Origin: Gammaproteobacteria bacterium
GTDB lineage: Bacteria > Pseudomonadota > Gammaproteobacteria > Pseudomonadales > Pseudohongiellaceae
Assembly: GCA_030831165.1 (NCBI GenBank)
Contig: JAURLP010000012.1
Span: 1-64,000 of the forward strand
Length of the DNA: 64,000 nt
Direction: 5' to 3'
Shown: positions 1 to 64,000 of the stretch, one piece after another
How positions within the stretch are numbered: position 1 is the stretch's first letter
How the letters are laid out: the number at the start of each line of letters is the position of its first letter
Notes under the pieces: model-generated
Told to the model about the DNA's origin: nothing
Databases searched by the model: none
The model's input: the letters and a program-made list of their open reading frames with translations, nothing else
Program-made: the position numbers and the translations under genes

Positions 1-3000
1 AAATTAGCAGGTTTTAAATCGTTCGTAGACCCGACTACCGTTAATCTCCCCACCAATCTTTGTGCCGTTGTTGGCCCTAATGGCTGCGGCAAATCCAATA
101 TCATTGATGCCGTGCGCTGGGTGCTGGGTGAAAGCTCTGCCAAAAACCTGCGTGGCGAGCAGATGACCGATGTCATCTTTAATGGTTCCAGCAGTCGCAA
201 ACCGGTTGGTCAGGCCACGGTTGAACTGATCTTTGATAACAGTGACCGCACCATCAAAGGCCAGTACGCCAGTTATAACGAAATCTCTGTTAAACGCGTG
301 GTGAACACTGAGGCCCAGTCGACTTACCTCTTAAATGGCGAAAAGTGTCGACGTCGGGATATCACCGATATCTTTCTGGGTACGGGGCTTGGGCCACGCT
401 CATACTCCATTATTGAACAGGGCATGGTGTCACGCTTAATTGAATCGAAACCTGAAGAGCTGCGGGTCTTTATTGAAGAAGCGGCGGGCATCTCAAAGTA
501 TAAAGAAAGAAGGCGTGAAACCGAAAACCGCATCAAACGCACTAAAGAGAATCTAGAGCGTTTAACGGATATCCGTGAAGAGCTGGAGCGTCAGTTGCAG
601 CATTTGCAACGTCAGGCCAAGGCTGCTGAGCGCTATAAGGAATATAAACAGCAGGAGCGAGATAACCAGGCTAATTTAAATGCCCTTCGCTGGCGTAACT
701 TTGACCATGAAGTTAAAAAGGCTCAGCAAACCATCAGGGAACTGGAAGTTAAGCTGGAGGCCAGCATTGCTTCTTATCGTTCATTCGAAGCTGAAATAGA
801 AAAACACAGGGAGGCCAATTCAGACCTGCAAGAAGTCTACCAGAAGGTACAGGCAAGCTTTTATTCTCTGGGCAGTGAGATAAGCAAGATCGAACAAAAC
901 ATAGAGCATCAGCGCCAACGCCAACTCGAGCTTTCTGAAGAGCTCAACAACATCCAGATTAATTTGTCCAATGCTGAACGTGAACTGCTTGAAGACAAAG
1001 AGCAAATCACCCAGCTACAGTCCACTATTGCTGAAATTGAGCCAGAGTTAAGTGTTGCATCCGAACAGGCTAAAGCCTCATCGGCTGCACTCGAGGAAGC
1101 TGAAAAAGCCATGTCATCCTGGCAGCAGGACTGGGATCATTTTAATACGGATTCTGCCGAGGCAACTCGTGTTGCGGAAGTTGAACAGCAACGGATCAGG
1201 CATCTTGAGAATATCGTTGAGCGCGGTATTCAGCGCCAGTCTGGTTTGAATGCAGAGCTGGAAGGTTTACACACTGATAATGATGAGCAGGAGATAGTTA
1301 GTTTATCCGAAAAAATCAGTGCCATTGAAGCGGATACGGCGGCCTTACAGGAAGAAAATCATAGCTTGTTAGACAACATTGATGAGATCAGAGTCAAGTT
1401 AAAAGACTCCAATAGCACGCTGGCGCAAAAACGTAGTGAATTACAGACCCAAATTGGCCGTCAGGCCTCGTTGGAAGCATTACAGCAATCGGCACTGGGT
1501 AAACAGGAAGATCAGGCGATTGAATGGCTGGAGCAACATGGGCTGAGCAGCAATAAGCGTTTGCTGGATGAAATCAAGGTAGACGCCGGATGGGAGTTAG
1601 CCGTAGAGACAGTTCTGGGAAAAAATATGCAGGCCGTTTGCGTGGATGACCTGAGTTCCTTAAGTGAGCTCTTAAGTAATTACATTAGTGGCTTGATGCA
1701 GTTTGTGGATAATGGCGCCAGTGCATCTACCAGCTCTACAAATTCACTGCAGGATCGAGCCTTAATCTCGAAAGTGCAAAGTCAGCGTAATCTGGGTTCT
1801 TTGCTGGATGGCATTTATGTAGCCGAGTCCTTGGCTGAAGCGATGGAGTTACGTTCGCAGTTAATGAGTCATGAGTCATTAGTCACACGCGATGGAGTCT
1901 GGCTCGGCAGCAGCTGGCTGCGAATAGCAAAAGGCTTTGATGAAGAAGCCGGTATGCTTAAACGCCAGAAAGAATTAACTACGCTGGCATCTTCGATAGA
2001 AAGCTTGAATCAGCAGATAGCTCAAACTACAGACGATACTGAAACCTTGCAGTCAAATTTGAGCCAATTCGAACAGGAAAAAGAAGACTATCTGGATAAA
2101 TTAACAGCCCTTAACAAGGAAGCCGCCAATCTGAATGCAGAGCGCTCTGCTGTAAAAGTAAAAATCGAACAGATTAATGAACGCAAACAGCGTATTCGCA
2201 AAGAAGTCGAAGAGCTGCAGGAACAGGTTAAGCAAGAACAGACCAACATCGCTAATGCCAGAGTGAATTTACAGGATGCACTTGATCGCATGGCGAAAGA
2301 TACCGCAAAAAGAGAAGAGCTTCTGCAACAGCGTGAAGAAGTCCGCTCAACCTTGGAACGTGCTCGCCAAAAAGCCGGTCAGGATAAAGATGCCAGCCAT
2401 GCATTGACTTTGCAACATCAGACTCAAGTGACTCAACTAGGTTCCTTAAATACAGCACTTGAACGTATCACGACGCAGGTTCAGGCCTATGTGAATCGTC
2501 AGCAGCAGATCCAGCTTAATTTAAAACAAAGTGATGATCCGATTCCGGCTTTAAAACAAGCGCTTGAGGAGAAATTGTCTTCGCGTGTTTCCATTGAAAA
2601 TGAAATGAACGAAGCAAAAAGTAAAGTGGATGAGGTTGAGCATGAACTTCGTGAGTTGGAAAAAAGACGCACTGAAACTCAGGAAAACACCCAGGGTATT
2701 AGAGATGAATTGGCGACCAGACGTCTAAATATAGAAGGCGCCAGTGTTAAACGTGAAGCGCTTGAACAACAAATAGCGCAGGCATCCTATAAACTGGAAG
2801 AAGTCATCGCGGCACTGCCGGAAGATTTAACGGTTGCGGCTTGTGAAGAAGAGCTGGAAAAACTCGCTGCTCGTATTCAGCGCCTGGGGCCAATTAATTT
2901 GGCGGCGATTGATGAATATACCAGTCAGTCAGAGCGCAAGGTTTATCTGGATCAGCAAAATGAAGATTTGGAAAAAGCACTGAATACACTGCAAAATGCT

Positions 3001-3498
3001 ATCCGCAAGATTGACCGCGAAACCAGAACTCGCTTCAAAGAAACCTTCGACAAGATCAATCTGGGTTTGCAGGAGTTATTTCCCAAAATATTCGGCGGGG
3101 GGCATGCTTATCTGGATATGATTGGAGATGATCTGCTGGATACCGGTGTCGCCATTATGGCCAGGCCGCCTGGTAAGCGAAACAGCACCATTCATTTGCT
3201 GTCCGGTGGTGAAAAGGCAATGACCGCAATCGCCCTGGTGTTTTCAATTTTCCACCTAAACCCATCACCTTTCTGTATGCTGGATGAGGTTGATGCGCCA
3301 CTGGATGATGCCAATATTGGGCGTTATGCCAATTTGGTCAAAGAAATGTCAGGTTTGATCCAGTTTATCTTCATTACGCATAATCGTTTAACCATGGAAT
3401 CGGCGAATCAGTTAATGGGGGTCACCATGCAGGAGCCAGGGGTTTCAAGATTGGTATCTGTGGACGTTGAAGAAGCCGCAGAAATGGCGGCATCGTAG
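1..3498 (+). CDS. smc: Chromosome segregation ATPase SMC (5' end outside window)
   Basis: Structural maintenance of chromosomes ATPase, which compacts and resolves sister chromosomes as a dimer with kleisin partners. The reading frame is open from base 1, so only a few N-terminal residues are missing. It begins in the conserved LAGFKSFVDPT segment and carries the Walker A motif GPNGCGKSN about 25 codons in. Two long Glu/Gln/Lys/Arg-rich coiled-coil arms flank a central hinge (roughly nt 1480-1960). The C-terminal head has the ABC signature LSGGEKAM (nt 3199-3222) and the Walker B/D-loop MLDEVDAPLDD (from nt 3277). About 1165 residues are visible, the normal size. zipA and ligA follow, the usual gammaproteobacterial order. 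An ATG at nt 112 is internal, after Walker A, and is not the start. Confidence 0.97.
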   Translation, partial: KLAGFKSFVDPTTVNLPTNLCAVVGPNGCGKSNIIDAVRWVLGESSAKNLRGEQMTDVIFNGSSSRKPVGQATVELIFDNSDRTIKGQYASYNEISVKRVVNTEAQSTYLLNGEKCRRRDITDIFLGTGLGPRSYSIIEQGMVSRLIESKPEELRVFIEEAAGISKYKERRRETENRIKRTKENLERLTDIREELERQLQHLQRQAKAAERYKEYKQQERDNQANLNALRWRNFDHEVKKAQQTIRELEVKLEASIASYRSFEAEIEKHREANSDLQEVYQKVQASFYSLGSEISKIEQNIEHQRQRQLELSEELNNIQINLSNAERELLEDKEQITQLQSTIAEIEPELSVASEQAKASSAALEEAEKAMSSWQQDWDHFNTDSAEATRVAEVEQQRIRHLENIVERGIQRQSGLNAELEGLHTDNDEQEIVSLSEKISAIEADTAALQEENHSLLDNIDEIRVKLKDSNSTLAQKRSELQTQIGRQASLEALQQSALGKQEDQAIEWLEQHGLSSNKRLLDEIKVDAGWELAVETVLGKNMQAVCVDDLSSLSELLSNYISGLMQFVDNGASASTSSTNSLQDRALISKVQSQRNLGSLLDGIYVAESLAEAMELRSQLMSHESLVTRDGVWLGSSWLRIAKGFDEEAGMLKRQKELTTLASSIESLNQQIAQTTDDTETLQSNLSQFEQEKEDYLDKLTALNKEAANLNAERSAVKVKIEQINERKQRIRKEVEELQEQVKQEQTNIANARVNLQDALDRMAKDTAKREELLQQREEVRSTLERARQKAGQDKDASHALTLQHQTQVTQLGSLNTALERITTQVQAYVNRQQQIQLNLKQSDDPIPALKQALEEKLSSRVSIENEMNEAKSKVDEVEHELRELEKRRTETQENTQGIRDELATRRLNIEGASVKREALEQQIAQASYKLEEVIAALPEDLTVAACEEELEKLAARIQRLGPINLAAIDEYTSQSERKVYLDQQNEDLEKALNTLQNAIRKIDRETRTRFKETFDKINLGLQELFPKIFGGGHAYLDMIGDDLLDTGVAIMARPPGKRNSTIHLLSGGEKAMTAIALVFSIFHLNPSPFCMLDEVDAPLDDANIGRYANLVKEMSGLIQFIFITHNRLTMESANQLMGVTMQEPGVSRLVSVDVEEAAEMAAS

Positions 3499-3669
3499 GC
3501 TGGTAATTTCTAGTAAGGTAAGAGATTAATTTAAAAAAACAAAAAAATATTAAGAACACTTGGAAAGGTATAGAAAGCATTCAGATCTTTCAAAGCTTAT
3601 GTCAAAATATGCCAGGGTCATGAATCCTAACAATAATAAAAAGCACTATTTTTTTGATGGAGTTGAGTC

Positions 3670-7148
<3,479 letters not shown>

Positions 7149-7206
7149 AGTATAGCTTACGAGTATCTGTGGCTTACTTTAACTTTTTAAAAATGAGAAT
7201 TCAAAA

Positions 7207-7812
7207 ATGCGTATATTTTTTGTATTCGTTATGCTGGCTTTTCTGACGTCCTGCGTGTCGCCACATCCTGAGAATACCGGCAATATCTGCAGCATGTTTG
7301 AAGACCGTCGCAGCTGGTATCGAGCCGCTAAGAAAACTGAAGACCGCTGGGGCACTCCCGTCTATATCAGTATGGCAATCATGGAGCAGGAATCTTCTTT
7401 TCAGGCCCGTGCCAAACCAGCCAGGACCAAGCTTCTGGGTTTTATACCCTGGACCCGCCCATCTTCAGCCTATGGTTATGCTCAGGTTCTGGATGAAACC
7501 TGGACTGACTATAAGGAAAATGCAGGCAATTGGGGTGCTAGTCGCGCTGATTTTTCTGATGCAATGGACTTTGTCGGTTGGTATACGAATTCATCGAGGC
7601 GTCAGAATAGAATCGCCCGAACCGACGCCTATAATCTTTATCTGGCTTACCATGAAGGTAACGGTGGTTGGGCCAGAGGAACCTATAACAGCAAAGGCTG
7701 GCTGATTGATGTAGCCAGGAACGTTCAGAACACTGCCAATGTCTATGAAAATCAGTATCGGGGCTGTGAACGCGAATTAGGTCGTAATTGGTTCATGAGG
7801 CTATTCTTCTGA
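7207..7812 (+). CDS. Lipoprotein with lytic-transglycosylase (SLT-like) fold
   Basis: Predicted peptidoglycan-cleaving lipoprotein of the SLT/lysozyme-like superfamily. The N-terminus has a type II signal peptide with lipobox LTSC (Cys16), so the mature protein is probably membrane-anchored in the periplasm. The SLT motif AIMEQESSF gives Glu62 as the likely catalytic acid. It is followed by GYAQVLDETW, the counterpart of the GLMQ segment, and by YLAYHEGNGGW, the counterpart of the N/AYN-G loop. The 201 residues amount to a single catalytic domain without other modules. It starts 58 bases after ligA and overlaps the start of the djlA-like gene, suggesting coupled translation. The family assignment rests on motifs; substrate and partner are unknown. 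Confidence 0.8.
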   Translation: MRIFFVFVMLAFLTSCVSPHPENTGNICSMFEDRRSWYRAAKKTEDRWGTPVYISMAIMEQESSFQARAKPARTKLLGFIPWTRPSSAYGYAQVLDETWTDYKENAGNWGASRADFSDAMDFVGWYTNSSRRQNRIARTDAYNLYLAYHEGNGGWARGTYNSKGWLIDVARNVQNTANVYENQYRGCERELGRNWFMRLFF

Positions 7813-8624
7813 GTTGGTGGGGTAAAGTATTTGGGGGCACCTTTGGCTTTATGCTTGGGGGGCCTCTAGGAGCCTTGTTGGGTGCTTCACTGGGTCATAA
7901 TTTTGACCGCGGTATAAGGCGCCTTGATAGCATCAGCGGCATGAGGAATACCGACCAGGTAGAAACTATCCAGTCTGCCTTCTTTACGGCTACTTTTTTC
8001 ATGATGGGGCATATCTCGAAAGTTGACGGAAGAGTGTCCCAGGATGAGATTCAGGTCGCCCAGCATGTCATGCGACAAATGAATCTGAATACTGAACAAA
8101 AAAAAGTTGCTATTAACTTATTTGAGCAGGGCAAAAATCAGGATATTCAGGTAGATGAAGTTCTTGATCAGTTTCGCAAGGAGTGTCATCGTCGTCGAAA
8201 CCTGATGCAGATGTTTCTTGAGATACTGGTCATGACGGCTTTAGCCGATGGCGCACTGCATAAAAGTGAGGAAAAGGCTCTCTGGGAAACAGCTCAAACC
8301 CTGGGTTTTTCCAACTCAGACTTTCAGCATATTCTGGGAAGAGGGCAGGCTCAACAGCATTACCAGCAGAATCGGCGAACCCATAGCAGCCGCAGCTCTG
8401 ATAGAGGCAGGTTGAATTTAACCGATGCCTACCAGTTATTAGGGATAACGGCTTCAGCCAGCAACCAAGAAGTGAAAAAAGCCTATCGACGACAAATGAA
8501 TCAGCATCATCCGGATAAGCTGGTTTCGAAAGGCTTACCACAGGAAATGATGGATATTGCTAATCAGAAAACCCAGGATATCAAAGCGGCTTATGAACTG
8601 ATCAAGCAAACCCGTAATATATAA
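7788..8624 (+). CDS. djlA: DjlA-type membrane co-chaperone (TerB-like + J domain)
   Basis: Inner-membrane J-domain protein that stimulates DnaK. The N-terminus WWGKVFGGTFGFMLGGPLGALLGASLGHNFD matches the Gly-rich DjlA transmembrane segment here shown only in part: WWGKVFGG then GGPLGALLGASLGHNFD. The middle (~60-190) is a TerB-like helical domain, and the last ~65 residues are a J domain (AYQLLGITASASNQEVKKAY, then the HHPDK loop). No ATG lies before the membrane segment. The given start is TTG, overlapping the upstream gene by 25 bases and yielding MVHEAILLSWWGK. A CTG at 7809, preceded by ATGAGG about 8 bases upstream, would give a start closer to E. coli DjlA. Product confident, start uncertain. 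Confidence 0.88.
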   Translation: MVHEAILLSWWGKVFGGTFGFMLGGPLGALLGASLGHNFDRGIRRLDSISGMRNTDQVETIQSAFFTATFFMMGHISKVDGRVSQDEIQVAQHVMRQMNLNTEQKKVAINLFEQGKNQDIQVDEVLDQFRKECHRRRNLMQMFLEILVMTALADGALHKSEEKALWETAQTLGFSNSDFQHILGRGQAQQHYQQNRRTHSSRSSDRGRLNLTDAYQLLGITASASNQEVKKAYRRQMNQHHPDKLVSKGLPQEMMDIANQKTQDIKAAYELIKQTRNI

Positions 8625-8658
8625 TTAACATTAATATAGTTTAATAACTGCATGATAA

Positions 8659-11601
8659 TTAAAGTTTATTTATTTCAAGTTTAAGCTTTTCTAATTCAAC
8701 ACGATGTTCCTTGTTGCTGATAACGCCAATACTGCGTTTATCTGGTGTTAAATATTTAGCGGCAACTTTTTGCAGAATCGGGATATCCACTTCAAGCACT
8801 TGTTGCCGAAATTTAGCTCGATGTTGTTTATCTCTGCCAAATAATTCATTGAAATAAGCCTGTTTGGCTGTGCCGGCCGGGGAAGCCGGTTTATCCAGGC
8901 TGGATATAACCCCTAGTATGGCTTCTTCCAGTTGGCTGTATTCATGTTGCTTGTCATGCAACCAGTTGATGGCACGATCGAAATCGTCCAGCGTTTCAGA
9001 CAGGCGCGGATCTCGATACGAGAAAAAACGGAAACTGGCTGAACTTGAATCCTGGGTAGCGCCGCCGCCATAGGCGCCGCCTTGCTCCCTAACGGCACCA
9101 TGCAGGTAGCCATTACGCAAGAATCCTCCCAAAACAGTAAGGGCTGCTGCGTCTTTGTGAGCCGCAGGAACTGTCGGATAAGCGGTTGCACAAAAATTGA
9201 CCTGGGTGTTATAAAGCCAGGCTATTTTTACGTTCTCACGAACTGCGCCCATTTTGAAATGCCCGGTAGGTGCTGTATTAGCTGATTTTCCCCAGATCAC
9301 CTCAAGCTGTTTGACCAGTTTTTCTTTTTGACTGGCTTCAGCCACACAAAGAAGGCGTTTATCTCCCTGAGTAATCAGCTCATGCAGGGTTTGTAATTTA
9401 TTGGCAAATATTGCCAGCTGCTCATCATTGCTGAAATTTTTAACCATAGACTTCAAATTCAGGATGCCCTGCATGCCGGTATTTTCATAATTCAAGGCAG
9501 CAATTGAACTCATCCTGCTAGCCGCGATTCCCATGGCCAATACGTGACCCTGGTTGGTCACGCTTTGTTCCTTGTGACTGGCAATTTGCTGCATGAGTTC
9601 TTTTATTCTGTTTAATTCATCGAAACGACAGGACTCAAGCATATCCTGCATTAGCTTACTTAACTTTGCCTGATTGGCATAAAGGGCTTTACTGGCCAAG
9701 ATCATATAGGCATCCAGTTCTTGCTCGTCATCAAGTTGATTACGCATGCTGACATGAGCGTGAACTCCGCCACTTATGGCGGCCTGTAAAGCTTGTATAT
9801 CAAGATAACTGGATTTCCCAACTCCCAATTCAGGCAAGCAGGCGCTATAGACAGGCAAAATTGATTTAAGCTCTTCAGGCAAGGCTGGTAAACGGATAAC
9901 AATATCCTGATAGCTCAGGCCATTGGTTCCTTGCGCATAAAATGCAAAAGGGATGTTATTGATCATAGACGCTTCAGCTTGTGGCCAGTTAATCTCGGCA
10001 GGGACATCTTCCAGATCGACTTTTGGCAGGACGCTCATGTCATCAATTTGCTGTTGGCGCTGAATTAAAGCCTCGGCTTGCAAAACTAATTTGTCTTTAT
10101 CACTAGCGCTAAGTTGGCTCTTGAGAAGCGCTAGTTTATGTTTTTCTTCATCTCTGGTTTTTTTGGCCAGTTCCGTATCAGGAATGACCGTTAGTGTCAC
10201 TCTGTGTTGGTTATTAAGCAGATAGTCGTTGATTAAGCTCGGCAGAAAAGCCGGATCCTGAATGTCCGTTTTTAATTGTTTCAAGACAGGGTCTATGTCC
10301 AGCAGCTCAATAGGGTCTCCTCGATGAGTCGCTGTTGAAAGCGACGAAAGAATTAATTGCAGGCCATAAGGATAGCTGTCACCCGTTATTTCACGTTGAT
10401 GAAGCTCAAGGCTATGCAGGGCAGCTTCGACCATGCTCTGCTCAACACTCTGTTCTGCGACAGTCTTTAAGGTATTCAGGATAAGTTCCTCAATAGCGTC
10501 AGTGTCGGCTGCATCGCAGGATTCCAAACCACAAATAAAACTCATTTCACGGTGAGAATCTTCCAAACCGCAAAGCGGCGATGGCGACGCGCCAAGCTTT
10601 GTAGTCTCAAGAACCTGAAGTAGAGGGCTGGCACTATTGTCGAGTAACACAGAAGAAAGCAGTTGTGACTTAAACAGCTCTTCCAGACTGGTGCTTTTCC
10701 CCAAGAGCCAGGCAACTAACACGTGGCTTTTATGTTTTAAATCATCGTCCGCTTCATCATTATCCAATGGGAAATATTCCGTGGCCTTAATGGGTTCCTG
10801 ATACCGCTGTTCGTCACCAACGGCGATATGAACATCCAGTTTGTCAAATTGCGAAAGGGCCAGTGCTTCAATCTTGTTCTGATGTTCGCTGGCAGCGATA
10901 TCTCCGAAAGTCATGAAGATGGCATTACTGGGGTGGTAGTGAGTTTTATAAAATTTAACTAATTGCTCATAGCTCAAGTTTGGAATGTCTGCTGGGTCAC
11001 CGCCACTGTTGTAGTGATAAGTTGTCGTTGGGTATAAATGTTTGCAGAGATGCTGCCAGATAAGACTGTTTTGAGAACTCATGGCTCCTTTCATCTCGTT
11101 ATACACCACGCCTTTGTATTCCAGTTCTGTCGCCGGCTTGCTTGCTTCACTAAACTCGAGGCGATGACCTTCCTGTGAAAAATCCAGGGGATCCAGTCGT
11201 GAAAAGAAAACTGCATCCAGATAAACCTCTAGCAAATTATTAAAATCTTTTCGGTTTTGGCTGGCAAAGGGGTATGCCGTCCAGTCACTACTGGTCATGG
11301 CGTTCATGAAAGTATTCATTGAACGCCGAATCATCATGAAAAAAGGGTCTCTAACCGGAAATTTCTTGCTGCCGCATAAGGCGGTATGTTCAAGGATGTG
11401 GGCAACCCCTGTTGAGTCCATTGGCACAGTCCGCAAAGCGACCATAAAAACATTTTCCGGATTTTCGCTGGCTAGATGGAAGTGTTTGGCACCAGTGACT
11501 TTGTGCTCATATTCTTCTACGGTGATATTGAGCGTTTCAAGAAAGCGACTGCGTAATTGTGTAAAGGAAGAATCTAGAGAGTGGTTTGCTTCTGACTGCA
11601 T
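8659..11601 (-). CDS. M16C zinc metallopeptidase, presequence-protease (PreP) family
   Basis: Large clamshell zinc peptidase of the pitrilysin/PreP family, which degrades unstructured peptides inside a closed chamber. The inverted zinc motif HILEH (HxxEH) lies near the N-terminus (residues 68-72 from the ATG), followed by TALCGSKKFPVRDPFF, typical of the PreP/Cym1 branch. The distal Glu ligand is expected in the YNEMKGAM region. Two halves of M16 repeats fill 980 residues, a normal length. No signal peptide is visible, so it is probably cytoplasmic. ATG at 11601 is chosen; an in-frame TTG at 11625 would add eight residues but has a poorly spaced purine tract. It lies about 75 bases downstream of the GTPase gene on the same strand. 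Confidence 0.9.
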   Translation of the reverse strand: MQSEANHSLDSSFTQLRSRFLETLNITVEEYEHKVTGAKHFHLASENPENVFMVALRTVPMDSTGVAHILEHTALCGSKKFPVRDPFFMMIRRSMNTFMNAMTSSDWTAYPFASQNRKDFNNLLEVYLDAVFFSRLDPLDFSQEGHRLEFSEASKPATELEYKGVVYNEMKGAMSSQNSLIWQHLCKHLYPTTTYHYNSGGDPADIPNLSYEQLVKFYKTHYHPSNAIFMTFGDIAASEHQNKIEALALSQFDKLDVHIAVGDEQRYQEPIKATEYFPLDNDEADDDLKHKSHVLVAWLLGKSTSLEELFKSQLLSSVLLDNSASPLLQVLETTKLGASPSPLCGLEDSHREMSFICGLESCDAADTDAIEELILNTLKTVAEQSVEQSMVEAALHSLELHQREITGDSYPYGLQLILSSLSTATHRGDPIELLDIDPVLKQLKTDIQDPAFLPSLINDYLLNNQHRVTLTVIPDTELAKKTRDEEKHKLALLKSQLSASDKDKLVLQAEALIQRQQQIDDMSVLPKVDLEDVPAEINWPQAEASMINNIPFAFYAQGTNGLSYQDIVIRLPALPEELKSILPVYSACLPELGVGKSSYLDIQALQAAISGGVHAHVSMRNQLDDEQELDAYMILASKALYANQAKLSKLMQDMLESCRFDELNRIKELMQQIASHKEQSVTNQGHVLAMGIAASRMSSIAALNYENTGMQGILNLKSMVKNFSNDEQLAIFANKLQTLHELITQGDKRLLCVAEASQKEKLVKQLEVIWGKSANTAPTGHFKMGAVRENVKIAWLYNTQVNFCATAYPTVPAAHKDAAALTVLGGFLRNGYLHGAVREQGGAYGGGATQDSSSASFRFFSYRDPRLSETLDDFDRAINWLHDKQHEYSQLEEAILGVISSLDKPASPAGTAKQAYFNELFGRDKQHRAKFRQQVLEVDIPILQKVAAKYLTPDKRSIGVISNKEHRVELEKLKLEINKL

Positions 11602-11677
11602 TAAATCTATCTCGAATGACGACAAAGCCTTAATTTTAGCTTATTCGAAGATAAAGGTCAGGAAATAGTGGATTAGT

Positions 11678-12508
11678 TTAGGTTAGGGCTATCTGTTCAG
11701 GTTTTTCCAGACTGATTCTGCCCAAAGCCCCATTTCTGATGTCATTAAGCAGGGTTTCGCTGGCTTTATGATAATCGACTCCACCTTTGCGCAGGCAGCC
11801 TCTTTTTATACCGATAGCCTCAAGTAATAGAGAGGCTTCCAGGGAAACATCAGGCAACTGGTAACGTTCAGCCAATTGCACAGGGTAATCTCTTCGGAGA
11901 AAATCGATTGCAAACAAAGCTATGTCTTCAAATTCTATGGCAGTATTTTTAATGGCGCCAGTAACCGCCAGCCTGTAAGCAGATTGCTGGTCTTCAATTT
12001 TTGGCCACAATACGCCTGGGGTATCAATTAATTTGATGGATTCATCGAGGCTGATTTCACTCGCATGTTTTGTTACCGCAGGTTCATTGCCAACTTTCGC
12101 GATTTTCCTCTCAGATAAAATATTCAAAAAAGTCGATTTTCCTACATTGGGGATGCCAACTATCATTATTCTCAGTATTTGCTCTGGTTTTTTTCCTGAT
12201 ACTTTACGAGCATTTTTTAATATTTTTTTGATGGCTTCTGGCTGGTTTTTATCGAGAGCATAGGGGGTAATATTTTTTTGTTCATAGAAGTCGATCCACA
12301 ATTTTGTTGTAGCCGGGTCAGCCAGATCGGTTTTGTTAAGCACCTTTAATCTGGCAGTTTCTTTTATTAAAGAGTTTAGTAAAGGATTTTCACTGGAGTA
12401 GGGTAAGCGGGCATCTACTAGCTCAATAACCAGGTCAACTTGTAAAAGTAATTTCATGATATCCTTTCTGGCTTTATTCATATGGCCTGGATACCAACCG
12501 ATAGTCAT
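11678..12508 (-). CDS. ylqF: Circularly permuted ribosome biogenesis GTPase (YlqF/RbgA family)
   Basis: GTPase of the YlqF/RbgA family, whose members act in late assembly of the large ribosomal subunit. The G motifs are in circularly permuted order: G5-like DAR (32-34), G4 NKTD (58-61), then G1 GIPNVGKST (118-126) and G3 DTPG (162-165). The N-terminal IGWYPGHMNKA is the family signature. A helical C-terminal domain (~190-276) would contact rRNA. The 276 residues match the family. The start is ATG. It is divergent from bolA across about 100 bases, and the M16C peptidase gene follows downstream. Confidence 0.93.
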   Translation of the reverse strand: MTIGWYPGHMNKARKDIMKLLLQVDLVIELVDARLPYSSENPLLNSLIKETARLKVLNKTDLADPATTKLWIDFYEQKNITPYALDKNQPEAIKKILKNARKVSGKKPEQILRIMIVGIPNVGKSTFLNILSERKIAKVGNEPAVTKHASEISLDESIKLIDTPGVLWPKIEDQQSAYRLAVTGAIKNTAIEFEDIALFAIDFLRRDYPVQLAERYQLPDVSLEASLLLEAIGIKRGCLRKGGVDYHKASETLLNDIRNGALGRISLEKPEQIALT

Positions 12509-12604
12509 GTGCTTTCCCTGTTATTAAAAGACGGGCTATTGTAGAACTAATATAAGGTTGGGTGAACCATGCGCATGAACTTATCAAGAAAGAGAATGAT
12601 TACA

Positions 12605-12913
12605 ATGAATCTAGAACAGCAAATGATATCGAAATTGCAAGCCGAATTTGAGCCAGAGCATCTTGAACTATTAAATGAGAGTCACATGCATGCGGGAATA
12701 GCTACCGATTCGCATTTTAATCTCTTGCTTGTCAGCCAACGTTTTAAGGACTTAAAAAAAGTACAAAGACATCAGGCTGTGTATAAGCTGCTTAAGAAAG
12801 AATTATCGGGGCCGGTACATGCTTTGGCCTTGCATCTGTATAGTCCGGACGAGTGGCTTGCTGGCAAGCAAGAAATTCATGCCTCACCAAATTGTGAAGG
12901 TAAAAATATATAA
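12605..12913 (+). CDS. bolA: BolA family protein
   Basis: Small BolA-fold protein; in proteobacteria BolA acts with monothiol glutaredoxins in iron and Fe-S homeostasis and influences cell shape. Recognisable segments are LELLNESHMH, TDSHFNLLLVS, RHQAVYKLLKKEL, VHALALHLYSPDEW and the C-terminal ASPNC, all matching BolA itself rather than the shorter IbaG type. ATG 12605 gives 102 residues, close to E. coli BolA (105), with GAGA about 9 bases upstream. In-frame ATGs at 12596 and 12569 would add 3 or 12 residues. It is a single-gene unit divergent from the GTPase gene. Confidence 0.88.
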   Translation: MNLEQQMISKLQAEFEPEHLELLNESHMHAGIATDSHFNLLLVSQRFKDLKKVQRHQAVYKLLKKELSGPVHALALHLYSPDEWLAGKQEIHASPNCEGKNI

Positions 12914-12964
12914 AATACATATATTTATATTAATTTATTAAAGTAATATATAGATTATAATTGC

Positions 12965-12992
12965 TTGTGAAGATTTGTAATTATGCTAAAAT
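12965..12992 (+). promoter_or_regulatory. Candidate sigma70 promoter for the glucosaminidase gene
   Basis: TTGTGA (12965-12970), 16-base spacer, TAAAAT (12987-12992) in the AT-rich gap after bolA, about 70 bases before the next start codon. Motif match by eye only. Confidence 0.35.
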
Positions 12993-13031
12993 CGAGACGT
13001 CTTAAGCAGGCGTTTTTTGCAGGATTATTGA

Positions 13032-13051
13032 TATAGCTAGGTATAGCTAGG
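13032..13051 (+). repeat. Tandem 10-base repeat in a 5' leader
   Basis: Two perfect copies of TATAGCTAGG lie end to end just before the start codon at 13062. Each copy contains an AGG that could serve as a weak ribosome binding site and the palindrome TAGCTA. Confidence 0.8.
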
Positions 13052-13061
13052 TACAATAAAG

Positions 13062-13889
13062 ATGAAACAAACTTCAAAAAGCTACCGCCCCCAGTTTAGT
13101 TATCTTTTCTTTCTCCTGATTCTATTTATAGTTGCTCTAAGTCTAAAACCTAAGCACGCTGAGCTAGTCATTGAGCAAGAGCCTGAAGTAACGATTGAAA
13201 CCCCTGAATTACCTCAAAATATTCCTGATTTTGCTGCTATTAAGGATGTGTCAGAAAAAAAAGCCACTTTTTTCGAATTTTTAAGTCCATATATTGAAAC
13301 TGTTAACCAGCAAATTTTACTGCAGCGGCAACGTCTGATGACTTTGCGTGAAAAGATGGATAATGGCTTAACCCTAAGCCGGAATGAGATGGGCTATTTA
13401 TCAGGTTTACGAGTAGAGTATGACCTGGAAAATGAGGCTTTAAACACCAGGAACCTGATTAACAGGTTGCTTAGACGTGCAGATATCATTCCGAGCTCCT
13501 TGGCCCTGGCGCAAGCCGCTAACGAGTCAGCATGGGGCACTTCCCGTTTTGCCATAGAAGGTAATAATTTTTATGGCCAGTGGTGTTATTCTGAAGGCTG
13601 CGGAATTATTCCAGCCAGGCGTCTTGATGGAGCAAGGCACGAAGTCAAAAAGTTTGATAATGTCTACGAGTCCGTTAAAGCCTATATCATGAATCTGAAC
13701 ACCTTCCCGAATTATCAAAAATTGCGAGATATAAGACAGCAAGTTCGACAAGCAGGTAGATTTATAGATGGTATTAGCCTGTCTGAAGGACTGGATACCT
13801 ACTCTTCTCGTGGTGATGACTACATATTCGAATTGCAGTCGATGATTTATTCCAATAATTTACTTGAACTGGATCGTCGGGGCGCTTAA
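13062..13889 (+). CDS. Bax-like membrane-anchored glucosaminidase
   Basis: Predicted N-acetylglucosaminidase acting on peptidoglycan, similar to the Bax family of the Mannosyl-glycoprotein endo-beta-N-acetylglucosaminidase (LytG/FlgJ-like) fold. Residues ~13-28 (SYLFFLLILFIVALSL) form an uncleaved signal anchor, placing the rest in the periplasm. The catalytic domain starts near residue 140; Glu155 in AQAANESAWGTSRF is the likely general acid, followed by GNNFYGQWCY and CGIIPARR, characteristic of Bax. The length, 275 aa, matches the family. It is a single gene converging on the polysaccharide deacetylase gene. Family confident; biological role inferred. Confidence 0.87.
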   Translation: MKQTSKSYRPQFSYLFFLLILFIVALSLKPKHAELVIEQEPEVTIETPELPQNIPDFAAIKDVSEKKATFFEFLSPYIETVNQQILLQRQRLMTLREKMDNGLTLSRNEMGYLSGLRVEYDLENEALNTRNLINRLLRRADIIPSSLALAQAANESAWGTSRFAIEGNNFYGQWCYSEGCGIIPARRLDGARHEVKKFDNVYESVKAYIMNLNTFPNYQKLRDIRQQVRQAGRFIDGISLSEGLDTYSSRGDDYIFELQSMIYSNNLLELDRRGA

Positions 13890-13953
13890 TTGCACTTTCG
13901 GCTTATCACTCGGTTACATCCTTCAAGCTTTGATCTAAAAAGCCCTGATAAAT

Positions 13954-15045
13954 CTACTCCGGCACTGCCGGGTTAATCCATGGAATGGAGTACCAGAAAT
14001 ATCGGTTGTCTGGCCCCGGAGCAGTGCAGTTGTAGCGAAAACGTCTACTACGGTTCTGTATGTGTGTGCTCACGCGAAAACGTGCTGAATCTGCATTTAA
14101 CACTTCCACATTTATTGAGTCCCCATTATTAAAGCAGGCAAGTTGGCTTAAACCGGGCGTATCGTTGCTAAAATCAATCTCCGCGGCAGGGCTTTGCTCT
14201 GAACTTAAAGGTGATGACGGACTTATATTATCCAGTGTAAAGGCCAGGCTTTTGACCTTATTGGGGAAAGTGTTCATTGAAACGTATATACCTGAAAACG
14301 GAAAACGAGGAAGGGCGGAAAAGTCGGAATCAGCGTTAACTGGCCCGGAATGTTGCGCGATACCGATATAGCCCATATCACGAACTAAGTCTTGAATTCT
14401 AGGTTCATATTCACCATAGGGATAGGCTATTAAACGGTGGCTTTGTCCAGTTTCTTGCAGAATTTTTTCCTCGGCTAAACTTATTTCTTCACGGATGCCT
14501 TCGAGCCAATCGACTTCTGATGCATCTGTTTTTCTTTCCAGAAAATAGGGATGGCTAACGGTATGATTGGCTATTGTGGCACCTGCCGCTGCCATTTCAC
14601 GAATTTGATTCCAGCTTGAGTAAAGACTGGCGTTTGTTTCAATCAGGCCTGTCGTGACAAAGATGCTAAAAGGCCAATCAAGTTCTTTCAAAATTGGGAA
14701 AGCGTCGGTATAGACTGAAAGGTAAGCGTCATCAAAAGTTATAGCCGCCGTGTAATTTGGTAATTCTTCGCCATTTTGTAAGCTGTCAAGAATTTGTTCT
14801 AGAGGCAGGATGTTGAAATTGTTATCAGCCAGATAGTCCATATGGCGTTTAAAGTCTTCAGGAGCAATGCTGGTAATAGGGGGGGTGCTGGTTGATACAT
14901 GATGATATTGCAGGATTACTGCCTGATTCTTGCTTGAGTTGGCCAAGGTGGTTGTTGTTTGGGCATTGGACTGTTGGGTAATAAAAGGACAGCATAGACC
15001 GAGGGTCAACAAAAGAAACAATTTTATGGCAAATGAAACTCTCAT
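13954..15045 (-). CDS. Exported polysaccharide deacetylase (NodB/CE4)
   Basis: Secreted carbohydrate esterase 4 family protein removing N- or O-acetyl groups from a polysaccharide. Signal peptide residues 1-28, cleaved near SNA|Q. The NodB core is visible: VILQYHHVS, motif 1 TFDDAY (catalytic/metal Asp105-Asp106) and motif 2 HTVSH (His161, His165, metal ligands), then LIAYPYGEYEP. A ~90-residue C-terminal extension with two Cys (LACFNNGD and RYNCTAPGP) follows the catalytic domain; I do not recognise it, but it may be a disulfide-linked beta domain. 363 aa in total. It is divergent from ttcA across about 96 bases. Substrate not determinable from sequence. Confidence 0.85.
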   Translation of the reverse strand: MRVSFAIKLFLLLTLGLCCPFITQQSNAQTTTTLANSSKNQAVILQYHHVSTSTPPITSIAPEDFKRHMDYLADNNFNILPLEQILDSLQNGEELPNYTAAITFDDAYLSVYTDAFPILKELDWPFSIFVTTGLIETNASLYSSWNQIREMAAAGATIANHTVSHPYFLERKTDASEVDWLEGIREEISLAEEKILQETGQSHRLIAYPYGEYEPRIQDLVRDMGYIGIAQHSGPVNADSDFSALPRFPFSGIYVSMNTFPNKVKSLAFTLDNISPSSPLSSEQSPAAEIDFSNDTPGLSQLACFNNGDSINVEVLNADSARFRVSTHIQNRSRRFRYNCTAPGPDNRYFWYSIPWINPAVPE

Positions 15046-15141
15046 AATGATAACTCTCTAGACTGATGCCTATCATGGTATTACTTTTCATAGAGAATTA
15101 TACTGTCGGACTTATTTCTTGTCCTATTTATTTAAAAAGAG

Positions 15142-16008
15142 ATGATTGTGGAAACCAGTTTACGAAAAACTAATTTGCGAATGAATCGCTTGCAAAAGAA
15201 TTTGCGCAGAGAATGCGGCAGAGCTATCGCTGACTTTAATATGATTGAAGATGGTGATCTGGTAATGGTTTGTCTGTCTGGAGGCAAAGATTCTTATGTC
15301 ATGCTGGATATTCTTTTAAATTTGCAAAAACATGCTCCAATCAACTTTTCTATACATGCGGTTAACCTGGATCAAAAACAACCCGGATTTCCTGAGCATG
15401 TCTTGCCAGAATATCTGGAGTCCATACAGGTGGATTACCATATTATAGAACAAGACACCTATTCTGTTGTGCTAGAAAAGACGGCCGAAGGCAAAAGTTT
15501 TTGTGGCTTGTGTTCGCGATTAAGAAGAGGAAATTTATATTCATATGCTGAAAAAATTGGCGCGACCAAAATAGCCCTTGGGCATCACCGAAATGACTTA
15601 ATGGAAACCTTGTTCTTAAACATGTTTTTTGGTGGAAAATTAAAAGCCATGCCCCCTAAATTACTTAGCGATGATAAAAAACATATTGTCATAAGGCCCT
15701 TGGCTTATTGCAAGGAAAGTGAAATTGCTGAATTTGCTCAATATAAAGAATTTCCAATCATTCCGTGCACCTTATGTGGTAATCAAGAAAACCTTCAGCG
15801 TCAGGAAATTAAGAAAATGCTTAATGGCTGGGAAAAACAATTCCCTGGCCGTTTGGAAGTGTTGTTTAAAAGTATAACGAATGTTGCGCCTTCGCATTTG
15901 GCGGACACCCGACTTTTTGATTTCAAAAATCTTGAAGTGGAGCGGCAACAGTCAAAGCAATTGAAACAGACTCTTGATGAAAAATTAGACCTTGTTAACC
16001 TGTTCTAA
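15142..16008 (+). CDS. ttcA: tRNA 2-thiocytidine biosynthesis protein TtcA
   Basis: ATP- and Fe-S-dependent enzyme that thiolates cytidine 32 of certain tRNAs. The PP-loop SGGKDS lies near residue 46, and the two CxxC pairs that hold the Fe-S cluster are present ([11 protein letters not shown] and PCTLCGNQ). Long segments are near-identical to E. coli TtcA, for example [20 protein letters not shown] and [10 protein letters not shown]. At 288 aa it is slightly shorter than E. coli TtcA (311) because the C-terminal tail is short. yheU follows 5 bases later, then tusA. Confidence 0.97.
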
Positions 16009-16013
16009 TATCT

Positions 16014-16220
16014 GTGGAAATTCCATTTAAAGAATTAGATAAGAATACTTTACAAAATCTTGTGCAAGAATTTGTTAGTCGCGAAGGTACAGACTACGGA
16101 CTTCATATTTATGATCTTCAGGATAAAGTTAATCATGTGATGCGGCAGCTGGAAAAAGGTAGTGTTTTTATAGAATATGATGCCCAAAGTAGTAGCTGCA
16201 ATATCGTTAAACGCAAATAA
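16014..16220 (+). CDS. YheU family (UPF0270) protein
   Basis: Small uncharacterised protein of 68 residues matching the YheU/UPF0270 family: MEIPFKELDKNTLQNLVQEF, then VSREGTDYG, the family's most conserved segment. No membrane segment or catalytic motif is visible. Start is GTG, 5 bases after the ttcA stop, so it is probably translated from the same message. Function unknown; the location between two tRNA-thiolation genes is suggestive only. Confidence 0.85.
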   Translation: MEIPFKELDKNTLQNLVQEFVSREGTDYGLHIYDLQDKVNHVMRQLEKGSVFIEYDAQSSSCNIVKRK

Positions 16221-16279
16221 ATACAAAATAGAATAAGCCGTGCAAAGAGGATTAATCTGTTAAAAAAATCGGCACTATT

Positions 16280-16540
16280 ATGGCTCAAAAAAATGACATA
16301 GAAGTATACACCCTGGATGCTAGAGGCTTGTTTTGTCCTGAGCCGGTGATGTTGCTGCATAAAAAAATTCGTGAAATTAAACCTGGCGAAAAAGTGCTAG
16401 TAAGAGCAACAGATCCCTCAACAACCAGAGATATACCAAAATTCTGCCATTTCCTGGGACATGAGTTGATAAAGAATAAGACGGAAGATAAAGAATTTAT
16501 TTTTGTTATTGTTAAAGCTGCAGATACCCCAAGTTCATAG
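16280..16540 (+). CDS. tusA: Sulfurtransferase TusA
   Basis: Sulfur carrier that accepts persulfide sulfur from IscS; in E. coli it feeds the TusBCD-TusE relay to MnmA for 2-thiouridine 34 in tRNA. The active Cys19 sits in the signature RGLFCPEPVM, and DPSTTRDIPKFCHFLGHEL follows as in E. coli TusA. 86 residues, a full-length two-layer alpha/beta fold. It lies 59 bases downstream of yheU and 40 bases upstream of pdxB on the same strand. Confidence 0.93.
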   Translation: MAQKNDIEVYTLDARGLFCPEPVMLLHKKIREIKPGEKVLVRATDPSTTRDIPKFCHFLGHELIKNKTEDKEFIFVIVKAADTPSS

Positions 16541-16580
16541 CTCGTGTTCTCATAGTATTAAATCATGAAGCCTAAACTGA

Positions 16581-17711
16581 ATGAATAATCAAAAAATAAA
16601 GGTTGTTGCTGATGAAAACATCAGCGGACTTGAATATTTCGAAAACATCGCAGAAGTTTCAAAAGTCTCTGGTCGTTCTCTCTCTGCTCGGGAAGTGAAC
16701 TATGCTGATGCCTTGTTGGTAAGATCTGTGTCAACCGTTAATAAAGAGCTTCTAGAAAGCTCAAATGTCAAGTTTGTCGCCAGTGCAACCAGTGGTATTG
16801 ATCACGTGGATCTGGAATTTTTAAGAGCTAAGAAAATACATTTTTCTTACGCCCCTGGCTCCAATGCAAATTCTGTTGTGCAGTATGTTTTTGCAAGCCT
16901 GGCCTTTCTATCAGAAAAATATCATTTTGATTGGCGAGAGTTATCTATTGGTATTGTTGGCGCAGGTAATGTTGGTACTCTGCTGGCCAGTTATTTAGAT
17001 AAACTGGGTGTTGATTTTGTCATTTATGATCCCTTTCTTGATGGTAGTCATCCCCATTGCGAGAAATTTTCAAATTTTGAAACGGCGCTTAGGCAAGATT
17101 TAATTACTGTGCATACACCTTTAACTGAGCAAGGGCTTTTCCCAACGCGACATCTCTTTGATAAAGTTGTTCTTCAGGGCTTGGCCGTGGACAGCATGAT
17201 CATCAATACATCAAGAGGAGCTGTATTTGATAATCAGGCTCTTTACACGGAATATGAAAATCACTCATGGAAATGTGTGCTGGATGTATGGGAAAACGAG
17301 CCTGATATATTTACACCCTTATTAAAACAAGTTGATATTGGGACCTGCCACATCGCGGGTTATAGCTATGAAGGAAAAGAACAGGGTAGTGCGCAAATAT
17401 ATCAAGCCTTCATCGACTTTTTTAACATTGAAAATGCGCCACCATTCCCAATAAATACTGATAAAAAAGTTTTGAAAGCGCCCAATAGCAAAATGGATCT
17501 AGAGCAAATTAACCAAAGTATCTTGATGGCTTATGCCATCTCTGCTGATCATAAACAAATGCTGAAATTGCGCGAAAAAAAACCATTAATTACATTTGAT
17601 GAGCTAAGGAAAAAATATCCTCTACGCAGAGAGTTTCAATTTTTCTGTTTGGGCAAAACTGGCTACACAGCTGCTGCAAAAAAAGTATTGCATAGCCTGG
17701 GGTTTAATTAA
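16581..17711 (+). CDS. pdxB: Erythronate-4-phosphate dehydrogenase
   Basis: NAD-dependent oxidation of 4-phosphoerythronate, second step of the DXP-independent pyridoxal phosphate pathway found in gammaproteobacteria. It is a D-2-hydroxyacid dehydrogenase: Rossmann motif GIVGAGNVG near residue 125, catalytic Arg in NTSRGAVF, Glu in WENEPDI and His in GTCHIAGYSYEGK. The GYSYEGK and ATSGIDHVDLEF segments are specific to PdxB, as is the C-terminal dimerisation domain. 376 aa, full length. Its stop overlaps the stop of the convergent alaA gene by 4 bases. Confidence 0.95.
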   Translation: MNNQKIKVVADENISGLEYFENIAEVSKVSGRSLSAREVNYADALLVRSVSTVNKELLESSNVKFVASATSGIDHVDLEFLRAKKIHFSYAPGSNANSVVQYVFASLAFLSEKYHFDWRELSIGIVGAGNVGTLLASYLDKLGVDFVIYDPFLDGSHPHCEKFSNFETALRQDLITVHTPLTEQGLFPTRHLFDKVVLQGLAVDSMIINTSRGAVFDNQALYTEYENHSWKCVLDVWENEPDIFTPLLKQVDIGTCHIAGYSYEGKEQGSAQIYQAFIDFFNIENAPPFPINTDKKVLKAPNSKMDLEQINQSILMAYAISADHKQMLKLREKKPLITFDELRKKYPLRREFQFFCLGKTGYTAAAKKVLHSLGFN

Positions 17712-18925
17712 GCTTGTGAATATTTGCTCAAAAAACGAGCCAGTTTATTTAGGGAGTCTGTTAAGACATCTTCTCTGGGCAGAAAAACAATTCTGAAATG
17801 TTGCTTGTCGGCAACATTGAAACCACTTCCCTGAACCATTAACACTTTTTCCTGTAATAAAAATTCCAGTATTAATTTTTCATCACTGATAATTTTAAAT
17901 TTCTTTGGGTCAAGTTTTGGGAATATGTATATAGCTCCTTTAGGGAGTGTGCAACTGACTCCCGGGATATCATTGAGCATTTGATATGCTAGATCACGCT
18001 GATCACGAAGTCTTCCGCCCGGCACTATTAATTCATTAATGCTTTGGTAGCCCCCCAAAGCCGTTTGGATGGCTAATTGAGCAGGCACATTCGAGCATAA
18101 ACGCATATTGGATAGTATTTCCAGCCCTTCGAGGTAGTCCCTTGCAATTGATTTATTGCCGCTGATGATCATCCATCCTGCCCGAAAACCAGCCAAGCGA
18201 TAATTTTTAGATAGGCCATTAAAGGTCAGAATCAAGAGGTCATTGCAAAGAGATGCCAGTGGAACATGTTTTGCATCGTCATAAAGAATTTTGTCGTATA
18301 TCTCATCAGCAAAAAGAATTAATTCATGTTCGCGAGCTATTTCTATGATTTGCTGCAAAAGCTCCCTACTGTAAACAGCGCCAGTCGGATTGTTGGGATT
18401 GATGATAACCAGCGCTTTCGTACGATCAGTTATTTTACTTTTGATATCGTCAATATCAGGAAACCAGTCGGCACTTTCATCACAAATATAATGAACCGGT
18501 TTACCACCGCTAAGGCTGACAGCAGCTGTCCATAACGGGTAATCCGGCGCTGGGATTAAGACTTCATCATCATTATTAAGTAAAGCCTGCATCGACATTA
18601 CAATTAGCTCGCTAACCCCATTGCCGAGATAAATATCATTGATTTCAACGCCTTTGATATTGATGCGTTGTGTTTCATGCATAATCGCTTTGCGGGCGGA
18701 AAATAAACCTTTCGAATCCGAATAAGCCTGTGCCTCGCTCAAGTTATAAATAACGTCTTGCAGAATCTCGTCGGGGGCATCAAAACCAAAAGCACCAGGA
18801 TTACCAATATTTAACTTGGTTATTTTATGCCCTTCCTCTTCAAGTTGCTTGGCAGCTTGCAGGGCAGGGCCTCTGATTTCATAGCAGACATGTTTTAGCT
18901 TGTTCGATTGCTTTATTGCGTGCAT
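17708..18925 (-). CDS. alaA: Glutamate-pyruvate aminotransferase AlaA
   Basis: PLP-dependent fold-type I aminotransferase making alanine from pyruvate and glutamate. Extended near-identity to E. coli AlaA: CYEIRGPALQAAK, KLNIGNPGAFGFDAPDEI, IYLGNGVSELIVMSMQALL, IPAPDYPLWTAAVSLSGG and VIINPNNPTGAVYS. The Schiff-base Lys is in FNGLSKNYRLAGFRAGW, and the Arg of FRAGW and of FRIV binds substrate carboxylates. 405 aa, exactly as expected. An inverted repeat and a TATAAT box lie just upstream of the start on this strand. Confidence 0.95.
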   Translation of the reverse strand: MHAIKQSNKLKHVCYEIRGPALQAAKQLEEEGHKITKLNIGNPGAFGFDAPDEILQDVIYNLSEAQAYSDSKGLFSARKAIMHETQRINIKGVEINDIYLGNGVSELIVMSMQALLNNDDEVLIPAPDYPLWTAAVSLSGGKPVHYICDESADWFPDIDDIKSKITDRTKALVIINPNNPTGAVYSRELLQQIIEIAREHELILFADEIYDKILYDDAKHVPLASLCNDLLILTFNGLSKNYRLAGFRAGWMIISGNKSIARDYLEGLEILSNMRLCSNVPAQLAIQTALGGYQSINELIVPGGRLRDQRDLAYQMLNDIPGVSCTLPKGAIYIFPKLDPKKFKIISDEKLILEFLLQEKVLMVQGSGFNVADKQHFRIVFLPREDVLTDSLNKLARFLSKYSQA

Positions 18926-18942
18926 TTTGTGTCACCATGGCC

Positions 18943-18970
18943 GTCTATTACTTTAGTCGTGTTAATAGAC
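18943..18970. promoter_or_regulatory. Operator-like inverted repeat upstream of alaA
   Basis: GTCTATTA (18943-18950) and TAATAGAC (18963-18970) form a perfect 8-base inverted repeat with a 12-base spacer, about 18-45 bases before the alaA start. With the -10 box at 18973-18978 on the minus strand, it would cover the transcription start, a usual repressor position. The cognate regulator is not identifiable. Confidence 0.45.
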
Positions 18971-18972
18971 AG

Positions 18973-18978
18973 ATTATA
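18973..18978 (-). promoter_or_regulatory. Candidate -10 box for alaA
   Basis: The minus strand reads TATAAT here, about 48 bases before the alaA ATG. No good -35 match is seen at 16-18 bases upstream, so an activator or extended contacts may be needed, or the box is chance. Confidence 0.35.
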
Positions 18979-19102
18979 CTGATCATCGCCTACGCCCAAA
19001 TGAGGGGTTGCGAATTGTACTTAAACGCTACATTAAACACCATCTTAAAGATGAAACTGACGACTTGACCCTAAACTACTAATTAATCGAAATGGCATTT
19101 TT

Positions 19103-19510
19103 ATGAAGAAAATTAGCAAAACTGAAGAAGAGTGGAGACAAACCTTAACTCCTGATGAATACCAAATTACCCGAGAGAAGGCTACTGAAAGGCCCTTTAC
19201 TGGTGAGTATTTAGATAATCATAGTGCTGGTGAGTATCTTTGTCGCTGTTGCGGCCTCCCACTATTTGCTTCTGATAAAAAATATGATTCAGGCTCTGGT
19301 TGGCCTAGTTTTACTAATCCATTGCAAGACGCGCATATACTGGAAGAGCCCGATCATAGTTTGGGGAGAGCCAGAACTGAGGTCTTATGTGCGCAATGTG
19401 ATGCTCACCTCGGTCATGTTTTTCCAGACGGCCCAGGACCGGAAGGTTTGCGATATTGCATTAATTCCGCTTCGCTGGAGTTTAAAGAAGCAGATGAAAA
19501 TCAAGATTAG
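19103..19510 (+). CDS. msrB: Peptide-methionine (R)-S-oxide reductase MsrB
   Basis: Reduces the R epimer of methionine sulfoxide in oxidised proteins. Catalytic Cys119 is in RYCINSASL; the structural zinc is held by Cys47/Cys50 and Cys96/Cys99. The conserved SGSGWPSF and HLGHVFPDGP segments are present. 135 aa, standalone, with no signal peptide and no fused MsrA, so a cytoplasmic enzyme. It is divergent from alaA across 177 bases, and the outer-membrane protein gene converges on it. Confidence 0.96.
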   Translation: MKKISKTEEEWRQTLTPDEYQITREKATERPFTGEYLDNHSAGEYLCRCCGLPLFASDKKYDSGSGWPSFTNPLQDAHILEEPDHSLGRARTEVLCAQCDAHLGHVFPDGPGPEGLRYCINSASLEFKEADENQD

Positions 19511-19582
19511 GTGGTTTTAAATTCGAAGCTGAGAAGACAGAGAATATTGATATCTTTGTCCGGTTAAACCTACAACAGAATG

Positions 19583-20938
19583 CTAGAACAGGACTCTTAA
19601 GCCTGTTTGGACTCTGTTTCTATCCCAGCTATATAAATCAATATTGCTTTCATTATCGGAGTAGGTGAAATCTGTTGTTACAGTAAGATTAGAATTAAGC
19701 TGCCATATCCAGCCTAATGAAGCAGAAGAAGTGTTATTGGTACGTGTAACGTTAAAAATGGGATCAGCAGCCCCATGATCATTCATCTGTACTGATAAAC
19801 GACCGTATATTAGGTGTCGAGGTCTCAATAAATACTGGTCAGCTAATGCAAGTCCAACAAATTGAGTTTCATTGTTTTTACCTATGGAGTTTTGAATACT
19901 GTCGTCTCCCCAAAAAATGCTTATGCTGAGTTGATTTCGGTTACTTGATTTTGTTATTACACCAGAAACTAGAAATTGATTAATATCACGCAAATTAGCA
20001 TTAGGGTTTTGTCCTGTAGCATAGCGAACCATTGTGTAAGCACCAGTCAATGACTGGGACCAGCCATCACTGCCGATGCGCTGTAATGAGTTAAGGAAGG
20101 TGGCGCTGTTCTGAAACTTTTTCTTATCCAGTTCAACCAGCTGCAAGCGAAGCGCATGTGAATAACGTAGGTTAGAGTTTAGACCCCAATTATACCCGGC
20201 CTGACCTGACCATATGGTTAAATCAAATTGATCAGTCACATGATTGTTGCGCAAATTATAGTTCGCCTGGGCAGTGATATTTCGGCTTTTATCAATAGGA
20301 CGGGTATAACTGATGTTCCCGGTATATGCTGTAAAAGAATCATTTATCTTCTGCCCCCCCGGACTCAGGGTAACATCACCAATAGGCGTATCGATCACGC
20401 CTAACTCTGTGGCGCTATTAATATTACTGTCTGTACCAGCATTTATACTTAAACTAAAGTTAAGAATACTGTCAAAAGAGCTCTGAGCTTGGTCAATCAG
20501 TTGAAGAAAAGCTTCTATGTTAGCTCGAACATTCTGGGTTGGATTGGTTGCAAGAACTTCAGTAAAAAGAGTTTCGGCGGCTGCATAGTTTTCGCTAAGA
20601 AAGTAGGCTCTAGCCAGCTCCAGTCTTACACGCTGCTGTCCGGTATTAGTAAAAGCAATTCTTTCAAAGGCAAATACCGCTTCATCAGGTCGACCAGATT
20701 CTAATGCAGCCAGTCCATAGGCAAAATCGAAATTAGGCTCGCCTTCATAATCAAACAAACCTGTTTGACCAAGCGCGTAGGCTTCCTGGTAACGACCCAT
20801 CTCTATTAGAGCATTCATCTTGGCAACTAATTCAGCTTGAGACTCGGCGGCGAAAGCATTGCCTAAATAAGTAAGCTGGAAGCTTAAAAACAGGATTATG
20901 GAATATATACATTTCATATTAAACATTGATGGGTACAT
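19583..20938 (-). CDS. Outer-membrane beta-barrel protein with N-terminal TPRs (Slam/DUF560-like)
   Basis: Predicted outer-membrane protein. A signal peptide ends near NAFA|AES (cleavage about residue 30 from the first ATG). Residues ~35-155 are TPR-like helices (MGRYQEAYALGQ, AALESGRPDEAVFAFERI, AYFLSENYAAAETLFTEVL). Residues ~165-451 are amphipathic beta strands starting with LSINAGTDSNINSATE, a motif typical of DUF560/Slam and related TPR-barrels. The terminal residue is Phe, as in BAM substrates. ATG at 20938, 20926 or 20917 are all possible, the last giving the most compact signal peptide; none has a clear ribosome site. It is divergent from the RND transporter gene. Slam proteins export surface lipoproteins; no candidate cargo gene is adjacent, so function remains open. 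Confidence 0.7.
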   Translation of the reverse strand: MYPSMFNMKCIYSIILFLSFQLTYLGNAFAAESQAELVAKMNALIEMGRYQEAYALGQTGLFDYEGEPNFDFAYGLAALESGRPDEAVFAFERIAFTNTGQQRVRLELARAYFLSENYAAAETLFTEVLATNPTQNVRANIEAFLQLIDQAQSSFDSILNFSLSINAGTDSNINSATELGVIDTPIGDVTLSPGGQKINDSFTAYTGNISYTRPIDKSRNITAQANYNLRNNHVTDQFDLTIWSGQAGYNWGLNSNLRYSHALRLQLVELDKKKFQNSATFLNSLQRIGSDGWSQSLTGAYTMVRYATGQNPNANLRDINQFLVSGVITKSSNRNQLSISIFWGDDSIQNSIGKNNETQFVGLALADQYLLRPRHLIYGRLSVQMNDHGAADPIFNVTRTNNTSSASLGWIWQLNSNLTVTTDFTYSDNESNIDLYSWDRNRVQTGLRVLF

Positions 20939-21119
20939 AGAAATTCGTATATAAAATCTAAAAAAACAAGACTCTCATTGGGTCTCAACGTTCGACTTTG
21001 TCACATTATCCTAAATTTTTTTGTAAAGCCAATTGAATACTCAATTCTCTTTATATTTATTATTAGCAGCTAAGCGCCTGTGTTGTTGAGTATATTAAGC
21101 ATTTAACCAAAGCTTAAGC

Positions 21120-21125
21120 TATAAT
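21120..21125 (+). promoter_or_regulatory. Candidate -10 box for the RND transporter gene
   Basis: A perfect TATAAT lies 43 bases before the start codon. No convincing -35 hexamer is present at 16-19 bases upstream, so support is weak. Confidence 0.3.
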
Positions 21126-21168
21126 TCGCGGCTTGATTTTTATGATGCTTTTCTTGGATTAATACACC

Positions 21169-23685
21169 ATGATCAATTTCTATCTGCAACTGGTTTTAAA
21201 AAATCCAAAAGCCTGCCTATTTCTGGTTTTCTTACTGACTCTGTCATTAGGCTGGTTTGCACAATACTTCAGGCTAGATGCATCATCAGACACTCTGGTA
21301 GTGGAAGGCGATGCTGATCTGGAGCTTGCCCGGGAAACTAACGATCGTTATAACACCAGTGATTTTGTCTTTATTTCCTATAGCCCGGAATCTCCTTTAT
21401 TCGAAGAATCAAGCTTGGCAAAATTGCGGGCACTCAAGGACGAACTGGAGCTAATGGAAAGAGTGCGCTCTGTTGACAGTATTTTTAGTGTTCCTCTGCT
21501 TAAAGTGGCAGGGGTGCCCTTGACCGAACTGGCTGACAATATAAAGACACTTGATGATCCGGATATCGACCTGCAAGCCGCGAGGGATGACTTGGCCAGT
21601 AGTGTTGCCTATCGAGACGTTTTACTGAGTGAAGATGCAGAAACTACAGCCTTGATTGTAAATTTCACGGCAACGACTCAACTGGATGAGGTCGCGGATC
21701 AAAGAGCTATTCTGCGAGCTATCCCGGAAGCAGAACTTAATCAGCAAGAAAAACAGGAACTAGCCACTCTTGAAATCAAATACCGAGAACTAAATACACA
21801 AGCCGATATAAACCAACACAACGATATTGCAGAGATTCGATCTATATTGGATAAGTATCGCTCTGATGCCCTAATAGTCATGGGCGGTGTTCCCATGATT
21901 GCTGACGATTTAATTACCTTCGTACAGAACGATTTGCAAACATTTGGTTTGGCAATTTTACTATTCATCATTATCACTTTAGGGTATCTGTTCAGGAAGA
22001 TTCGTTATATAGGAATTCCTTTAACTTCTTGCGCAGTCACTGCCATTTGTATTGTTGGTCTCTTAGGACTCCTGGACTGGCCAGTGACAGTTATTTCATC
22101 AAATTTCATCTCACTATTGTTAATCATTACGATTTCACTGAATGTGCATTTAATCGTGCGCTACCGGGAATTGGAGAGCATAGATGCTGAAATGGCTCAT
22201 CTAGATCGTATTCGCATGACCTTGCAGAATATGGTTAAACCATGTGCATACACCAGTTTGACGACAATCGTAGCGTTTGGTTCGCTGCTTAGTAGTGACA
22301 TTCCCCCCATTATTAATTTTGGCTTAATGATGGTGATGGGTGTGGCCTTGGCATTCCTGCTTACCTTCTTGGTTTTTCCGGCTTTGATGAGTTTGTTGAA
22401 AACTAACAAGTCATCATCAGGTAAACGCATTGTAGATGTGACGCCCTATATGGCAGCACTCACTGAACATTTTGGTAAAGGCATATTAGCTGTTGCTGGT
22501 TTGATGTTTGTTTTAAGTGTGATGGGCATGAATCGTTTAGAGGTTGAAAACAGTTTTATTGATTATTTTGATGAAAGTACGGAAATTTATCAGGGCATGG
22601 TTTCAATAGATCAGAATATGGGTGGTACAACGCCACTTGATGTCATTATTAATTTATATCCTGATGATGAAGAACTCGCAGTAAATAATGCTGAAATTGC
22701 CAATGCATCAGAAGAAGAGTTTCCCATCGATGATTTTTTCCTGGAAGATGATGGCTTCTTCCTAGAGGAAGACTTTAGCGAGGAAGATCAGCAGGCTTAC
22801 TGGTTTACCACCGACAAAATGGCCTTAATTTTAGCCATACACAATTACCTTGATGACTTGCCTGAAACAGGGAAAATTCTTTCCCTAGGAACGATTTTAC
22901 AGGTTGTCTATGAGCTTAATGATAATGAGCCGCTGGATAACCTTGAATTAGCGGTACTTTATGGATTAATTCCGCAAGATTATAAAGATGCTTTAATCAC
23001 TCCTTATGTTTCTATCGAAAATGATCAGGTCCGATTTTCCATCAGAGTGCTTGAAACCAATCCGGATTTGATTAGAAATGAATTGCTGATCAAAATCAGA
23101 GAAGGCCTTCAGCAAGAATTCGGGCTCGGTGAAGATCAGGTGCTACTAACTGGCATGTTTGTTCTATATAACAATATGTTACTTAGTTTGTTCGATTCCC
23201 AAATTCTCACTTTAAGTCTGGTTCTGGCAGTTATATTCGTCATGTTCATTATATTGTTCAGGTCACTAAAATTGGCTTTCTTAGGAATATTGCCGAACAT
23301 TCTTGCTGCATCATCGGTATTAGGCTTGATGGGGTGGCTTAATATACCTCTTGATATGATGACAATTACGATTGCAGCGATATCAGTTGGAATTGGCGTT
23401 GACAATACTATTCACTATATTCACCGCTTCAAGGATTACTATCCGCAACATCAGAACTATCTGGAAACGATGAAATATTGTCACGGCAGCATTGGGCAGG
23501 CTATGTATTACACGAGTTTTACGATTATTGTGGGTTTTTCGATATTGGTATTTTCAAATTTCATACCAACCATTTACTTTGGTTTACTGACTAGTTTGGC
23601 AATGTTTATAGCCTTAACCGGGGCTTTAACTCTATTACCGCAGTTATTAATAAGCTTTAAGCCTCTGGGAAAAGAAGCTGTGTAA
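21169..23685 (+). CDS. RND/MMPL-family transporter
   Basis: Inner-membrane exporter of the RND superfamily, MMPL/hopanoid-exporter-like branch, 838 aa. Topology is the duplicated RND plan: TM1 at residues ~13-33, a periplasmic loop (~34-255), a five-helix bundle (~260-410, sterol-sensing-domain-like), a second anchoring helix near 440, a second loop (~460-675), and a second bundle (~680-835) with AISVGIGVDNTIHYIHRFKDYY, a conserved TM4-like motif of this group. The second loop has a very acidic insert (about residues 505-545) rich in Glu, Asp and Phe. No periplasmic adaptor or outer-membrane channel gene is adjacent on this strand, but a TPR/barrel outer-membrane protein is divergently encoded. 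Substrate unknown; related proteins move lipids or hopanoids. Confidence 0.82.
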   Translation: MINFYLQLVLKNPKACLFLVFLLTLSLGWFAQYFRLDASSDTLVVEGDADLELARETNDRYNTSDFVFISYSPESPLFEESSLAKLRALKDELELMERVRSVDSIFSVPLLKVAGVPLTELADNIKTLDDPDIDLQAARDDLASSVAYRDVLLSEDAETTALIVNFTATTQLDEVADQRAILRAIPEAELNQQEKQELATLEIKYRELNTQADINQHNDIAEIRSILDKYRSDALIVMGGVPMIADDLITFVQNDLQTFGLAILLFIIITLGYLFRKIRYIGIPLTSCAVTAICIVGLLGLLDWPVTVISSNFISLLLIITISLNVHLIVRYRELESIDAEMAHLDRIRMTLQNMVKPCAYTSLTTIVAFGSLLSSDIPPIINFGLMMVMGVALAFLLTFLVFPALMSLLKTNKSSSGKRIVDVTPYMAALTEHFGKGILAVAGLMFVLSVMGMNRLEVENSFIDYFDESTEIYQGMVSIDQNMGGTTPLDVIINLYPDDEELAVNNAEIANASEEEFPIDDFFLEDDGFFLEEDFSEEDQQAYWFTTDKMALILAIHNYLDDLPETGKILSLGTILQVVYELNDNEPLDNLELAVLYGLIPQDYKDALITPYVSIENDQVRFSIRVLETNPDLIRNELLIKIREGLQQEFGLGEDQVLLTGMFVLYNNMLLSLFDSQILTLSLVLAVIFVMFIILFRSLKLAFLGILPNILAASSVLGLMGWLNIPLDMMTITIAAISVGIGVDNTIHYIHRFKDYYPQHQNYLETMKYCHGSIGQAMYYTSFTIIVGFSILVFSNFIPTIYFGLLTSLAMFIALTGALTLLPQLLISFKPLGKEAV

Positions 23686-23761
23686 TTACTATTTAAAGTC
23701 TAATAAGAGACTCTGGGGGCTAATGAAGTTTCGACGGCTGCGGGATAACTGGAAGTGGTCT

Positions 23762-23856
23762 TCGCTAGTTCAAGATGGATGACTTTAATGTTTCATATAA
23801 GATCTTATCTTATATGAAAAAAACGAGCGTCTTCGTACTTCACCTTGAACTAGCGA
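23762..23856. repeat. Nested inverted repeat (large hairpin)
   Basis: Outer arms TCGCTAGTTCAAG (23762-23774) and CTTGAACTAGCGA (23844-23856) are perfect 13-base complements. Inside them, nearly concentric, TTTCATATAAGAT (23791-23803) and ATCTTATATGAAA (23807-23819) form a second perfect 13-base stem with a 3-base loop CTT. The inner stem is followed by an A-tract and preceded by T residues, so it could terminate transcription on either strand. GTCTTCG also occurs as a direct repeat at 23758-23764 and 23829-23835. Confidence 0.85.
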
Positions 23857-24233
23857 GTCGGATCAAGATATAGACCCAAAGCAGCAGAATAAATAGCGCA
23901 AAATTTATGCCAGTTTTTAATTCAGCGTTAATGTGCCAAGCTTCAAAGACTTAAGCATAAAGCTAATAAAATCAAGTAGATAAACGTTATTTTTAGGTTA
24001 TCAGCTTTCTTAATTTAGTTTATTTTCAGATACTTAGCCCAGTTAATTAATGGAAAAAAAATCAAACAATTTACTTAATTGATAAGAAAAATCGTTTGCA
24101 ATTTGAAAAAAAATGCTTATTGGATAAAGACTTAGTTTTTTTATTAAAAAATAAAAAATATTTTTTGAAAAAACGAATAAATACTCCGCTTTTGTAATGC
24201 TAAAATTTGCAAAAGTAGTTGGGGATTTAAGTG

Positions 24234-24262
24234 TTGAAACTGTATTGGGGCTATGGCACAAT
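24234..24262 (+). promoter_or_regulatory. Candidate sigma70 promoter for tig
   Basis: TTGAAA (24234-24239), 17-base spacer, CACAAT (24257-24262), about 100 bases before the tig start. Motif match by eye. Confidence 0.4.
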
Positions 24263-24364
24263 CCGCCTCTGCCAGTTAGCCAAGAATAATAAGCTGCTGA
24301 TTTTTAATATATTATTTTGGTTTCATCATCCATATTCTCTGCTTTCCATATTTGAGGTTTATAA

Positions 24365-25765
24365 ATGCAAGTTTCCCTTGAAACGCTTTCAGGTTTGGAG
24401 CGTAAATTAATAATTGAAGTACCTGCTGAAACAATAGATAAGCAAGTACAAAAGCGTTTAGCTGAGACTGCAAAAACTTTCCAGATGAAGGGCTTCCGCA
24501 AGGGGAAAGTTCCTGTCAGTGTTATAAAAAGTCGCTTTGGCAAGAGCATGCGCCAGGAAGTTCTGGGCGATGTTATGAATCGCTCATATTACGAAGCGTT
24601 GTTGCAGAAGAAAGTTAGGCCCGCCGGGCAGCCCAAGATTGAAGCCACTAATATGAAAGAGGGTGAAGACCTGGCATTCACTGCTATCTTTGAAGTTTAT
24701 CCAGAAATTACCTTAAGCGACTTTTCCAAAATAAAAGTAGAAAAGCGTCAGGCAGAGATTACTGAGAAAGATATCGACAACATGATTCAGACTTTACGTG
24801 AGCAAAGAAAACATTATCACAAAACAGATCGTGCAGCCCAAAAAGATGATCAGTTGAATATTGATTTTACAGGCTCAATTGCAGGAGAAGAATTTGAAGG
24901 CGGTGCAGCTAAGGGAAGCAAGCTTATTTTAGGCTCAAACAGCATGATACCTGGTTTTGAAGATGGACTGCTGGGGTGCAAAGCCGGTGGAGAAAAGCAA
25001 TTAAAGCTAAAATTTCCCAAAGATTACCATAAAGCAGATTTTGCCGGAAAAGACTGTGTTTTTGACGTAAAAATCAATTCAGTTTCTGAAGTTCATTTAC
25101 CGGAATTGGATGAGGACTTTTTCAAGTCCTTTGAGGTTAAAGAAGGCGGCTTAGAAGCCTTCAGGGATGAAGTTAAACAAAATATGAGCCGGGAGTTGGA
25201 TAATGCTGTTAAGAATAACGTCAAACAGCAAGTGCTGGATGCCTTGCTTGAGACCATTTCAGTGACCTTGCCCAAGTCAGTGGTAGAAGCTGAGGTTAAT
25301 AACCTGCGTCAGCAGACTATCCAGCGCTATGGCGGCAACCAAAAGATAGATCCATCATTGCTTCCTGCAGAGATGTTTCAGGCCCAAGCAGAGCAAAGAG
25401 TCTCTATTGGTATGATTATTAATGAAATCATCCAGCAGAATGACCTTAAAGCAAGCCCGGCCAAGGTGAGGCAAATTATCGAAGAGCTTTCTGCTGGGTA
25501 TGAAAATCCTGAAGAGGTTATTGCCTGGTACTATGGAGACCAGGAACAACTGCAACAAATTGAAGGTCTAGCACTTGAAGAAACGGTTATTGACCTAATA
25601 TTAGATAAAGCTCAAGTTGCTAAAAAAGAAACCAGTTATGAAGAAGCATTAAAACCGGTAGAGAAGCCAGAGAAAAAATCGGCGAAAAAAGCGGCTAAAG
25701 CCGATACTGCAGAGCCCAAGGAAAAGGCTGAAGCAAAACCGGAAGAGCCAGAATCTAAAGAATAG
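24365..25765 (+). CDS. tig: Trigger factor
   Basis: Ribosome-associated chaperone and peptidyl-prolyl isomerase that meets nascent chains at the exit tunnel. The ribosome-binding signature GFRKGKVP (residues ~44-51) is in the N-terminal domain; the FKBP-type PPIase domain spans ~150-245 (DQLNIDFTGSIAGEEFEGG, MIPGFEDGLLG); the rest is the helical chaperone arm domain. After residue ~430 there is a Lys/Ala/Glu/Pro-rich tail absent from E. coli Tig, making 466 aa versus 432. First gene of the tig-clpP-clpX-lon cluster, with 48 bases to clpP. Confidence 0.97.
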   Translation: MQVSLETLSGLERKLIIEVPAETIDKQVQKRLAETAKTFQMKGFRKGKVPVSVIKSRFGKSMRQEVLGDVMNRSYYEALLQKKVRPAGQPKIEATNMKEGEDLAFTAIFEVYPEITLSDFSKIKVEKRQAEITEKDIDNMIQTLREQRKHYHKTDRAAQKDDQLNIDFTGSIAGEEFEGGAAKGSKLILGSNSMIPGFEDGLLGCKAGGEKQLKLKFPKDYHKADFAGKDCVFDVKINSVSEVHLPELDEDFFKSFEVKEGGLEAFRDEVKQNMSRELDNAVKNNVKQQVLDALLETISVTLPKSVVEAEVNNLRQQTIQRYGGNQKIDPSLLPAEMFQAQAEQRVSIGMIINEIIQQNDLKASPAKVRQIIEELSAGYENPEEVIAWYYGDQEQLQQIEGLALEETVIDLILDKAQVAKKETSYEEALKPVEKPEKKSAKKAAKADTAEPKEKAEAKPEEPESKE

Positions 25766-25813
25766 CAACAAAGAATTTAATGGTTAGTGTATCTACGATA
25801 ACGAGATTAATTA

Positions 25814-26467
25814 ATGAGTAAGCCGAACTACGAAAGAGACAGTAACCTGATTGAATCATCGACTCTGGTGCCGATGGTCGTTGAACAAACTGCTCGTGGA
25901 GAGCGTTCATATGACATTTATTCAAGGCTGCTCAAGGAAAGGGTTATATTCATGGTTGGGCCTGTTGAAGATCACATGGCTAATCTTATTGTTGCGCAAC
26001 TACTATTTCTTGAATCTGAAAACCCGGATAAAGATATTCATTTTTATATAAATTCTCCTGGGGGTTCTGTTACTGCCGGGATGTCAATTTACGATACCAT
26101 GCAATTTATAAAACCGGATGTCAGTACCATGTGCATTGGTCAGGCAGCTAGTATGGGTGCCTTCCTGCTGGCTGGCGGGACCAAAGGTAAACGCTATGCC
26201 TTGCCAAACTCCAGAGTGATGATTCATCAGCCAAGTGGCGGATATCAGGGTCAGGCATCAGATATACATATCCACGCCCAGGAGATATTAAAAATCCGTG
26301 AAAAGCTCAATAAAATCATGGCGGAGCATACTGGTCAAAGTATTGAGAAGATAAGTAAAGATACTGAAAGAGATAACTTCATGGATGCAGAGGATGCACT
26401 CAGTTACGGACTTATTGATGAAGTTCTATCAAAAAGAGCTATTCCAACTGAGAAAAAAGGCGATTAA
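25814..26467 (+). CDS. clpP: ATP-dependent Clp protease proteolytic subunit
   Basis: Serine peptidase forming the tetradecameric chamber used with ClpX or ClpA. Catalytic triad visible: Ser113 ([11 protein letters not shown]), His138 ([10 protein letters not shown]) and Asp187 (ERDNF), with the same spacing as E. coli. The first ~15 residues correspond to the self-cleaved propeptide region. 217 aa. Between tig and clpX, the standard arrangement. Confidence 0.98.
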
Positions 26468-26571
26468 AAATATCTCTACAGGGCTTGTAATATCTATCAA
26501 ATACCTTCATCTTATTGTGAAGGGTGGTATCCCTGATATGCTCTTCATTCGATTATTAACGGAGCCTTCAG

Positions 26572-27861
26572 ATGTCAGATAAAAACAGCAAAGATGATTC
26601 AGGTAAATTACTTTACTGCTCATTTTGTGGGAAAAGTCAGCATGAGGTAAGGAAACTCATTGCTGGGCCTTCAGTTTTTGTCTGTGATGAATGTGTTGAC
26701 CTTTGTAATGACATTATTCGTGAAGAGATACAGGAAAAATCTGACGATTCAGAGCAAAGACATTTACCGAGTCCGGAAGAAATTCGTAATACCCTTGACG
26801 AATATGTCATTGATCAGGATAAAGCTAAAAAGACACTAGCAGTTGCCGTTTATAACCACTATAAGCGTCTAAACTTCCAGGCAGAAGAAGATAGCGTAGA
26901 ACTGAGCAAGAGCAACATCTTGATCATCGGTCCGACTGGCACAGGCAAAACGCTATTAGCCGAAACCTTGGCGCGCTTGCTTGATGTACCTTTTACTATT
27001 GCCGATGCAACAACTCTGACTGAAGCTGGCTATGTTGGTGAAGATGTTGAAAACATTATTCAGAAATTGCTTCAAAAATGTGATTACGACGTCGATAAAG
27101 CACAAATTGGTATCGTTTACATAGACGAAATCGACAAAATTGCACGTAAATCTGATAACCCCTCAATTACTCGAGATGTGTCCGGTGAGGGAGTTCAACA
27201 AGCTTTATTGAAATTAATTGAAGGAACTGTTGCTTCAGTACCACCTCAGGGTGGGCGTAAGCACCCGCAGCAAGAATTCCTGCAGGTAGACACCTCCAAT
27301 ATCTTGTTTATTTGTGGGGGCGCATTCGCAGGACTCGATAAAATTATCAGAGATCGTTCAGATAAAAGTGGTATTGGGTTCTCAGCTGAGATGCGTAGTG
27401 TCGAACAGCAAACCAATGTTGGCAAGGCCTTGCAAGATGTCGAACCTGAGGATTTAGTGAAATACGGGCTCATTCCAGAATTCGTCGGTCGATTACCCAT
27501 GATCGCTACGCTAAATGAGCTTGATCAACACGCTTTAATTAAGATATTGACTGAGCCTAAAAACTCTTTAACCAAGCAGTATGCAAAATTGTTTGAGATG
27601 GAGGGTGTTGAAATCCAGTTCCGAACTGATGCCCTGAAAGCTATTGCGCGTAAAGCGCAGGAGCGCAAGACCGGAGCACGTGGATTGAGATCGATCATGG
27701 AAGCAGTATTGCTGGATACTATGTACAACATCCCTTCACAAAAAGGTGTAACTAAGGTTGTTATAGATGAGGCCGTCATTAATGGCGAATCCGATCCGCT
27801 CTTGATGTATGAGTCGATAGACGAAAATCTACCAAATAAAACTGCCAGCAAAGATTCATAA
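26572..27861 (+). CDS. clpX: ATP-dependent Clp protease ATPase subunit ClpX
   Basis: AAA+ unfoldase that feeds substrates to ClpP. N-terminal zinc-binding domain Cys16, Cys19, Cys38, Cys41; Walker A GPTGTGKT (120-127); Walker [12 protein letters not shown]; the pore loop in [11 protein letters not shown]; and the ClpP-contacting IGF-equivalent loop (KSGIGF). 429 aa, full length. It starts 104 bases after clpP; an AT-rich gap with a hairpin separates it from lon. Confidence 0.98.
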
Positions 27862-27886
27862 TATTACTTTTAGGCGAGGTAGCTGT

Positions 27887-27906
27887 TATCTGGAGTAATC
27901 CAGATA
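27887..27906. promoter_or_regulatory. Hairpin with GTAA tetraloop between clpX and lon
   Basis: TATCTGGA (27887-27894), loop GTAA, TCCAGATA (27899-27906): a perfect 8-base stem capped by a GNRA-type tetraloop in RNA. It is not followed by a U-run, so it resembles an RNA stability or processing element more than a terminator. Confidence 0.55.
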
Positions 27907-27959
27907 TTGCAATCTTTAGTATAAGTAATTGTAGTTGTCAATCGCATTAATACTCAGAA

Positions 27960-30446
27960 ATGAGTTCAGAGAAAGTAGGAAATATGAGCACTGAGGAACA
28001 ACCAGTTACAAGTAACCAATTACCATTTCTGCCCTTACGAGGTGTTGTGGTTTATCCACAAATAGTGCATCCGCTGTTTGTCGCACGAGACAAGTCAATC
28101 GCAGCTTTAAAAGCTGCTATGGGTAGCGGTAAAAGAGTCGTTTTGGCCGCTCAAAAAAAACATGCTGAAGATGATCCCGGCAAAACCGACATTTTTACTA
28201 TTGGAACCCTTGCATCAGTCCTCCAGCTAATGCATGTCAATGATGGGACAGTTAAAGTGCTGGTCGAAGGTGTTGAACGGGTAAAAATCAAGCAGCTACA
28301 TTTTAATGATGATTTTTATACGGCTGAAGTTAGTTCGATGATTGGCAGTGTCATGGAAGAAAAAGATAATAATATTTTAGTGAGATCTTTGCTTTCGCAA
28401 TTTGATCAATATGTGCAATTAAGTAAAAAAATATCACCTGAGGTCATGACCTCCATCACTAGCATTGATGACCCAAGTCGACTGGTAGATACCATTGCTA
28501 CCCATATGTCTTTGCAATTAGAAGAAAAGCAAAACATACTCGAGCTTGCAAAGTTGAAGCCTCGTATTGAACATCTTATGGCCTTAATTGAAGCTGAAAT
28601 TGATGTTTTTCAGGTAGAAAAACGTATACGCGGTCGCGTCAAGAAGCAAATGGAAAAAAGTCAGCGGGAGTATTACCTCAACGAACAAATGAAGGCTATT
28701 CAGAAGGAAATGGGAGAGCTTGATGATGTTCCTAATGAAGCAGAAGAGTTGGCTAAGAAAATCGAAGGAGCCGGCATGCCAAAAGAAGCAAAAGACAAAG
28801 CTTCTGCTGAATTAAATAAACTTAAAATGATGTCACCTATGTCTTCAGAAGCATCAGTTGTCCGAACCTATCTTGACTGGATGGTCAATATTCCTTGGAA
28901 AAAGAAGACTAAAATCCGCGCCGATCTCAATAAGGCCGAAGAAATTTTAGAAGCTGATCATTATGGATTGAAGGAAGTTAAAGAACGAATTCTTGAGTAT
29001 CTTGCTGTTCAGCAAAGGGTTAAGAAGCTGAAAGGTCCAATTCTATGTCTAGTTGGGCCTCCAGGAGTTGGTAAGACTTCTTTAGGAGAATCGATTGCCA
29101 GGGCCACAGGTAGAAAGTTCCTGCGAATCTCTCTTGGTGGGGTGCGTGATGAAGCTGAAATTCGCGGTCATCGAAGAACATATATTGGCTCATTACCGGG
29201 TAAGGTTTTACAAAAGCTTGCCAAAGTAGGCGTTAAAAACCCGCTGATCCTTCTGGATGAAGTAGATAAGATGGGTATGGATCATCGTGGAGACCCTGCT
29301 TCTGCACTACTTGAAGTATTAGACCCCGAACAAAACCATAGCTTCAATGATCACTATCTTGAAGTAGATTATGACCTAAGTGACGTGATGTTTATTTGCA
29401 CTTCTAATTCGATGAACATTCCGGGTCCTTTGTTGGATCGTATGGAAATAATTCGATTGCCAGGTTATACGGAAGAAGAAAAACTTAACATTGCAAGTCG
29501 TTATCTCGTTCCAAAACAACGAACTAATAATGGTTTGGAAGAGGATGAAATTGATTTCCCTGATCAGGCTCTACTGGACCTTATCAGACACTATACGCGT
29601 GAAGCAGGTGTAAGGGGATTGGAAAGAGAGATTGCCAAAGTTTGCCGTAAAGTTGTCAAAGAAAAAAGCATGGAAGAAAAAAGTCAAAAAGTTTCCAAGG
29701 CAAACAAAGGGAAAGCTATCAGAGTGGATTCTGAAGCCCTTGAGCATTATGCCGGCGTGCAAAAATTTGATTACGGAAAAGCTGATGAAGAAGATGTGAT
29801 CGGACAGGTCAATGGTCTTGCCTGGACACAAGTTGGTGGAGAACTGTTAACAATTGAAGCTGTTGCCACCTCAGGAAAGGGTAAAATTACCATGACTGGG
29901 TCTCTGGGCGATGTCATGCAAGAGTCTATACAAGCAGCTCTCACTGTTGTTAGAAGCAGAGCAAATGCACTTGGAATTGAAAATAATTTCCATGAAAACA
30001 AAGACTTACATGTTCACGTTCCGGAAGGAGCAACACCCAAAGATGGCCCTAGTGCTGGTATTGGTATGTGCACGGCTATCGTTTCTGTACTAACAGGGGT
30101 GCCCGTCAGGAAAGATGTTGCAATGACTGGAGAAATTACACTACGTGGGCAGGTTCTTCCGATTGGCGGATTAAAGGAAAAACTACTAGCAGCGCATCGA
30201 GGTAATATAAAGACGATTATTATCCCAAAAGAAAATGAAAGGGATTTGAAAGAAACTCCAGATAACATCAAGTCAGATTTGACGATAAAACCAGTAAAGT
30301 GGATTGATGAGGTTTTAGAAATAGCATTGCAATATTTACCAGAACCCATTATAGGAAATAAAACGACTACCATAGAAAAAGCTGCAGCGGAGTCAAAAGA
30401 GAACGAAATCAAGAATAAAAGTAAAAAAGAAATAAATACACATTAA
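27960..30446 (+). CDS. lon: ATP-dependent protease Lon
   Basis: Homohexameric AAA+ protease degrading misfolded and regulatory proteins. N-terminal substrate-binding domain beginning LPFLPLRGVVVYP; Walker A GPPGVGKTS in the middle; Walker B ILLDEVDKMG; and the Ser-Lys dyad at Ser698 (PKDGPSAGIGM) and Lys741 (GGLKEKLLAAHRG), spaced 43 residues apart as in E. coli. The C-terminal tail after ~800 is Lys/Glu-rich. The first ATG (27960) has no clear ribosome site; an in-frame ATG at 27984, just after AGGA, would remove eight residues and also fits the family. hupB follows, as in many proteobacteria. Confidence 0.98.
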   Translation: MSSEKVGNMSTEEQPVTSNQLPFLPLRGVVVYPQIVHPLFVARDKSIAALKAAMGSGKRVVLAAQKKHAEDDPGKTDIFTIGTLASVLQLMHVNDGTVKVLVEGVERVKIKQLHFNDDFYTAEVSSMIGSVMEEKDNNILVRSLLSQFDQYVQLSKKISPEVMTSITSIDDPSRLVDTIATHMSLQLEEKQNILELAKLKPRIEHLMALIEAEIDVFQVEKRIRGRVKKQMEKSQREYYLNEQMKAIQKEMGELDDVPNEAEELAKKIEGAGMPKEAKDKASAELNKLKMMSPMSSEASVVRTYLDWMVNIPWKKKTKIRADLNKAEEILEADHYGLKEVKERILEYLAVQQRVKKLKGPILCLVGPPGVGKTSLGESIARATGRKFLRISLGGVRDEAEIRGHRRTYIGSLPGKVLQKLAKVGVKNPLILLDEVDKMGMDHRGDPASALLEVLDPEQNHSFNDHYLEVDYDLSDVMFICTSNSMNIPGPLLDRMEIIRLPGYTEEEKLNIASRYLVPKQRTNNGLEEDEIDFPDQALLDLIRHYTREAGVRGLEREIAKVCRKVVKEKSMEEKSQKVSKANKGKAIRVDSEALEHYAGVQKFDYGKADEEDVIGQVNGLAWTQVGGELLTIEAVATSGKGKITMTGSLGDVMQESIQAALTVVRSRANALGIENNFHENKDLHVHVPEGATPKDGPSAGIGMCTAIVSVLTGVPVRKDVAMTGEITLRGQVLPIGGLKEKLLAAHRGNIKTIIIPKENERDLKETPDNIKSDLTIKPVKWIDEVLEIALQYLPEPIIGNKTTTIEKAAAESKENEIKNKSKKEINTH

Positions 30447-30460
30447 ATACAGTGTATTTC

Positions 30461-30490
30461 TTGACATTAACTTTCCACAGTTGGTATAAA
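30461..30490 (+). promoter_or_regulatory. Strong sigma70 promoter for hupB
   Basis: TTGACA (30461-30466, perfect -35), 18-base spacer, TATAAA (30485-30490). Predicted start about 30497, leaving a leader of roughly 200 bases before the hupB GTG. HU genes downstream of lon normally have their own promoters. Confidence 0.65.
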
Positions 30491-30694
30491 GTCCTTGAGC
30501 TTGTATGCAGCAGAGATACTGGATTAAGTGTTAATTGCTAGCAGGTTTGTTAAGCTGTTGAACAGAATGAGATTAATTAACAAGTATAATAAATTCGTAA
30601 TTTAAAAGTTGCAGTTTTTTTTATTTGTATTCATGAGTTTGTAAGAAGAATTTCCTATTAACTTTAATTTTAAAACTAAGAGAAGGGTGATAAT

Positions 30695-30970
30695 GTGAAT
30701 AAATCAGAACTAATAGATGCAGTAGCTGAAAGTGCAGATTTACCAAAAGCCGCAGCAGCACGTGCCATTGATGCAATGACTGAGTCCATAACAGGAGCTT
30801 TAAAAGCTGGGGATTCTGTTGCTTTGGTAGGTTTTGGCTCTTTTAATGTAAAAGATCGTGCCGCGCGTACTGGCCGTAACCCACAGACTGGTGCCCCGAT
30901 TCAAATCGCTGCTGCCAGAGTCCCTTCTTTTAAAGCCGGTAAAGCATTAAAAGATTCTGTGAATTCTTAA
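30695..30970 (+). CDS. hupB: DNA-binding protein HU-beta
   Basis: Histone-like nucleoid protein that bends DNA as a dimer. 91 residues: [12 protein letters not shown], the GFGSF turn and the beta-arm [17 protein letters not shown] with the intercalating Pro. The start is GTG at 30695 with AGAAGGG about 10 bases upstream; the overlapping ATG two bases earlier is out of frame. A terminator hairpin follows 45 bases after the stop. Confidence 0.97.
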
Positions 30971-31015
30971 TAAGCAAGTTTTATAGAAGATAAAATATTC
31001 TATTGTTACAAAAAT

Positions 31016-31043
31016 GAGGGGCGCATCTTTGATGCGCCTCTTT
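31016..31043 (+). terminator. Rho-independent terminator after hupB
   Basis: GAGGGGCGCATC (31016-31027), loop TTT, GATGCGCCTC (31031-31040), then TTT. The stem has eight uninterrupted GC-rich pairs (GGCGCATC/GATGCGCC) plus two more after a small bulge. The short T-run makes it moderate, but the position right after hupB fits. Confidence 0.7.
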
Positions 31044-31093
31044 ACGTTATATCTTTGATTTTACTGATAACAGTATAAGAGATTAGATTACTC

Positions 31094-32968
31094 ATGTTGC
31101 AGACGATAAGAAATAATTCACAAGGTTTCCTGGCAAAAATATTTGTAGGTTTTGTTATATTTATTTTTGCTATTTTTGGTTTGAATAGTCTTGTTACTTT
31201 TGTAAATACGGAATCGACTGTATCGGTGAATGGTGTGAATATCGATGAAGTTGCAATAGAAAGTGAAGCACAACGAATTACACAGGATCTTCTATCCTCA
31301 CTTGGTGCTCAAATTGATATATCGGGTATCGATACTACTCAATTTAGGGAACAGGCAATCAACAACCTCATCGAGCGTGAACTCGTACTTCAGACTGCAC
31401 TGGAAAATGGCATGTTGATTTCATCTATCACGCTGGATAGAGAGATTGCACGCACACCCGAATTCCAGGTTAACGGGGTCTTTAGTAATCAAAGAGCGCA
31501 AGCTTTATTAGCCAGTTTTGGTTTAACACCGGCTTCCTATAGGGCTTCCTTGCAACAACAAGGCTTAGTCAATCAGATGTTAACTGCTTACAGCGCTTCA
31601 AGTTTTGCTACTCCTCAGGAATTAGAAAACCTTGCGAGAATTAATGAGGAAAAACGAAATTTTCGGTATATCTCTATTCGTGCAGCTGATCTGGCTCAGA
31701 CAGAAGAAGTCAGTGAAGAAGAGATTTCACAGTATTACGATGCTAATTCAGCGCTCTTTATGCAAACGGAACGTGTTTCACTTGAATATCTTGAATTGAA
31801 CAAAAATGATTTGCTTGCTGATATAGAGGTCACTGAAGAACAAATTCTAGCTCAGTATGATATTGAGATAAGTGCATTGCAGGCTCAGACCGAAAGACGT
31901 GCCTCTCATATTCTATTACAGGCCTCAGGTAACGAGATTGAAGAAGCTACCGCTCAAGCCCTGGAAATAAAAGCCCGGCTGGATTCCGGTGAGAATTTTG
32001 ATGATCTTGCAGCAGAATTTTCGGACGACGGTGGCTCCGCTCAATTTGGTGGCGATGTTGGTTATACAACGGGTGAAACTTTTGCAGAAGAATTCGAATC
32101 AGCACTCAGTCAGCTTGCCTTAAATGAAGTCTCAGAGCCTGTTCGAACTCAATTCGGTATACATTTAATTAAACTCACTGAGATCAGTGAAAATGAAGCG
32201 CCAAGTCTTGAGGAAAGCAGAGAGAGAATAGTGAGGGAATTACAAGATCAAGCCGTTGATGAACTCTATGTTACACGTGCAGAAGAACTGAATAACTTGA
32301 GTTTTGAGTCTGTTGATCTGCAAGAGCCTGCTGATATATTAGGCTTGGATATTCAAACAACAGAATTGTTTGATAGTGCCGGCGGCGTTGGTATCGCAGC
32401 TGAGAGCGCTGTAATTACCGCTGCCTTTAGTTCTGATGTCAGAGAAGGTCTCAATAGTGAATTAATTGCTCTGGATGACTCTCGAAGTGTTGTCATCAGA
32501 CTGCTGGAATTCAGGGAACCCGAATCAAAAACCTTGACGGAAGTCAGGGGTGAAATTATCAGTACAATTAAAATGCAGAAAGGTGAAGAGCAGGCAGTCT
32601 CACTTGGCGAAACTTTTCTCAATAACTTAAATAATGATCAGAATATCGACAATTTACTGACTGTTCAGGGCCTGAAATGGGATGGAGGGCAAAATCTTAG
32701 CCGTACCAGCACGGCGCTGAATCCCGAAATTATGCAGATTATTTTTTCGCTTTCTAAGCCTGATTCAGATCCGGTCTACCAGGGGCAGCAGCTGTCTTCC
32801 GGAGACTATGTTATCGCTGAGTTACAAGAAGTCACTCCAGGTTCTTTGGACGAAATGACTGAAGAGAACCAACTGGCCTTACAAAATTATCTCATGCAGA
32901 TGGGAGCATCATCAGACTTTAGCGCCTATATGAGTGGGGTTCAGCTTAAAGCCGATATTGAGCGATAA
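31094..32968 (+). CDS. ppiD: Periplasmic folding chaperone PpiD
   Basis: Membrane-anchored periplasmic chaperone near the Sec translocon that helps newly exported proteins. One transmembrane anchor at residues ~15-36 (KIFVGFVIFIFAIFGLNSLV) follows the typical MLQTIRNNSQG start. A SurA-N-like chaperone domain (~37-180) and a parvulin domain (~265-360, RRASHILLQASGN ... FGGDVGYTTGETF ... RTQFGIHLIKL) follow, and the C-terminal half completes the PpiD fold. 624 aa, as expected. It comes after hupB, the conserved lon-hupB-ppiD order. Confidence 0.95.
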   Translation: MLQTIRNNSQGFLAKIFVGFVIFIFAIFGLNSLVTFVNTESTVSVNGVNIDEVAIESEAQRITQDLLSSLGAQIDISGIDTTQFREQAINNLIERELVLQTALENGMLISSITLDREIARTPEFQVNGVFSNQRAQALLASFGLTPASYRASLQQQGLVNQMLTAYSASSFATPQELENLARINEEKRNFRYISIRAADLAQTEEVSEEEISQYYDANSALFMQTERVSLEYLELNKNDLLADIEVTEEQILAQYDIEISALQAQTERRASHILLQASGNEIEEATAQALEIKARLDSGENFDDLAAEFSDDGGSAQFGGDVGYTTGETFAEEFESALSQLALNEVSEPVRTQFGIHLIKLTEISENEAPSLEESRERIVRELQDQAVDELYVTRAEELNNLSFESVDLQEPADILGLDIQTTELFDSAGGVGIAAESAVITAAFSSDVREGLNSELIALDDSRSVVIRLLEFREPESKTLTEVRGEIISTIKMQKGEEQAVSLGETFLNNLNNDQNIDNLLTVQGLKWDGGQNLSRTSTALNPEIMQIIFSLSKPDSDPVYQGQQLSSGDYVIAELQEVTPGSLDEMTEENQLALQNYLMQMGASSDFSAYMSGVQLKADIER

Positions 32969-33087
32969 GCCTCCTAATTTTGAACCAGCTGCAAAATTCG
33001 TATAATTCATTTGAAACTGAGCTGAATCCCTGAGATATTCAGCGCTTGTCGTATATAAACTACAGGGTTTAGGAGCGTAACTAGCGT

Positions 33088-34716
33088 ATGAAAACAACTC
33101 GCCGTAATTGCTTAATTATACTTTTTGGCCTTTTACTCAGCGCCTGTGGCGGAGGTTCAAGTTTAAGCCGAGTTGACCAGGGAACTATCGATGGAGTGTT
33201 ACATTTCGGAAATGGAACTGAGCCTCAAACCATTGACCCCCATATAGCTACTGGAGTTCCAGAGCACCACGTTATTACAGCTCTTTTTGAAGGCTTGGCC
33301 ACTAAAAACCCCTATACCCTCGAATCAGAACCGGGGGTAGCCGAAAGCTGGGACATCAGCGAGGATGGCAAGACTTATATCTTCCATATAAGGCCAAATG
33401 CTAGATGGAGCAATGGTGATGCTGTTACTGCTGAAGATTTTCGTTGGTCCTGGGAGAGAATTCTCACTCCAGAACTGGCTTCAGAGTATTCTTATATGCT
33501 CTATCCTATAGCCAATGCTGAAAATTTTAATAAAGGCAGAATTCCCGATTTTAATCAGGTTGGCGTAAAAGTCCTCGATCAACTAACTCTCGAAGTTCAA
33601 TTAAGAGCCCCCACACCTTATTTTCTGCAATTGATGGATCACTACAGCACCTTTCCTGTTCATCGAGCCACTATTGAAGCCTTTGGTAGTTATACAGATC
33701 AACTCTCGCAGTGGTCCAGAGAAGGCAATATCGTTTCTAATGGTCCATTTCAATTGGCTGAGTGGAGAATCAATTCACATATTAGAGTTGAAAAAAGTAT
33801 GAGTTACTGGGATACAGACTCAGTTAAATTAAATTCCATAATTTTTTATCCTACCGATAATTTGATTACCGAAGAACGAATGTTTCGGGATGGCTTAATT
33901 CACAGGACTGAAGACGTTCCCCTTGATAAAGTTCCGGTTTATTTGGAAGAGGATCCTGACACGATTGTAATTGCTCCTTATTTGAGTAGTTATTATTACA
34001 TGATAAACACTACTAAGCCGCCCCTTGACGATCTGCGAGTGAGAAGGGCACTGTCAATGTCTGTTGATCGGGATCTATTGAATGAAACAGTATTAGAGAA
34101 CATTATGGTGCCAGCATATTTTCTGACACCTCCAGGTACCGTCGGCTATGAACCTCCGGTTACTTTTGCTTATGACCCTGAGCAAGCTCGAGCATTATTG
34201 GCAGAAGCAGGCTACCCTAATGGGGAAGGGTTTCCATACTTTGAAATACTTTATAACACTCAAGAGAATCATCGAAGAATAGCCGTTGCCATACAGGAGA
34301 TGTGGCGAGAGACCTTGAATATTGATGTTGGCATTGTTAATCAGGAATGGCAGGTCTATCTGGAAAGCGTTGGTAATATAAACTATGACGTTGCCAGAAG
34401 AGGTTGGGTTGGAGACTATGTGGATCCCAATACCTATCTGGATATGTTTATCACTGGCGGAGGCAATAATAATACCGGTTTTTCAAATGCCCGCTATGAT
34501 GAAATCATGCTTAACGAAGCGCCTCTTAAGCTCAATAATGAAGAACGATTTGCGCTTTATACCGAAGCAGAAACCATATTAATGGATAATATGCCGATCA
34601 TCCCAATTTATATTTATCAGACTAAAAATTTAAAAAATCCTGATATGAAGGGCGCTCCTTCAAATATTATGGATCATTACAACTGGAAGTATGTCTATCT
34701 GGAATCAGATCAGTAA
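33088..34716 (+). CDS. Oligopeptide ABC transporter, substrate-binding lipoprotein (OppA-like)
   Basis: Family 5 solute-binding protein capturing oligopeptides in the periplasm. A lipobox LSAC (Cys20) means it is lipid-anchored rather than soluble as in E. coli OppA. SBP_bac_5 features: GNGTEPQTIDPHIATGVPEHHVI, FEGLATKNP, AESWDISEDGKTYIFHIR, NGPFQLAEW and VRRALSMSVDRDLL. 542 aa. First gene of an operon with two permeases and a fused ATPase; 21 bases to the next gene. OppA/MppA-type peptide specificity is inferred from overall similarity. Confidence 0.9.
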   Translation: MKTTRRNCLIILFGLLLSACGGGSSLSRVDQGTIDGVLHFGNGTEPQTIDPHIATGVPEHHVITALFEGLATKNPYTLESEPGVAESWDISEDGKTYIFHIRPNARWSNGDAVTAEDFRWSWERILTPELASEYSYMLYPIANAENFNKGRIPDFNQVGVKVLDQLTLEVQLRAPTPYFLQLMDHYSTFPVHRATIEAFGSYTDQLSQWSREGNIVSNGPFQLAEWRINSHIRVEKSMSYWDTDSVKLNSIIFYPTDNLITEERMFRDGLIHRTEDVPLDKVPVYLEEDPDTIVIAPYLSSYYYMINTTKPPLDDLRVRRALSMSVDRDLLNETVLENIMVPAYFLTPPGTVGYEPPVTFAYDPEQARALLAEAGYPNGEGFPYFEILYNTQENHRRIAVAIQEMWRETLNIDVGIVNQEWQVYLESVGNINYDVARRGWVGDYVDPNTYLDMFITGGGNNNTGFSNARYDEIMLNEAPLKLNNEERFALYTEAETILMDNMPIIPIYIYQTKNLKNPDMKGAPSNIMDHYNWKYVYLESDQ

Positions 34717-34737
34717 GCAAAAGCAGGCGTAAATCTC

Positions 34738-35667
34738 ATGTGGCGTTTTATTGGATTCCGGACCCTTCAGGCAATACCTGTCATTTTTGCAGTTATTACC
34801 ATTACATTTTTTCTGGTTCGTGCCGCACCAGGGGGACCTTTTTCAAGCGAAAAAGCCGTTTCTGAACAGGTAAAAGCAGCGCTTGAAGCACAATTTCAGT
34901 TAGATTTACCTCCCCATGAGCAATATCTTGCTTATCTTACTGATTTGATCAAAGGTGATTTTGGCCCTTCATTTAACTTCCCCGGCCGTAGCGTCAATGA
35001 GCTTATTTTTCAGGGCTTACCCGTTACTGCCGAGCTGGGCTTTTATGCTTTATTAATTGCCGTTGTAGTAGGGACTCTTTCAGGAGTTATTGCTTCGTTG
35101 AAACCGAACTCACTGCAAGATTATATTCCTATGAGCTTTGCCATGGTGGGCATTTGTATGCCCTCATTTTTACTGGGGCCAACCTTGGTGCTGGTATTTT
35201 CAATATGGCTAGGCTGGTTGCCTGTTTCTGGCTGGGGCAGTATTCCTGGCGACAAGATATTACCCAGTATCACTCTAGGGGCAATGTACGCCGCTTATAT
35301 TGCACGTCTCAGTCGTGCGGGCATGCTTGAAGTCTTGTCACAGGATTATTTAAGAACAGCTAGAGCAAAAGGTCTGCCAGAATATAAAGTCATCATTAAG
35401 CATGCACTTCGAGGTGGCTTGATCCCTGTCGTAGCTTTTTTGGGGCCAGCTTTTGCTGGCCTTCTCAGTGGCTCCTTTGTTGTTGAAACTGTTTTTCAGG
35501 TGCCTGGCTTAGGCCGTTTTTATATACAGGCAGCATTTAACCGCGATTACACGATGATTCTGGGTACTACTGTCTTTCTGGCGACCCTTATTGTGCTATT
35601 CAATTTATTATCTGATGTGTTGGCAGCATGGCTAAACCCCAGACTGCGTTATCAATTTAGAAAATAA
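34738..35667 (+). CDS. Oligopeptide ABC transporter permease (OppB-like)
   Basis: Inner-membrane permease of the BPD_transp_1 family. Six hydrophobic segments are visible, starting with the N-terminal LQAIPVIFAVITITFFLVRAAPGG typical of OppB/DppB, shown in part as PVIFAVITITFFLVRAAPGG. The cytoplasmic EAA coupling loop is YLRTARAKGLPEYKVIIKHALR. 309 aa. The stop codon overlaps the start of the next permease by one base (TAATG). Confidence 0.93.
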   Translation: MWRFIGFRTLQAIPVIFAVITITFFLVRAAPGGPFSSEKAVSEQVKAALEAQFQLDLPPHEQYLAYLTDLIKGDFGPSFNFPGRSVNELIFQGLPVTAELGFYALLIAVVVGTLSGVIASLKPNSLQDYIPMSFAMVGICMPSFLLGPTLVLVFSIWLGWLPVSGWGSIPGDKILPSITLGAMYAAYIARLSRAGMLEVLSQDYLRTARAKGLPEYKVIIKHALRGGLIPVVAFLGPAFAGLLSGSFVVETVFQVPGLGRFYIQAAFNRDYTMILGTTVFLATLIVLFNLLSDVLAAWLNPRLRYQFRK

Positions 35668-36560
35668 TGAGTAATCAGACAACGCAAATAGAAAACATTG
35701 ATGCGATGCCTAAAGGCGTTTCTCTTTGGGATGACGCCTGGATACGTTTAAAGAAAAACAAGTTGGCTATGGTAGGTTTATGCTTCTTGATTTTTATGAT
35801 GATCGTTTGTCTTATGGCACCTTTACTTACCCCCTATGGTTATGAAGAGCAGGATTTACGTTTAGGTGCTTCAGCTCCATCAGTAACACACTGGCTAGGC
35901 ACTGATACTTTTGGTCGAGATATGCTAACCAGAATACTTTATGGCGGCAGGGTGTCATTGATGGTTGGTTTTATAGCGACCTCTGTTGCATTGTTGATTG
36001 GTGTAACGTACGGGGCCATTGCCGGTTACGCTGGCGGAAAAGTTGATGCTTTAATGATGCGTCTAGTGGATATAATTTATGCATTGCCATTCATGATTTT
36101 CATTGTGCTGTTAATGGTGGTTTTTGGCAGAAATCTGTTGCTGCTTTTTTTAGCCATAGGCGCTGTCGAATGGCTGGTAATGGCTCGTATTGTTAGAGGG
36201 CAGATTCAAAATTTAAAACAGCAGGAATTTGTGGAAGCCGCAATCTCTCTTGGTTTGTCACCTGGCGCGATTATTCGCAAACATCTTATTCCTAATGCGC
36301 TGGGTCCAATCATTGTTTATACCACCTTAACTATTCCTAATGTGATGCTACTGGAAGCATTTCTGAGCTTTCTTGGTTTGGGCATTCAGCCTCCTCAGTC
36401 TTCCTGGGGATTGCTAATTTCTTACGGGGTGGAAAGTATGGAAGAATATCCATGGTTATTGATTTTCCCTGGTCTTGCGCTGACCTTGACCTTGTTTGCT
36501 TTGAACTTCATGGGCGATGGTTTGAGAGATGCGCTCGACCCCAAGGCCTCCAGAGACTGA
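35667..36560 (+). CDS. Oligopeptide ABC transporter permease (OppC-like)
   Basis: Second permease of the importer. An OppC_N segment (DDAWIRLKKNKLAMVGLCFL) precedes the six-helix core; HWLGTDTFGRDMLTRILYGGRVSL is the hallmark of OppC/DppC, and the EAA loop is EFVEAAISLGLSPGAIIRKHL. 297 aa. It is translationally coupled to the gene before it and the ATPase gene starts two bases after its stop. Confidence 0.94.
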   Translation: MSNQTTQIENIDAMPKGVSLWDDAWIRLKKNKLAMVGLCFLIFMMIVCLMAPLLTPYGYEEQDLRLGASAPSVTHWLGTDTFGRDMLTRILYGGRVSLMVGFIATSVALLIGVTYGAIAGYAGGKVDALMMRLVDIIYALPFMIFIVLLMVVFGRNLLLLFLAIGAVEWLVMARIVRGQIQNLKQQEFVEAAISLGLSPGAIIRKHLIPNALGPIIVYTTLTIPNVMLLEAFLSFLGLGIQPPQSSWGLLISYGVESMEEYPWLLIFPGLALTLTLFALNFMGDGLRDALDPKASRD

Positions 36561-36561
36561 T

Positions 36562-38157
36562 ATGGCCTTATTAACCACTTCAGATTTGCGCGTTTATTTC
36601 CATACTCGAAATGGGCTGGTCAAAGCGGTTGATGGCATCAGCTTTTCTGTCGAGGAAGGCAAAACCTACGCAATTATTGGGGAATCAGGTTCGGGTAAAT
36701 CTGTAGCCTGTTACAGCATGCTGGGTCTCGTGCCGATGCCGCCAGGAAAAATTGAATCAGGCGAAGTATGGTTTGAGAATCAGGATTTACTCAAGCTTAG
36801 TGAATCGCAATTAAGAAAAATACGAGGAAAAGGAATATCGATAATTTTCCAAGACCCGATGACGACGCTAAATCCATTTTTAAAAATAGGGGATCAACTG
36901 ATAGAGCCTTTGCGCTTACATTTTGGTATGAGTAAAAAGGATGCTTGGCAAAAAGGAGTACAGATCCTCGAAGAAGTAGGGATAAAGAACCCCGCTCAAC
37001 GCATGAAGTCATGGCCTTTCGAGTTTTCTGGTGGCATGCGTCAGCGTGTTGTCATAGCGATGGCTTTGGTCACCGAGCCAAAAATTATTATCGCGGATGA
37101 ACCCACTACGGCTCTGGATGTCACAGTACAGGCGCAAATTTTGAAATTATTAAAAGAGCTACAGGTTCGCAGAAATATTGGTGTTATTTTTATTAGTCAT
37201 GATCTAAGTGTTGTCGCAGATATCGCAGATGAAATTGCCGTTATGCAAAATGGCATCTTTGTTGAGCAAGGAACTCGCGATGCAATATTTTCTAATCCTC
37301 AGCATGCATATACCAAAAAACTATTGGCAGCTGTGCCAGATTCTGAAAAGACGAATCAACAACATGAGAACACTTATTTAATCAGTGCTGATAATATCAG
37401 TGTGCATTTTTCTGGTAATAAAGGCGAGGGGGTCTTAAAAGCCGTCGATGATGTTTCTCTCAAGATTAAGCAACATGAGATTCTTGGTCTCGTAGGGGAA
37501 TCAGGTTCAGGCAAATCGACCACTGGCCGTGCCATTTTACGCTTATTAGATTTGGCAAATGGAAAAATTGTCTTTAATAACGAGGATATAAGCCATTATT
37601 CTAGGGCGGAAATGAAGCCTTTACGTCGACAAATGCAGATGATTTTTCAAGATCCTTACGCCAGTTTAAATCCCAGGACGTCAGTTTATGACACGCTTGC
37701 CGAACCTTTGTTGTTGCACAAAATAGTTGCAAAAAAAAACCTGGATAGTGAAGTTTTTTCTTTGATGGACTCAGTTGGTTTATCTCGTGAAAGTGTTTTA
37801 CGCTATCCCCATGAGTTTTCAGGCGGCCAACGTCAACGCATTGCGATAGGCAGAGCAATAGCCACTAAGCCTGCATTTATTGTTGCAGACGAGCCCGTTT
37901 CTGCTCTTGATGTCACTATACAGTCACAGATACTTGATTTGCTATTGAACCTTGTCAATGAATTTAATTTGACCATGTTATTTATCTCGCATGATCTGGG
38001 TGTTGTAAGATATCTGGCTGATCGTGTGCTGGTCATGAAAGACGGAAAATTAGTTGAAGAAGGGGCAGTCCACGAAATTTTCAACAACCCGCAAGAAGCT
38101 TATACACGAGCTTTGTTGGACGCCATACCCGGTAAGTCATTACTTGGAGTAGGCTAA
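36562..38157 (+). CDS. Fused oligopeptide ABC transporter ATPase (OppD-OppF / YejF-like)
   Basis: One polypeptide with two complete ABC ATPase domains powering the importer. Domain 1: Walker A GESGSGKS (residues ~40-47), signature FSGGMRQR, Walker B IIIADEPTTALDVT. Domain 2: Walker A GESGSGKST (~312-320), signature FSGGQRQRIAIGRA, Walker B FIVADEPVSALDVT. Each is followed by the oligopeptide-type C-terminal segment (PQHAYTKKLLAAVP; PQEAYTRALLDAIPG). ATG 36562 directly follows the oppC-like stop and is preferred over the in-frame ATG at 36529 inside that gene. 531 aa, like E. coli YejF. The 3' end overlaps the convergent gloB gene by 4 bases. Confidence 0.94.
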   Translation: MALLTTSDLRVYFHTRNGLVKAVDGISFSVEEGKTYAIIGESGSGKSVACYSMLGLVPMPPGKIESGEVWFENQDLLKLSESQLRKIRGKGISIIFQDPMTTLNPFLKIGDQLIEPLRLHFGMSKKDAWQKGVQILEEVGIKNPAQRMKSWPFEFSGGMRQRVVIAMALVTEPKIIIADEPTTALDVTVQAQILKLLKELQVRRNIGVIFISHDLSVVADIADEIAVMQNGIFVEQGTRDAIFSNPQHAYTKKLLAAVPDSEKTNQQHENTYLISADNISVHFSGNKGEGVLKAVDDVSLKIKQHEILGLVGESGSGKSTTGRAILRLLDLANGKIVFNNEDISHYSRAEMKPLRRQMQMIFQDPYASLNPRTSVYDTLAEPLLLHKIVAKKNLDSEVFSLMDSVGLSRESVLRYPHEFSGGQRQRIAIGRAIATKPAFIVADEPVSALDVTIQSQILDLLLNLVNEFNLTMLFISHDLGVVRYLADRVLVMKDGKLVEEGAVHEIFNNPQEAYTRALLDAIPGKSLLGVG

Positions 38158-38933
38158 AATCCGTCTTTCCACTGCCTTAAAGCTGCAAATATTGCTACTG
38201 GCTGCTCTGCCTTTTCCGGAAAGTTTTCTACTATAGATTCTTCAGAACAGCGTAAAAAAGGATTTGTCCTTAGTTCAAGTTCAATGCTGGTGGGAACGGT
38301 CGGAATATCATTTTTACGTTTGGCTTGTTCCTGCTGGATACGTTGTTGCAGTGCTGAATCTTCGGGTGCTACAGCTGCTGCGAAGGCTAAATTACTGAGG
38401 GTGTATTCATGCGCGCAAAAAACTTGCGTTTGTGGGTCTAAAGCGGCTAGCTTTTGTAGCGAGCCATACATCATTTCAGCAGTCCCTTCGAAAATTCGAC
38501 CACAACCTCCAGCGAATAAAGTATCTCCACAAAATAGAACAGGGATTTCATTGTTTGTATTGCTTGTTGTATCTGCATAATAGGCAATATGGTCCAGGGT
38601 GTGTCCGGGAATTTCCAGGACGCTAAAATTAGTGTTGGCAAGGTTGACAACATCACCTTCAAATAAGGGCTTGGTTACCTGCGGAATATAGGAAGACTGG
38701 GGGCCGTAAACAGGCACATCTTTAAGCGCAAGTAAGTCATTTACTCCACCAATATGATCCGCGTGATGATGTGTTAGTAAAATAGCAGACAAGCTTAAAT
38801 TTTCTTTTTTAAGATAAGCTATTACAGGAGTCGCATCCCCAGGATCCACTATACAGGCGTTTAGGGATTCTGAATCCTTGAATATCCATAGATAATTATC
38901 ATTAAAAGCTTTAACAGGATGTATTTCTAACAT
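38154..38933 (-). CDS. gloB: Hydroxyacylglutathione hydrolase (glyoxalase II)
   Basis: Hydrolyses S-lactoylglutathione to lactate and glutathione, the second step of methylglyoxal detoxification. Metallo-beta-lactamase fold with the binuclear metal motif THHHADH (His55, His57, Asp59, His60), starting from the family N-terminus MLEIHPVKAFNDNYLW. Further metal ligands are in IPGHTLDHI and LFCGDTLFAGGCGR, and FCAHEYTLSNLAFA is the glutathione-site segment. 259 aa. Divergent from the methyltransferase gene, an arrangement shared with E. coli gloB-yafS-rnhA-dnaQ. Confidence 0.96.
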   Translation of the reverse strand: MLEIHPVKAFNDNYLWIFKDSESLNACIVDPGDATPVIAYLKKENLSLSAILLTHHHADHIGGVNDLLALKDVPVYGPQSSYIPQVTKPLFEGDVVNLANTNFSVLEIPGHTLDHIAYYADTTSNTNNEIPVLFCGDTLFAGGCGRIFEGTAEMMYGSLQKLAALDPQTQVFCAHEYTLSNLAFAAAVAPEDSALQQRIQQEQAKRKNDIPTVPTSIELELRTNPFLRCSEESIVENFPEKAEQPVAIFAALRQWKDGF

Positions 38934-38984
38934 AGTGACAGTATTTCATTTTAGGCCAGTTTGTTAATAGGGTATCATGACTGC

Positions 38985-39764
38985 ATGACTAAGAAAAAAT
39001 ACAATGAGTCCAAAAGTTTCTTTGACATGACAGATTGGCTGCAGACGCCACTGGGTGAAAACCTTTTGCAAACTGAACTTTCATTGATAGAAAATATGAT
39101 AAACCGTCGTTTTGGTTATCATTTATTACAATTAAGTTGTGCCGATATCAAGATGTATGACGATAGTCCGATTGGTCACAAGTTTAGCCTAACGCCCTCT
39201 ACCAAAGTAAAAAACGGCAGCGTGGTCGCTCAAGCCGAAGCCATCCCTCTGGCTGGAGAATCTGTGGATATGGTGGTTTTACATCATGCCCTGGATTATT
39301 CTGAGCATCCCCACCAATTATTACGTGAAGCCGATAGAGTGCTGATAGCTGGCGGACATCTACTGATTATTGGCTTTAACCCATTTAGCACATGGGGTAT
39401 ACGGCATAAATTTGGCAGAAGTGCTGGGAAAAGTCCCTGGCAGTCGAATTTACTTTCCAGTATGCGACTGAGTGACTGGTTGAAACTTTTAGATTTTAAA
39501 ATAGAGCAAGTTCATTTCGGGCTTTATTCATTGCCTATTAATAGCTCAAAATTAATTCGTTATTCGTCATTTATGGGCAAGCTGGCCCAACGACTAAATT
39601 GGCCCACAGGCGGTATATATATTATTTCTGCTAAAAAACAGGCTTTCCCCATGACGCCAATACGTGAACCCTGGAAAGCTATTCCCAGAAAAGCAAAGGG
39701 CTTAGCTCTGGGGGATAATGTCAGCATTGCCCCAACTCAAACGCATAATGAAACACGGCATTAA
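38985..39764 (+). CDS. Class I SAM-dependent methyltransferase (YafS-like)
   Basis: Putative methyltransferase of about 259 residues. The Methyltransf_11-like core is seen as VVAQAEAIPLAGESVDMVVLHHALDYSEHP followed by LREADRVLIAGGHLLIIGFNP; in pieces: EAIPLAGESVDMVVLHHALD and READRVLIAGGHLLIIGFNP. The usual Gly-rich SAM loop is not obvious in the N-terminal part (YHLLQLSCADIKMY), a feature shared with YafS-type proteins. ATG 38985 is preferred to an in-frame TTG at 38961. Position between gloB and rnhA matches E. coli yafS. Substrate unknown. Confidence 0.8.
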   Translation: MTKKKYNESKSFFDMTDWLQTPLGENLLQTELSLIENMINRRFGYHLLQLSCADIKMYDDSPIGHKFSLTPSTKVKNGSVVAQAEAIPLAGESVDMVVLHHALDYSEHPHQLLREADRVLIAGGHLLIIGFNPFSTWGIRHKFGRSAGKSPWQSNLLSSMRLSDWLKLLDFKIEQVHFGLYSLPINSSKLIRYSSFMGKLAQRLNWPTGGIYIISAKKQAFPMTPIREPWKAIPRKAKGLALGDNVSIAPTQTHNETRH

Positions 39765-39791
39765 TATAGTTTATGCGAGTTAATTGAGTTT

Positions 39792-40226
39792 ATGAGTATG
39801 GTCGTCACAATTCATACCGATGGTGCTTGTAGAGGGAATCCTGGTCCTGGGGGATGGGGAGCGTCATTAGAGTATGGTGACAACCAACGGCTCCTATATG
39901 GCGGGGAATTGAATACAACTAATAATAGAATGGAATTAACGGCCGTGATCAAGGCTCTGCAAGCCTTAAAATTCAATTGTCAGATTGAACTTTATACCGA
40001 TTCAAAATATGTCTTGCAAGGCATCACAGATTGGATGGCGAACTGGAAAAAAAGAAACTGGCGGACCGCGGATAAGAAACCGGTTAAAAATGTTGATTTG
40101 TGGCAAGAATTGGATGAACTTGTATCTGAACATGACATTAATTGGCATTGGGTAAAAGGGCACAGTGGTCACCCAGGAAATGAACTGGCAGATCAATTAG
40201 CAAATAAAGGAATTGATGAGCTATGA
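39792..40226 (+). CDS. rnhA: Ribonuclease HI
   Basis: Cleaves the RNA strand of RNA-DNA hybrids (R-loops, Okazaki primers). All four carboxylates are present: Asp10 ([14 protein letters not shown]), Glu48 (NRMELTA), Asp70 (YTDSKYV) and Asp134 (NELADQLA), with His124 in VKGHSGH. The basic protrusion [20 protein letters not shown] is intact. 144 aa. The stop overlaps the dnaQ start by 4 bases (ATGA) on the same strand, so the two are translationally coupled; in E. coli they are divergent. Confidence 0.97.
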
Positions 40227-40936
40227 GGCAAATAGTACTTGATACTGAAACAACTGGGCTAGAACCAAGCCAGGGTCATCGAATTATTGAAATTGGTTGT
40301 GTTGAACTTATTAATCGACGCCTGACTGGAAATAATCTGCATATTTATATTAACCCTCAGCGTGAAATTGATGCTGGCGCTCTGGAAGTGCATGGTATAA
40401 GCAGTGACTTTCTTGCAGATAAACCGCTTTTTTCAGATATTGCAGATACGTTTATTGATTTTGTTAAAGATGCTGAGTTAGTTATTCATAACGCTCCTTT
40501 TGATGTCGGCTTTTTGAATGCTGAACTTTCCGATTTAAATCGTGGCTATAAAAGTATGGATGAATATTGCAAGATATTAGACACTCTTGCTATGGCGCGT
40601 AAAAAACATCCAGGCCAAAAAAATAATCTGGATGCGCTTTGTAAGCGCTATTTTGTGGATAATACGCAACGAGAATTACATGGCGCATTACTTGATGCTG
40701 AAATTCTCGCTGATGTTTATTTAATCATGACCGGAGGGCAATCAAGTTTTGCGCTTAGCTCTGAGAATGCTGCTGAAGGAACTGCCGCAAATAGAATTAA
40801 AAGACTTGATAAAAATCGGCCGCCGCTGAAGGTTCTTATGGCAACAGAAGAAGAGCAGGCTGCGCATCAAAAAACTTTAGAGAGAATTCAAGAAGTGTCT
40901 GATACACAATTGTGGCAATTACCAAAAGAAAATTAA
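40223..40936 (+). CDS. dnaQ: DNA polymerase III epsilon subunit (proofreading exonuclease)
   Basis: 3'-5' proofreading subunit of the replicative polymerase core. DEDDh exonuclease motifs: Asp7 and Glu9 in LDTETTG, Asp in [14 protein letters not shown], and the His...Asp pair in [16 protein letters not shown]. The last ~60 residues are a flexible tail with a C-terminal segment that would bind the alpha subunit. 237 aa, close to E. coli (243). Confidence 0.97.
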
Positions 40937-40996
40937 TTTTAGTATTTAATCAAAAGCACATAAAACTTATTTATTTAACAATTATTGAGGTAGCTT

Positions 40997-42040
40997 GTGG
41001 AATTTATTGCAGAATATGGCATGTTTCTGGCCAAAACTTTAACGTTTACTGTAGCAGTAATAGTAATCATTGTGACCGCAGTAGGTAGCGCAGTAAAGTC
41101 AAAAAAAGAATCAAAGGGTTCAATTTCAGTGCTGCACCTTAATAAAGAAATTAATGATCTCGGCGATGAAATAAAACATGTAGTCGAAGATGAGGAAAGT
41201 TTTAAAAAAGCTAAAAAGGAGAGTCAGAAAGCCGAAAAAAAACAACAAAAAGAAAAAAAGAAGAATAAAACTTCAAGTGATAAAAAGCGTTATTACGTTT
41301 TCGATTTTAATGGTGATGCTAGAGCCTCACAAGTTGAAAACATGCGCAAGGTAATTACTGCAGTGCTTAGTATTATCAGACCAGAGCAGGATGAAGTTAT
41401 TCTTCGCTTGGAAAGCCCTGGAGGCATGGTCCATGGCTATGGCCTAGCTGCTTCACAACTGGCAAGAATCAAGAAGCTCAATATCCCATTAACTATCTGT
41501 GTTGATAAGGTGGCAGCTAGTGGGGGATACATGATGGCCTGTCTAGGGTCTAAGATTGTTGCAGCTCCGTTTGCCTATATTGGTTCTATTGGCGTATTGA
41601 TGCAATTGCCCAACTTTAATCGTTTGCTGAAAGAAAAAAATGTAGATTATGAAATGATAACAGCTGGTGAGTATAAGCGTACCTTGACAATTTTTGGTGA
41701 AAATACAGACAATGGCCGAGAAAAAGTAACTGAAGAAATACAACAGACTCATGATTTGTTCAAAGAGTTTGTTAAAGAAAATCGCCCAAAACTAGATATT
41801 GATAAAGTGGCTACAGGTGAAACGTGGTTTGGCACAAAAGCTCTGGATCAAAATTTAGTGGATGAAATTAAAACCAGTGATGAATGTATTGTCGAGGCGT
41901 GTAAAGATGCAGATGTGTACTTGGTGTCTTATGAGAAAAAACTCAGCATGGCGGACCGCTTTGGTAAAGTTATGGAAAGCGCTCTAGATACAACTTTACT
42001 GAAATGGCTCAACAAAACACCAAAGGATCTTACATCTTAA
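40997..42040 (+). CDS. sohB: Inner-membrane S49 peptidase SohB
   Basis: Signal-peptide-peptidase-like serine protease of the S49 family; E. coli SohB suppresses loss of DegP when overproduced. N-terminal membrane segment (~10-32), then a Lys/Glu-rich linker (~70-98), then the protease domain. The catalytic dyad is Ser175 (AASGGYMMA) and Lys227 (GEYKRTL), 52 residues apart as in E. coli SohB. 347 aa. Start is GTG with GAGGT about 8 bases upstream. Confidence 0.94.
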   Translation: MEFIAEYGMFLAKTLTFTVAVIVIIVTAVGSAVKSKKESKGSISVLHLNKEINDLGDEIKHVVEDEESFKKAKKESQKAEKKQQKEKKKNKTSSDKKRYYVFDFNGDARASQVENMRKVITAVLSIIRPEQDEVILRLESPGGMVHGYGLAASQLARIKKLNIPLTICVDKVAASGGYMMACLGSKIVAAPFAYIGSIGVLMQLPNFNRLLKEKNVDYEMITAGEYKRTLTIFGENTDNGREKVTEEIQQTHDLFKEFVKENRPKLDIDKVATGETWFGTKALDQNLVDEIKTSDECIVEACKDADVYLVSYEKKLSMADRFGKVMESALDTTLLKWLNKTPKDLTS

Positions 42041-42090
42041 ACAGAGTAGGGACTTGCTGATTTCTCAATTATTCACAGCCGCTCAGCAGC

Positions 42091-42591
42091 TTATCGCCTG
42101 CGAAATAAGGGCGTTGGTTTGGCGACAGTGCTCTGGTAATTTTCAGAAAAATCATGAAAGCCTGCTAATAATACTTCTTCATTGGCCTCTTCCGGGACAA
42201 GAAAACTGCTAAAGCCACAGCTCAACATGTAAGAAAGCTGGTCTCTTTGCACATCGCCAATAGCTCTTAAATCTTCTTTGAAGTTGAGCTGTTGTCTCAA
42301 TATCGCAGCATGGGAAAAAGATCTACCATCACGAAATATCGGGAAATTCAAAGCTATAACTGAGAAATCATTAACATCTGCTTCTAGGGATAAAGGGCTT
42401 TCATCACTATCAAGCCAAATTCCGATATCGACAGTTTTTTTGCTAAAAAGCTCTTTATTATCCAGCCATAACTTCAATGGGACTATGTAATTACCATCAT
42501 TGATTGAGTTTATTGCTTCTACGTCAGTTTCCTTATCAAACAGATGCCACTTATTTTCAATAAACGCACCATCTTTAATCAGCTTTGGCAT
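42091..42591 (-). CDS. DUF934 protein linked to sulfite reductase
   Basis: 166-residue protein of the DUF934 family, which is nearly always encoded next to a CysI-type sulfite reductase and is annotated as an oxidoreductase probably involved in sulfite reduction. Family segments seen: MPKLIKDGAFIENKWHLF, VGIWLDSDE-like GIWLDSDESP, FPIFRDGRSFSHAAILRQ and RAIGDVQRDQL. No cofactor-binding motif is recognisable. ATG 42591 lies 17 bases inside the 3' end of cysI, implying coupling; an earlier in-frame start would extend much deeper into cysI and does not match the family. Confidence 0.9.
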   Translation of the reverse strand: MPKLIKDGAFIENKWHLFDKETDVEAINSINDGNYIVPLKLWLDNKELFSKKTVDIGIWLDSDESPLSLEADVNDFSVIALNFPIFRDGRSFSHAAILRQQLNFKEDLRAIGDVQRDQLSYMLSCGFSSFLVPEEANEEVLLAGFHDFSENYQSTVAKPTPLFRRR

Positions 42592-44233
42592 AAACTTTCT
42601 CCTTAAAGGGCTCCATTCCGAGACGTTCATAGGCATCAATGAATTTCTCGTTATGTTGTCGCTCATCCAGATAAATCTGAATGATTTTTTCTATAACATC
42701 CGGAATTTCTTCCTGAGAAAATGACGGGCCTAAAATTTTAGCTAATTTTGCTTCTCTACCAGCATCGCCGCCCAGCGCTACTTGATAAAATTCTGCACCT
42801 TTTTTATCAACACCAATAATGCCGATATTCCCTACATGATGATGACCGCATGCATTCATACAACCTGATATATTTAAAGTTATATCTCCAATATTATTTA
42901 AGCGATCAAAGTCATTGAAACGGCGCTGTATCGCTTCAGCAATAGGAATGGATTTGGCATTAGCCAAAGAGCAAAAGTCACCGCCGGGACAGCAGACAAT
43001 ATCATTCAGAAGACCAAGATAAGGAGTCGCCAAACTTTCTGTCTTACATGCTTTGTATATTTCATATAGATCTTTAATACGAACATCTGCCAAGGTCAGA
43101 TTTTGTTCATGTGTGACTCGTAATTCAGAAAAACTATATCTCTCAGCAAGATCAGCAACAAACTCCATTTGTCTATCTGTGACGTCACCTGGAGCCGCGC
43201 CGATATCTTTTATGCATAAAGTCACTATGCAATAGCCAGCTTGTTTATGGGGAGCAACATTGCGGTCAACCCAATTCTTAAAGAGCAAATCAGATTGCAA
43301 AGCTGCGTTTATTACTTCGTCTTCATCAGGTAACTGTTCAAAATCTGGTGTGCTAAAAAAGCTCTTGCAACGGTTAACTTCTGCTTCGGTTAAGGTCGCT
43401 TGATTACCTTTAGAGAATTGCCATTGAGCTTCTACCTTTTCACGAAAGGCATCTATCCCTAGCTCTTTCACTAAAATTTTAATGCGGGCCTTGTATTTAT
43501 TATCACGGCGGCCTTCCATATTGTATACGCGCATAATGGCATCAAGGTAGGTTAATAAATGCTGCCAGGGTAGGTATTCACATATCACCTGGCCAATAAG
43601 CGGGGTTCGCCCTAAACCACCCCCAACCAGTACTTTAAAGCCAATTTCGCCCTGGTCGTTCTTAAGCAGATACAAGCCTATGTCATGTACTTGTGTAGCA
43701 GCCTGGTCTATTTCAGTCCCGCAAACCGCAATTTTGAATTTTCTTGGCAGATAGGCAAACTCAGGATGAAAAGTAGACCATTGGCGAATGATTTCACACC
43801 AGGGTCTGCTATCTTCAATTTCGTTCTTAGCAGAGCCAGCAAACTGATCAGTAGTGGTGTTTCTTATACAGTTTCCACTGGTTTGTATGGCGTGCATGCT
43901 GACTTCTGCTAATTCAGCAAGTAAATCAGGCACTTGTTCCAGTTTAGGCCAGTTGTACTGGATGTTTTGACGAGTCGATAAATGCGCGTAACCCTTATCA
44001 TAGTCCCTGGCTATAGAAGCTAACTTTCTTAGCTGAGTAGAGGAGAGGAGACCATATGGCACGGCAACACGGATCATCGGAGCAAGGCGCTGGATATAAA
44101 GGCCATTTTGCAAACGTAGGGGAAGAAATTGTTCGTCGCTTAATTTACCGTCTAGGTAACGCTGGGTCTGGTCACGATATTGGATAATGCGTTCTTCCAA
44201 CATTTTGTGATCATATTCGTCATAAATATACAT
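42575..44233 (-). CDS. cysI: Sulfite reductase, siroheme/[4Fe-4S] subunit
   Basis: Reduces sulfite to sulfide in assimilatory sulfur metabolism; belongs to the nitrite/sulfite reductase family in the form found in Pseudomonas. Both ferredoxin-like repeats are present. The siroheme/4Fe-4S cysteines are visible as CPGGDFC (C-x5-C) and CMNAC (C-x3-C) in NISGCMNACGHHHVGNIG. The N-terminus MYIYDEYDHKMLEERIIQYR and GLYIQRLAPMIRVAVPYG match the Pseudomonas-type CysI. ATG 44233 is chosen; a TTG at 44275 would add 14 atypical residues. 552 aa. No CysJ flavoprotein gene is adjacent, so the electron donor is likely ferredoxin or another partner. Confidence 0.92.
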   Translation of the reverse strand: MYIYDEYDHKMLEERIIQYRDQTQRYLDGKLSDEQFLPLRLQNGLYIQRLAPMIRVAVPYGLLSSTQLRKLASIARDYDKGYAHLSTRQNIQYNWPKLEQVPDLLAELAEVSMHAIQTSGNCIRNTTTDQFAGSAKNEIEDSRPWCEIIRQWSTFHPEFAYLPRKFKIAVCGTEIDQAATQVHDIGLYLLKNDQGEIGFKVLVGGGLGRTPLIGQVICEYLPWQHLLTYLDAIMRVYNMEGRRDNKYKARIKILVKELGIDAFREKVEAQWQFSKGNQATLTEAEVNRCKSFFSTPDFEQLPDEDEVINAALQSDLLFKNWVDRNVAPHKQAGYCIVTLCIKDIGAAPGDVTDRQMEFVADLAERYSFSELRVTHEQNLTLADVRIKDLYEIYKACKTESLATPYLGLLNDIVCCPGGDFCSLANAKSIPIAEAIQRRFNDFDRLNNIGDITLNISGCMNACGHHHVGNIGIIGVDKKGAEFYQVALGGDAGREAKLAKILGPSFSQEEIPDVIEKIIQIYLDERQHNEKFIDAYERLGMEPFKEKVYAKAD

Positions 44234-44368
44234 AATCAAAAAGAATTTAAAAACAGAGGTCGGGATAATACACAATCATAAGTTTAAGCGCCATCTGTGC
44301 TTGAGTTTTAGGCGCTACAAATGATCATTCATGTTTTCCATTAAGTGCATCAAACGAGTCAGATAATC

Positions 44369-44497
44369 ATGAGCGATACAGAAAATAATTCTAGAGAATC
44401 TGAATTTAACGAAGCCGATAGTAAAGCAGATGCGATTGCTATGCTTTGCTTGGTCTTGATAGCCGTTGCCGCTATGGTTTATTTGGCAAACACCTAA
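44369..44497 (+). CDS. Small single-pass membrane protein (42 aa)
   Basis: Short reading frame starting MSDTENNSRESEFNEADSKA and ending in a hydrophobic helix (AIAMLCLVLIAVAAMVYLA) plus a four-residue tail. The hydrophilic N-terminus with Asp/Glu/Ser and a single C-terminal transmembrane segment suggest a genuine small inner-membrane protein with cytoplasmic N-terminus. No strong ribosome binding site is seen (GAG about 10 bases upstream). I recall similar tiny proteins near sulfite reductase or metH genes in Pseudomonas relatives but cannot name a family with certainty. It is divergent from cysI. Confidence 0.6.
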   Translation: MSDTENNSRESEFNEADSKADAIAMLCLVLIAVAAMVYLANT

Positions 44498-44532
44498 TAT
44501 GCCAGGGGGCTATTCCAGCTCTCCTTGCAGGT

Positions 44533-44694
44533 TTAGCCTAAAGCCAGATTGACAGCCAACATAACAGCCAGAACAAAGCAGCTTGTAAAGATGAGGGCTG
44601 CAACAATGAAGGGTAAGAGCTTGCCCTGACTAAAGTCGCGTTCTCTGTTCTTTGAATTTTGAACACCAATACTTGCTTGTATTACGCTCAACAT
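44533..44694 (-). CDS. DUF2970-family small membrane protein (53 aa)
   Basis: Reading frame of 53 residues: MLSVIQASIGVQNSKNRERD, then FSQGKLLPF and a transmembrane helix (IVAALIFTSCFVLAVMLAVN). The pattern of a short amphipathic start, GVQ-x-x-KNRERDF-x-x-G, and a C-terminal helix matches DUF2970, a family of tiny inner-membrane proteins of unknown function in gamma- and betaproteobacteria. Start is ATG with a weak CGAG upstream. It converges on the 42-residue gene, with 35 bases between their stops. Confidence 0.75.
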   Translation of the reverse strand: MLSVIQASIGVQNSKNRERDFSQGKLLPFIVAALIFTSCFVLAVMLAVNLALG

Positions 44695-44924
44695 GACTCG
44701 CCAGAACGGAATATTTTCTGTCCTGAGGGGGCATTATAAGCTGTATTGGTAGTTTTAGTTTTATCAGAAGCTTGATTCACAATAATTCAACCTTATATAG
44801 TAATCCTAATAGCTTTACACTCCGTACTTCTATTCGGTGCATTATAAACTAAGTAGCTTTAATATAATTGTTATTAGCTTGGTGGGATTACTTTAATTAG
44901 TTAAAAATAAATTGGTTTATTACT

Positions 44925-45506
44925 ATGATTAAAATTACAGAGTCAGGACAAAAATACCTAAGAGATCTTCTTGCAAAGCAAGATTGTGAAGGTATTGCTA
45001 TAAGGGTTTTTGTGCTGGATGGCGGCACTCCCAAAGCTGAAACATGCATTGCTTTTTGTCGTCCTGGTGAAGAGCAGGATGATGATGAAGTGTTTCAATA
45101 TGATGGTTTAAAGGCTTTCGTAGAAGCAAAGAGTAAAGTCTATCTGGAAGAGGCCGTTGTTGATTTTTCTAAAGACAGTATGGGTGGACAACTAACCATT
45201 AAGGCTCCGAATTCACGGATGCCTAAAATATCTGATGACAGCTCTTTGCAAGATAAAATTAATTATATACTTTATAGCGAGATAAACCCTGGCTTACAGA
45301 GCCATGGTGGTCATGTGACGCTGGAAGAGCTGACAGAGGATAATGTCGCTGTTTTACAATTTGGTGGTGGTTGTCAGGGTTGCGGCATGGTAGATGTCAC
45401 TTTAAAAGATGGTGTTGAGAAAACCTTATTAGAGCAGTTGCCAGAGTTGTCAGCAGTTAAAGATATTACCGATCATAGTATTCAGGAAAATGCTTACTAT
45501 AAGTGA
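44925..45506 (+). CDS. nfuA: Fe-S biogenesis protein NfuA
   Basis: Fe-S carrier protecting cluster assembly under oxidative stress or iron limitation. N-terminal degenerate A-type domain (~1-95, without the three cluster cysteines) and C-terminal Nfu domain with the cluster-binding pair Cys150/Cys153 (GGGCQGCGMVDVTLKDGVE). 193 aa, equal to E. coli NfuA. It is 6 bases upstream of mtnP, probably cotranscribed. Likely recipients within this window include complex I and CysI. Confidence 0.97.
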   Translation: MIKITESGQKYLRDLLAKQDCEGIAIRVFVLDGGTPKAETCIAFCRPGEEQDDDEVFQYDGLKAFVEAKSKVYLEEAVVDFSKDSMGGQLTIKAPNSRMPKISDDSSLQDKINYILYSEINPGLQSHGGHVTLEELTEDNVAVLQFGGGCQGCGMVDVTLKDGVEKTLLEQLPELSAVKDITDHSIQENAYYK

Positions 45507-45512
45507 GCAGCC

Positions 45513-46292
45513 ATGAGCGTTTCCCTTAATCCTGCCATAGACCTCGCCATTATAGGGGGTAGTGGTTTTTACCATCTTAATCCTCACCGTGCGGATAAAG
45601 AAACTCAACAAACTACTTACCTGGATATAACCACACCCTTCACCAATGAGCCCATCAGGCTTTGCCAGGAAGCAGTAAACACAACTAATGTTTATTTCAT
45701 TCCACGGCACGGGGTGGAACACACATTGCCACCTCATAAAATTAATTACCGTGCAAATCTTTGGGCTTTAAAAGAAGCTGGTGTACAAAAAATTATTGCC
45801 GTTAATGCTGTCGGGGGTATAAATCCAAAAATGAACCCCGGTTCTCTGGTCATTCCTGATCAGATAATTGATTACACCTGGGGGCGAGAGCATAGTTTTT
45901 TTGATGGCTTAAATTCTCTTCACGATCATATAGATTTCACCTATCCCTATGATGCTCAACTTCGTGACCTGCTAATTGAGGAAGCCAAGGAGATAGAACT
46001 GCCTGTTTTTGGCAAGGGCTGTTTTGCATGTACACAAGGACCTCGTTTGGAAACCGCGGCAGAAATTCAGAAACTCAAACGCGATGGATGTGACATCGTT
46101 GGTATGACAGGCATGCCAGAAGCGGCTTTGGCCAGAGAGTTAAATATTGCTTATGCGTGCATTACCTTAGTGGTAAATCCAGCGGCAGGACTTAGTAAAG
46201 AAACTATAACTATCGATAAAATTAAAAAAGTACTTAGTGAAGGCTTGCAGGATGTACGTAAGTTGCTCGGAGCCTGCGTGGTAAAACTATAA
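45513..46292 (+). CDS. mtnP: MTAP-family purine nucleoside phosphorylase, probably S-methyl-5'-thioinosine phosphorylase
   Basis: Phosphorolysis of a 5'-methylthio-purine nucleoside formed as a polyamine/quorum-signal by-product. Family motifs: IGGSGFYHL, the phosphate-site PRHG, HKINYRANLWALKEAGV, IIAVNAVGGI, and CTQGPRLETAAEIQ followed by MTGMPEAALARE. The purine-site segment reads VVNPAAG with Asn where adenine-specific MTAPs have Asp, as in the Pseudomonas enzyme that prefers 5'-methylthioinosine. 259 aa. It is between nfuA and csiV, 4 bases from the end of the convergent csiV. Confidence 0.88.
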   Translation: MSVSLNPAIDLAIIGGSGFYHLNPHRADKETQQTTYLDITTPFTNEPIRLCQEAVNTTNVYFIPRHGVEHTLPPHKINYRANLWALKEAGVQKIIAVNAVGGINPKMNPGSLVIPDQIIDYTWGREHSFFDGLNSLHDHIDFTYPYDAQLRDLLIEEAKEIELPVFGKGCFACTQGPRLETAAEIQKLKRDGCDIVGMTGMPEAALARELNIAYACITLVVNPAAGLSKETITIDKIKKVLSEGLQDVRKLLGACVVKL

Positions 46293-46296
46293 AAAT

Positions 46297-47163
46297 CTAT
46301 TCCAAGGAGAAATCGAACAAGGCGGGTAATTCATAAGGGCGGACCTCTATTAACATCCCTAAAGCCGGGTGATCTAGATAGTGCAACTCATTACTGATCA
46401 TTTGTCGGGTTTCCAGCATTGGATATACCTGGTTTATTACCAAATCAACGTTATCTTGGGAGATATCTTCAAATACATCAGTAAAGGGTTGTGGGGGAAC
46501 ATTCCAGTCCAGATTGCTGACAACATTGAAACTATTGCGCCAAAGCCTTGCTTCAACATCGACTCGATTGATGTTGTAACTAATTAATAAACTACCTTCA
46601 AGTTCATTGTGCTGACCGTAACGGTCGCCACCGTGGATAAATACTGCAGAAGCCTGAATTTTATTTAACACCGGTTGGCGCCAAACGGCGTGAAACAGAA
46701 CGCGATGATCAGGGCTGAGATTTAAATTTCTGTTATAGCGCGTAAATTGGTGATCTGTCTCAGGCAAGGCTATAAACGGATCGCGTGTTTTGTCTATTAA
46801 TTTGAAATCCGAATTTGGCTCACGCAACTCGGGGCCAAACTCTGTGCTTATGATAGGTAATTCAGAAAGAGAAATTTGGCCTTGAATGTTGTTATTCTCA
46901 GCTCGATTATTGTCTGCAGTTGAGAAGTCCACATAATAGTTCATTAAAGCCGGAGTTAATTTTAATATGGGCTCTGGGTATAGAAGCTCTACATAATCAG
47001 GAAGAAATAACTCTGGATTAATTGATAAGCTGCTTTGATTTGTGAAGATACTTACTTCAATTTCATACCAGCGGTTACCGTCATAACTAAAAGTTTGGGC
47101 GTAAGAATAGGACTTTGCCATGAGTGCAAGTAAAAGAATGCTTACTGTTAATATAGATTTCAT
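46297..47163 (-). CDS. csiV: Peptidoglycan-associated protein CsiV
   Basis: Periplasmic protein of the CsiV family, first described in Vibrio cholerae as a peptidoglycan-binding factor needed for PBP1A-dependent wall synthesis. Signal peptide residues 1-22, cleaved near YSYA|Q. The mature part starts RWYEIEVSIF, the family hallmark, and ends with SYNINRVDVEARLWRN and LEVRPYE-like IEVRPYELPALFDF. 288 aa. It is 9 bases downstream of mfd on the same strand, the standard neighbour. Confidence 0.88.
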   Translation of the reverse strand: MKSILTVSILLLALMAKSYSYAQTFSYDGNRWYEIEVSIFTNQSSLSINPELFLPDYVELLYPEPILKLTPALMNYYVDFSTADNNRAENNNIQGQISLSELPIISTEFGPELREPNSDFKLIDKTRDPFIALPETDHQFTRYNRNLNLSPDHRVLFHAVWRQPVLNKIQASAVFIHGGDRYGQHNELEGSLLISYNINRVDVEARLWRNSFNVVSNLDWNVPPQPFTDVFEDISQDNVDLVINQVYPMLETRQMISNELHYLDHPALGMLIEVRPYELPALFDFSLE

Positions 47164-47172
47164 GTTTTACAT

Positions 47173-50100
47173 TTAAGCGGCTTTCTTTAATAAGGTTAAT
47201 GTATTTTTTACAAACTCTAGGCGTTCAGCTGGATCCAGATTATCGTGAAAAAATTTCAGCTCATTGCCTGCTGATAATTTATAAATTTCAGGTTGTTCCT
47301 GAACTATCTTAACAAGAGAGTAGGGGTCAACTACAGTATCATTTTTAAAATACATTTTACCGGCCTTTACATTGGCTTCAATTTTAGCAATACCCAGGCG
47401 CTCAGCTTGTAATTTTAATTCGGTTACTGAGAATAAAAAATTAACAGGCTCAGTTAGTAGACCAAAGCGGTCTATCATTTCTACTTTTAATTCTATCAAC
47501 TCATCGTTTGATTGAGCGTTGGCAATACGCTTATACATAAGTAAGCGTAGATGGACATCTGGCAAGTATGAATCAGGAATTAAAGCTGGAATACGCAGAT
47601 TAACTTCAGTGCTTTCCTGTAAAGGTTTGTCGAGGTTTAATTGTTTGCCTGCTTTCATTAATTTTATGGTTTGCTCCAACATTTCGCTATAAAGAGTAAA
47701 CCCTATTGTCTGAATATGTCCGCTTTGTTCGTCGCCAAGTAGCTCGCCTGCACCTCTAATTTCAAGATCATGACTGGCCAATGTGAAGCCTGCACCCAAT
47801 GTGTCTGCAGAGGCGATAGCATCAACTCTTTTTTTGGCATCGTTGCTCATGCTTTTAGGTGAGGGAGTTAACATGTAAGCATAAGCCTGATGATGCGATC
47901 TTCCTACACGTCCACGCAGCTGGTGCAATTGCGCCAAACCAAACTTATGCGCTCCTTCTATGATAATTGTGTTGGCGTTTGGTATATCAATTCCGGTTTC
48001 AATGATTGTTGAACAAACAAGTACATTATATTGTTTGTGATAAAACTCAGACATGACTCTTTCTAATTCGCGTTCCCTTAGTTGACCGTGGGCAACTGCC
48101 ACTCTGGCTTCAGGAACAAGTTCACGAATTTCTTCAGCGGCTTTCTCAATAGTTTTAACTTCATTATGCAAGAAAAAGACCTGGCCGCCGCGTAATAGTT
48201 CACGCAAAATAGCTTCTTTTATTAGCGGAGGGTTTGATTGCCGGATAAAGGTTTTTATAGATAATCTTCGGGCAGGAGGGCTGGCGATGATAGAGAGATC
48301 ACGCATACCCGACATTGCCATATTTAAAGTTCTTGGTATGGGAGTGGCAGTCAGGGTCAAGATGTCTACATTGGATCTCATGGCTTTTAAGGTTTCCTTT
48401 TGACGTACCCCAAAGCGATGTTCTTCATCAATAATCAAAAGCCCAAGGCTTTTATATTTTACATTTGATTGTAAAAGTTTATGGGTGCCAATGACGATAT
48501 CTATTCTGCCATTTTCTAATTCTGCAAGATTTTTGTCTTGGTCTTCTTTGGCAACAAAGCGTGACATTAATGCAATTCTTACTGGCCAATCAGCAAAACG
48601 ATCTTTGAAATTGTCATAGTGTTGCTGAGCCAACAGGGTGGTTGGCACCAGAATAGCCACTTGCTTATGATTGTTCACTGCTATGAACGCAGCTCGTAAG
48701 GCAACTTCTGTCTTGCCAAAACCGACGTCTCCACAAACAAGTCTATCCATTACTTTTGTTGTGGTCATATCATTGATAACTGCATTAATTGCGTCTACCT
48801 GGTCATCCGTTTCTTCAAAGGGAAAGCTGTTTTTGAATAACTGATAATCCTCAGTAGGGAGTTTAAATAGCTGACCTTTTTTAGCTTCACGCCGAGCATA
48901 AATGTCAAGTAGTTCAGCGGCAACATCAACGACTTTTTCTGCAGCTTTACGCCTTGCTTTTATCCACTGGTCACTACCTAGTTTATGTAAGGGGGCTGTG
49001 GCTGCGTCAGCACCACTGTAGCGATTGATGAGATGAAGTGAAGATACGGGGACATATAACTTTGCATGATCGGCATATTCAAGCACAAGAAATTCGGTTT
49101 GCTGACCTTCAACATCAAAGTTCTCCAAACCATGGTATCGACCAACACCGTGGTCAATATGTACGACAGGCGAGCCGATGTTTAGTTCAGTCAGGCTTTT
49201 TACAATGAAGTCCGTATTATCCTTAGCTTTTCCACGTCGCCTATATTGACTAACATGATGGACAAATAACTGGCTTTCAGTAATAAGAATAATTTCTGGT
49301 TCGGCTAGCCAAAAACCGAATTCTATTGGTGTAATAGTGATGGCCAGTTTCGGCTTTTGCGTGATGAATGTTTCCCATTTGTCGATCACCTCCGGGTATA
49401 CCTGAATACTTTTTAATAAATCAATTAAAGTCTCTCGTCTTCCAGCAGAGTCTGTACAAAATAAAATAGGCGTGTCGGCATTTTTTCTTAGAAATTTCTC
49501 TAAAGCGCCCAAAGGCTTTTCTTTCTTATGATCAACCGCAATGTCCGGAAAGCTTCGGGTTTTAACCTGAATATGCTGCTTTTGTTTGGTGTTAAGGTTT
49601 ATCTGTGGATAATTGTTAAGTGCACTAAAACAATCATTAAGCGGTATAAAAATTTTACTAGGCTTTACCAGAGGATTATGTTGATCGTAACGGCGATCTT
49701 CATAACGACTATTGATTTCACGCCAAAATTGTTCTGCGCCTGTTTGAATGGAACCGCTGCTCATGATAAGCGTATTTTCTGGCAGATAATCAAAAATTGT
49801 TGCTAGCTCAGAAAAAAACAAGGGGAGGTAATATTCGATTCCAGCTGTGGCTATACCCTGTGAGACATCTTCATACATAGGACATTTACGCAAATCGATA
49901 TCAAATTCCGCTCTAAAGTTTTGTCTAAATGTTTCTATCCCTGCTTGATCAAGAGGATATTCCTTACCTGGCAATAAATTTATTTGCTTAATTCGATCTT
50001 GAGAAATTTGGGTTTCGGGATCAAAGCTGCGCAGGCTTTCAATTTCATTATCAAATAGCTCTATTCTGTATGGCTTTCTTGAACCCATTGGGAAAATATC

Positions 50101-50643
50101 AAATATTGAACCGCGCAAGGCATACTCACCATGCTCATAAACAGCATCGACGTTTCTGTAACCTGCGTTTTCCAAATTTAACCGTAGAGTGCCCAGATTA
50201 ATTTCTTCGCCTATTGAAAAACTTAACGAGCGACCATGGATATATGAAGCCGGGACTAATCTATGCAATACCGTACTAATAGAGGCAATTAATATGCCGT
50301 TGTTAACCTTGTCGAGTTGAGAAAGTATGTCGAGCCGCTGCGAAATAATGTCCTGATGAGGCGAGAAATTATCATATGGAAGTGTTTCCCAATCAGGAAG
50401 TTCTTCAAGGTAAACAGGCCTATCTTCCTTCCCTTTTTTATAAAAAAAAGCTAACTCAGATTTTAAACGCTGAGCTTGTTGGCTGTTCTCAGTCAAGACC
50501 AGTACCAATCCGGCATGCTCACGGGCACAATTGGCAATACAAAGAGCAGAGGCCGAACCAGAAAATCCACCCCAGTTCTGCCGATTGCCAGGCCTAAGGA
50601 GGGAGTGATCTAAAGCAGGAGAAAAAATAGAAAACGCTGTCAC
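47173..50643 (-). CDS. mfd: Transcription-repair coupling factor Mfd
   Basis: DNA translocase that removes RNA polymerase stalled at lesions and recruits UvrA. Domain order: UvrB-like module (~1-340), RNA polymerase-interacting CarD-like domain (~475-560, VVHIDHGVGRYHGLENFDV), then RecG-like helicase motor with Walker A GDVGFGKTEVA, Walker B LLIIDEEHRFGV, TATPIPRTLNMAM and QLRGRVGRS, and the C-terminal TRCF domain. 1156 aa, full length. Start is GTG; no ATG is nearby and the N-terminus MTAFSIFSP fits. Divergent from gap. Confidence 0.97.
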   Translation of the reverse strand: MTAFSIFSPALDHSLLRPGNRQNWGGFSGSASALCIANCAREHAGLVLVLTENSQQAQRLKSELAFFYKKGKEDRPVYLEELPDWETLPYDNFSPHQDIISQRLDILSQLDKVNNGILIASISTVLHRLVPASYIHGRSLSFSIGEEINLGTLRLNLENAGYRNVDAVYEHGEYALRGSIFDIFPMGSRKPYRIELFDNEIESLRSFDPETQISQDRIKQINLLPGKEYPLDQAGIETFRQNFRAEFDIDLRKCPMYEDVSQGIATAGIEYYLPLFFSELATIFDYLPENTLIMSSGSIQTGAEQFWREINSRYEDRRYDQHNPLVKPSKIFIPLNDCFSALNNYPQINLNTKQKQHIQVKTRSFPDIAVDHKKEKPLGALEKFLRKNADTPILFCTDSAGRRETLIDLLKSIQVYPEVIDKWETFITQKPKLAITITPIEFGFWLAEPEIILITESQLFVHHVSQYRRRGKAKDNTDFIVKSLTELNIGSPVVHIDHGVGRYHGLENFDVEGQQTEFLVLEYADHAKLYVPVSSLHLINRYSGADAATAPLHKLGSDQWIKARRKAAEKVVDVAAELLDIYARREAKKGQLFKLPTEDYQLFKNSFPFEETDDQVDAINAVINDMTTTKVMDRLVCGDVGFGKTEVALRAAFIAVNNHKQVAILVPTTLLAQQHYDNFKDRFADWPVRIALMSRFVAKEDQDKNLAELENGRIDIVIGTHKLLQSNVKYKSLGLLIIDEEHRFGVRQKETLKAMRSNVDILTLTATPIPRTLNMAMSGMRDLSIIASPPARRLSIKTFIRQSNPPLIKEAILRELLRGGQVFFLHNEVKTIEKAAEEIRELVPEARVAVAHGQLRERELERVMSEFYHKQYNVLVCSTIIETGIDIPNANTIIIEGAHKFGLAQLHQLRGRVGRSHHQAYAYMLTPSPKSMSNDAKKRVDAIASADTLGAGFTLASHDLEIRGAGELLGDEQSGHIQTIGFTLYSEMLEQTIKLMKAGKQLNLDKPLQESTEVNLRIPALIPDSYLPDVHLRLLMYKRIANAQSNDELIELKVEMIDRFGLLTEPVNFLFSVTELKLQAERLGIAKIEANVKAGKMYFKNDTVVDPYSLVKIVQEQPEIYKLSAGNELKFFHDNLDPAERLEFVKNTLTLLKKAA

Positions 50644-50719
50644 AACTAATTAATATGCCTGTAAAAGGGCCGCTATCATGGCATAAAATTGCAGTTTAAT
50701 TCTAGCAAAGAGATTAAGG

Positions 50720-50749
50720 TTGGACATATTAAGGCTGACCTAAGATAAT
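50720..50749 (+). promoter_or_regulatory. Candidate sigma70 promoter for gap
   Basis: TTGGAC (50720-50725), 18-base spacer, GATAAT (50744-50749), predicted start about 50756, 55 bases before the gap start. Motif match by eye in the mfd-gap divergent gap. Confidence 0.45.
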
Positions 50750-50809
50750 ACGCGCCGTCTGAAACAACGCTGTTTATTTATCGGCATAATACAAATATAG
50801 GATTTCATT

Positions 50810-52285
50810 GTGGTAAGACCTAGCTTAGATGATTATTTTGGTGACTGGAAAGCAAGAGAAGCTTTAACCCGCGAGATGATTCCCATGATTGGGAAGCTCG
50901 AATACGAGAAAGGGGTTCAGATATTCCTTTACGGTAGAACATTAAACAAACGTTCTACCGTTGCCATTATGCAATATCACCGTCGCGTCCGCGAAGTTGC
51001 CAGAAATGAGCTGTCTGAATTTGAAAGCCATCCAGTGCTTTCTGCAATGTGCACACTTAATCTGGCTCCCAGCCAAATAGACTTAGGCAAATTGACCGTT
51101 AAATATATGGAGTATTGCCAAACCCAGAAAGAAACGCCTGATGTCATTGAATTTGTTAGAAAAGAATTAGCACACCTAATAGATATTGATTACAAACCCA
51201 TAGCAAAGCCAACTGATATCGTGCTCTATGGCTTTGGTAGAATAGGACGCTTATTAACCCGTTTATTAATCGAACAAACAGGTAATGGGCAAGTGATGCG
51301 CTTGCGTGCCGTCGTTGTGCGTAAAACTGGCGAAAATGACCTGGAAAAACGTGTGAACTTATTGCGTAACGACTCCGTGCATGGGCCTTTTGAGGGAACC
51401 ATCCGAGTCGATGAATTAAATAGCCGTATTATCGCCAACGGTAATGTTATCCCTTTCATCTATTCAGATGAGCCAGATACACTTGATTACACAGAATATG
51501 GAATCAATGACGCTCTGGTTATAGACAACACAGGAAAGTGGCGTGATAGAGAAGGTCTGTCACTTCACCTGAAATCTAAAGGCGTGAGTAAAGTGATGCT
51601 GACAGCGCCTGGAAAAGGTGATCTCAAAAACATTGTTTCTGGTATTAATGACCATATGATTACACCAGATGACCAGATTATTTCAGCGGCTTCATGCACC
51701 ACGAATGCAATCGCGCCAGTTCTTAAATTGATTAATGAGCGCTTTGGTGTTGTTCACGGACATGTTGAAACGGTACATGCCTACACCAATGATCAAAACC
51801 TTATTGACAATTATCATAAGGCAGATAGGCGTGGACGCAGTGCTGCCTTGAACATGGTGTTAACAGAAACCGGCGCTGCAACTGCAGTGGCAAAAGCGGT
51901 ACCTGAACTAGAAGGAAAGCTAACAGGCAATGCGGTCAGGGTTCCGGTAGCTAATGTTTCCATGGCGATACTTAGTCTTAGCCTTGTAAAAGAAACCACG
52001 AAGGAAGAGATTAATAATTATTTAAGGCTTATTGCGCTGCATTCACCACTTCAGAACCAGCTCGGTTATACTGAGTCACCTGATGCGGTTTCCAGTGATT
52101 TTGTTGGAATGCGTGAAGCTGCCACTCTTGATGCCACGGCAACAAAAGTCCAAGGCAAAAATATGGTGTTGTACCTATGGTACGATAATGAATACAGTTA
52201 TAGTAATCAGGTTGTTCGTATGGTTGGGAAAATGGCAGGCGTCAGTTACAAGTCATACCCAGAAAACGAAAGCATGTATATCTAG
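50810..52285 (+). CDS. gap: Long-form glyceraldehyde-3-phosphate dehydrogenase
   Basis: NAD(P)-dependent oxidation/phosphorylation of glyceraldehyde 3-phosphate, or the reverse in gluconeogenesis. The catalytic core begins at the Rossmann motif GFGRIGR (residue ~141) and has catalytic Cys296 in [12 protein letters not shown] plus the [12 protein letters not shown]-terminal segment. Ahead of it lies an extra ~135-residue N-terminal helical domain absent from classical GAPDH (~335 aa) but known in a long form next to mfd in Pseudomonas. 491 aa. Start is GTG with AGGA 7 bases upstream. The role of the extension is unknown; coenzyme preference cannot be told with confidence. Confidence 0.93.
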
Positions 52286-52335
52286 ATCACACTATCTTTC
52301 CTCAGGTTGATTTAAACATAGCCACTGAGACTAAA

Positions 52336-53727
52336 ATGGCAAGCAAGCACTATGAAATCATTGTTATAGGCAGCGGCCCAGCGGGTGAGTCGGCGGCTAT
52401 GAACGCCGCTAAGTCTAAATACAGTGTTGCAATGATCTGCGACAAACCTAAGGTTGGGGGCAACTCAGCCTATCATGGCACCATTCCTTCCAAAGCATTG
52501 AGAAACTCAGTCCGCCAATTTCTGGATCTACATAACAACCCTATGTTTCGAGACCTGGCGGAAGTGGGAAAAATAGGTTTTGAAACAATCATAAAACATG
52601 CCGAGAAAGCCGTAGAAGAGCATCTTAATGTGGTGGGTGCGGCCTACGAGAGAAACAATATTCCGGTTATACATGGCACTGCTCAATTTATTGATGAGCA
52701 TACCATTGCCGTAAGTGGCGCTAAAAAAACTACTAGAATAAAGGCTGATCATTTCATTATCGCAACAGGTTCACGCCCATATCGCCCTGAGTTTGTTGAT
52801 TTTGATCATAAGCGAGTTTTTGATAGCGATACTATTTTGAAACTGGATTACACACCAAATAAAGTCACTATTATTGGAGCAGGTGTTATTGGCTGTGAAT
52901 ATGCCTCAATTTTTGGCGGCCTGGGCATTAATGTCGAGTTGATCAATCCGGAAGCAACCTTACTGTCATATCTTGATGCAGAAATTACCGATGCGCTTAG
53001 TTATCATCTTGGTAATCTCGGGGTTCGATGTCGGCATCAGGAACATTTTGAAAGAATGGAATGTAATGATTATTCTGTGGTTACCTACCTTACTTCGGGC
53101 AAAAAAATAAAAAGCGATATCGTATTATGGGCCAATGGCCGAACCGGCAACACGGATAAGTTAAACCTTGAGGCTATAGGGCTGGAAGCGAACAGTCGAG
53201 GTCAGTTAGAGGTTAACAACAAGTATCAAACCAAGCATCAGAAAATATACGCGGTTGGAGATGTTATTGGTAGACCATCATTAGCCAGTGCTGCTTTTGA
53301 CCAGGGCAGGGCTGCATGCAACGCAATAGTTAATCCCAATGAGTTCAACTGGGTAGGAGATGTCCCAACCGGCATATATACCATTCCTGAAATCAGCACG
53401 ATTGGGCTCAACGAGCAGGAATTGACTGAACAGAAAGTTCCCTATGAAGTTGGCAAAGCCTATTTTCGAAATCTTGCCCGTGCACAAATTACTGGCGAAG
53501 AAGTAGGGATGTTAAAAATAATATTTAATTTTGACACCCTGGAAATTCTTGGCATACATTGCTTTGGTTCCCAGGCCTCTGAAATTGTACACATTGGTCA
53601 GGCGATCATGAGCCAGAAGGGCAAAGCTAATACGCTGAAATATTTTATGAATACAACTTTTAATTATCCGACGATGGCAGAGGCTTATAAGGTTGCCGCC
53701 TATGATGGATATAACAGGGTTTTTTAA
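52336..53727 (+). CDS. sthA: Soluble pyridine nucleotide transhydrogenase
   Basis: FAD-dependent cytosolic enzyme interconverting NADPH + NAD+ and NADP+ + NADH. FAD motif [15 protein letters not shown] (residues ~12-26), second nucleotide motif [18 protein letters not shown]-closing ANGRTGNTD and [21 protein letters not shown], and the C-terminal dimerisation domain ending [19 protein letters not shown]. Long identity with E. coli SthA (464 aa) against 463 here. The normally conserved Cys in GGxCTHxGTIPSKA is replaced by Ser44 ([14 protein letters not shown]). It lies 50 bases after gap and 117 before nuoA. Confidence 0.95.
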
Positions 53728-53769
53728 ACGATAAACTTGAAAAAAATCGAATTAACTTCTCATAACAAA

Positions 53770-53798
53770 TGGAATAGAGCAGCAGCTTCGCATATAAT
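53770..53798 (+). promoter_or_regulatory. Candidate sigma70 promoter for the nuo operon
   Basis: TGGAAT (53770-53775, weak -35), 17-base spacer, TATAAT (53793-53798, perfect -10), predicted start about 53805, 40 bases before nuoA. Confidence 0.45.
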
Positions 53799-53844
53799 TC
53801 TCACGATTTTTTTTGTCTAGATAACTAATAAACGAGTAAGCAGT

Positions 53845-54318
53845 TTGAACGTCGACTTATTTCCACTGGTTTTGTATTCCGTCATAGTTATTGTGCTGAT
53901 TGTTGCTCTGACAGCTGTGTCCCATCTGTTAGGGCAGAAACGTAAAGATCATGCCACTGACGAGGTTTATGAGTCAGGCATGTTATCGGTTGGGTCTGCG
54001 CAATTAAAAATTTCAGTTCCTTTCTATCTTACCGCTATCCTGTTTATCATTTTTGATCTTGAAGCCGTTTTCCTTTTCGCCTGGGCCATCTCAATTCGTG
54101 AAACTGGCTGGCTGGGTTATGCAGAAGTCTTTATATTCATTGCAATTTTGATTGCCGGTTTGGTTTATCTCTGGCGTGCTGGCGCCTTGGAGTGGAGAAG
54201 CCAGCGCCAACGTGATGATCGTCTTCATACCATTGGTAAGAGCGGTGTCGTCAATATTGATAAAAAAACGGGTAAAGCACATAAAACAGAGCAGCCTAAA
54301 CAAGGAGGCGCGCATTAA
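53845..54318 (+). CDS. nuoA: NADH-quinone oxidoreductase subunit A
   Basis: Small membrane subunit of complex I near the quinone site. Three transmembrane helices are visible (~7-29, ~67-87, ~100-120), with the conserved YESGM segment in the first loop. The C-terminal tail (~125-157) is long and hydrophilic. 157 aa. Start is TTG at 53845 with GAG upstream; no ATG would give a complete first helix. The stop overlaps the nuoB ATG by one base. Confidence 0.95.
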
Positions 54319-54959
54319 TGAGCTGGGAACTGGTAAAACCTGAAGACACATATTCCCCCAGTCCTGGGATGAATCAGTTCGATGATCATATTCGTAAGAA
54401 TGTCATCATGACCCGTCTTGAAGATATGCTAGCCTGGAGTCGAAAAAATTCTCTGTGGCCATTTAACTTCGGATTGTCTTGTTGTTATGTTGAAGCAGCT
54501 ACAGCAATCTCAAGTCGTCACGATATTGCTCGCTTTGGTGCCGAGGTCTTTCGAGCGACACCTCGGCAGGCAGATATGATTATTATTGCCGGCACTGTGT
54601 TTAGAAAAATGGCACCGGTGGTTCAGCGCCTTTATGAACAGATGATGGAGCCACGCTGGGTAATCTGCATGGGTTCCTGTGCAAACTCAGGCGGAATGTA
54701 TGATATCTATTCAGTTGTTCAGGGCGTTGATAAATTTTTGCCTGTTGATGTCTATGTTTCTGGGTGTCCACCCAGACCTGAAGCCCTGTTACAGGGCTTG
54801 AATCTCTTGCAAGATTCCATAGGAAAGAAGCGACGTCCAGTAAGCTGGATGATCAATGATCAAGGAATATACGAGCGAGAGAAAAATATTATTCAGCGCG
54901 AAGCACGCCTGAAAGATAGAATAGCCGCGACTGAATTAACCAGTCCGGATGAAACCTGA
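54318..54959 (+). CDS. nuoB: NADH-quinone oxidoreductase subunit B
   Basis: Carries the terminal [4Fe-4S] cluster N2 that reduces quinone. Adjacent Cys55-Cys56 in SCCYVEA, a third Cys in GSCANSGG and the fourth in [10 protein letters not shown] supply the cluster. 213 aa, with an ~40-residue C-terminal extension after the conserved core. Translationally coupled to nuoA. Confidence 0.97.
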
Positions 54960-54985
54960 TAATTTAAATTAAGAAGAGATTACTT

Positions 54986-56767
54986 TTGAGCACTGCAAGC
55001 ACCTCTTTACAGCAAAGTATGGCCGAGACTCCTGCGGTCATTGCCGAGCTTTATCTCAAATTTGGTGAGTCTGCTTTTGTGCGTCAACACACCGCCGAAG
55101 GTATGCCAACACTTTGGCTGGGCCGTGAAAAACTGCTGGAAGTTCTCAAGTTTTTACGTGACGACTACCGGCCTCGCTATGAAATGTTACTTGATGTCAC
55201 CGCTATTGATGAGCGTTTACGTGTTCACAGAGGCGGTCAGCCAGAGAGTGATTTTACGGTTGTCTATCAGTTGATTTCCTACTCAGGTAATTGCGACATT
55301 CGTCTTAAGGTTGCTCTTAAAGAACCTGATTTAAAAGTTCCTACTATTATTTCTTTATGGCCAGCTGCCAATTGGCACGAACGTGAATGCTGGGATATGT
55401 TTGGTGTGGTGTTTGACGGCCATCCGAATTTAAGCCGTATTTATACCCCGCCTACCTGGGTTGGACATCCATTGCGTAAAGATCATCCAGCCAGAGCGAC
55501 AGAAATGGAGCCTTATCGTTTAGATGATGATATTGTCGATACTGAGCAGGAAGCCATGAAGTTCAAACCCGAAGAGTGGGGGCTTGAACGTAAATCCGAC
55601 ACCAGTGAGTTCATGTTTCTGAATTTTGGTCCTAACCATCCGGCAGCCCATGGCGTTATCCGTTTTGCACTGCAGTTGGATGGAGAATATGTCTTGGATG
55701 TTGTCCCAGATGTTGGTTATCACCACCGCGGTGCTGAAAAAATGGGTGAGCGCCAGACCTGGCATACCTATATTCCCTATACGGATCGAATTGATTATCT
55801 GGGTGGTGTAATGAATAACCTGCCTTATGTAATGGCCGTAGAAAAAATGGCCGGCATTGAAGTCCCTGAGCGGGTCAAAGTAATTCGCGTCATGCTGGCG
55901 GAATTTTTCCGTATATGCAGTCACTTATTATTTTTCGGCACATGGGCAGTCGATTTAGGACAATTATCACCGCTGTTTTATGCCTTCGTTGATCGTGAAA
56001 AAGCGTTCAACATTATTGAATCAATCACGGGTGGAAGAATGCATCCGAGCTGGTTTCGAATTGGTGGTGTAGCCCAGGACCTGCCAAATGGTTGGGAAGT
56101 TCGTGTTCGCGAATTTGTCGATATGTTTCCCAAGAAGCTGCTTGAATACAACAAAATGGTGATGGCAAATACTGTTATCAAGCAGCGTACTATTGGCGTT
56201 GGTAAAATGAACACTCAGGATGCCTATGATTGGGGTATGACCGGACCGGCTCTTCGCGCAACAGGTCTGGAATGGGATTATCGTAAAAACCGACCTTATT
56301 CAGGCTACGAAAACTTTGAATTTGAGGTGCCTATTGCTGTCAACGGAGATTGTTATGACCGTGCTGCTGTTCGTGTTGAGGAAATGCGTCAGAGTTGTGA
56401 GATTATTCGTCAGTGTTTGGAAAATATGCCATCTGGGCCCTATAAATCTGATCATCACTTAACTACACCGCCTTTAAAAGAAGACAGTAAACAAGACATT
56501 GAAACCCTGATTAATCACTTCCTAAGTGTTAGCTGGGGGCCGGTTATGGAGCCAAGTGAAGTTTCCATGGCAATTGAAGCTACGAAGGGAATTAATTCCT
56601 ACTATTTAATTAATGATGGCGGTAGTGGCAGCTATCGCACGCGTATTCGTACGCCATCCTTTATACATATTCAGGCAATTCCATTCTTAAGTCGAGGGCT
56701 GATGCTGGCAGACTTTACTGCCGTAGTGGCAACCACCGATTTTGTAATGGCAGATGTTGATAAATAA
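54986..56767 (+). CDS. nuoCD: NADH-quinone oxidoreductase fused subunits C and D
   Basis: Peripheral-arm subunit in which NuoC (residues ~1-190: [35 protein letters not shown]) is fused to NuoD (residues ~205-593: [46 protein letters not shown]). The NuoD part forms the quinone cavity with NuoB. The fusion is as in E. coli and Pseudomonas. 593 aa. Start is TTG at 54986 after AAGAAGAG; an ATG at 55019 would shorten it by 11 residues. Confidence 0.96.
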
Positions 56768-56833
56768 CAAATTAAGAGCGGAAACAGTAAGGCTAACCAG
56801 ACCAACCAAGAGTGTAGAGTAAGCAGAAAGAAA

Positions 56834-57346
56834 ATGAACAATATTATTGCCAGTACAGCCCTTAAAGCACGGCAACTGACCGATGAAGAAATTCATGAGA
56901 TAGAGCATGAAAAGACGCATTATCCCTATGCCCAGGCAGTGGGTCTTGAAGCGTTGAAAATCGTGCAGAAATATCAGGGTTGGGTCAGTGATGAAAGCTT
57001 GCTGGCTGTTTCAGAGTATCTGGATATCCCTCCGGATGATCTAGAAGGAGTTGCTACATTTTTCAACATGATTTTTCGCCGCCCAGTTGGCAAGAACGTT
57101 ATTCTTTTATGTGACTCCGTGGCCTGCTGGATGCTGGGTTGTGATGATTTAAAAGCCCACATCACCAGCGTCTTGGGAATTGAGTATGGGGAAACCACTG
57201 AAGATAACCTGTTTACTTTAATTCCAGTGCCCTGTCTCGGTGATTGTGACAGAGCTCCGAGTATGATGGTGGGAAGAGAGTTATACAGAAATCTGACTAA
57301 TGAAAAGATTGATCAGATTATCGCAGACTATAAAGCAAAAGCCTGA
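56834..57346 (+). CDS. nuoE: NADH-quinone oxidoreductase subunit E
   Basis: Thioredoxin-like [2Fe-2S] subunit of the NADH dehydrogenase module (cluster N1a). Ligands Cys93, Cys98, Cys134 and Cys138 (CDSVAC and CLGDC) match E. coli positions almost exactly. 170 aa. Followed 45 bases later by nuoF. Confidence 0.96.
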   Translation: MNNIIASTALKARQLTDEEIHEIEHEKTHYPYAQAVGLEALKIVQKYQGWVSDESLLAVSEYLDIPPDDLEGVATFFNMIFRRPVGKNVILLCDSVACWMLGCDDLKAHITSVLGIEYGETTEDNLFTLIPVPCLGDCDRAPSMMVGRELYRNLTNEKIDQIIADYKAKA

Positions 57347-57391
57347 ATAGTAGATGATTGAAGATTTTAAGCAGATTTAAAGCAGATATAG

Positions 57392-58666
57392 ATGAGCATA
57401 AATAACCCATTAACCAAGAATATAGAAAAAGGCAGAGCCCCCTTTACTTTTGCCGAGTACAAGGCTGCTGGTGGCTATCAGAGTTTCGCCAATGCCATAA
57501 AAATGGCCCCTCGGGATGTTATGGGCCAAGTAAAAGATGCTGGTCTTGGAGGACGTGGTGGTGCTGGGTTCAATACCGGCTTGAAATGGAGTTTCTCACC
57601 TGATCCTGATGGCTTGCCCCGCTATCTGGTGGTCAATGCTGATGAAATGGAGCCGGGTACATTCAAGGATCGACTATTAATGGAAAGTGATCCTCATTTA
57701 TTGATAGAAGGTATGATCACTGCTTCCTATGCCATTCAGGCGACAACTGGCTATATATTCCTAAGAGGCGAGTATACCGTTGCAGAAGAAAATTTATTAA
57801 AAGCTATCGCTGAAGCTTATGACAATGGCATGTTGGGTAAAAACATTCAGGGTTCTGACTTTAGCCTGGACATTTATCTACATACCAGTGCTGGTCGCTA
57901 TATTTGTGGAGAAGAAACTGCATTAATTAATGCGCTTGAAGGCAAACGGGCCAATCCGCGTTTTAAACCACCATTTCCTCAAGTCAGTGGTCTTTGGGGA
58001 AGGCCTACCTTGGTGAACAATGTGGAAACGATTTGTAACATCCCCGGCATTTTGACCTATGGTGTTGACTGGTTTAAAGGCCTGGGTCTAGGTGATGAAT
58101 GTGGCACACGTATTTCTGGTGTTAGTGGAAGGGTAAAAAATCCTGGTTGCTGGGAAATGCCTGTCGGAACTACTTTCCGCACTTTGTTAGAAGATTATGC
58201 CGGAGGCATGCAGGACGGCTATGAATTAAAAGCCTTTTTACCTGGTGGCGGTTCAACCGACTTTTTAATGCCTGAACATCTGGATTTACCAATGATTCCT
58301 GGTGAGGTTGCTAAAGCAGGTTCTCGTTTGGGTACTTCATTAATAATGGTTTTAGACGATAAAACATGCCCTGTCGGAACTGTCCGCAATCTTATTAAGT
58401 TTTTTGCTCATGAGTCTTGTGGCTGGTGTACCCCTTGCCGAGATGGATTGCCCTGGGTTGAACATATCCTCAATAAAATGGAAGAGGGTAAGGGTGAAAT
58501 GAAGGATATTGAGATTTTGAAAGAGATGTGCGGTTATATGGGGCCTGGAAACACCTTCTGTGCCTTAGCCCCTGGTGCAGCCGAACCACTACAGAGCAGT
58601 CTTAAATATTTTATGGACGAATATGAGAGTCATGTGAAGCATGGTTGTAGCTATAAATCACATTAA
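57392..58666 (+). CDS. nuoF: NADH-quinone oxidoreductase subunit F
   Basis: Binds NADH and FMN and holds [4Fe-4S] cluster N3. FMN/NADH site GLGGRGGAGFNTGLKW and NADEMEPGTFKDR; the N3 ligands are in ESCGWCTPCRDG with a fourth Cys in GNTFCALAPG. 424 aa, full length. Confidence 0.97.
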   Translation: MSINNPLTKNIEKGRAPFTFAEYKAAGGYQSFANAIKMAPRDVMGQVKDAGLGGRGGAGFNTGLKWSFSPDPDGLPRYLVVNADEMEPGTFKDRLLMESDPHLLIEGMITASYAIQATTGYIFLRGEYTVAEENLLKAIAEAYDNGMLGKNIQGSDFSLDIYLHTSAGRYICGEETALINALEGKRANPRFKPPFPQVSGLWGRPTLVNNVETICNIPGILTYGVDWFKGLGLGDECGTRISGVSGRVKNPGCWEMPVGTTFRTLLEDYAGGMQDGYELKAFLPGGGSTDFLMPEHLDLPMIPGEVAKAGSRLGTSLIMVLDDKTCPVGTVRNLIKFFAHESCGWCTPCRDGLPWVEHILNKMEEGKGEMKDIEILKEMCGYMGPGNTFCALAPGAAEPLQSSLKYFMDEYESHVKHGCSYKSH

Positions 58667-58721
58667 TATAATTATTTAAATACTTGTTTTATATTGATAT
58701 AAGGATAAATTAGGTTAAAAG

Positions 58722-61433
58722 ATGGCATCCATCACCATAGACGGTAAAGTCTTTGAAGTAGACGAAAAAAACAATCTCTTGCAAGAGTGTCTTTCTCATG
58801 CGATGGATTTGCCGTATTTCTGTTGGCATCCGAGTATGGGGTCAGTAGGTTCTTGCCGCCAATGTGCAGTCGTCGAGTATGCCAATGAGGAAGATCAAAA
58901 AGGCCGTTTAGTCATGGCCTGTATGACTGAGCCACGTGAAGGGGCGAGATATTCTATTGCAGCAGCCGCCAAATTCAGGGCTCAAGCGATTGAAAGCATC
59001 ATGATTAACCATCCGCATGACTGCCCAGTATGCGAAGAAGGTGGCGAGTGTCATTTGCAGGATATGACAGTGATGTCCGGTCATACCTATCGACGTTATG
59101 ACGGCAAAAAGAAAACCCATAATAATCAATATCTTGGCCCATTCATCAATCATGAGATGAATCGCTGTATAACATGCTATCGTTGTGTTCGTTATTACAA
59201 GGATTATGCTGGTGGAACTGATTTTGGTCCTCAAGCCTCTCATGACAATACCTATTTTGGTCGCTGGCAGGAAGGTCCTCTGGAAAGCGAGTTTTCAGGA
59301 AATTTAGTCGAAGTTTGCCCAACGGGTGTATTTACGGATAAACCTTTTAGCAAACATTACAGCCGCAAATGGGATCTACAGTCTTCGCCATCGATCTGTA
59401 CTGGTTGCAGTGTTGGTTGCAATACCAATCCGGGTGAACGTTATGGCACCTTGAGAAGAATAGTTAATCGCTTCAACGACGAAGTGAATGGATATTTTCT
59501 TTGCGATAAAGGTCGTTTCGGGGCCGAATATGTGAATAGCCCAGAACGTATTCCTGTGAGCATGACTCGAGATTCACATAATTCTGATCCAGTTCAAATT
59601 GAACCAGCTCTGGCTAAAGATGCACTTAAAAAAGCAGCCAAGGGCGCTGTCGCTATAGGTTCCCCCCGTGCCTCAATGGAAGCCAACTATGCTTTACGTG
59701 AACTGGTCGGTGAAGAGAACTTTTATGCCGGAATTTCAGCCAATGAGCTTGGCATGCTTAACAAAATCATTGATATCTATCAGAACAAGCCGGTTAACGT
59801 TGCCAGTGTTAAAGATATAGAGGGATCTGATGCTGTCCTGATTCTGGGTGAAGACCTGACCAATACAGCTGCCCGGCTTGCATTGGGGGTTCGCCAATCT
59901 GCAAAGAATCTGGGTCGCCAAATGGGTGCTGACCTGAATTTTCCGATCTGGCATGACGCGGCTATACGCCAATTGGCCATGGACAAATTGAGCCCGCTTT
60001 ATATTCTGAGCCCGCATACAACACGATTGGATGATATTGCTCATACTTCTCATATTAGTTCAGCCGAAAATAGCGCCAAAATAGGGATGGCCATTGCCCA
60101 TGCGATTGATGCATCTGCCCCTGCAGTAGAGGGCTTGAATAAAGAAGAGCAGGCACTGGCACTAGAAATAGCAGAAACCTTGAAGTCTGCCAAGCAAGCG
60201 CTGATTATAAGTGGCACCAGCAGTCTTGAACCTGCTTTACTAGATGCCGCTAGCAATATCGCCACGGCGCTGCATAGTGGAAACAGTAAAGCTAACCTGG
60301 CTCTGGTTTGTTCTGAATCTAACAGCATGGGACTGGCTTTAATGATGCAAGGCTCTGGAAAATCGATTGATGAGGCCATGAGTGCTGGCGCCAAGACAGC
60401 GATCGTTCTGGAAAATGATTTATACCGTCGTGCTGCGTCTGCTAAGGTTGATGCCTTTATTAATAGTCTGGATCAATTGGTTGTGCTCGATCACCTTAAA
60501 AACCGTACCGGTGAACAGGCAAACCTGGTGTTAGCAGCCGCTACATTTGCTGAAAGTTCAGGCACATTCGTTAATTATGAAGGACGAGCTCAACATTATT
60601 ACTCTACCTTCAAGCCTGATTCCAATATTCGATCAAGTGCATTGTGGTTATCAGACAAGCACTTTAATGAAATTACTGCCGACTGTGCAGCTGCCATCGC
60701 TAATTGTGCCGCTATTCTTGAACTGACTCCAGGTGAAAACTATAATTTTGCAGGGCTTAAAGTCCCAAGGCAACATCATCGGTATAGTGGTCGTACTTCA
60801 ATGCGAGCCAATATCAATGTGCATGAGCCTAAACAGGAACAGGATGAAGATGGGGTCATGGTTTATTCCATGGAAGGTGTCCCTGCGATTAAAGATGCCG
60901 CTGTTTTGAATTCTCCCTGGGTGCCAGGCTGGAACTCTAATCAGAGCATATTTAAATTTCAGGAGTTTGCCGGCGGCCCACTTAAGCAGGGCTCCAAGGG
61001 CCAGCGCTTAATTGCTAATAACAGCACAGAGAAGACCTGGTATGAAGCTGGCACCTCAGATTTCTCGGCTGAGGGCTATAAAGTGTTTCCTGTATATCAC
61101 TTATTTGGTTCTGAAGAGCTCAGTGCCTACACGCCAGCCATTCAGGAAAAAGCCACATCTGCTTACGTTTCTCTTAGTCCTGAAGATGCTGAAAAACTTG
61201 GTTTAAAAGCCAGTGATGGAGTACAGGTAGAACATAATGGCGCTGTTCCTTTTGTTGTCAGAAAAGCTATTCAACCCGGAACGGTTGGCGTATCTGTTGG
61301 CCTTAAAGGACTTAATTTCCAAGATATGAGTGCTGCCATTGCTCTGGATAAAGCTGCAGAATGGAAAAACCCCGATTTATGGCGTGCAGCAAATATCATT
61401 GTTAGTGATAAGCGTGAAGAGAGGGTTGACTAA
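58722..61433 (+). CDS. nuoG: NADH-quinone oxidoreductase subunit G
   Basis: Large iron-sulfur subunit of the peripheral arm, with a molybdopterin-oxidoreductase-like C-terminal body that carries no cofactor. N-terminal [2Fe-2S] ligands Cys34, Cys45, Cys48 and Cys67; the His-plus-three-Cys cluster in HDCPVCEEGGEC; the C-x2-C-x2-C cluster in CITCYRC with a distal Cys in EVCPTG; and the extra N7 cluster ligands CTGCSVGC plus YFLCDKGRF, as in E. coli. 903 aa. The stop overlaps the nuoH ATG by one base. Confidence 0.97.
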   Translation: MASITIDGKVFEVDEKNNLLQECLSHAMDLPYFCWHPSMGSVGSCRQCAVVEYANEEDQKGRLVMACMTEPREGARYSIAAAAKFRAQAIESIMINHPHDCPVCEEGGECHLQDMTVMSGHTYRRYDGKKKTHNNQYLGPFINHEMNRCITCYRCVRYYKDYAGGTDFGPQASHDNTYFGRWQEGPLESEFSGNLVEVCPTGVFTDKPFSKHYSRKWDLQSSPSICTGCSVGCNTNPGERYGTLRRIVNRFNDEVNGYFLCDKGRFGAEYVNSPERIPVSMTRDSHNSDPVQIEPALAKDALKKAAKGAVAIGSPRASMEANYALRELVGEENFYAGISANELGMLNKIIDIYQNKPVNVASVKDIEGSDAVLILGEDLTNTAARLALGVRQSAKNLGRQMGADLNFPIWHDAAIRQLAMDKLSPLYILSPHTTRLDDIAHTSHISSAENSAKIGMAIAHAIDASAPAVEGLNKEEQALALEIAETLKSAKQALIISGTSSLEPALLDAASNIATALHSGNSKANLALVCSESNSMGLALMMQGSGKSIDEAMSAGAKTAIVLENDLYRRAASAKVDAFINSLDQLVVLDHLKNRTGEQANLVLAAATFAESSGTFVNYEGRAQHYYSTFKPDSNIRSSALWLSDKHFNEITADCAAAIANCAAILELTPGENYNFAGLKVPRQHHRYSGRTSMRANINVHEPKQEQDEDGVMVYSMEGVPAIKDAAVLNSPWVPGWNSNQSIFKFQEFAGGPLKQGSKGQRLIANNSTEKTWYEAGTSDFSAEGYKVFPVYHLFGSEELSAYTPAIQEKATSAYVSLSPEDAEKLGLKASDGVQVEHNGAVPFVVRKAIQPGTVGVSVGLKGLNFQDMSAAIALDKAAEWKNPDLWRAANIIVSDKREERVD

Positions 61434-62416
61434 TGTTTAGTTTCGAAGTCGGTTCCTTGCTCAATATCGCTTTTGTACTTGGTGCAGGCTTGGTCGTTTC
61501 GATTATGATGATTTGGGTCGAAAGACGATTCCTCGGCTTCTTCTCTGATCGTCTGGGTCCAAACAGGGTCGGGCCTTTCGGCTTGTTTCAGGTTATTGCT
61601 GATGCCGTCAAAATGCTCACCAAGGAAGACTGGATCCCGCCATTTTCAGATAAGTTTACCTTTGTCGTTGCTCCGATGATTTTGCCTATTGTGATGTTGC
61701 TAAGCCTAGCGGTAATTCCATTCGGGCCGGGTGTAGGCGTCATGGATCTGAATATTGGCCTGTTATGGATTTTCGCTATGGCTGGTCTGGCTTCCTATTC
61801 AACAATGCTTGGAGGTTTGGCTTCCAATAATAAATTTGCCTTATTGGGTTCTTTACGTGGCGCTGGACAGATGATTTCTTATGAGGTTTTCATGGGGATA
61901 TCCATTCTTGGCATTGTAATTTTATCAGACAGTTTTAGTTTGCGTGAAATCGTTGAAGCTCAGCGTGACGGCTGGTTTGTTATTCCTCAGTTTTTTGGGT
62001 TTATTGTGTTTATGGTTGCCGGCATGGCTGAGTCTCATCGCTGGCCATTTGATTTACCTGAAGGCGAGGCCGAGATTATTTCCGGTTATAACACTGAATA
62101 TTCCGGGATGAAATTTGGTTTGTTCATGATTGGCGAATACATTGGCATGGTAGTGATGTCTGCGCTTATTCCAGTATTGTTTTTTGGCGGCTGGTTAGCA
62201 CCGTTTGGACTGGAATTTGGTAATGAAATCTTTTCCGGTCTATTTTGGATGGGCGCAAAGACGACCTTTTTTCTATTATTTTTTGTGCTGGTCAGGGCTG
62301 CTCTAGTTAGGCCTCGTTATGACCAGTTGATGAGTTACGGTTGGTTGGTGATGCTGCCATTATCACTAGTAAACTTGTTAATTACCGGTGCAGTGGTTTT
62401 ATATCAGGCGGGTTAA
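61433..62416 (+). CDS. nuoH: NADH-quinone oxidoreductase subunit H
   Basis: Membrane subunit linking the quinone chamber to the proton pumps. About eight transmembrane helices; conserved segments VERRFLGFFSDRLGPNRVGP, LGSLRGAGQMISYEV and AESHRWPFDLPEGEAEIISG, and the C-terminal RPRYDQLMSYGW. 327 aa, as in E. coli (325). Confidence 0.97.
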   Translation: MFSFEVGSLLNIAFVLGAGLVVSIMMIWVERRFLGFFSDRLGPNRVGPFGLFQVIADAVKMLTKEDWIPPFSDKFTFVVAPMILPIVMLLSLAVIPFGPGVGVMDLNIGLLWIFAMAGLASYSTMLGGLASNNKFALLGSLRGAGQMISYEVFMGISILGIVILSDSFSLREIVEAQRDGWFVIPQFFGFIVFMVAGMAESHRWPFDLPEGEAEIISGYNTEYSGMKFGLFMIGEYIGMVVMSALIPVLFFGGWLAPFGLEFGNEIFSGLFWMGAKTTFFLLFFVLVRAALVRPRYDQLMSYGWLVMLPLSLVNLLITGAVVLYQAG

Positions 62417-62465
62417 AATTTTCACATGCCAAAAAGCATGTTGGGATATTGGAGATTTAAGATAA

Positions 62466-63014
62466 ATGTTTAAGGCGATCGGCAAACAGATACATATTAT
62501 TTGGTCACAAATAGTTACTCTGTGGTTGGTATTTCTGCATTTGTTCAAGAAAGCCGATACGGTCGAGTATCCAGATGTTAAGCCTTATATGTTTCCACGT
62601 TGGCGTGGACGCATCATCCTGACTCGTGACCCTGATGGTGAAGAACGTTGTGTTGCTTGTAATCTTTGTGCCGTTGCTTGTCCGGTTGACTGTATTTCCT
62701 TACAAAAAACCGAAGATGAAAATGGTCGCTGGTATCCGGAATTTTTCCGCATCAACTTTTCTCGTTGCATTATGTGCGGTTTTTGCGAAGAGGCTTGTCC
62801 AACCCACGCTATTCAATTAACGCCTGATTTTGAAATGGCCGAATATGTCAGACAAGACATGGTTTGGGAAAAAGAACATATGCTGATTCAAGGGACCGGC
62901 AAATATCACGACTACAACTTCTACAAAGTCGCTGGGAAAGCTATTGGTGGTAAAGGCAAGGGTGAAGCGCAAAATGAATTGCCTCCAACTGATAGAAGGA
63001 GCCTGTTGCCATGA
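62466..63014 (+). CDS. nuoI: NADH-quinone oxidoreductase subunit I
   Basis: Ferredoxin-like subunit with two [4Fe-4S] clusters (N6a, N6b). Two full C-x2-C-x2-C-x3-C-P motifs: [12 protein letters not shown] and [12 protein letters not shown]. The N-terminal helix sits along the membrane. 182 aa. The stop overlaps the nuoJ start by 4 bases. Confidence 0.97.
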
Positions 63015-63493
63015 GTATTTTGTTTTATGCCTCAGCGCTGGTTGCTGTGTTGTCGACCATCATGGTGATCACGCGAGTTAATGTCGTCCATGCATTACTT
63101 TACTTCATTGTATCCTTACTCGCTGTCGCTGTGATTTTTTATACCTTAGGAGCCCCAATGGCAGCAGCATTGGAGGTTATTGTTTATGCAGGCGCCATTA
63201 TGGTGATGTTTTTGTTTGTCATGATGATGCTTAATCTGGGCCAGCGAACTATTGACCAGGAGAGAGTATGGCTTTCGCCAAACATCTGGATTGGCCCTAG
63301 TATTTTAGCGGCTATTCTGCTGGTTGAATTATTGCTTGGTTTAATCACAACTGATGCCACTATCGCTCATACAATGGTCGAGGCCAAAGAAATAGGTATC
63401 GCACTTTTTGGTCCTTATGTGTTGGCTGTTGAGTTGGCTTCCATGTTGTTGTTGGCTGGTTTGGTGGGCGCATTCCACCTGGCAAGGAAATAA
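63011..63493 (+). CDS. nuoJ: NADH-quinone oxidoreductase subunit J
   Basis: Five-helix membrane subunit. Helix 3 carries the conserved [20 protein letters not shown] segment important for coupling. 160 aa, slightly shorter than E. coli NuoJ (184). ATG overlaps the nuoI stop; nuoK begins 4 bases after its stop. Confidence 0.95.
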
Positions 63494-63497
63494 CTTT

Positions 63498-63818
63498 ATG
63501 ACGGTCATGATGCAAGCTATACCTCTGGAACATGGTCTCATATTGGCCACCATATTGTTTTTGCTTGGTTTGGTTGGGGTTCTAACAAGACGTAATCTAA
63601 TATTTGTATTGATGTCTTTGGAAATAATGCTGAACGCTGCTGGCCTGGCTTTTGTCGTTGGCGCATCTCGCTGGGGTGAAGCTGATGGGCAAGTAATGTT
63701 TTTAATGATTTTAAGTTTGGCAGCTGCAGAGGTTGCTATTGGTTTAGGGCTGGTGTTGCAGCTTTTTAACAAGCATAAAACTCTGGATTTAGACACTTTG
63801 AATAAGATGAGAGGGTAG
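63498..63818 (+). CDS. nuoK: NADH-quinone oxidoreductase subunit K
   Basis: Three-helix antiporter-like membrane subunit. Conserved [20 protein letters not shown] with a helix-2 Glu, and the helix-3 Glu in [13 protein letters not shown], both required for proton translocation. ATG 63498 gives 106 residues (E. coli 100); the frame stays open further upstream inside nuoJ, but starts there do not fit the family. Confidence 0.95.
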
Positions 63819-63829
63819 GAAAGGGCCGC

Positions 63830-64000
63830 ATGATTGATTTACTTTGGTTAGTCCCGACCATTCCTGTAATCGGATTTTTAATCCTGACGTTTAGTTGTGG
63901 AAAACTGCCTGAAATTCCAGCTGGTATAATCGGGGCCGGTTCTATTGGCTTGTCATTCCTGTTTGCTATTCTGGCTGGAGTGGATTTCATGTCCATGTCT
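63830..64000 (+). CDS. nuoL: NADH-quinone oxidoreductase subunit L (3' end outside window)
   Basis: The first 57 codons of the large antiporter-like proton-pumping subunit: MIDLLWLVPTIPVIGFLILT then a second hydrophobic helix GIIGAGSIGLSFLFAILAGV and DFMSM, aligning well with the start of E. coli NuoL. ATG is preceded by AGGAAAGGG. The gene runs off the window edge; nuoM and nuoN are expected beyond it. Confidence 0.93.
   Translation, partial: MIDLLWLVPTIPVIGFLILTFSCGKLPEIPAGIIGAGSIGLSFLFAILAGVDFMSMS

Follow-up and report, generated by a model that had tools for sequence, protein, structure and literature searches.

The intergenic region between an RND/MMPL transporter gene and a presumed trigger factor gene of a gammaproteobacterial genome was found to contain what is probably an independent small RNA gene (estimated probability, about 0.72), which would be transcribed from the minus strand by sigma-54 RNA polymerase, from a promoter at positions 23913-23898 leftward to about position 23756. 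All positions refer to the window, that is, the whole stretch of 64,000 nucleotides that was analyzed. The promoter motif, the strand, the covarying stem, the conservation, the synteny and the sharp 3′ boundary can be read from the sequence itself. The functional unit is larger than the nested palindrome described in the original prediction, and comprises about 23756-23913 on the minus strand plus the sites upstream of it.

The Nested Palindromes and the Predicted RNA

As the original prediction had claimed, two perfect 13-base stems lie one inside the other and almost concentrically in this region. The arms of the outer palindrome (23762-23774 and 23844-23856) are perfect over 13 bases and stretch to 16 bases at 94% (23762-23777 with 23841-23856), and those of the inner one (23791-23803 and 23807-23819) are perfect over 13 bases around a 3-base loop, the centers being at 23809 and 23805, respectively. 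The distance from the stop codon of the RND gene was 76 bases and the gene-free region measured 679 bases, each one base shorter than had been given (77 and 680). No other perfect inverted repeat of 13 bases or more, with its arms separated by no more than 100 bases, occurs in the 64 kb window; since simulated Markov windows contained none (eight of ten) or one (two of ten), the pair is beyond chance. Both strands were folded, as had been proposed, and each fold was better than those of 200/200 shuffles (z = -4.5 over 201 nt for the plus strand and -6.1 over 141 nt for the minus strand). Among the three readings originally offered, that of a structured RNA, on the minus strand, was supported, and those of a bidirectional terminator and of a mobile element or REP-like unit were not upheld.

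The predicted RNA is about 131 nt long (23756-23886, minus strand); its start is placed 12 nt past the -12 base of the promoter, and its end at the point where conservation ceases. Homologues were read in 48 of the 77 genomes positive with a covariance model. The RNA would begin with a hairpin of variable sequence (P1, 23858-23879, minus strand, by predicted fold), and 39 of the 48 predicted folds have a 5′ hairpin with 4 bp or more ahead of the stem. The long stem P2 follows on the same strand, its 5′ arm (23841-23856, the outer palindrome) being supported by covariation and its 3′ arm (23762-23777) by the perfect repeat and covariation. It encloses the perfect 13-bp inner hairpin (23791-23819, minus strand), and it is followed by the conserved 3′ tail AGACCA (23756-23761, minus strand), where conservation ends. 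The inner palindrome forms an apical hairpin that varies among the homologues and is not conserved in sequence. Two apical hairpins were present inside P2 in the consensus fold of genus g4 (alignment A7, built from 28 of the 29 sequences that g4 contributes to the 48), and the inner palindrome of the window may be the counterpart, by position, of the second one in these predicted folds of relatives.

The covariation was measured in an alignment of 32 homologues (A6, which omits row 33 of alignment A5, a reverse-strand match to the window palindrome). The 16-bp P2 helix was paired in 96.5% of 512 cells, and compensatory changes on both sides were observed in 12 of the 16 pairs, a value reached in 0/500 shuffles. 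Even the least striking of five covariation measures on P2 was reached by only 1/500 shuffles. When 14 pairs were read on the minus strand in the 32 sequences, 411 Watson-Crick, 33 G-U, 0 A-C and 4 other cells were counted. The RNA was therefore assigned to the minus strand, because the 33 G-U cells stand against no A-C cell.

The last seven bases of the 48 homologues were GAGACCA in 39, AAGACCA in 5, GAGACTA in 3 and TAGACAA in 1, and the information past the tail was 0.98 bit at one base and 0.18 at two bases. Conservation ends sharply at AGACCA(A), whatever gene comes next. A tmRNA fragment had been considered for the stretch GGGGGCTAATG...TTCGACGG near 23715, which resembles the start of a tmRNA, and was rejected: it is not conserved in three relatives, ARAGORN detected 0 tRNA or tmRNA genes in the window, and the real tmRNA of this genome is on another contig.

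The Putative Sigma-54 Promoter and the Sites Upstream

A putative sigma-54 (-24/-12) promoter of the form GG-N10-GC, CTGGCATAAATTTTGC, lies at 23898-23913 on the minus strand, and the pattern YTGGCAYRNNNNTTGC matched once in the window against 0.10 matches expected. The GG-N10-GC motif, with TGGCA and TTGC, was found in register in 48/48 of the homologues read. In PMC6296734, GG-N10-GC is given as the characteristic sigma-N promoter sequence. Promoter and RNA occurred in 77 of the 137 genomes of the family, at a single locus in each. The rpoN gene was present in 131/137 of these genomes, that of the window included; the six without a match include three RNA-bearing ones, estimated 65-75% complete. 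Four strong matches to sigma-54 activators (enhancer-binding proteins, EBPs) were obtained in the genome of the window: one NtrC above the NCBIfam cut-off, one partial PspF-like match and two without an assigned type.

A motif search without a position prior detected STAWCTNNTTGWTT at -71 and -125 from the promoter, with a score of 313.7 compared with 216 in shuffled sequences. On the reverse strand, we take this motif to resemble the IHF consensus. In the window, the first IHF-like site (TTTATCTACTTGATTT, 23969-23984, minus strand, position -71) is good, and its position is fixed in most homologues; the place of the second (GCTAAGTATCTGAAAA, 24023-24038, minus strand, position -125) holds a weak site, below the threshold in this genome. 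Both sites were present in 25/32 of the sequences used and in 14/16 of those held out; by genus, they were found in 5/5 (g2), 5/5 (g5), 27/29 (g4), 1/4 (g1), 1/4 (g8) and 0/1 (g6). The strict IHF consensus occurred in 8/48 upstream regions, compared with a shuffled mean of 2.0. According to PMC6296734, IHF binding between enhancer and promoter may aid activation by sigma-54.

The activator CbrB was suspected since the upstream motif also precedes a CrcZ-like gene elsewhere in the genome. This candidate was rejected: the motif is IHF-like, and CbrB subsites (TGTTAC/GTAACA) were rarer upstream than in shuffles (2/48 regions vs. a mean of 9.7). NtrC-type words were not clearly enriched (18/48 regions vs. 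14.1). Repeated STAAGT words were seen farther upstream in g1, g2, and g5 (about 24060-24140 in the window). They might be activator sites; over all 48 regions, the exact words scored are at most slightly enriched (GTAAGTG in 4, 1.5 in shuffles; TAAGTC in 11, 9.0 in shuffles).

Distribution and Genomic Context

A DNA similarity search of 57 genomes matched the element only in the genome of the window itself (1/57), and the relatives missed in this way were reached by synteny and a covariance model. The same intergenic region was retrieved, via the trigger factor protein, from three genomes of the same genus (L041, L042, and L043), in which the outer stem is kept, the sequence of the inner hairpin is not, and a further 55-75 bases or so on the tig side are alike at 77-78%. 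Homologues with differing stem sequences were found in three genomes of a sister genus (g2). Over the family, a first covariance model (R1) matched 74/137 genomes at E ≤ 0.1 and a second one (R2) 77/137 at E ≤ 0.01, the E-values of such models being rough; the R2 matches comprised one locus in each genome and six of eight genera, and additional matches in those genomes were the same palindrome read on the other strand. No R2 match was obtained in 60 of the 137 family genomes, some of them incomplete; these 60 include every genome of g3 and g7 and, out of five in the genus of the window, one (G004).

On the order, R2 matched 9/390 genomes, seven within the family and two judged on reading to be chance. 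On the class, 6/369 genomes were matched, namely that of the window and five others with weak matches; by pattern, two of these five had a promoter-like motif without the tail, and three had neither. The strongest of the five (G719, E 7e-5) proved to be a longer, unrelated palindrome matched on either strand and was rejected. Dispersed copies in this genome and in relatives, for which a search had been proposed, were not found, each of the 77 genomes with a match having one locus. Nor was this a single copy confined to one genome, which the original prediction had regarded as an argument against any element, because conservation in relatives was established by synteny and the covariance model.

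The neighbors in the window are the RND/MMPL transporter gene (21169-23685, plus strand, Pfam MMPL), which is convergent with the RNA, and an ORF at 24365-25765 (plus strand), which we take to be tig (trigger factor) and which is divergent from it. Ahead of tig, a sigma-70-like promoter (TTGAAA-17-CACAAT, 24234-24262, plus strand) diverges from the RNA; it is kept in four aligned genomes, L043 differing by one base in the second hexamer, and the scan that contained it gave 2 promoter-like sites vs. 3.6 in shuffles. The RNA gene diverges from tig wherever this was checked (for example, in G009, G011, G015, G016, G019, and G020). Downstream of the RNA, the gene is a convergent RND gene at the g1 and g2 loci, a TPR/porin-like gene at the two g8 loci read far enough (L097 and L113), and a small DUF6316 gene at most g4, g5, and g6 loci.

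The DUF6316 assignment was confirmed by Pfam for three proteins, and by eye we take the DUF6316 proteins (WYF-TREG-GPF; L104, L105, L023, and others) to resemble a GYF_2-type domain. RNA and DUF6316 were found together in 57 genomes. The RNA occurred without a DUF6316 match in 20 genomes, including that of the window and all 17 RNA-bearing genomes of g1, g2, and g8, and DUF6316 occurred without the RNA in 30. At three g3 loci, DUF6316 directly faces tig, and a pattern search upstream of tig gave no sigma-54 motif.

Two further observations were made around these loci. A TPR/beta-barrel gene lies at 19583-20938 of the window, some 3 kb away from the RNA. By eye, it is similar to the gene downstream of the RNA in g8 (L097 and L113), a likeness that suggests a local rearrangement. 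At two g5 loci (L027 and L030), a nucleotidyltransferase ORF, presumably MobA-like from its sequence, is located between tig and the RNA promoter.

Alternative Explanations

The main rival to an independent RNA gene is a leader turned solitary. The element would be a cis-acting 5′ leader of DUF6316, with a sigma-54 promoter and a structured UTR controlling the small protein, and a relic where the gene has been lost. DUF6316 lies downstream on the same strand in 57/57 of the genomes that have both, its profile match starts 28-437 nt past the RNA, and at two g5 loci (L104 and L115) the start codon is 16 nt past AGACCA, as a leader would have it. However, a relic should decay, and the 20 RNA-bearing genomes without a DUF6316 match keep stem, promoter and tail. 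In addition, 30 genomes have DUF6316 without the RNA, no sigma-54 motif was detected by pattern at the three g3 loci, and conservation ends at the tail irrespective of the downstream gene. We consider the leader improbable. Since 20 genomes carry the RNA without a DUF6316 match and 30 carry DUF6316 without the RNA, this is probably a regulatory RNA in its own right.

A more speculative reading, which we regard as doubtful, would place the RNA in a new class: induced by sigma-54, it would obtain its 3′ end by cleavage instead of termination at AGACCA behind the long helix, perhaps through tRNA-type enzymes (RNase P or RNase Z, for instance) recognizing a stem that has an ACCA overhang, and it would be cut from the DUF6316 mRNA where that gene is present and act elsewhere as a lone protein decoy. 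The exact ACCA is missing in 4/48 tails, and the predicted folds mostly leave a tail of 6 nt, not 4 nt (37/48), both of which argue against it.

It is very unlikely that the element functions on the plus strand, as a structured element in the 3′ UTR of the RND mRNA. The palindrome folds there too, and a plus-strand consensus fold was possible on four sequences; yet the 33 minus-strand G-U cells would become A-C mismatches, with none the other way, the conserved block downstream is the minus-strand sigma-54 promoter, and another gene is on that side in g4, g5, g6, and g8. A plus-strand model built from the four sequences, in which UGG/CCA would close the RNA and YAG/CTR would form a small stem, was rejected as well: the block that would form these stems is the sigma-54 promoter, the would-be partners differ in g2, and the G-U count sets the minus strand.

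A bidirectional terminator between convergent transcripts, one of the readings first offered, is just as improbable. A strong hairpin does stand beside the RND stop codon, but the outer stem has no T-run on either strand, and the scan for intrinsic terminators (GC stem plus T-run) gave 0 sites in 23400-24400; moreover, there is no convergent pair to separate in g4, g5, g6, and g8, because the downstream gene is codirectional with the element. The REP-like or small non-autonomous mobile element, also first offered and now scarcely credible, has the palindromic shape alone in its favor and is contradicted by a single place in this genome, one locus in each of the 77 genomes, beside tig where checked, and no match in plasmid and phage collections.

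Several observations count against the small RNA gene itself. Of the 137 family genomes, 60 gave no match, although some of these are incomplete; no terminator was found in the window; CbrB subsites are scarce upstream and NtrC-type words not clearly enriched; the IHF-like pair is missing in g6 (0/1) and in most of g8 and g1 (1/4 each); and the same-strand DUF6316 gene downstream in 57/57 fits a leader too.

If the independent small RNA gene is correct, transcription from the sigma-54 promoter would start near 23886 on the minus strand and would require an ATP-driven enhancer-binding activator, with IHF bending the upstream DNA. The folded transcript would consist of a 5′ hairpin, then a 16-bp stem capped by apical hairpins that vary, and finally AGACCA as a single-stranded tail. 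It would most likely act by binding, with the conserved stem base and the tail, either a protein or another RNA. Where DUF6316 comes next, sigma-54 transcription may run on into it.

Comparison With Known Small RNAs

To our knowledge, few sigma-54-dependent small RNAs are known; GlmY/GlmZ, Qrr and CrcZ/CrcY are central to envelope, quorum-sensing and carbon control. The RNA proposed here would add a further sigma-54-dependent family, one that Rfam 15 does not match, in a family of Gammaproteobacteria that is known here mainly through genomes assembled from the environment. It would lend itself to direct testing, because its stem covaries, its promoter is fixed and its 3′ boundary is exact, and its shifting downstream neighbors offer a natural experiment on the interconversion of leader and free-standing RNA.

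No Rfam 15 family matched the window at the gathering score, and no match to CrcZ (RF01675), GlmY/GlmZ or Qrr was obtained with Rfam on 11 homologue loci at E ≤ 0.5; at a lax threshold, five sub-threshold matches in 801 bases were taken as chance. In literature searches on sigma-54/RpoN-dependent small RNAs, trigger factor and leader RNAs, DUF6316, tRNA-like small RNAs and small RNAs in Pseudohongiella, no description of this RNA was found. The terminator hairpin with a 3′ U-tail that is the hallmark of Hfq-dependent small RNAs was not found in the scan of the window, and AGACCA is followed by variable sequence in the 48 homologues. Because no terminator or U-tail was found, the RNA does not look like a classical Hfq small RNA.

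A separate CrcZ-like gene was observed in the genome of the window (2514-3053 of L121, a locus on contig C20), between cbrB-like and pcnB-like genes and with a terminator hairpin by eye. One of the EBPs without an assigned type sits between what we take to be gluQ-like and pcnB-like genes and precedes the CrcZ-like gene; no histidine kinase ORF was found between the gluQ-like and cbrB-like genes of L121. Among 15 cbrB-pcnB gaps read (L121 and L150-L163), 14 contained three or more CA motifs together with one or more CbrB subsite words, 12 of these 14 with an exact TGGC...GC sigma-54 site, and the 130-nt gap of L153 is without a CrcZ-like gene. The Rfam CrcZ model gave a sub-threshold match in the cbrB-pcnB gap at one of three loci scanned (20.6 vs. 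95 bits, E 0.14).

GlmY and GlmZ of Enterobacteriaceae are sigma-54-driven small structured RNAs, as the window RNA would be, and they differ from it in genomic neighbors and structure. The window RNA also lacks an Rfam match to GlmY/GlmZ. With CrcZ/CrcY of Pseudomonas, it shares a sigma-54 promoter and an IHF-like site, but it differs in its locus, in that no terminator was found, and in having CbrB subsites in only 2/48 regions. Furthermore, the CrcZ CA motif AANAANAA was present in only 8/48 window-type RNAs; by genus, at least one was found in 5/5 (g2), 2/4 (g1), 1/4 (g8), 0/29 (g4), 0/5 (g5) and 0/1 (g6). In contrast to the Qrr RNAs of Vibrio, the window RNA has no Rfam match, no terminator hairpin in the scan and one locus per genome, but it is proposed to share with them the dependence on sigma-54.
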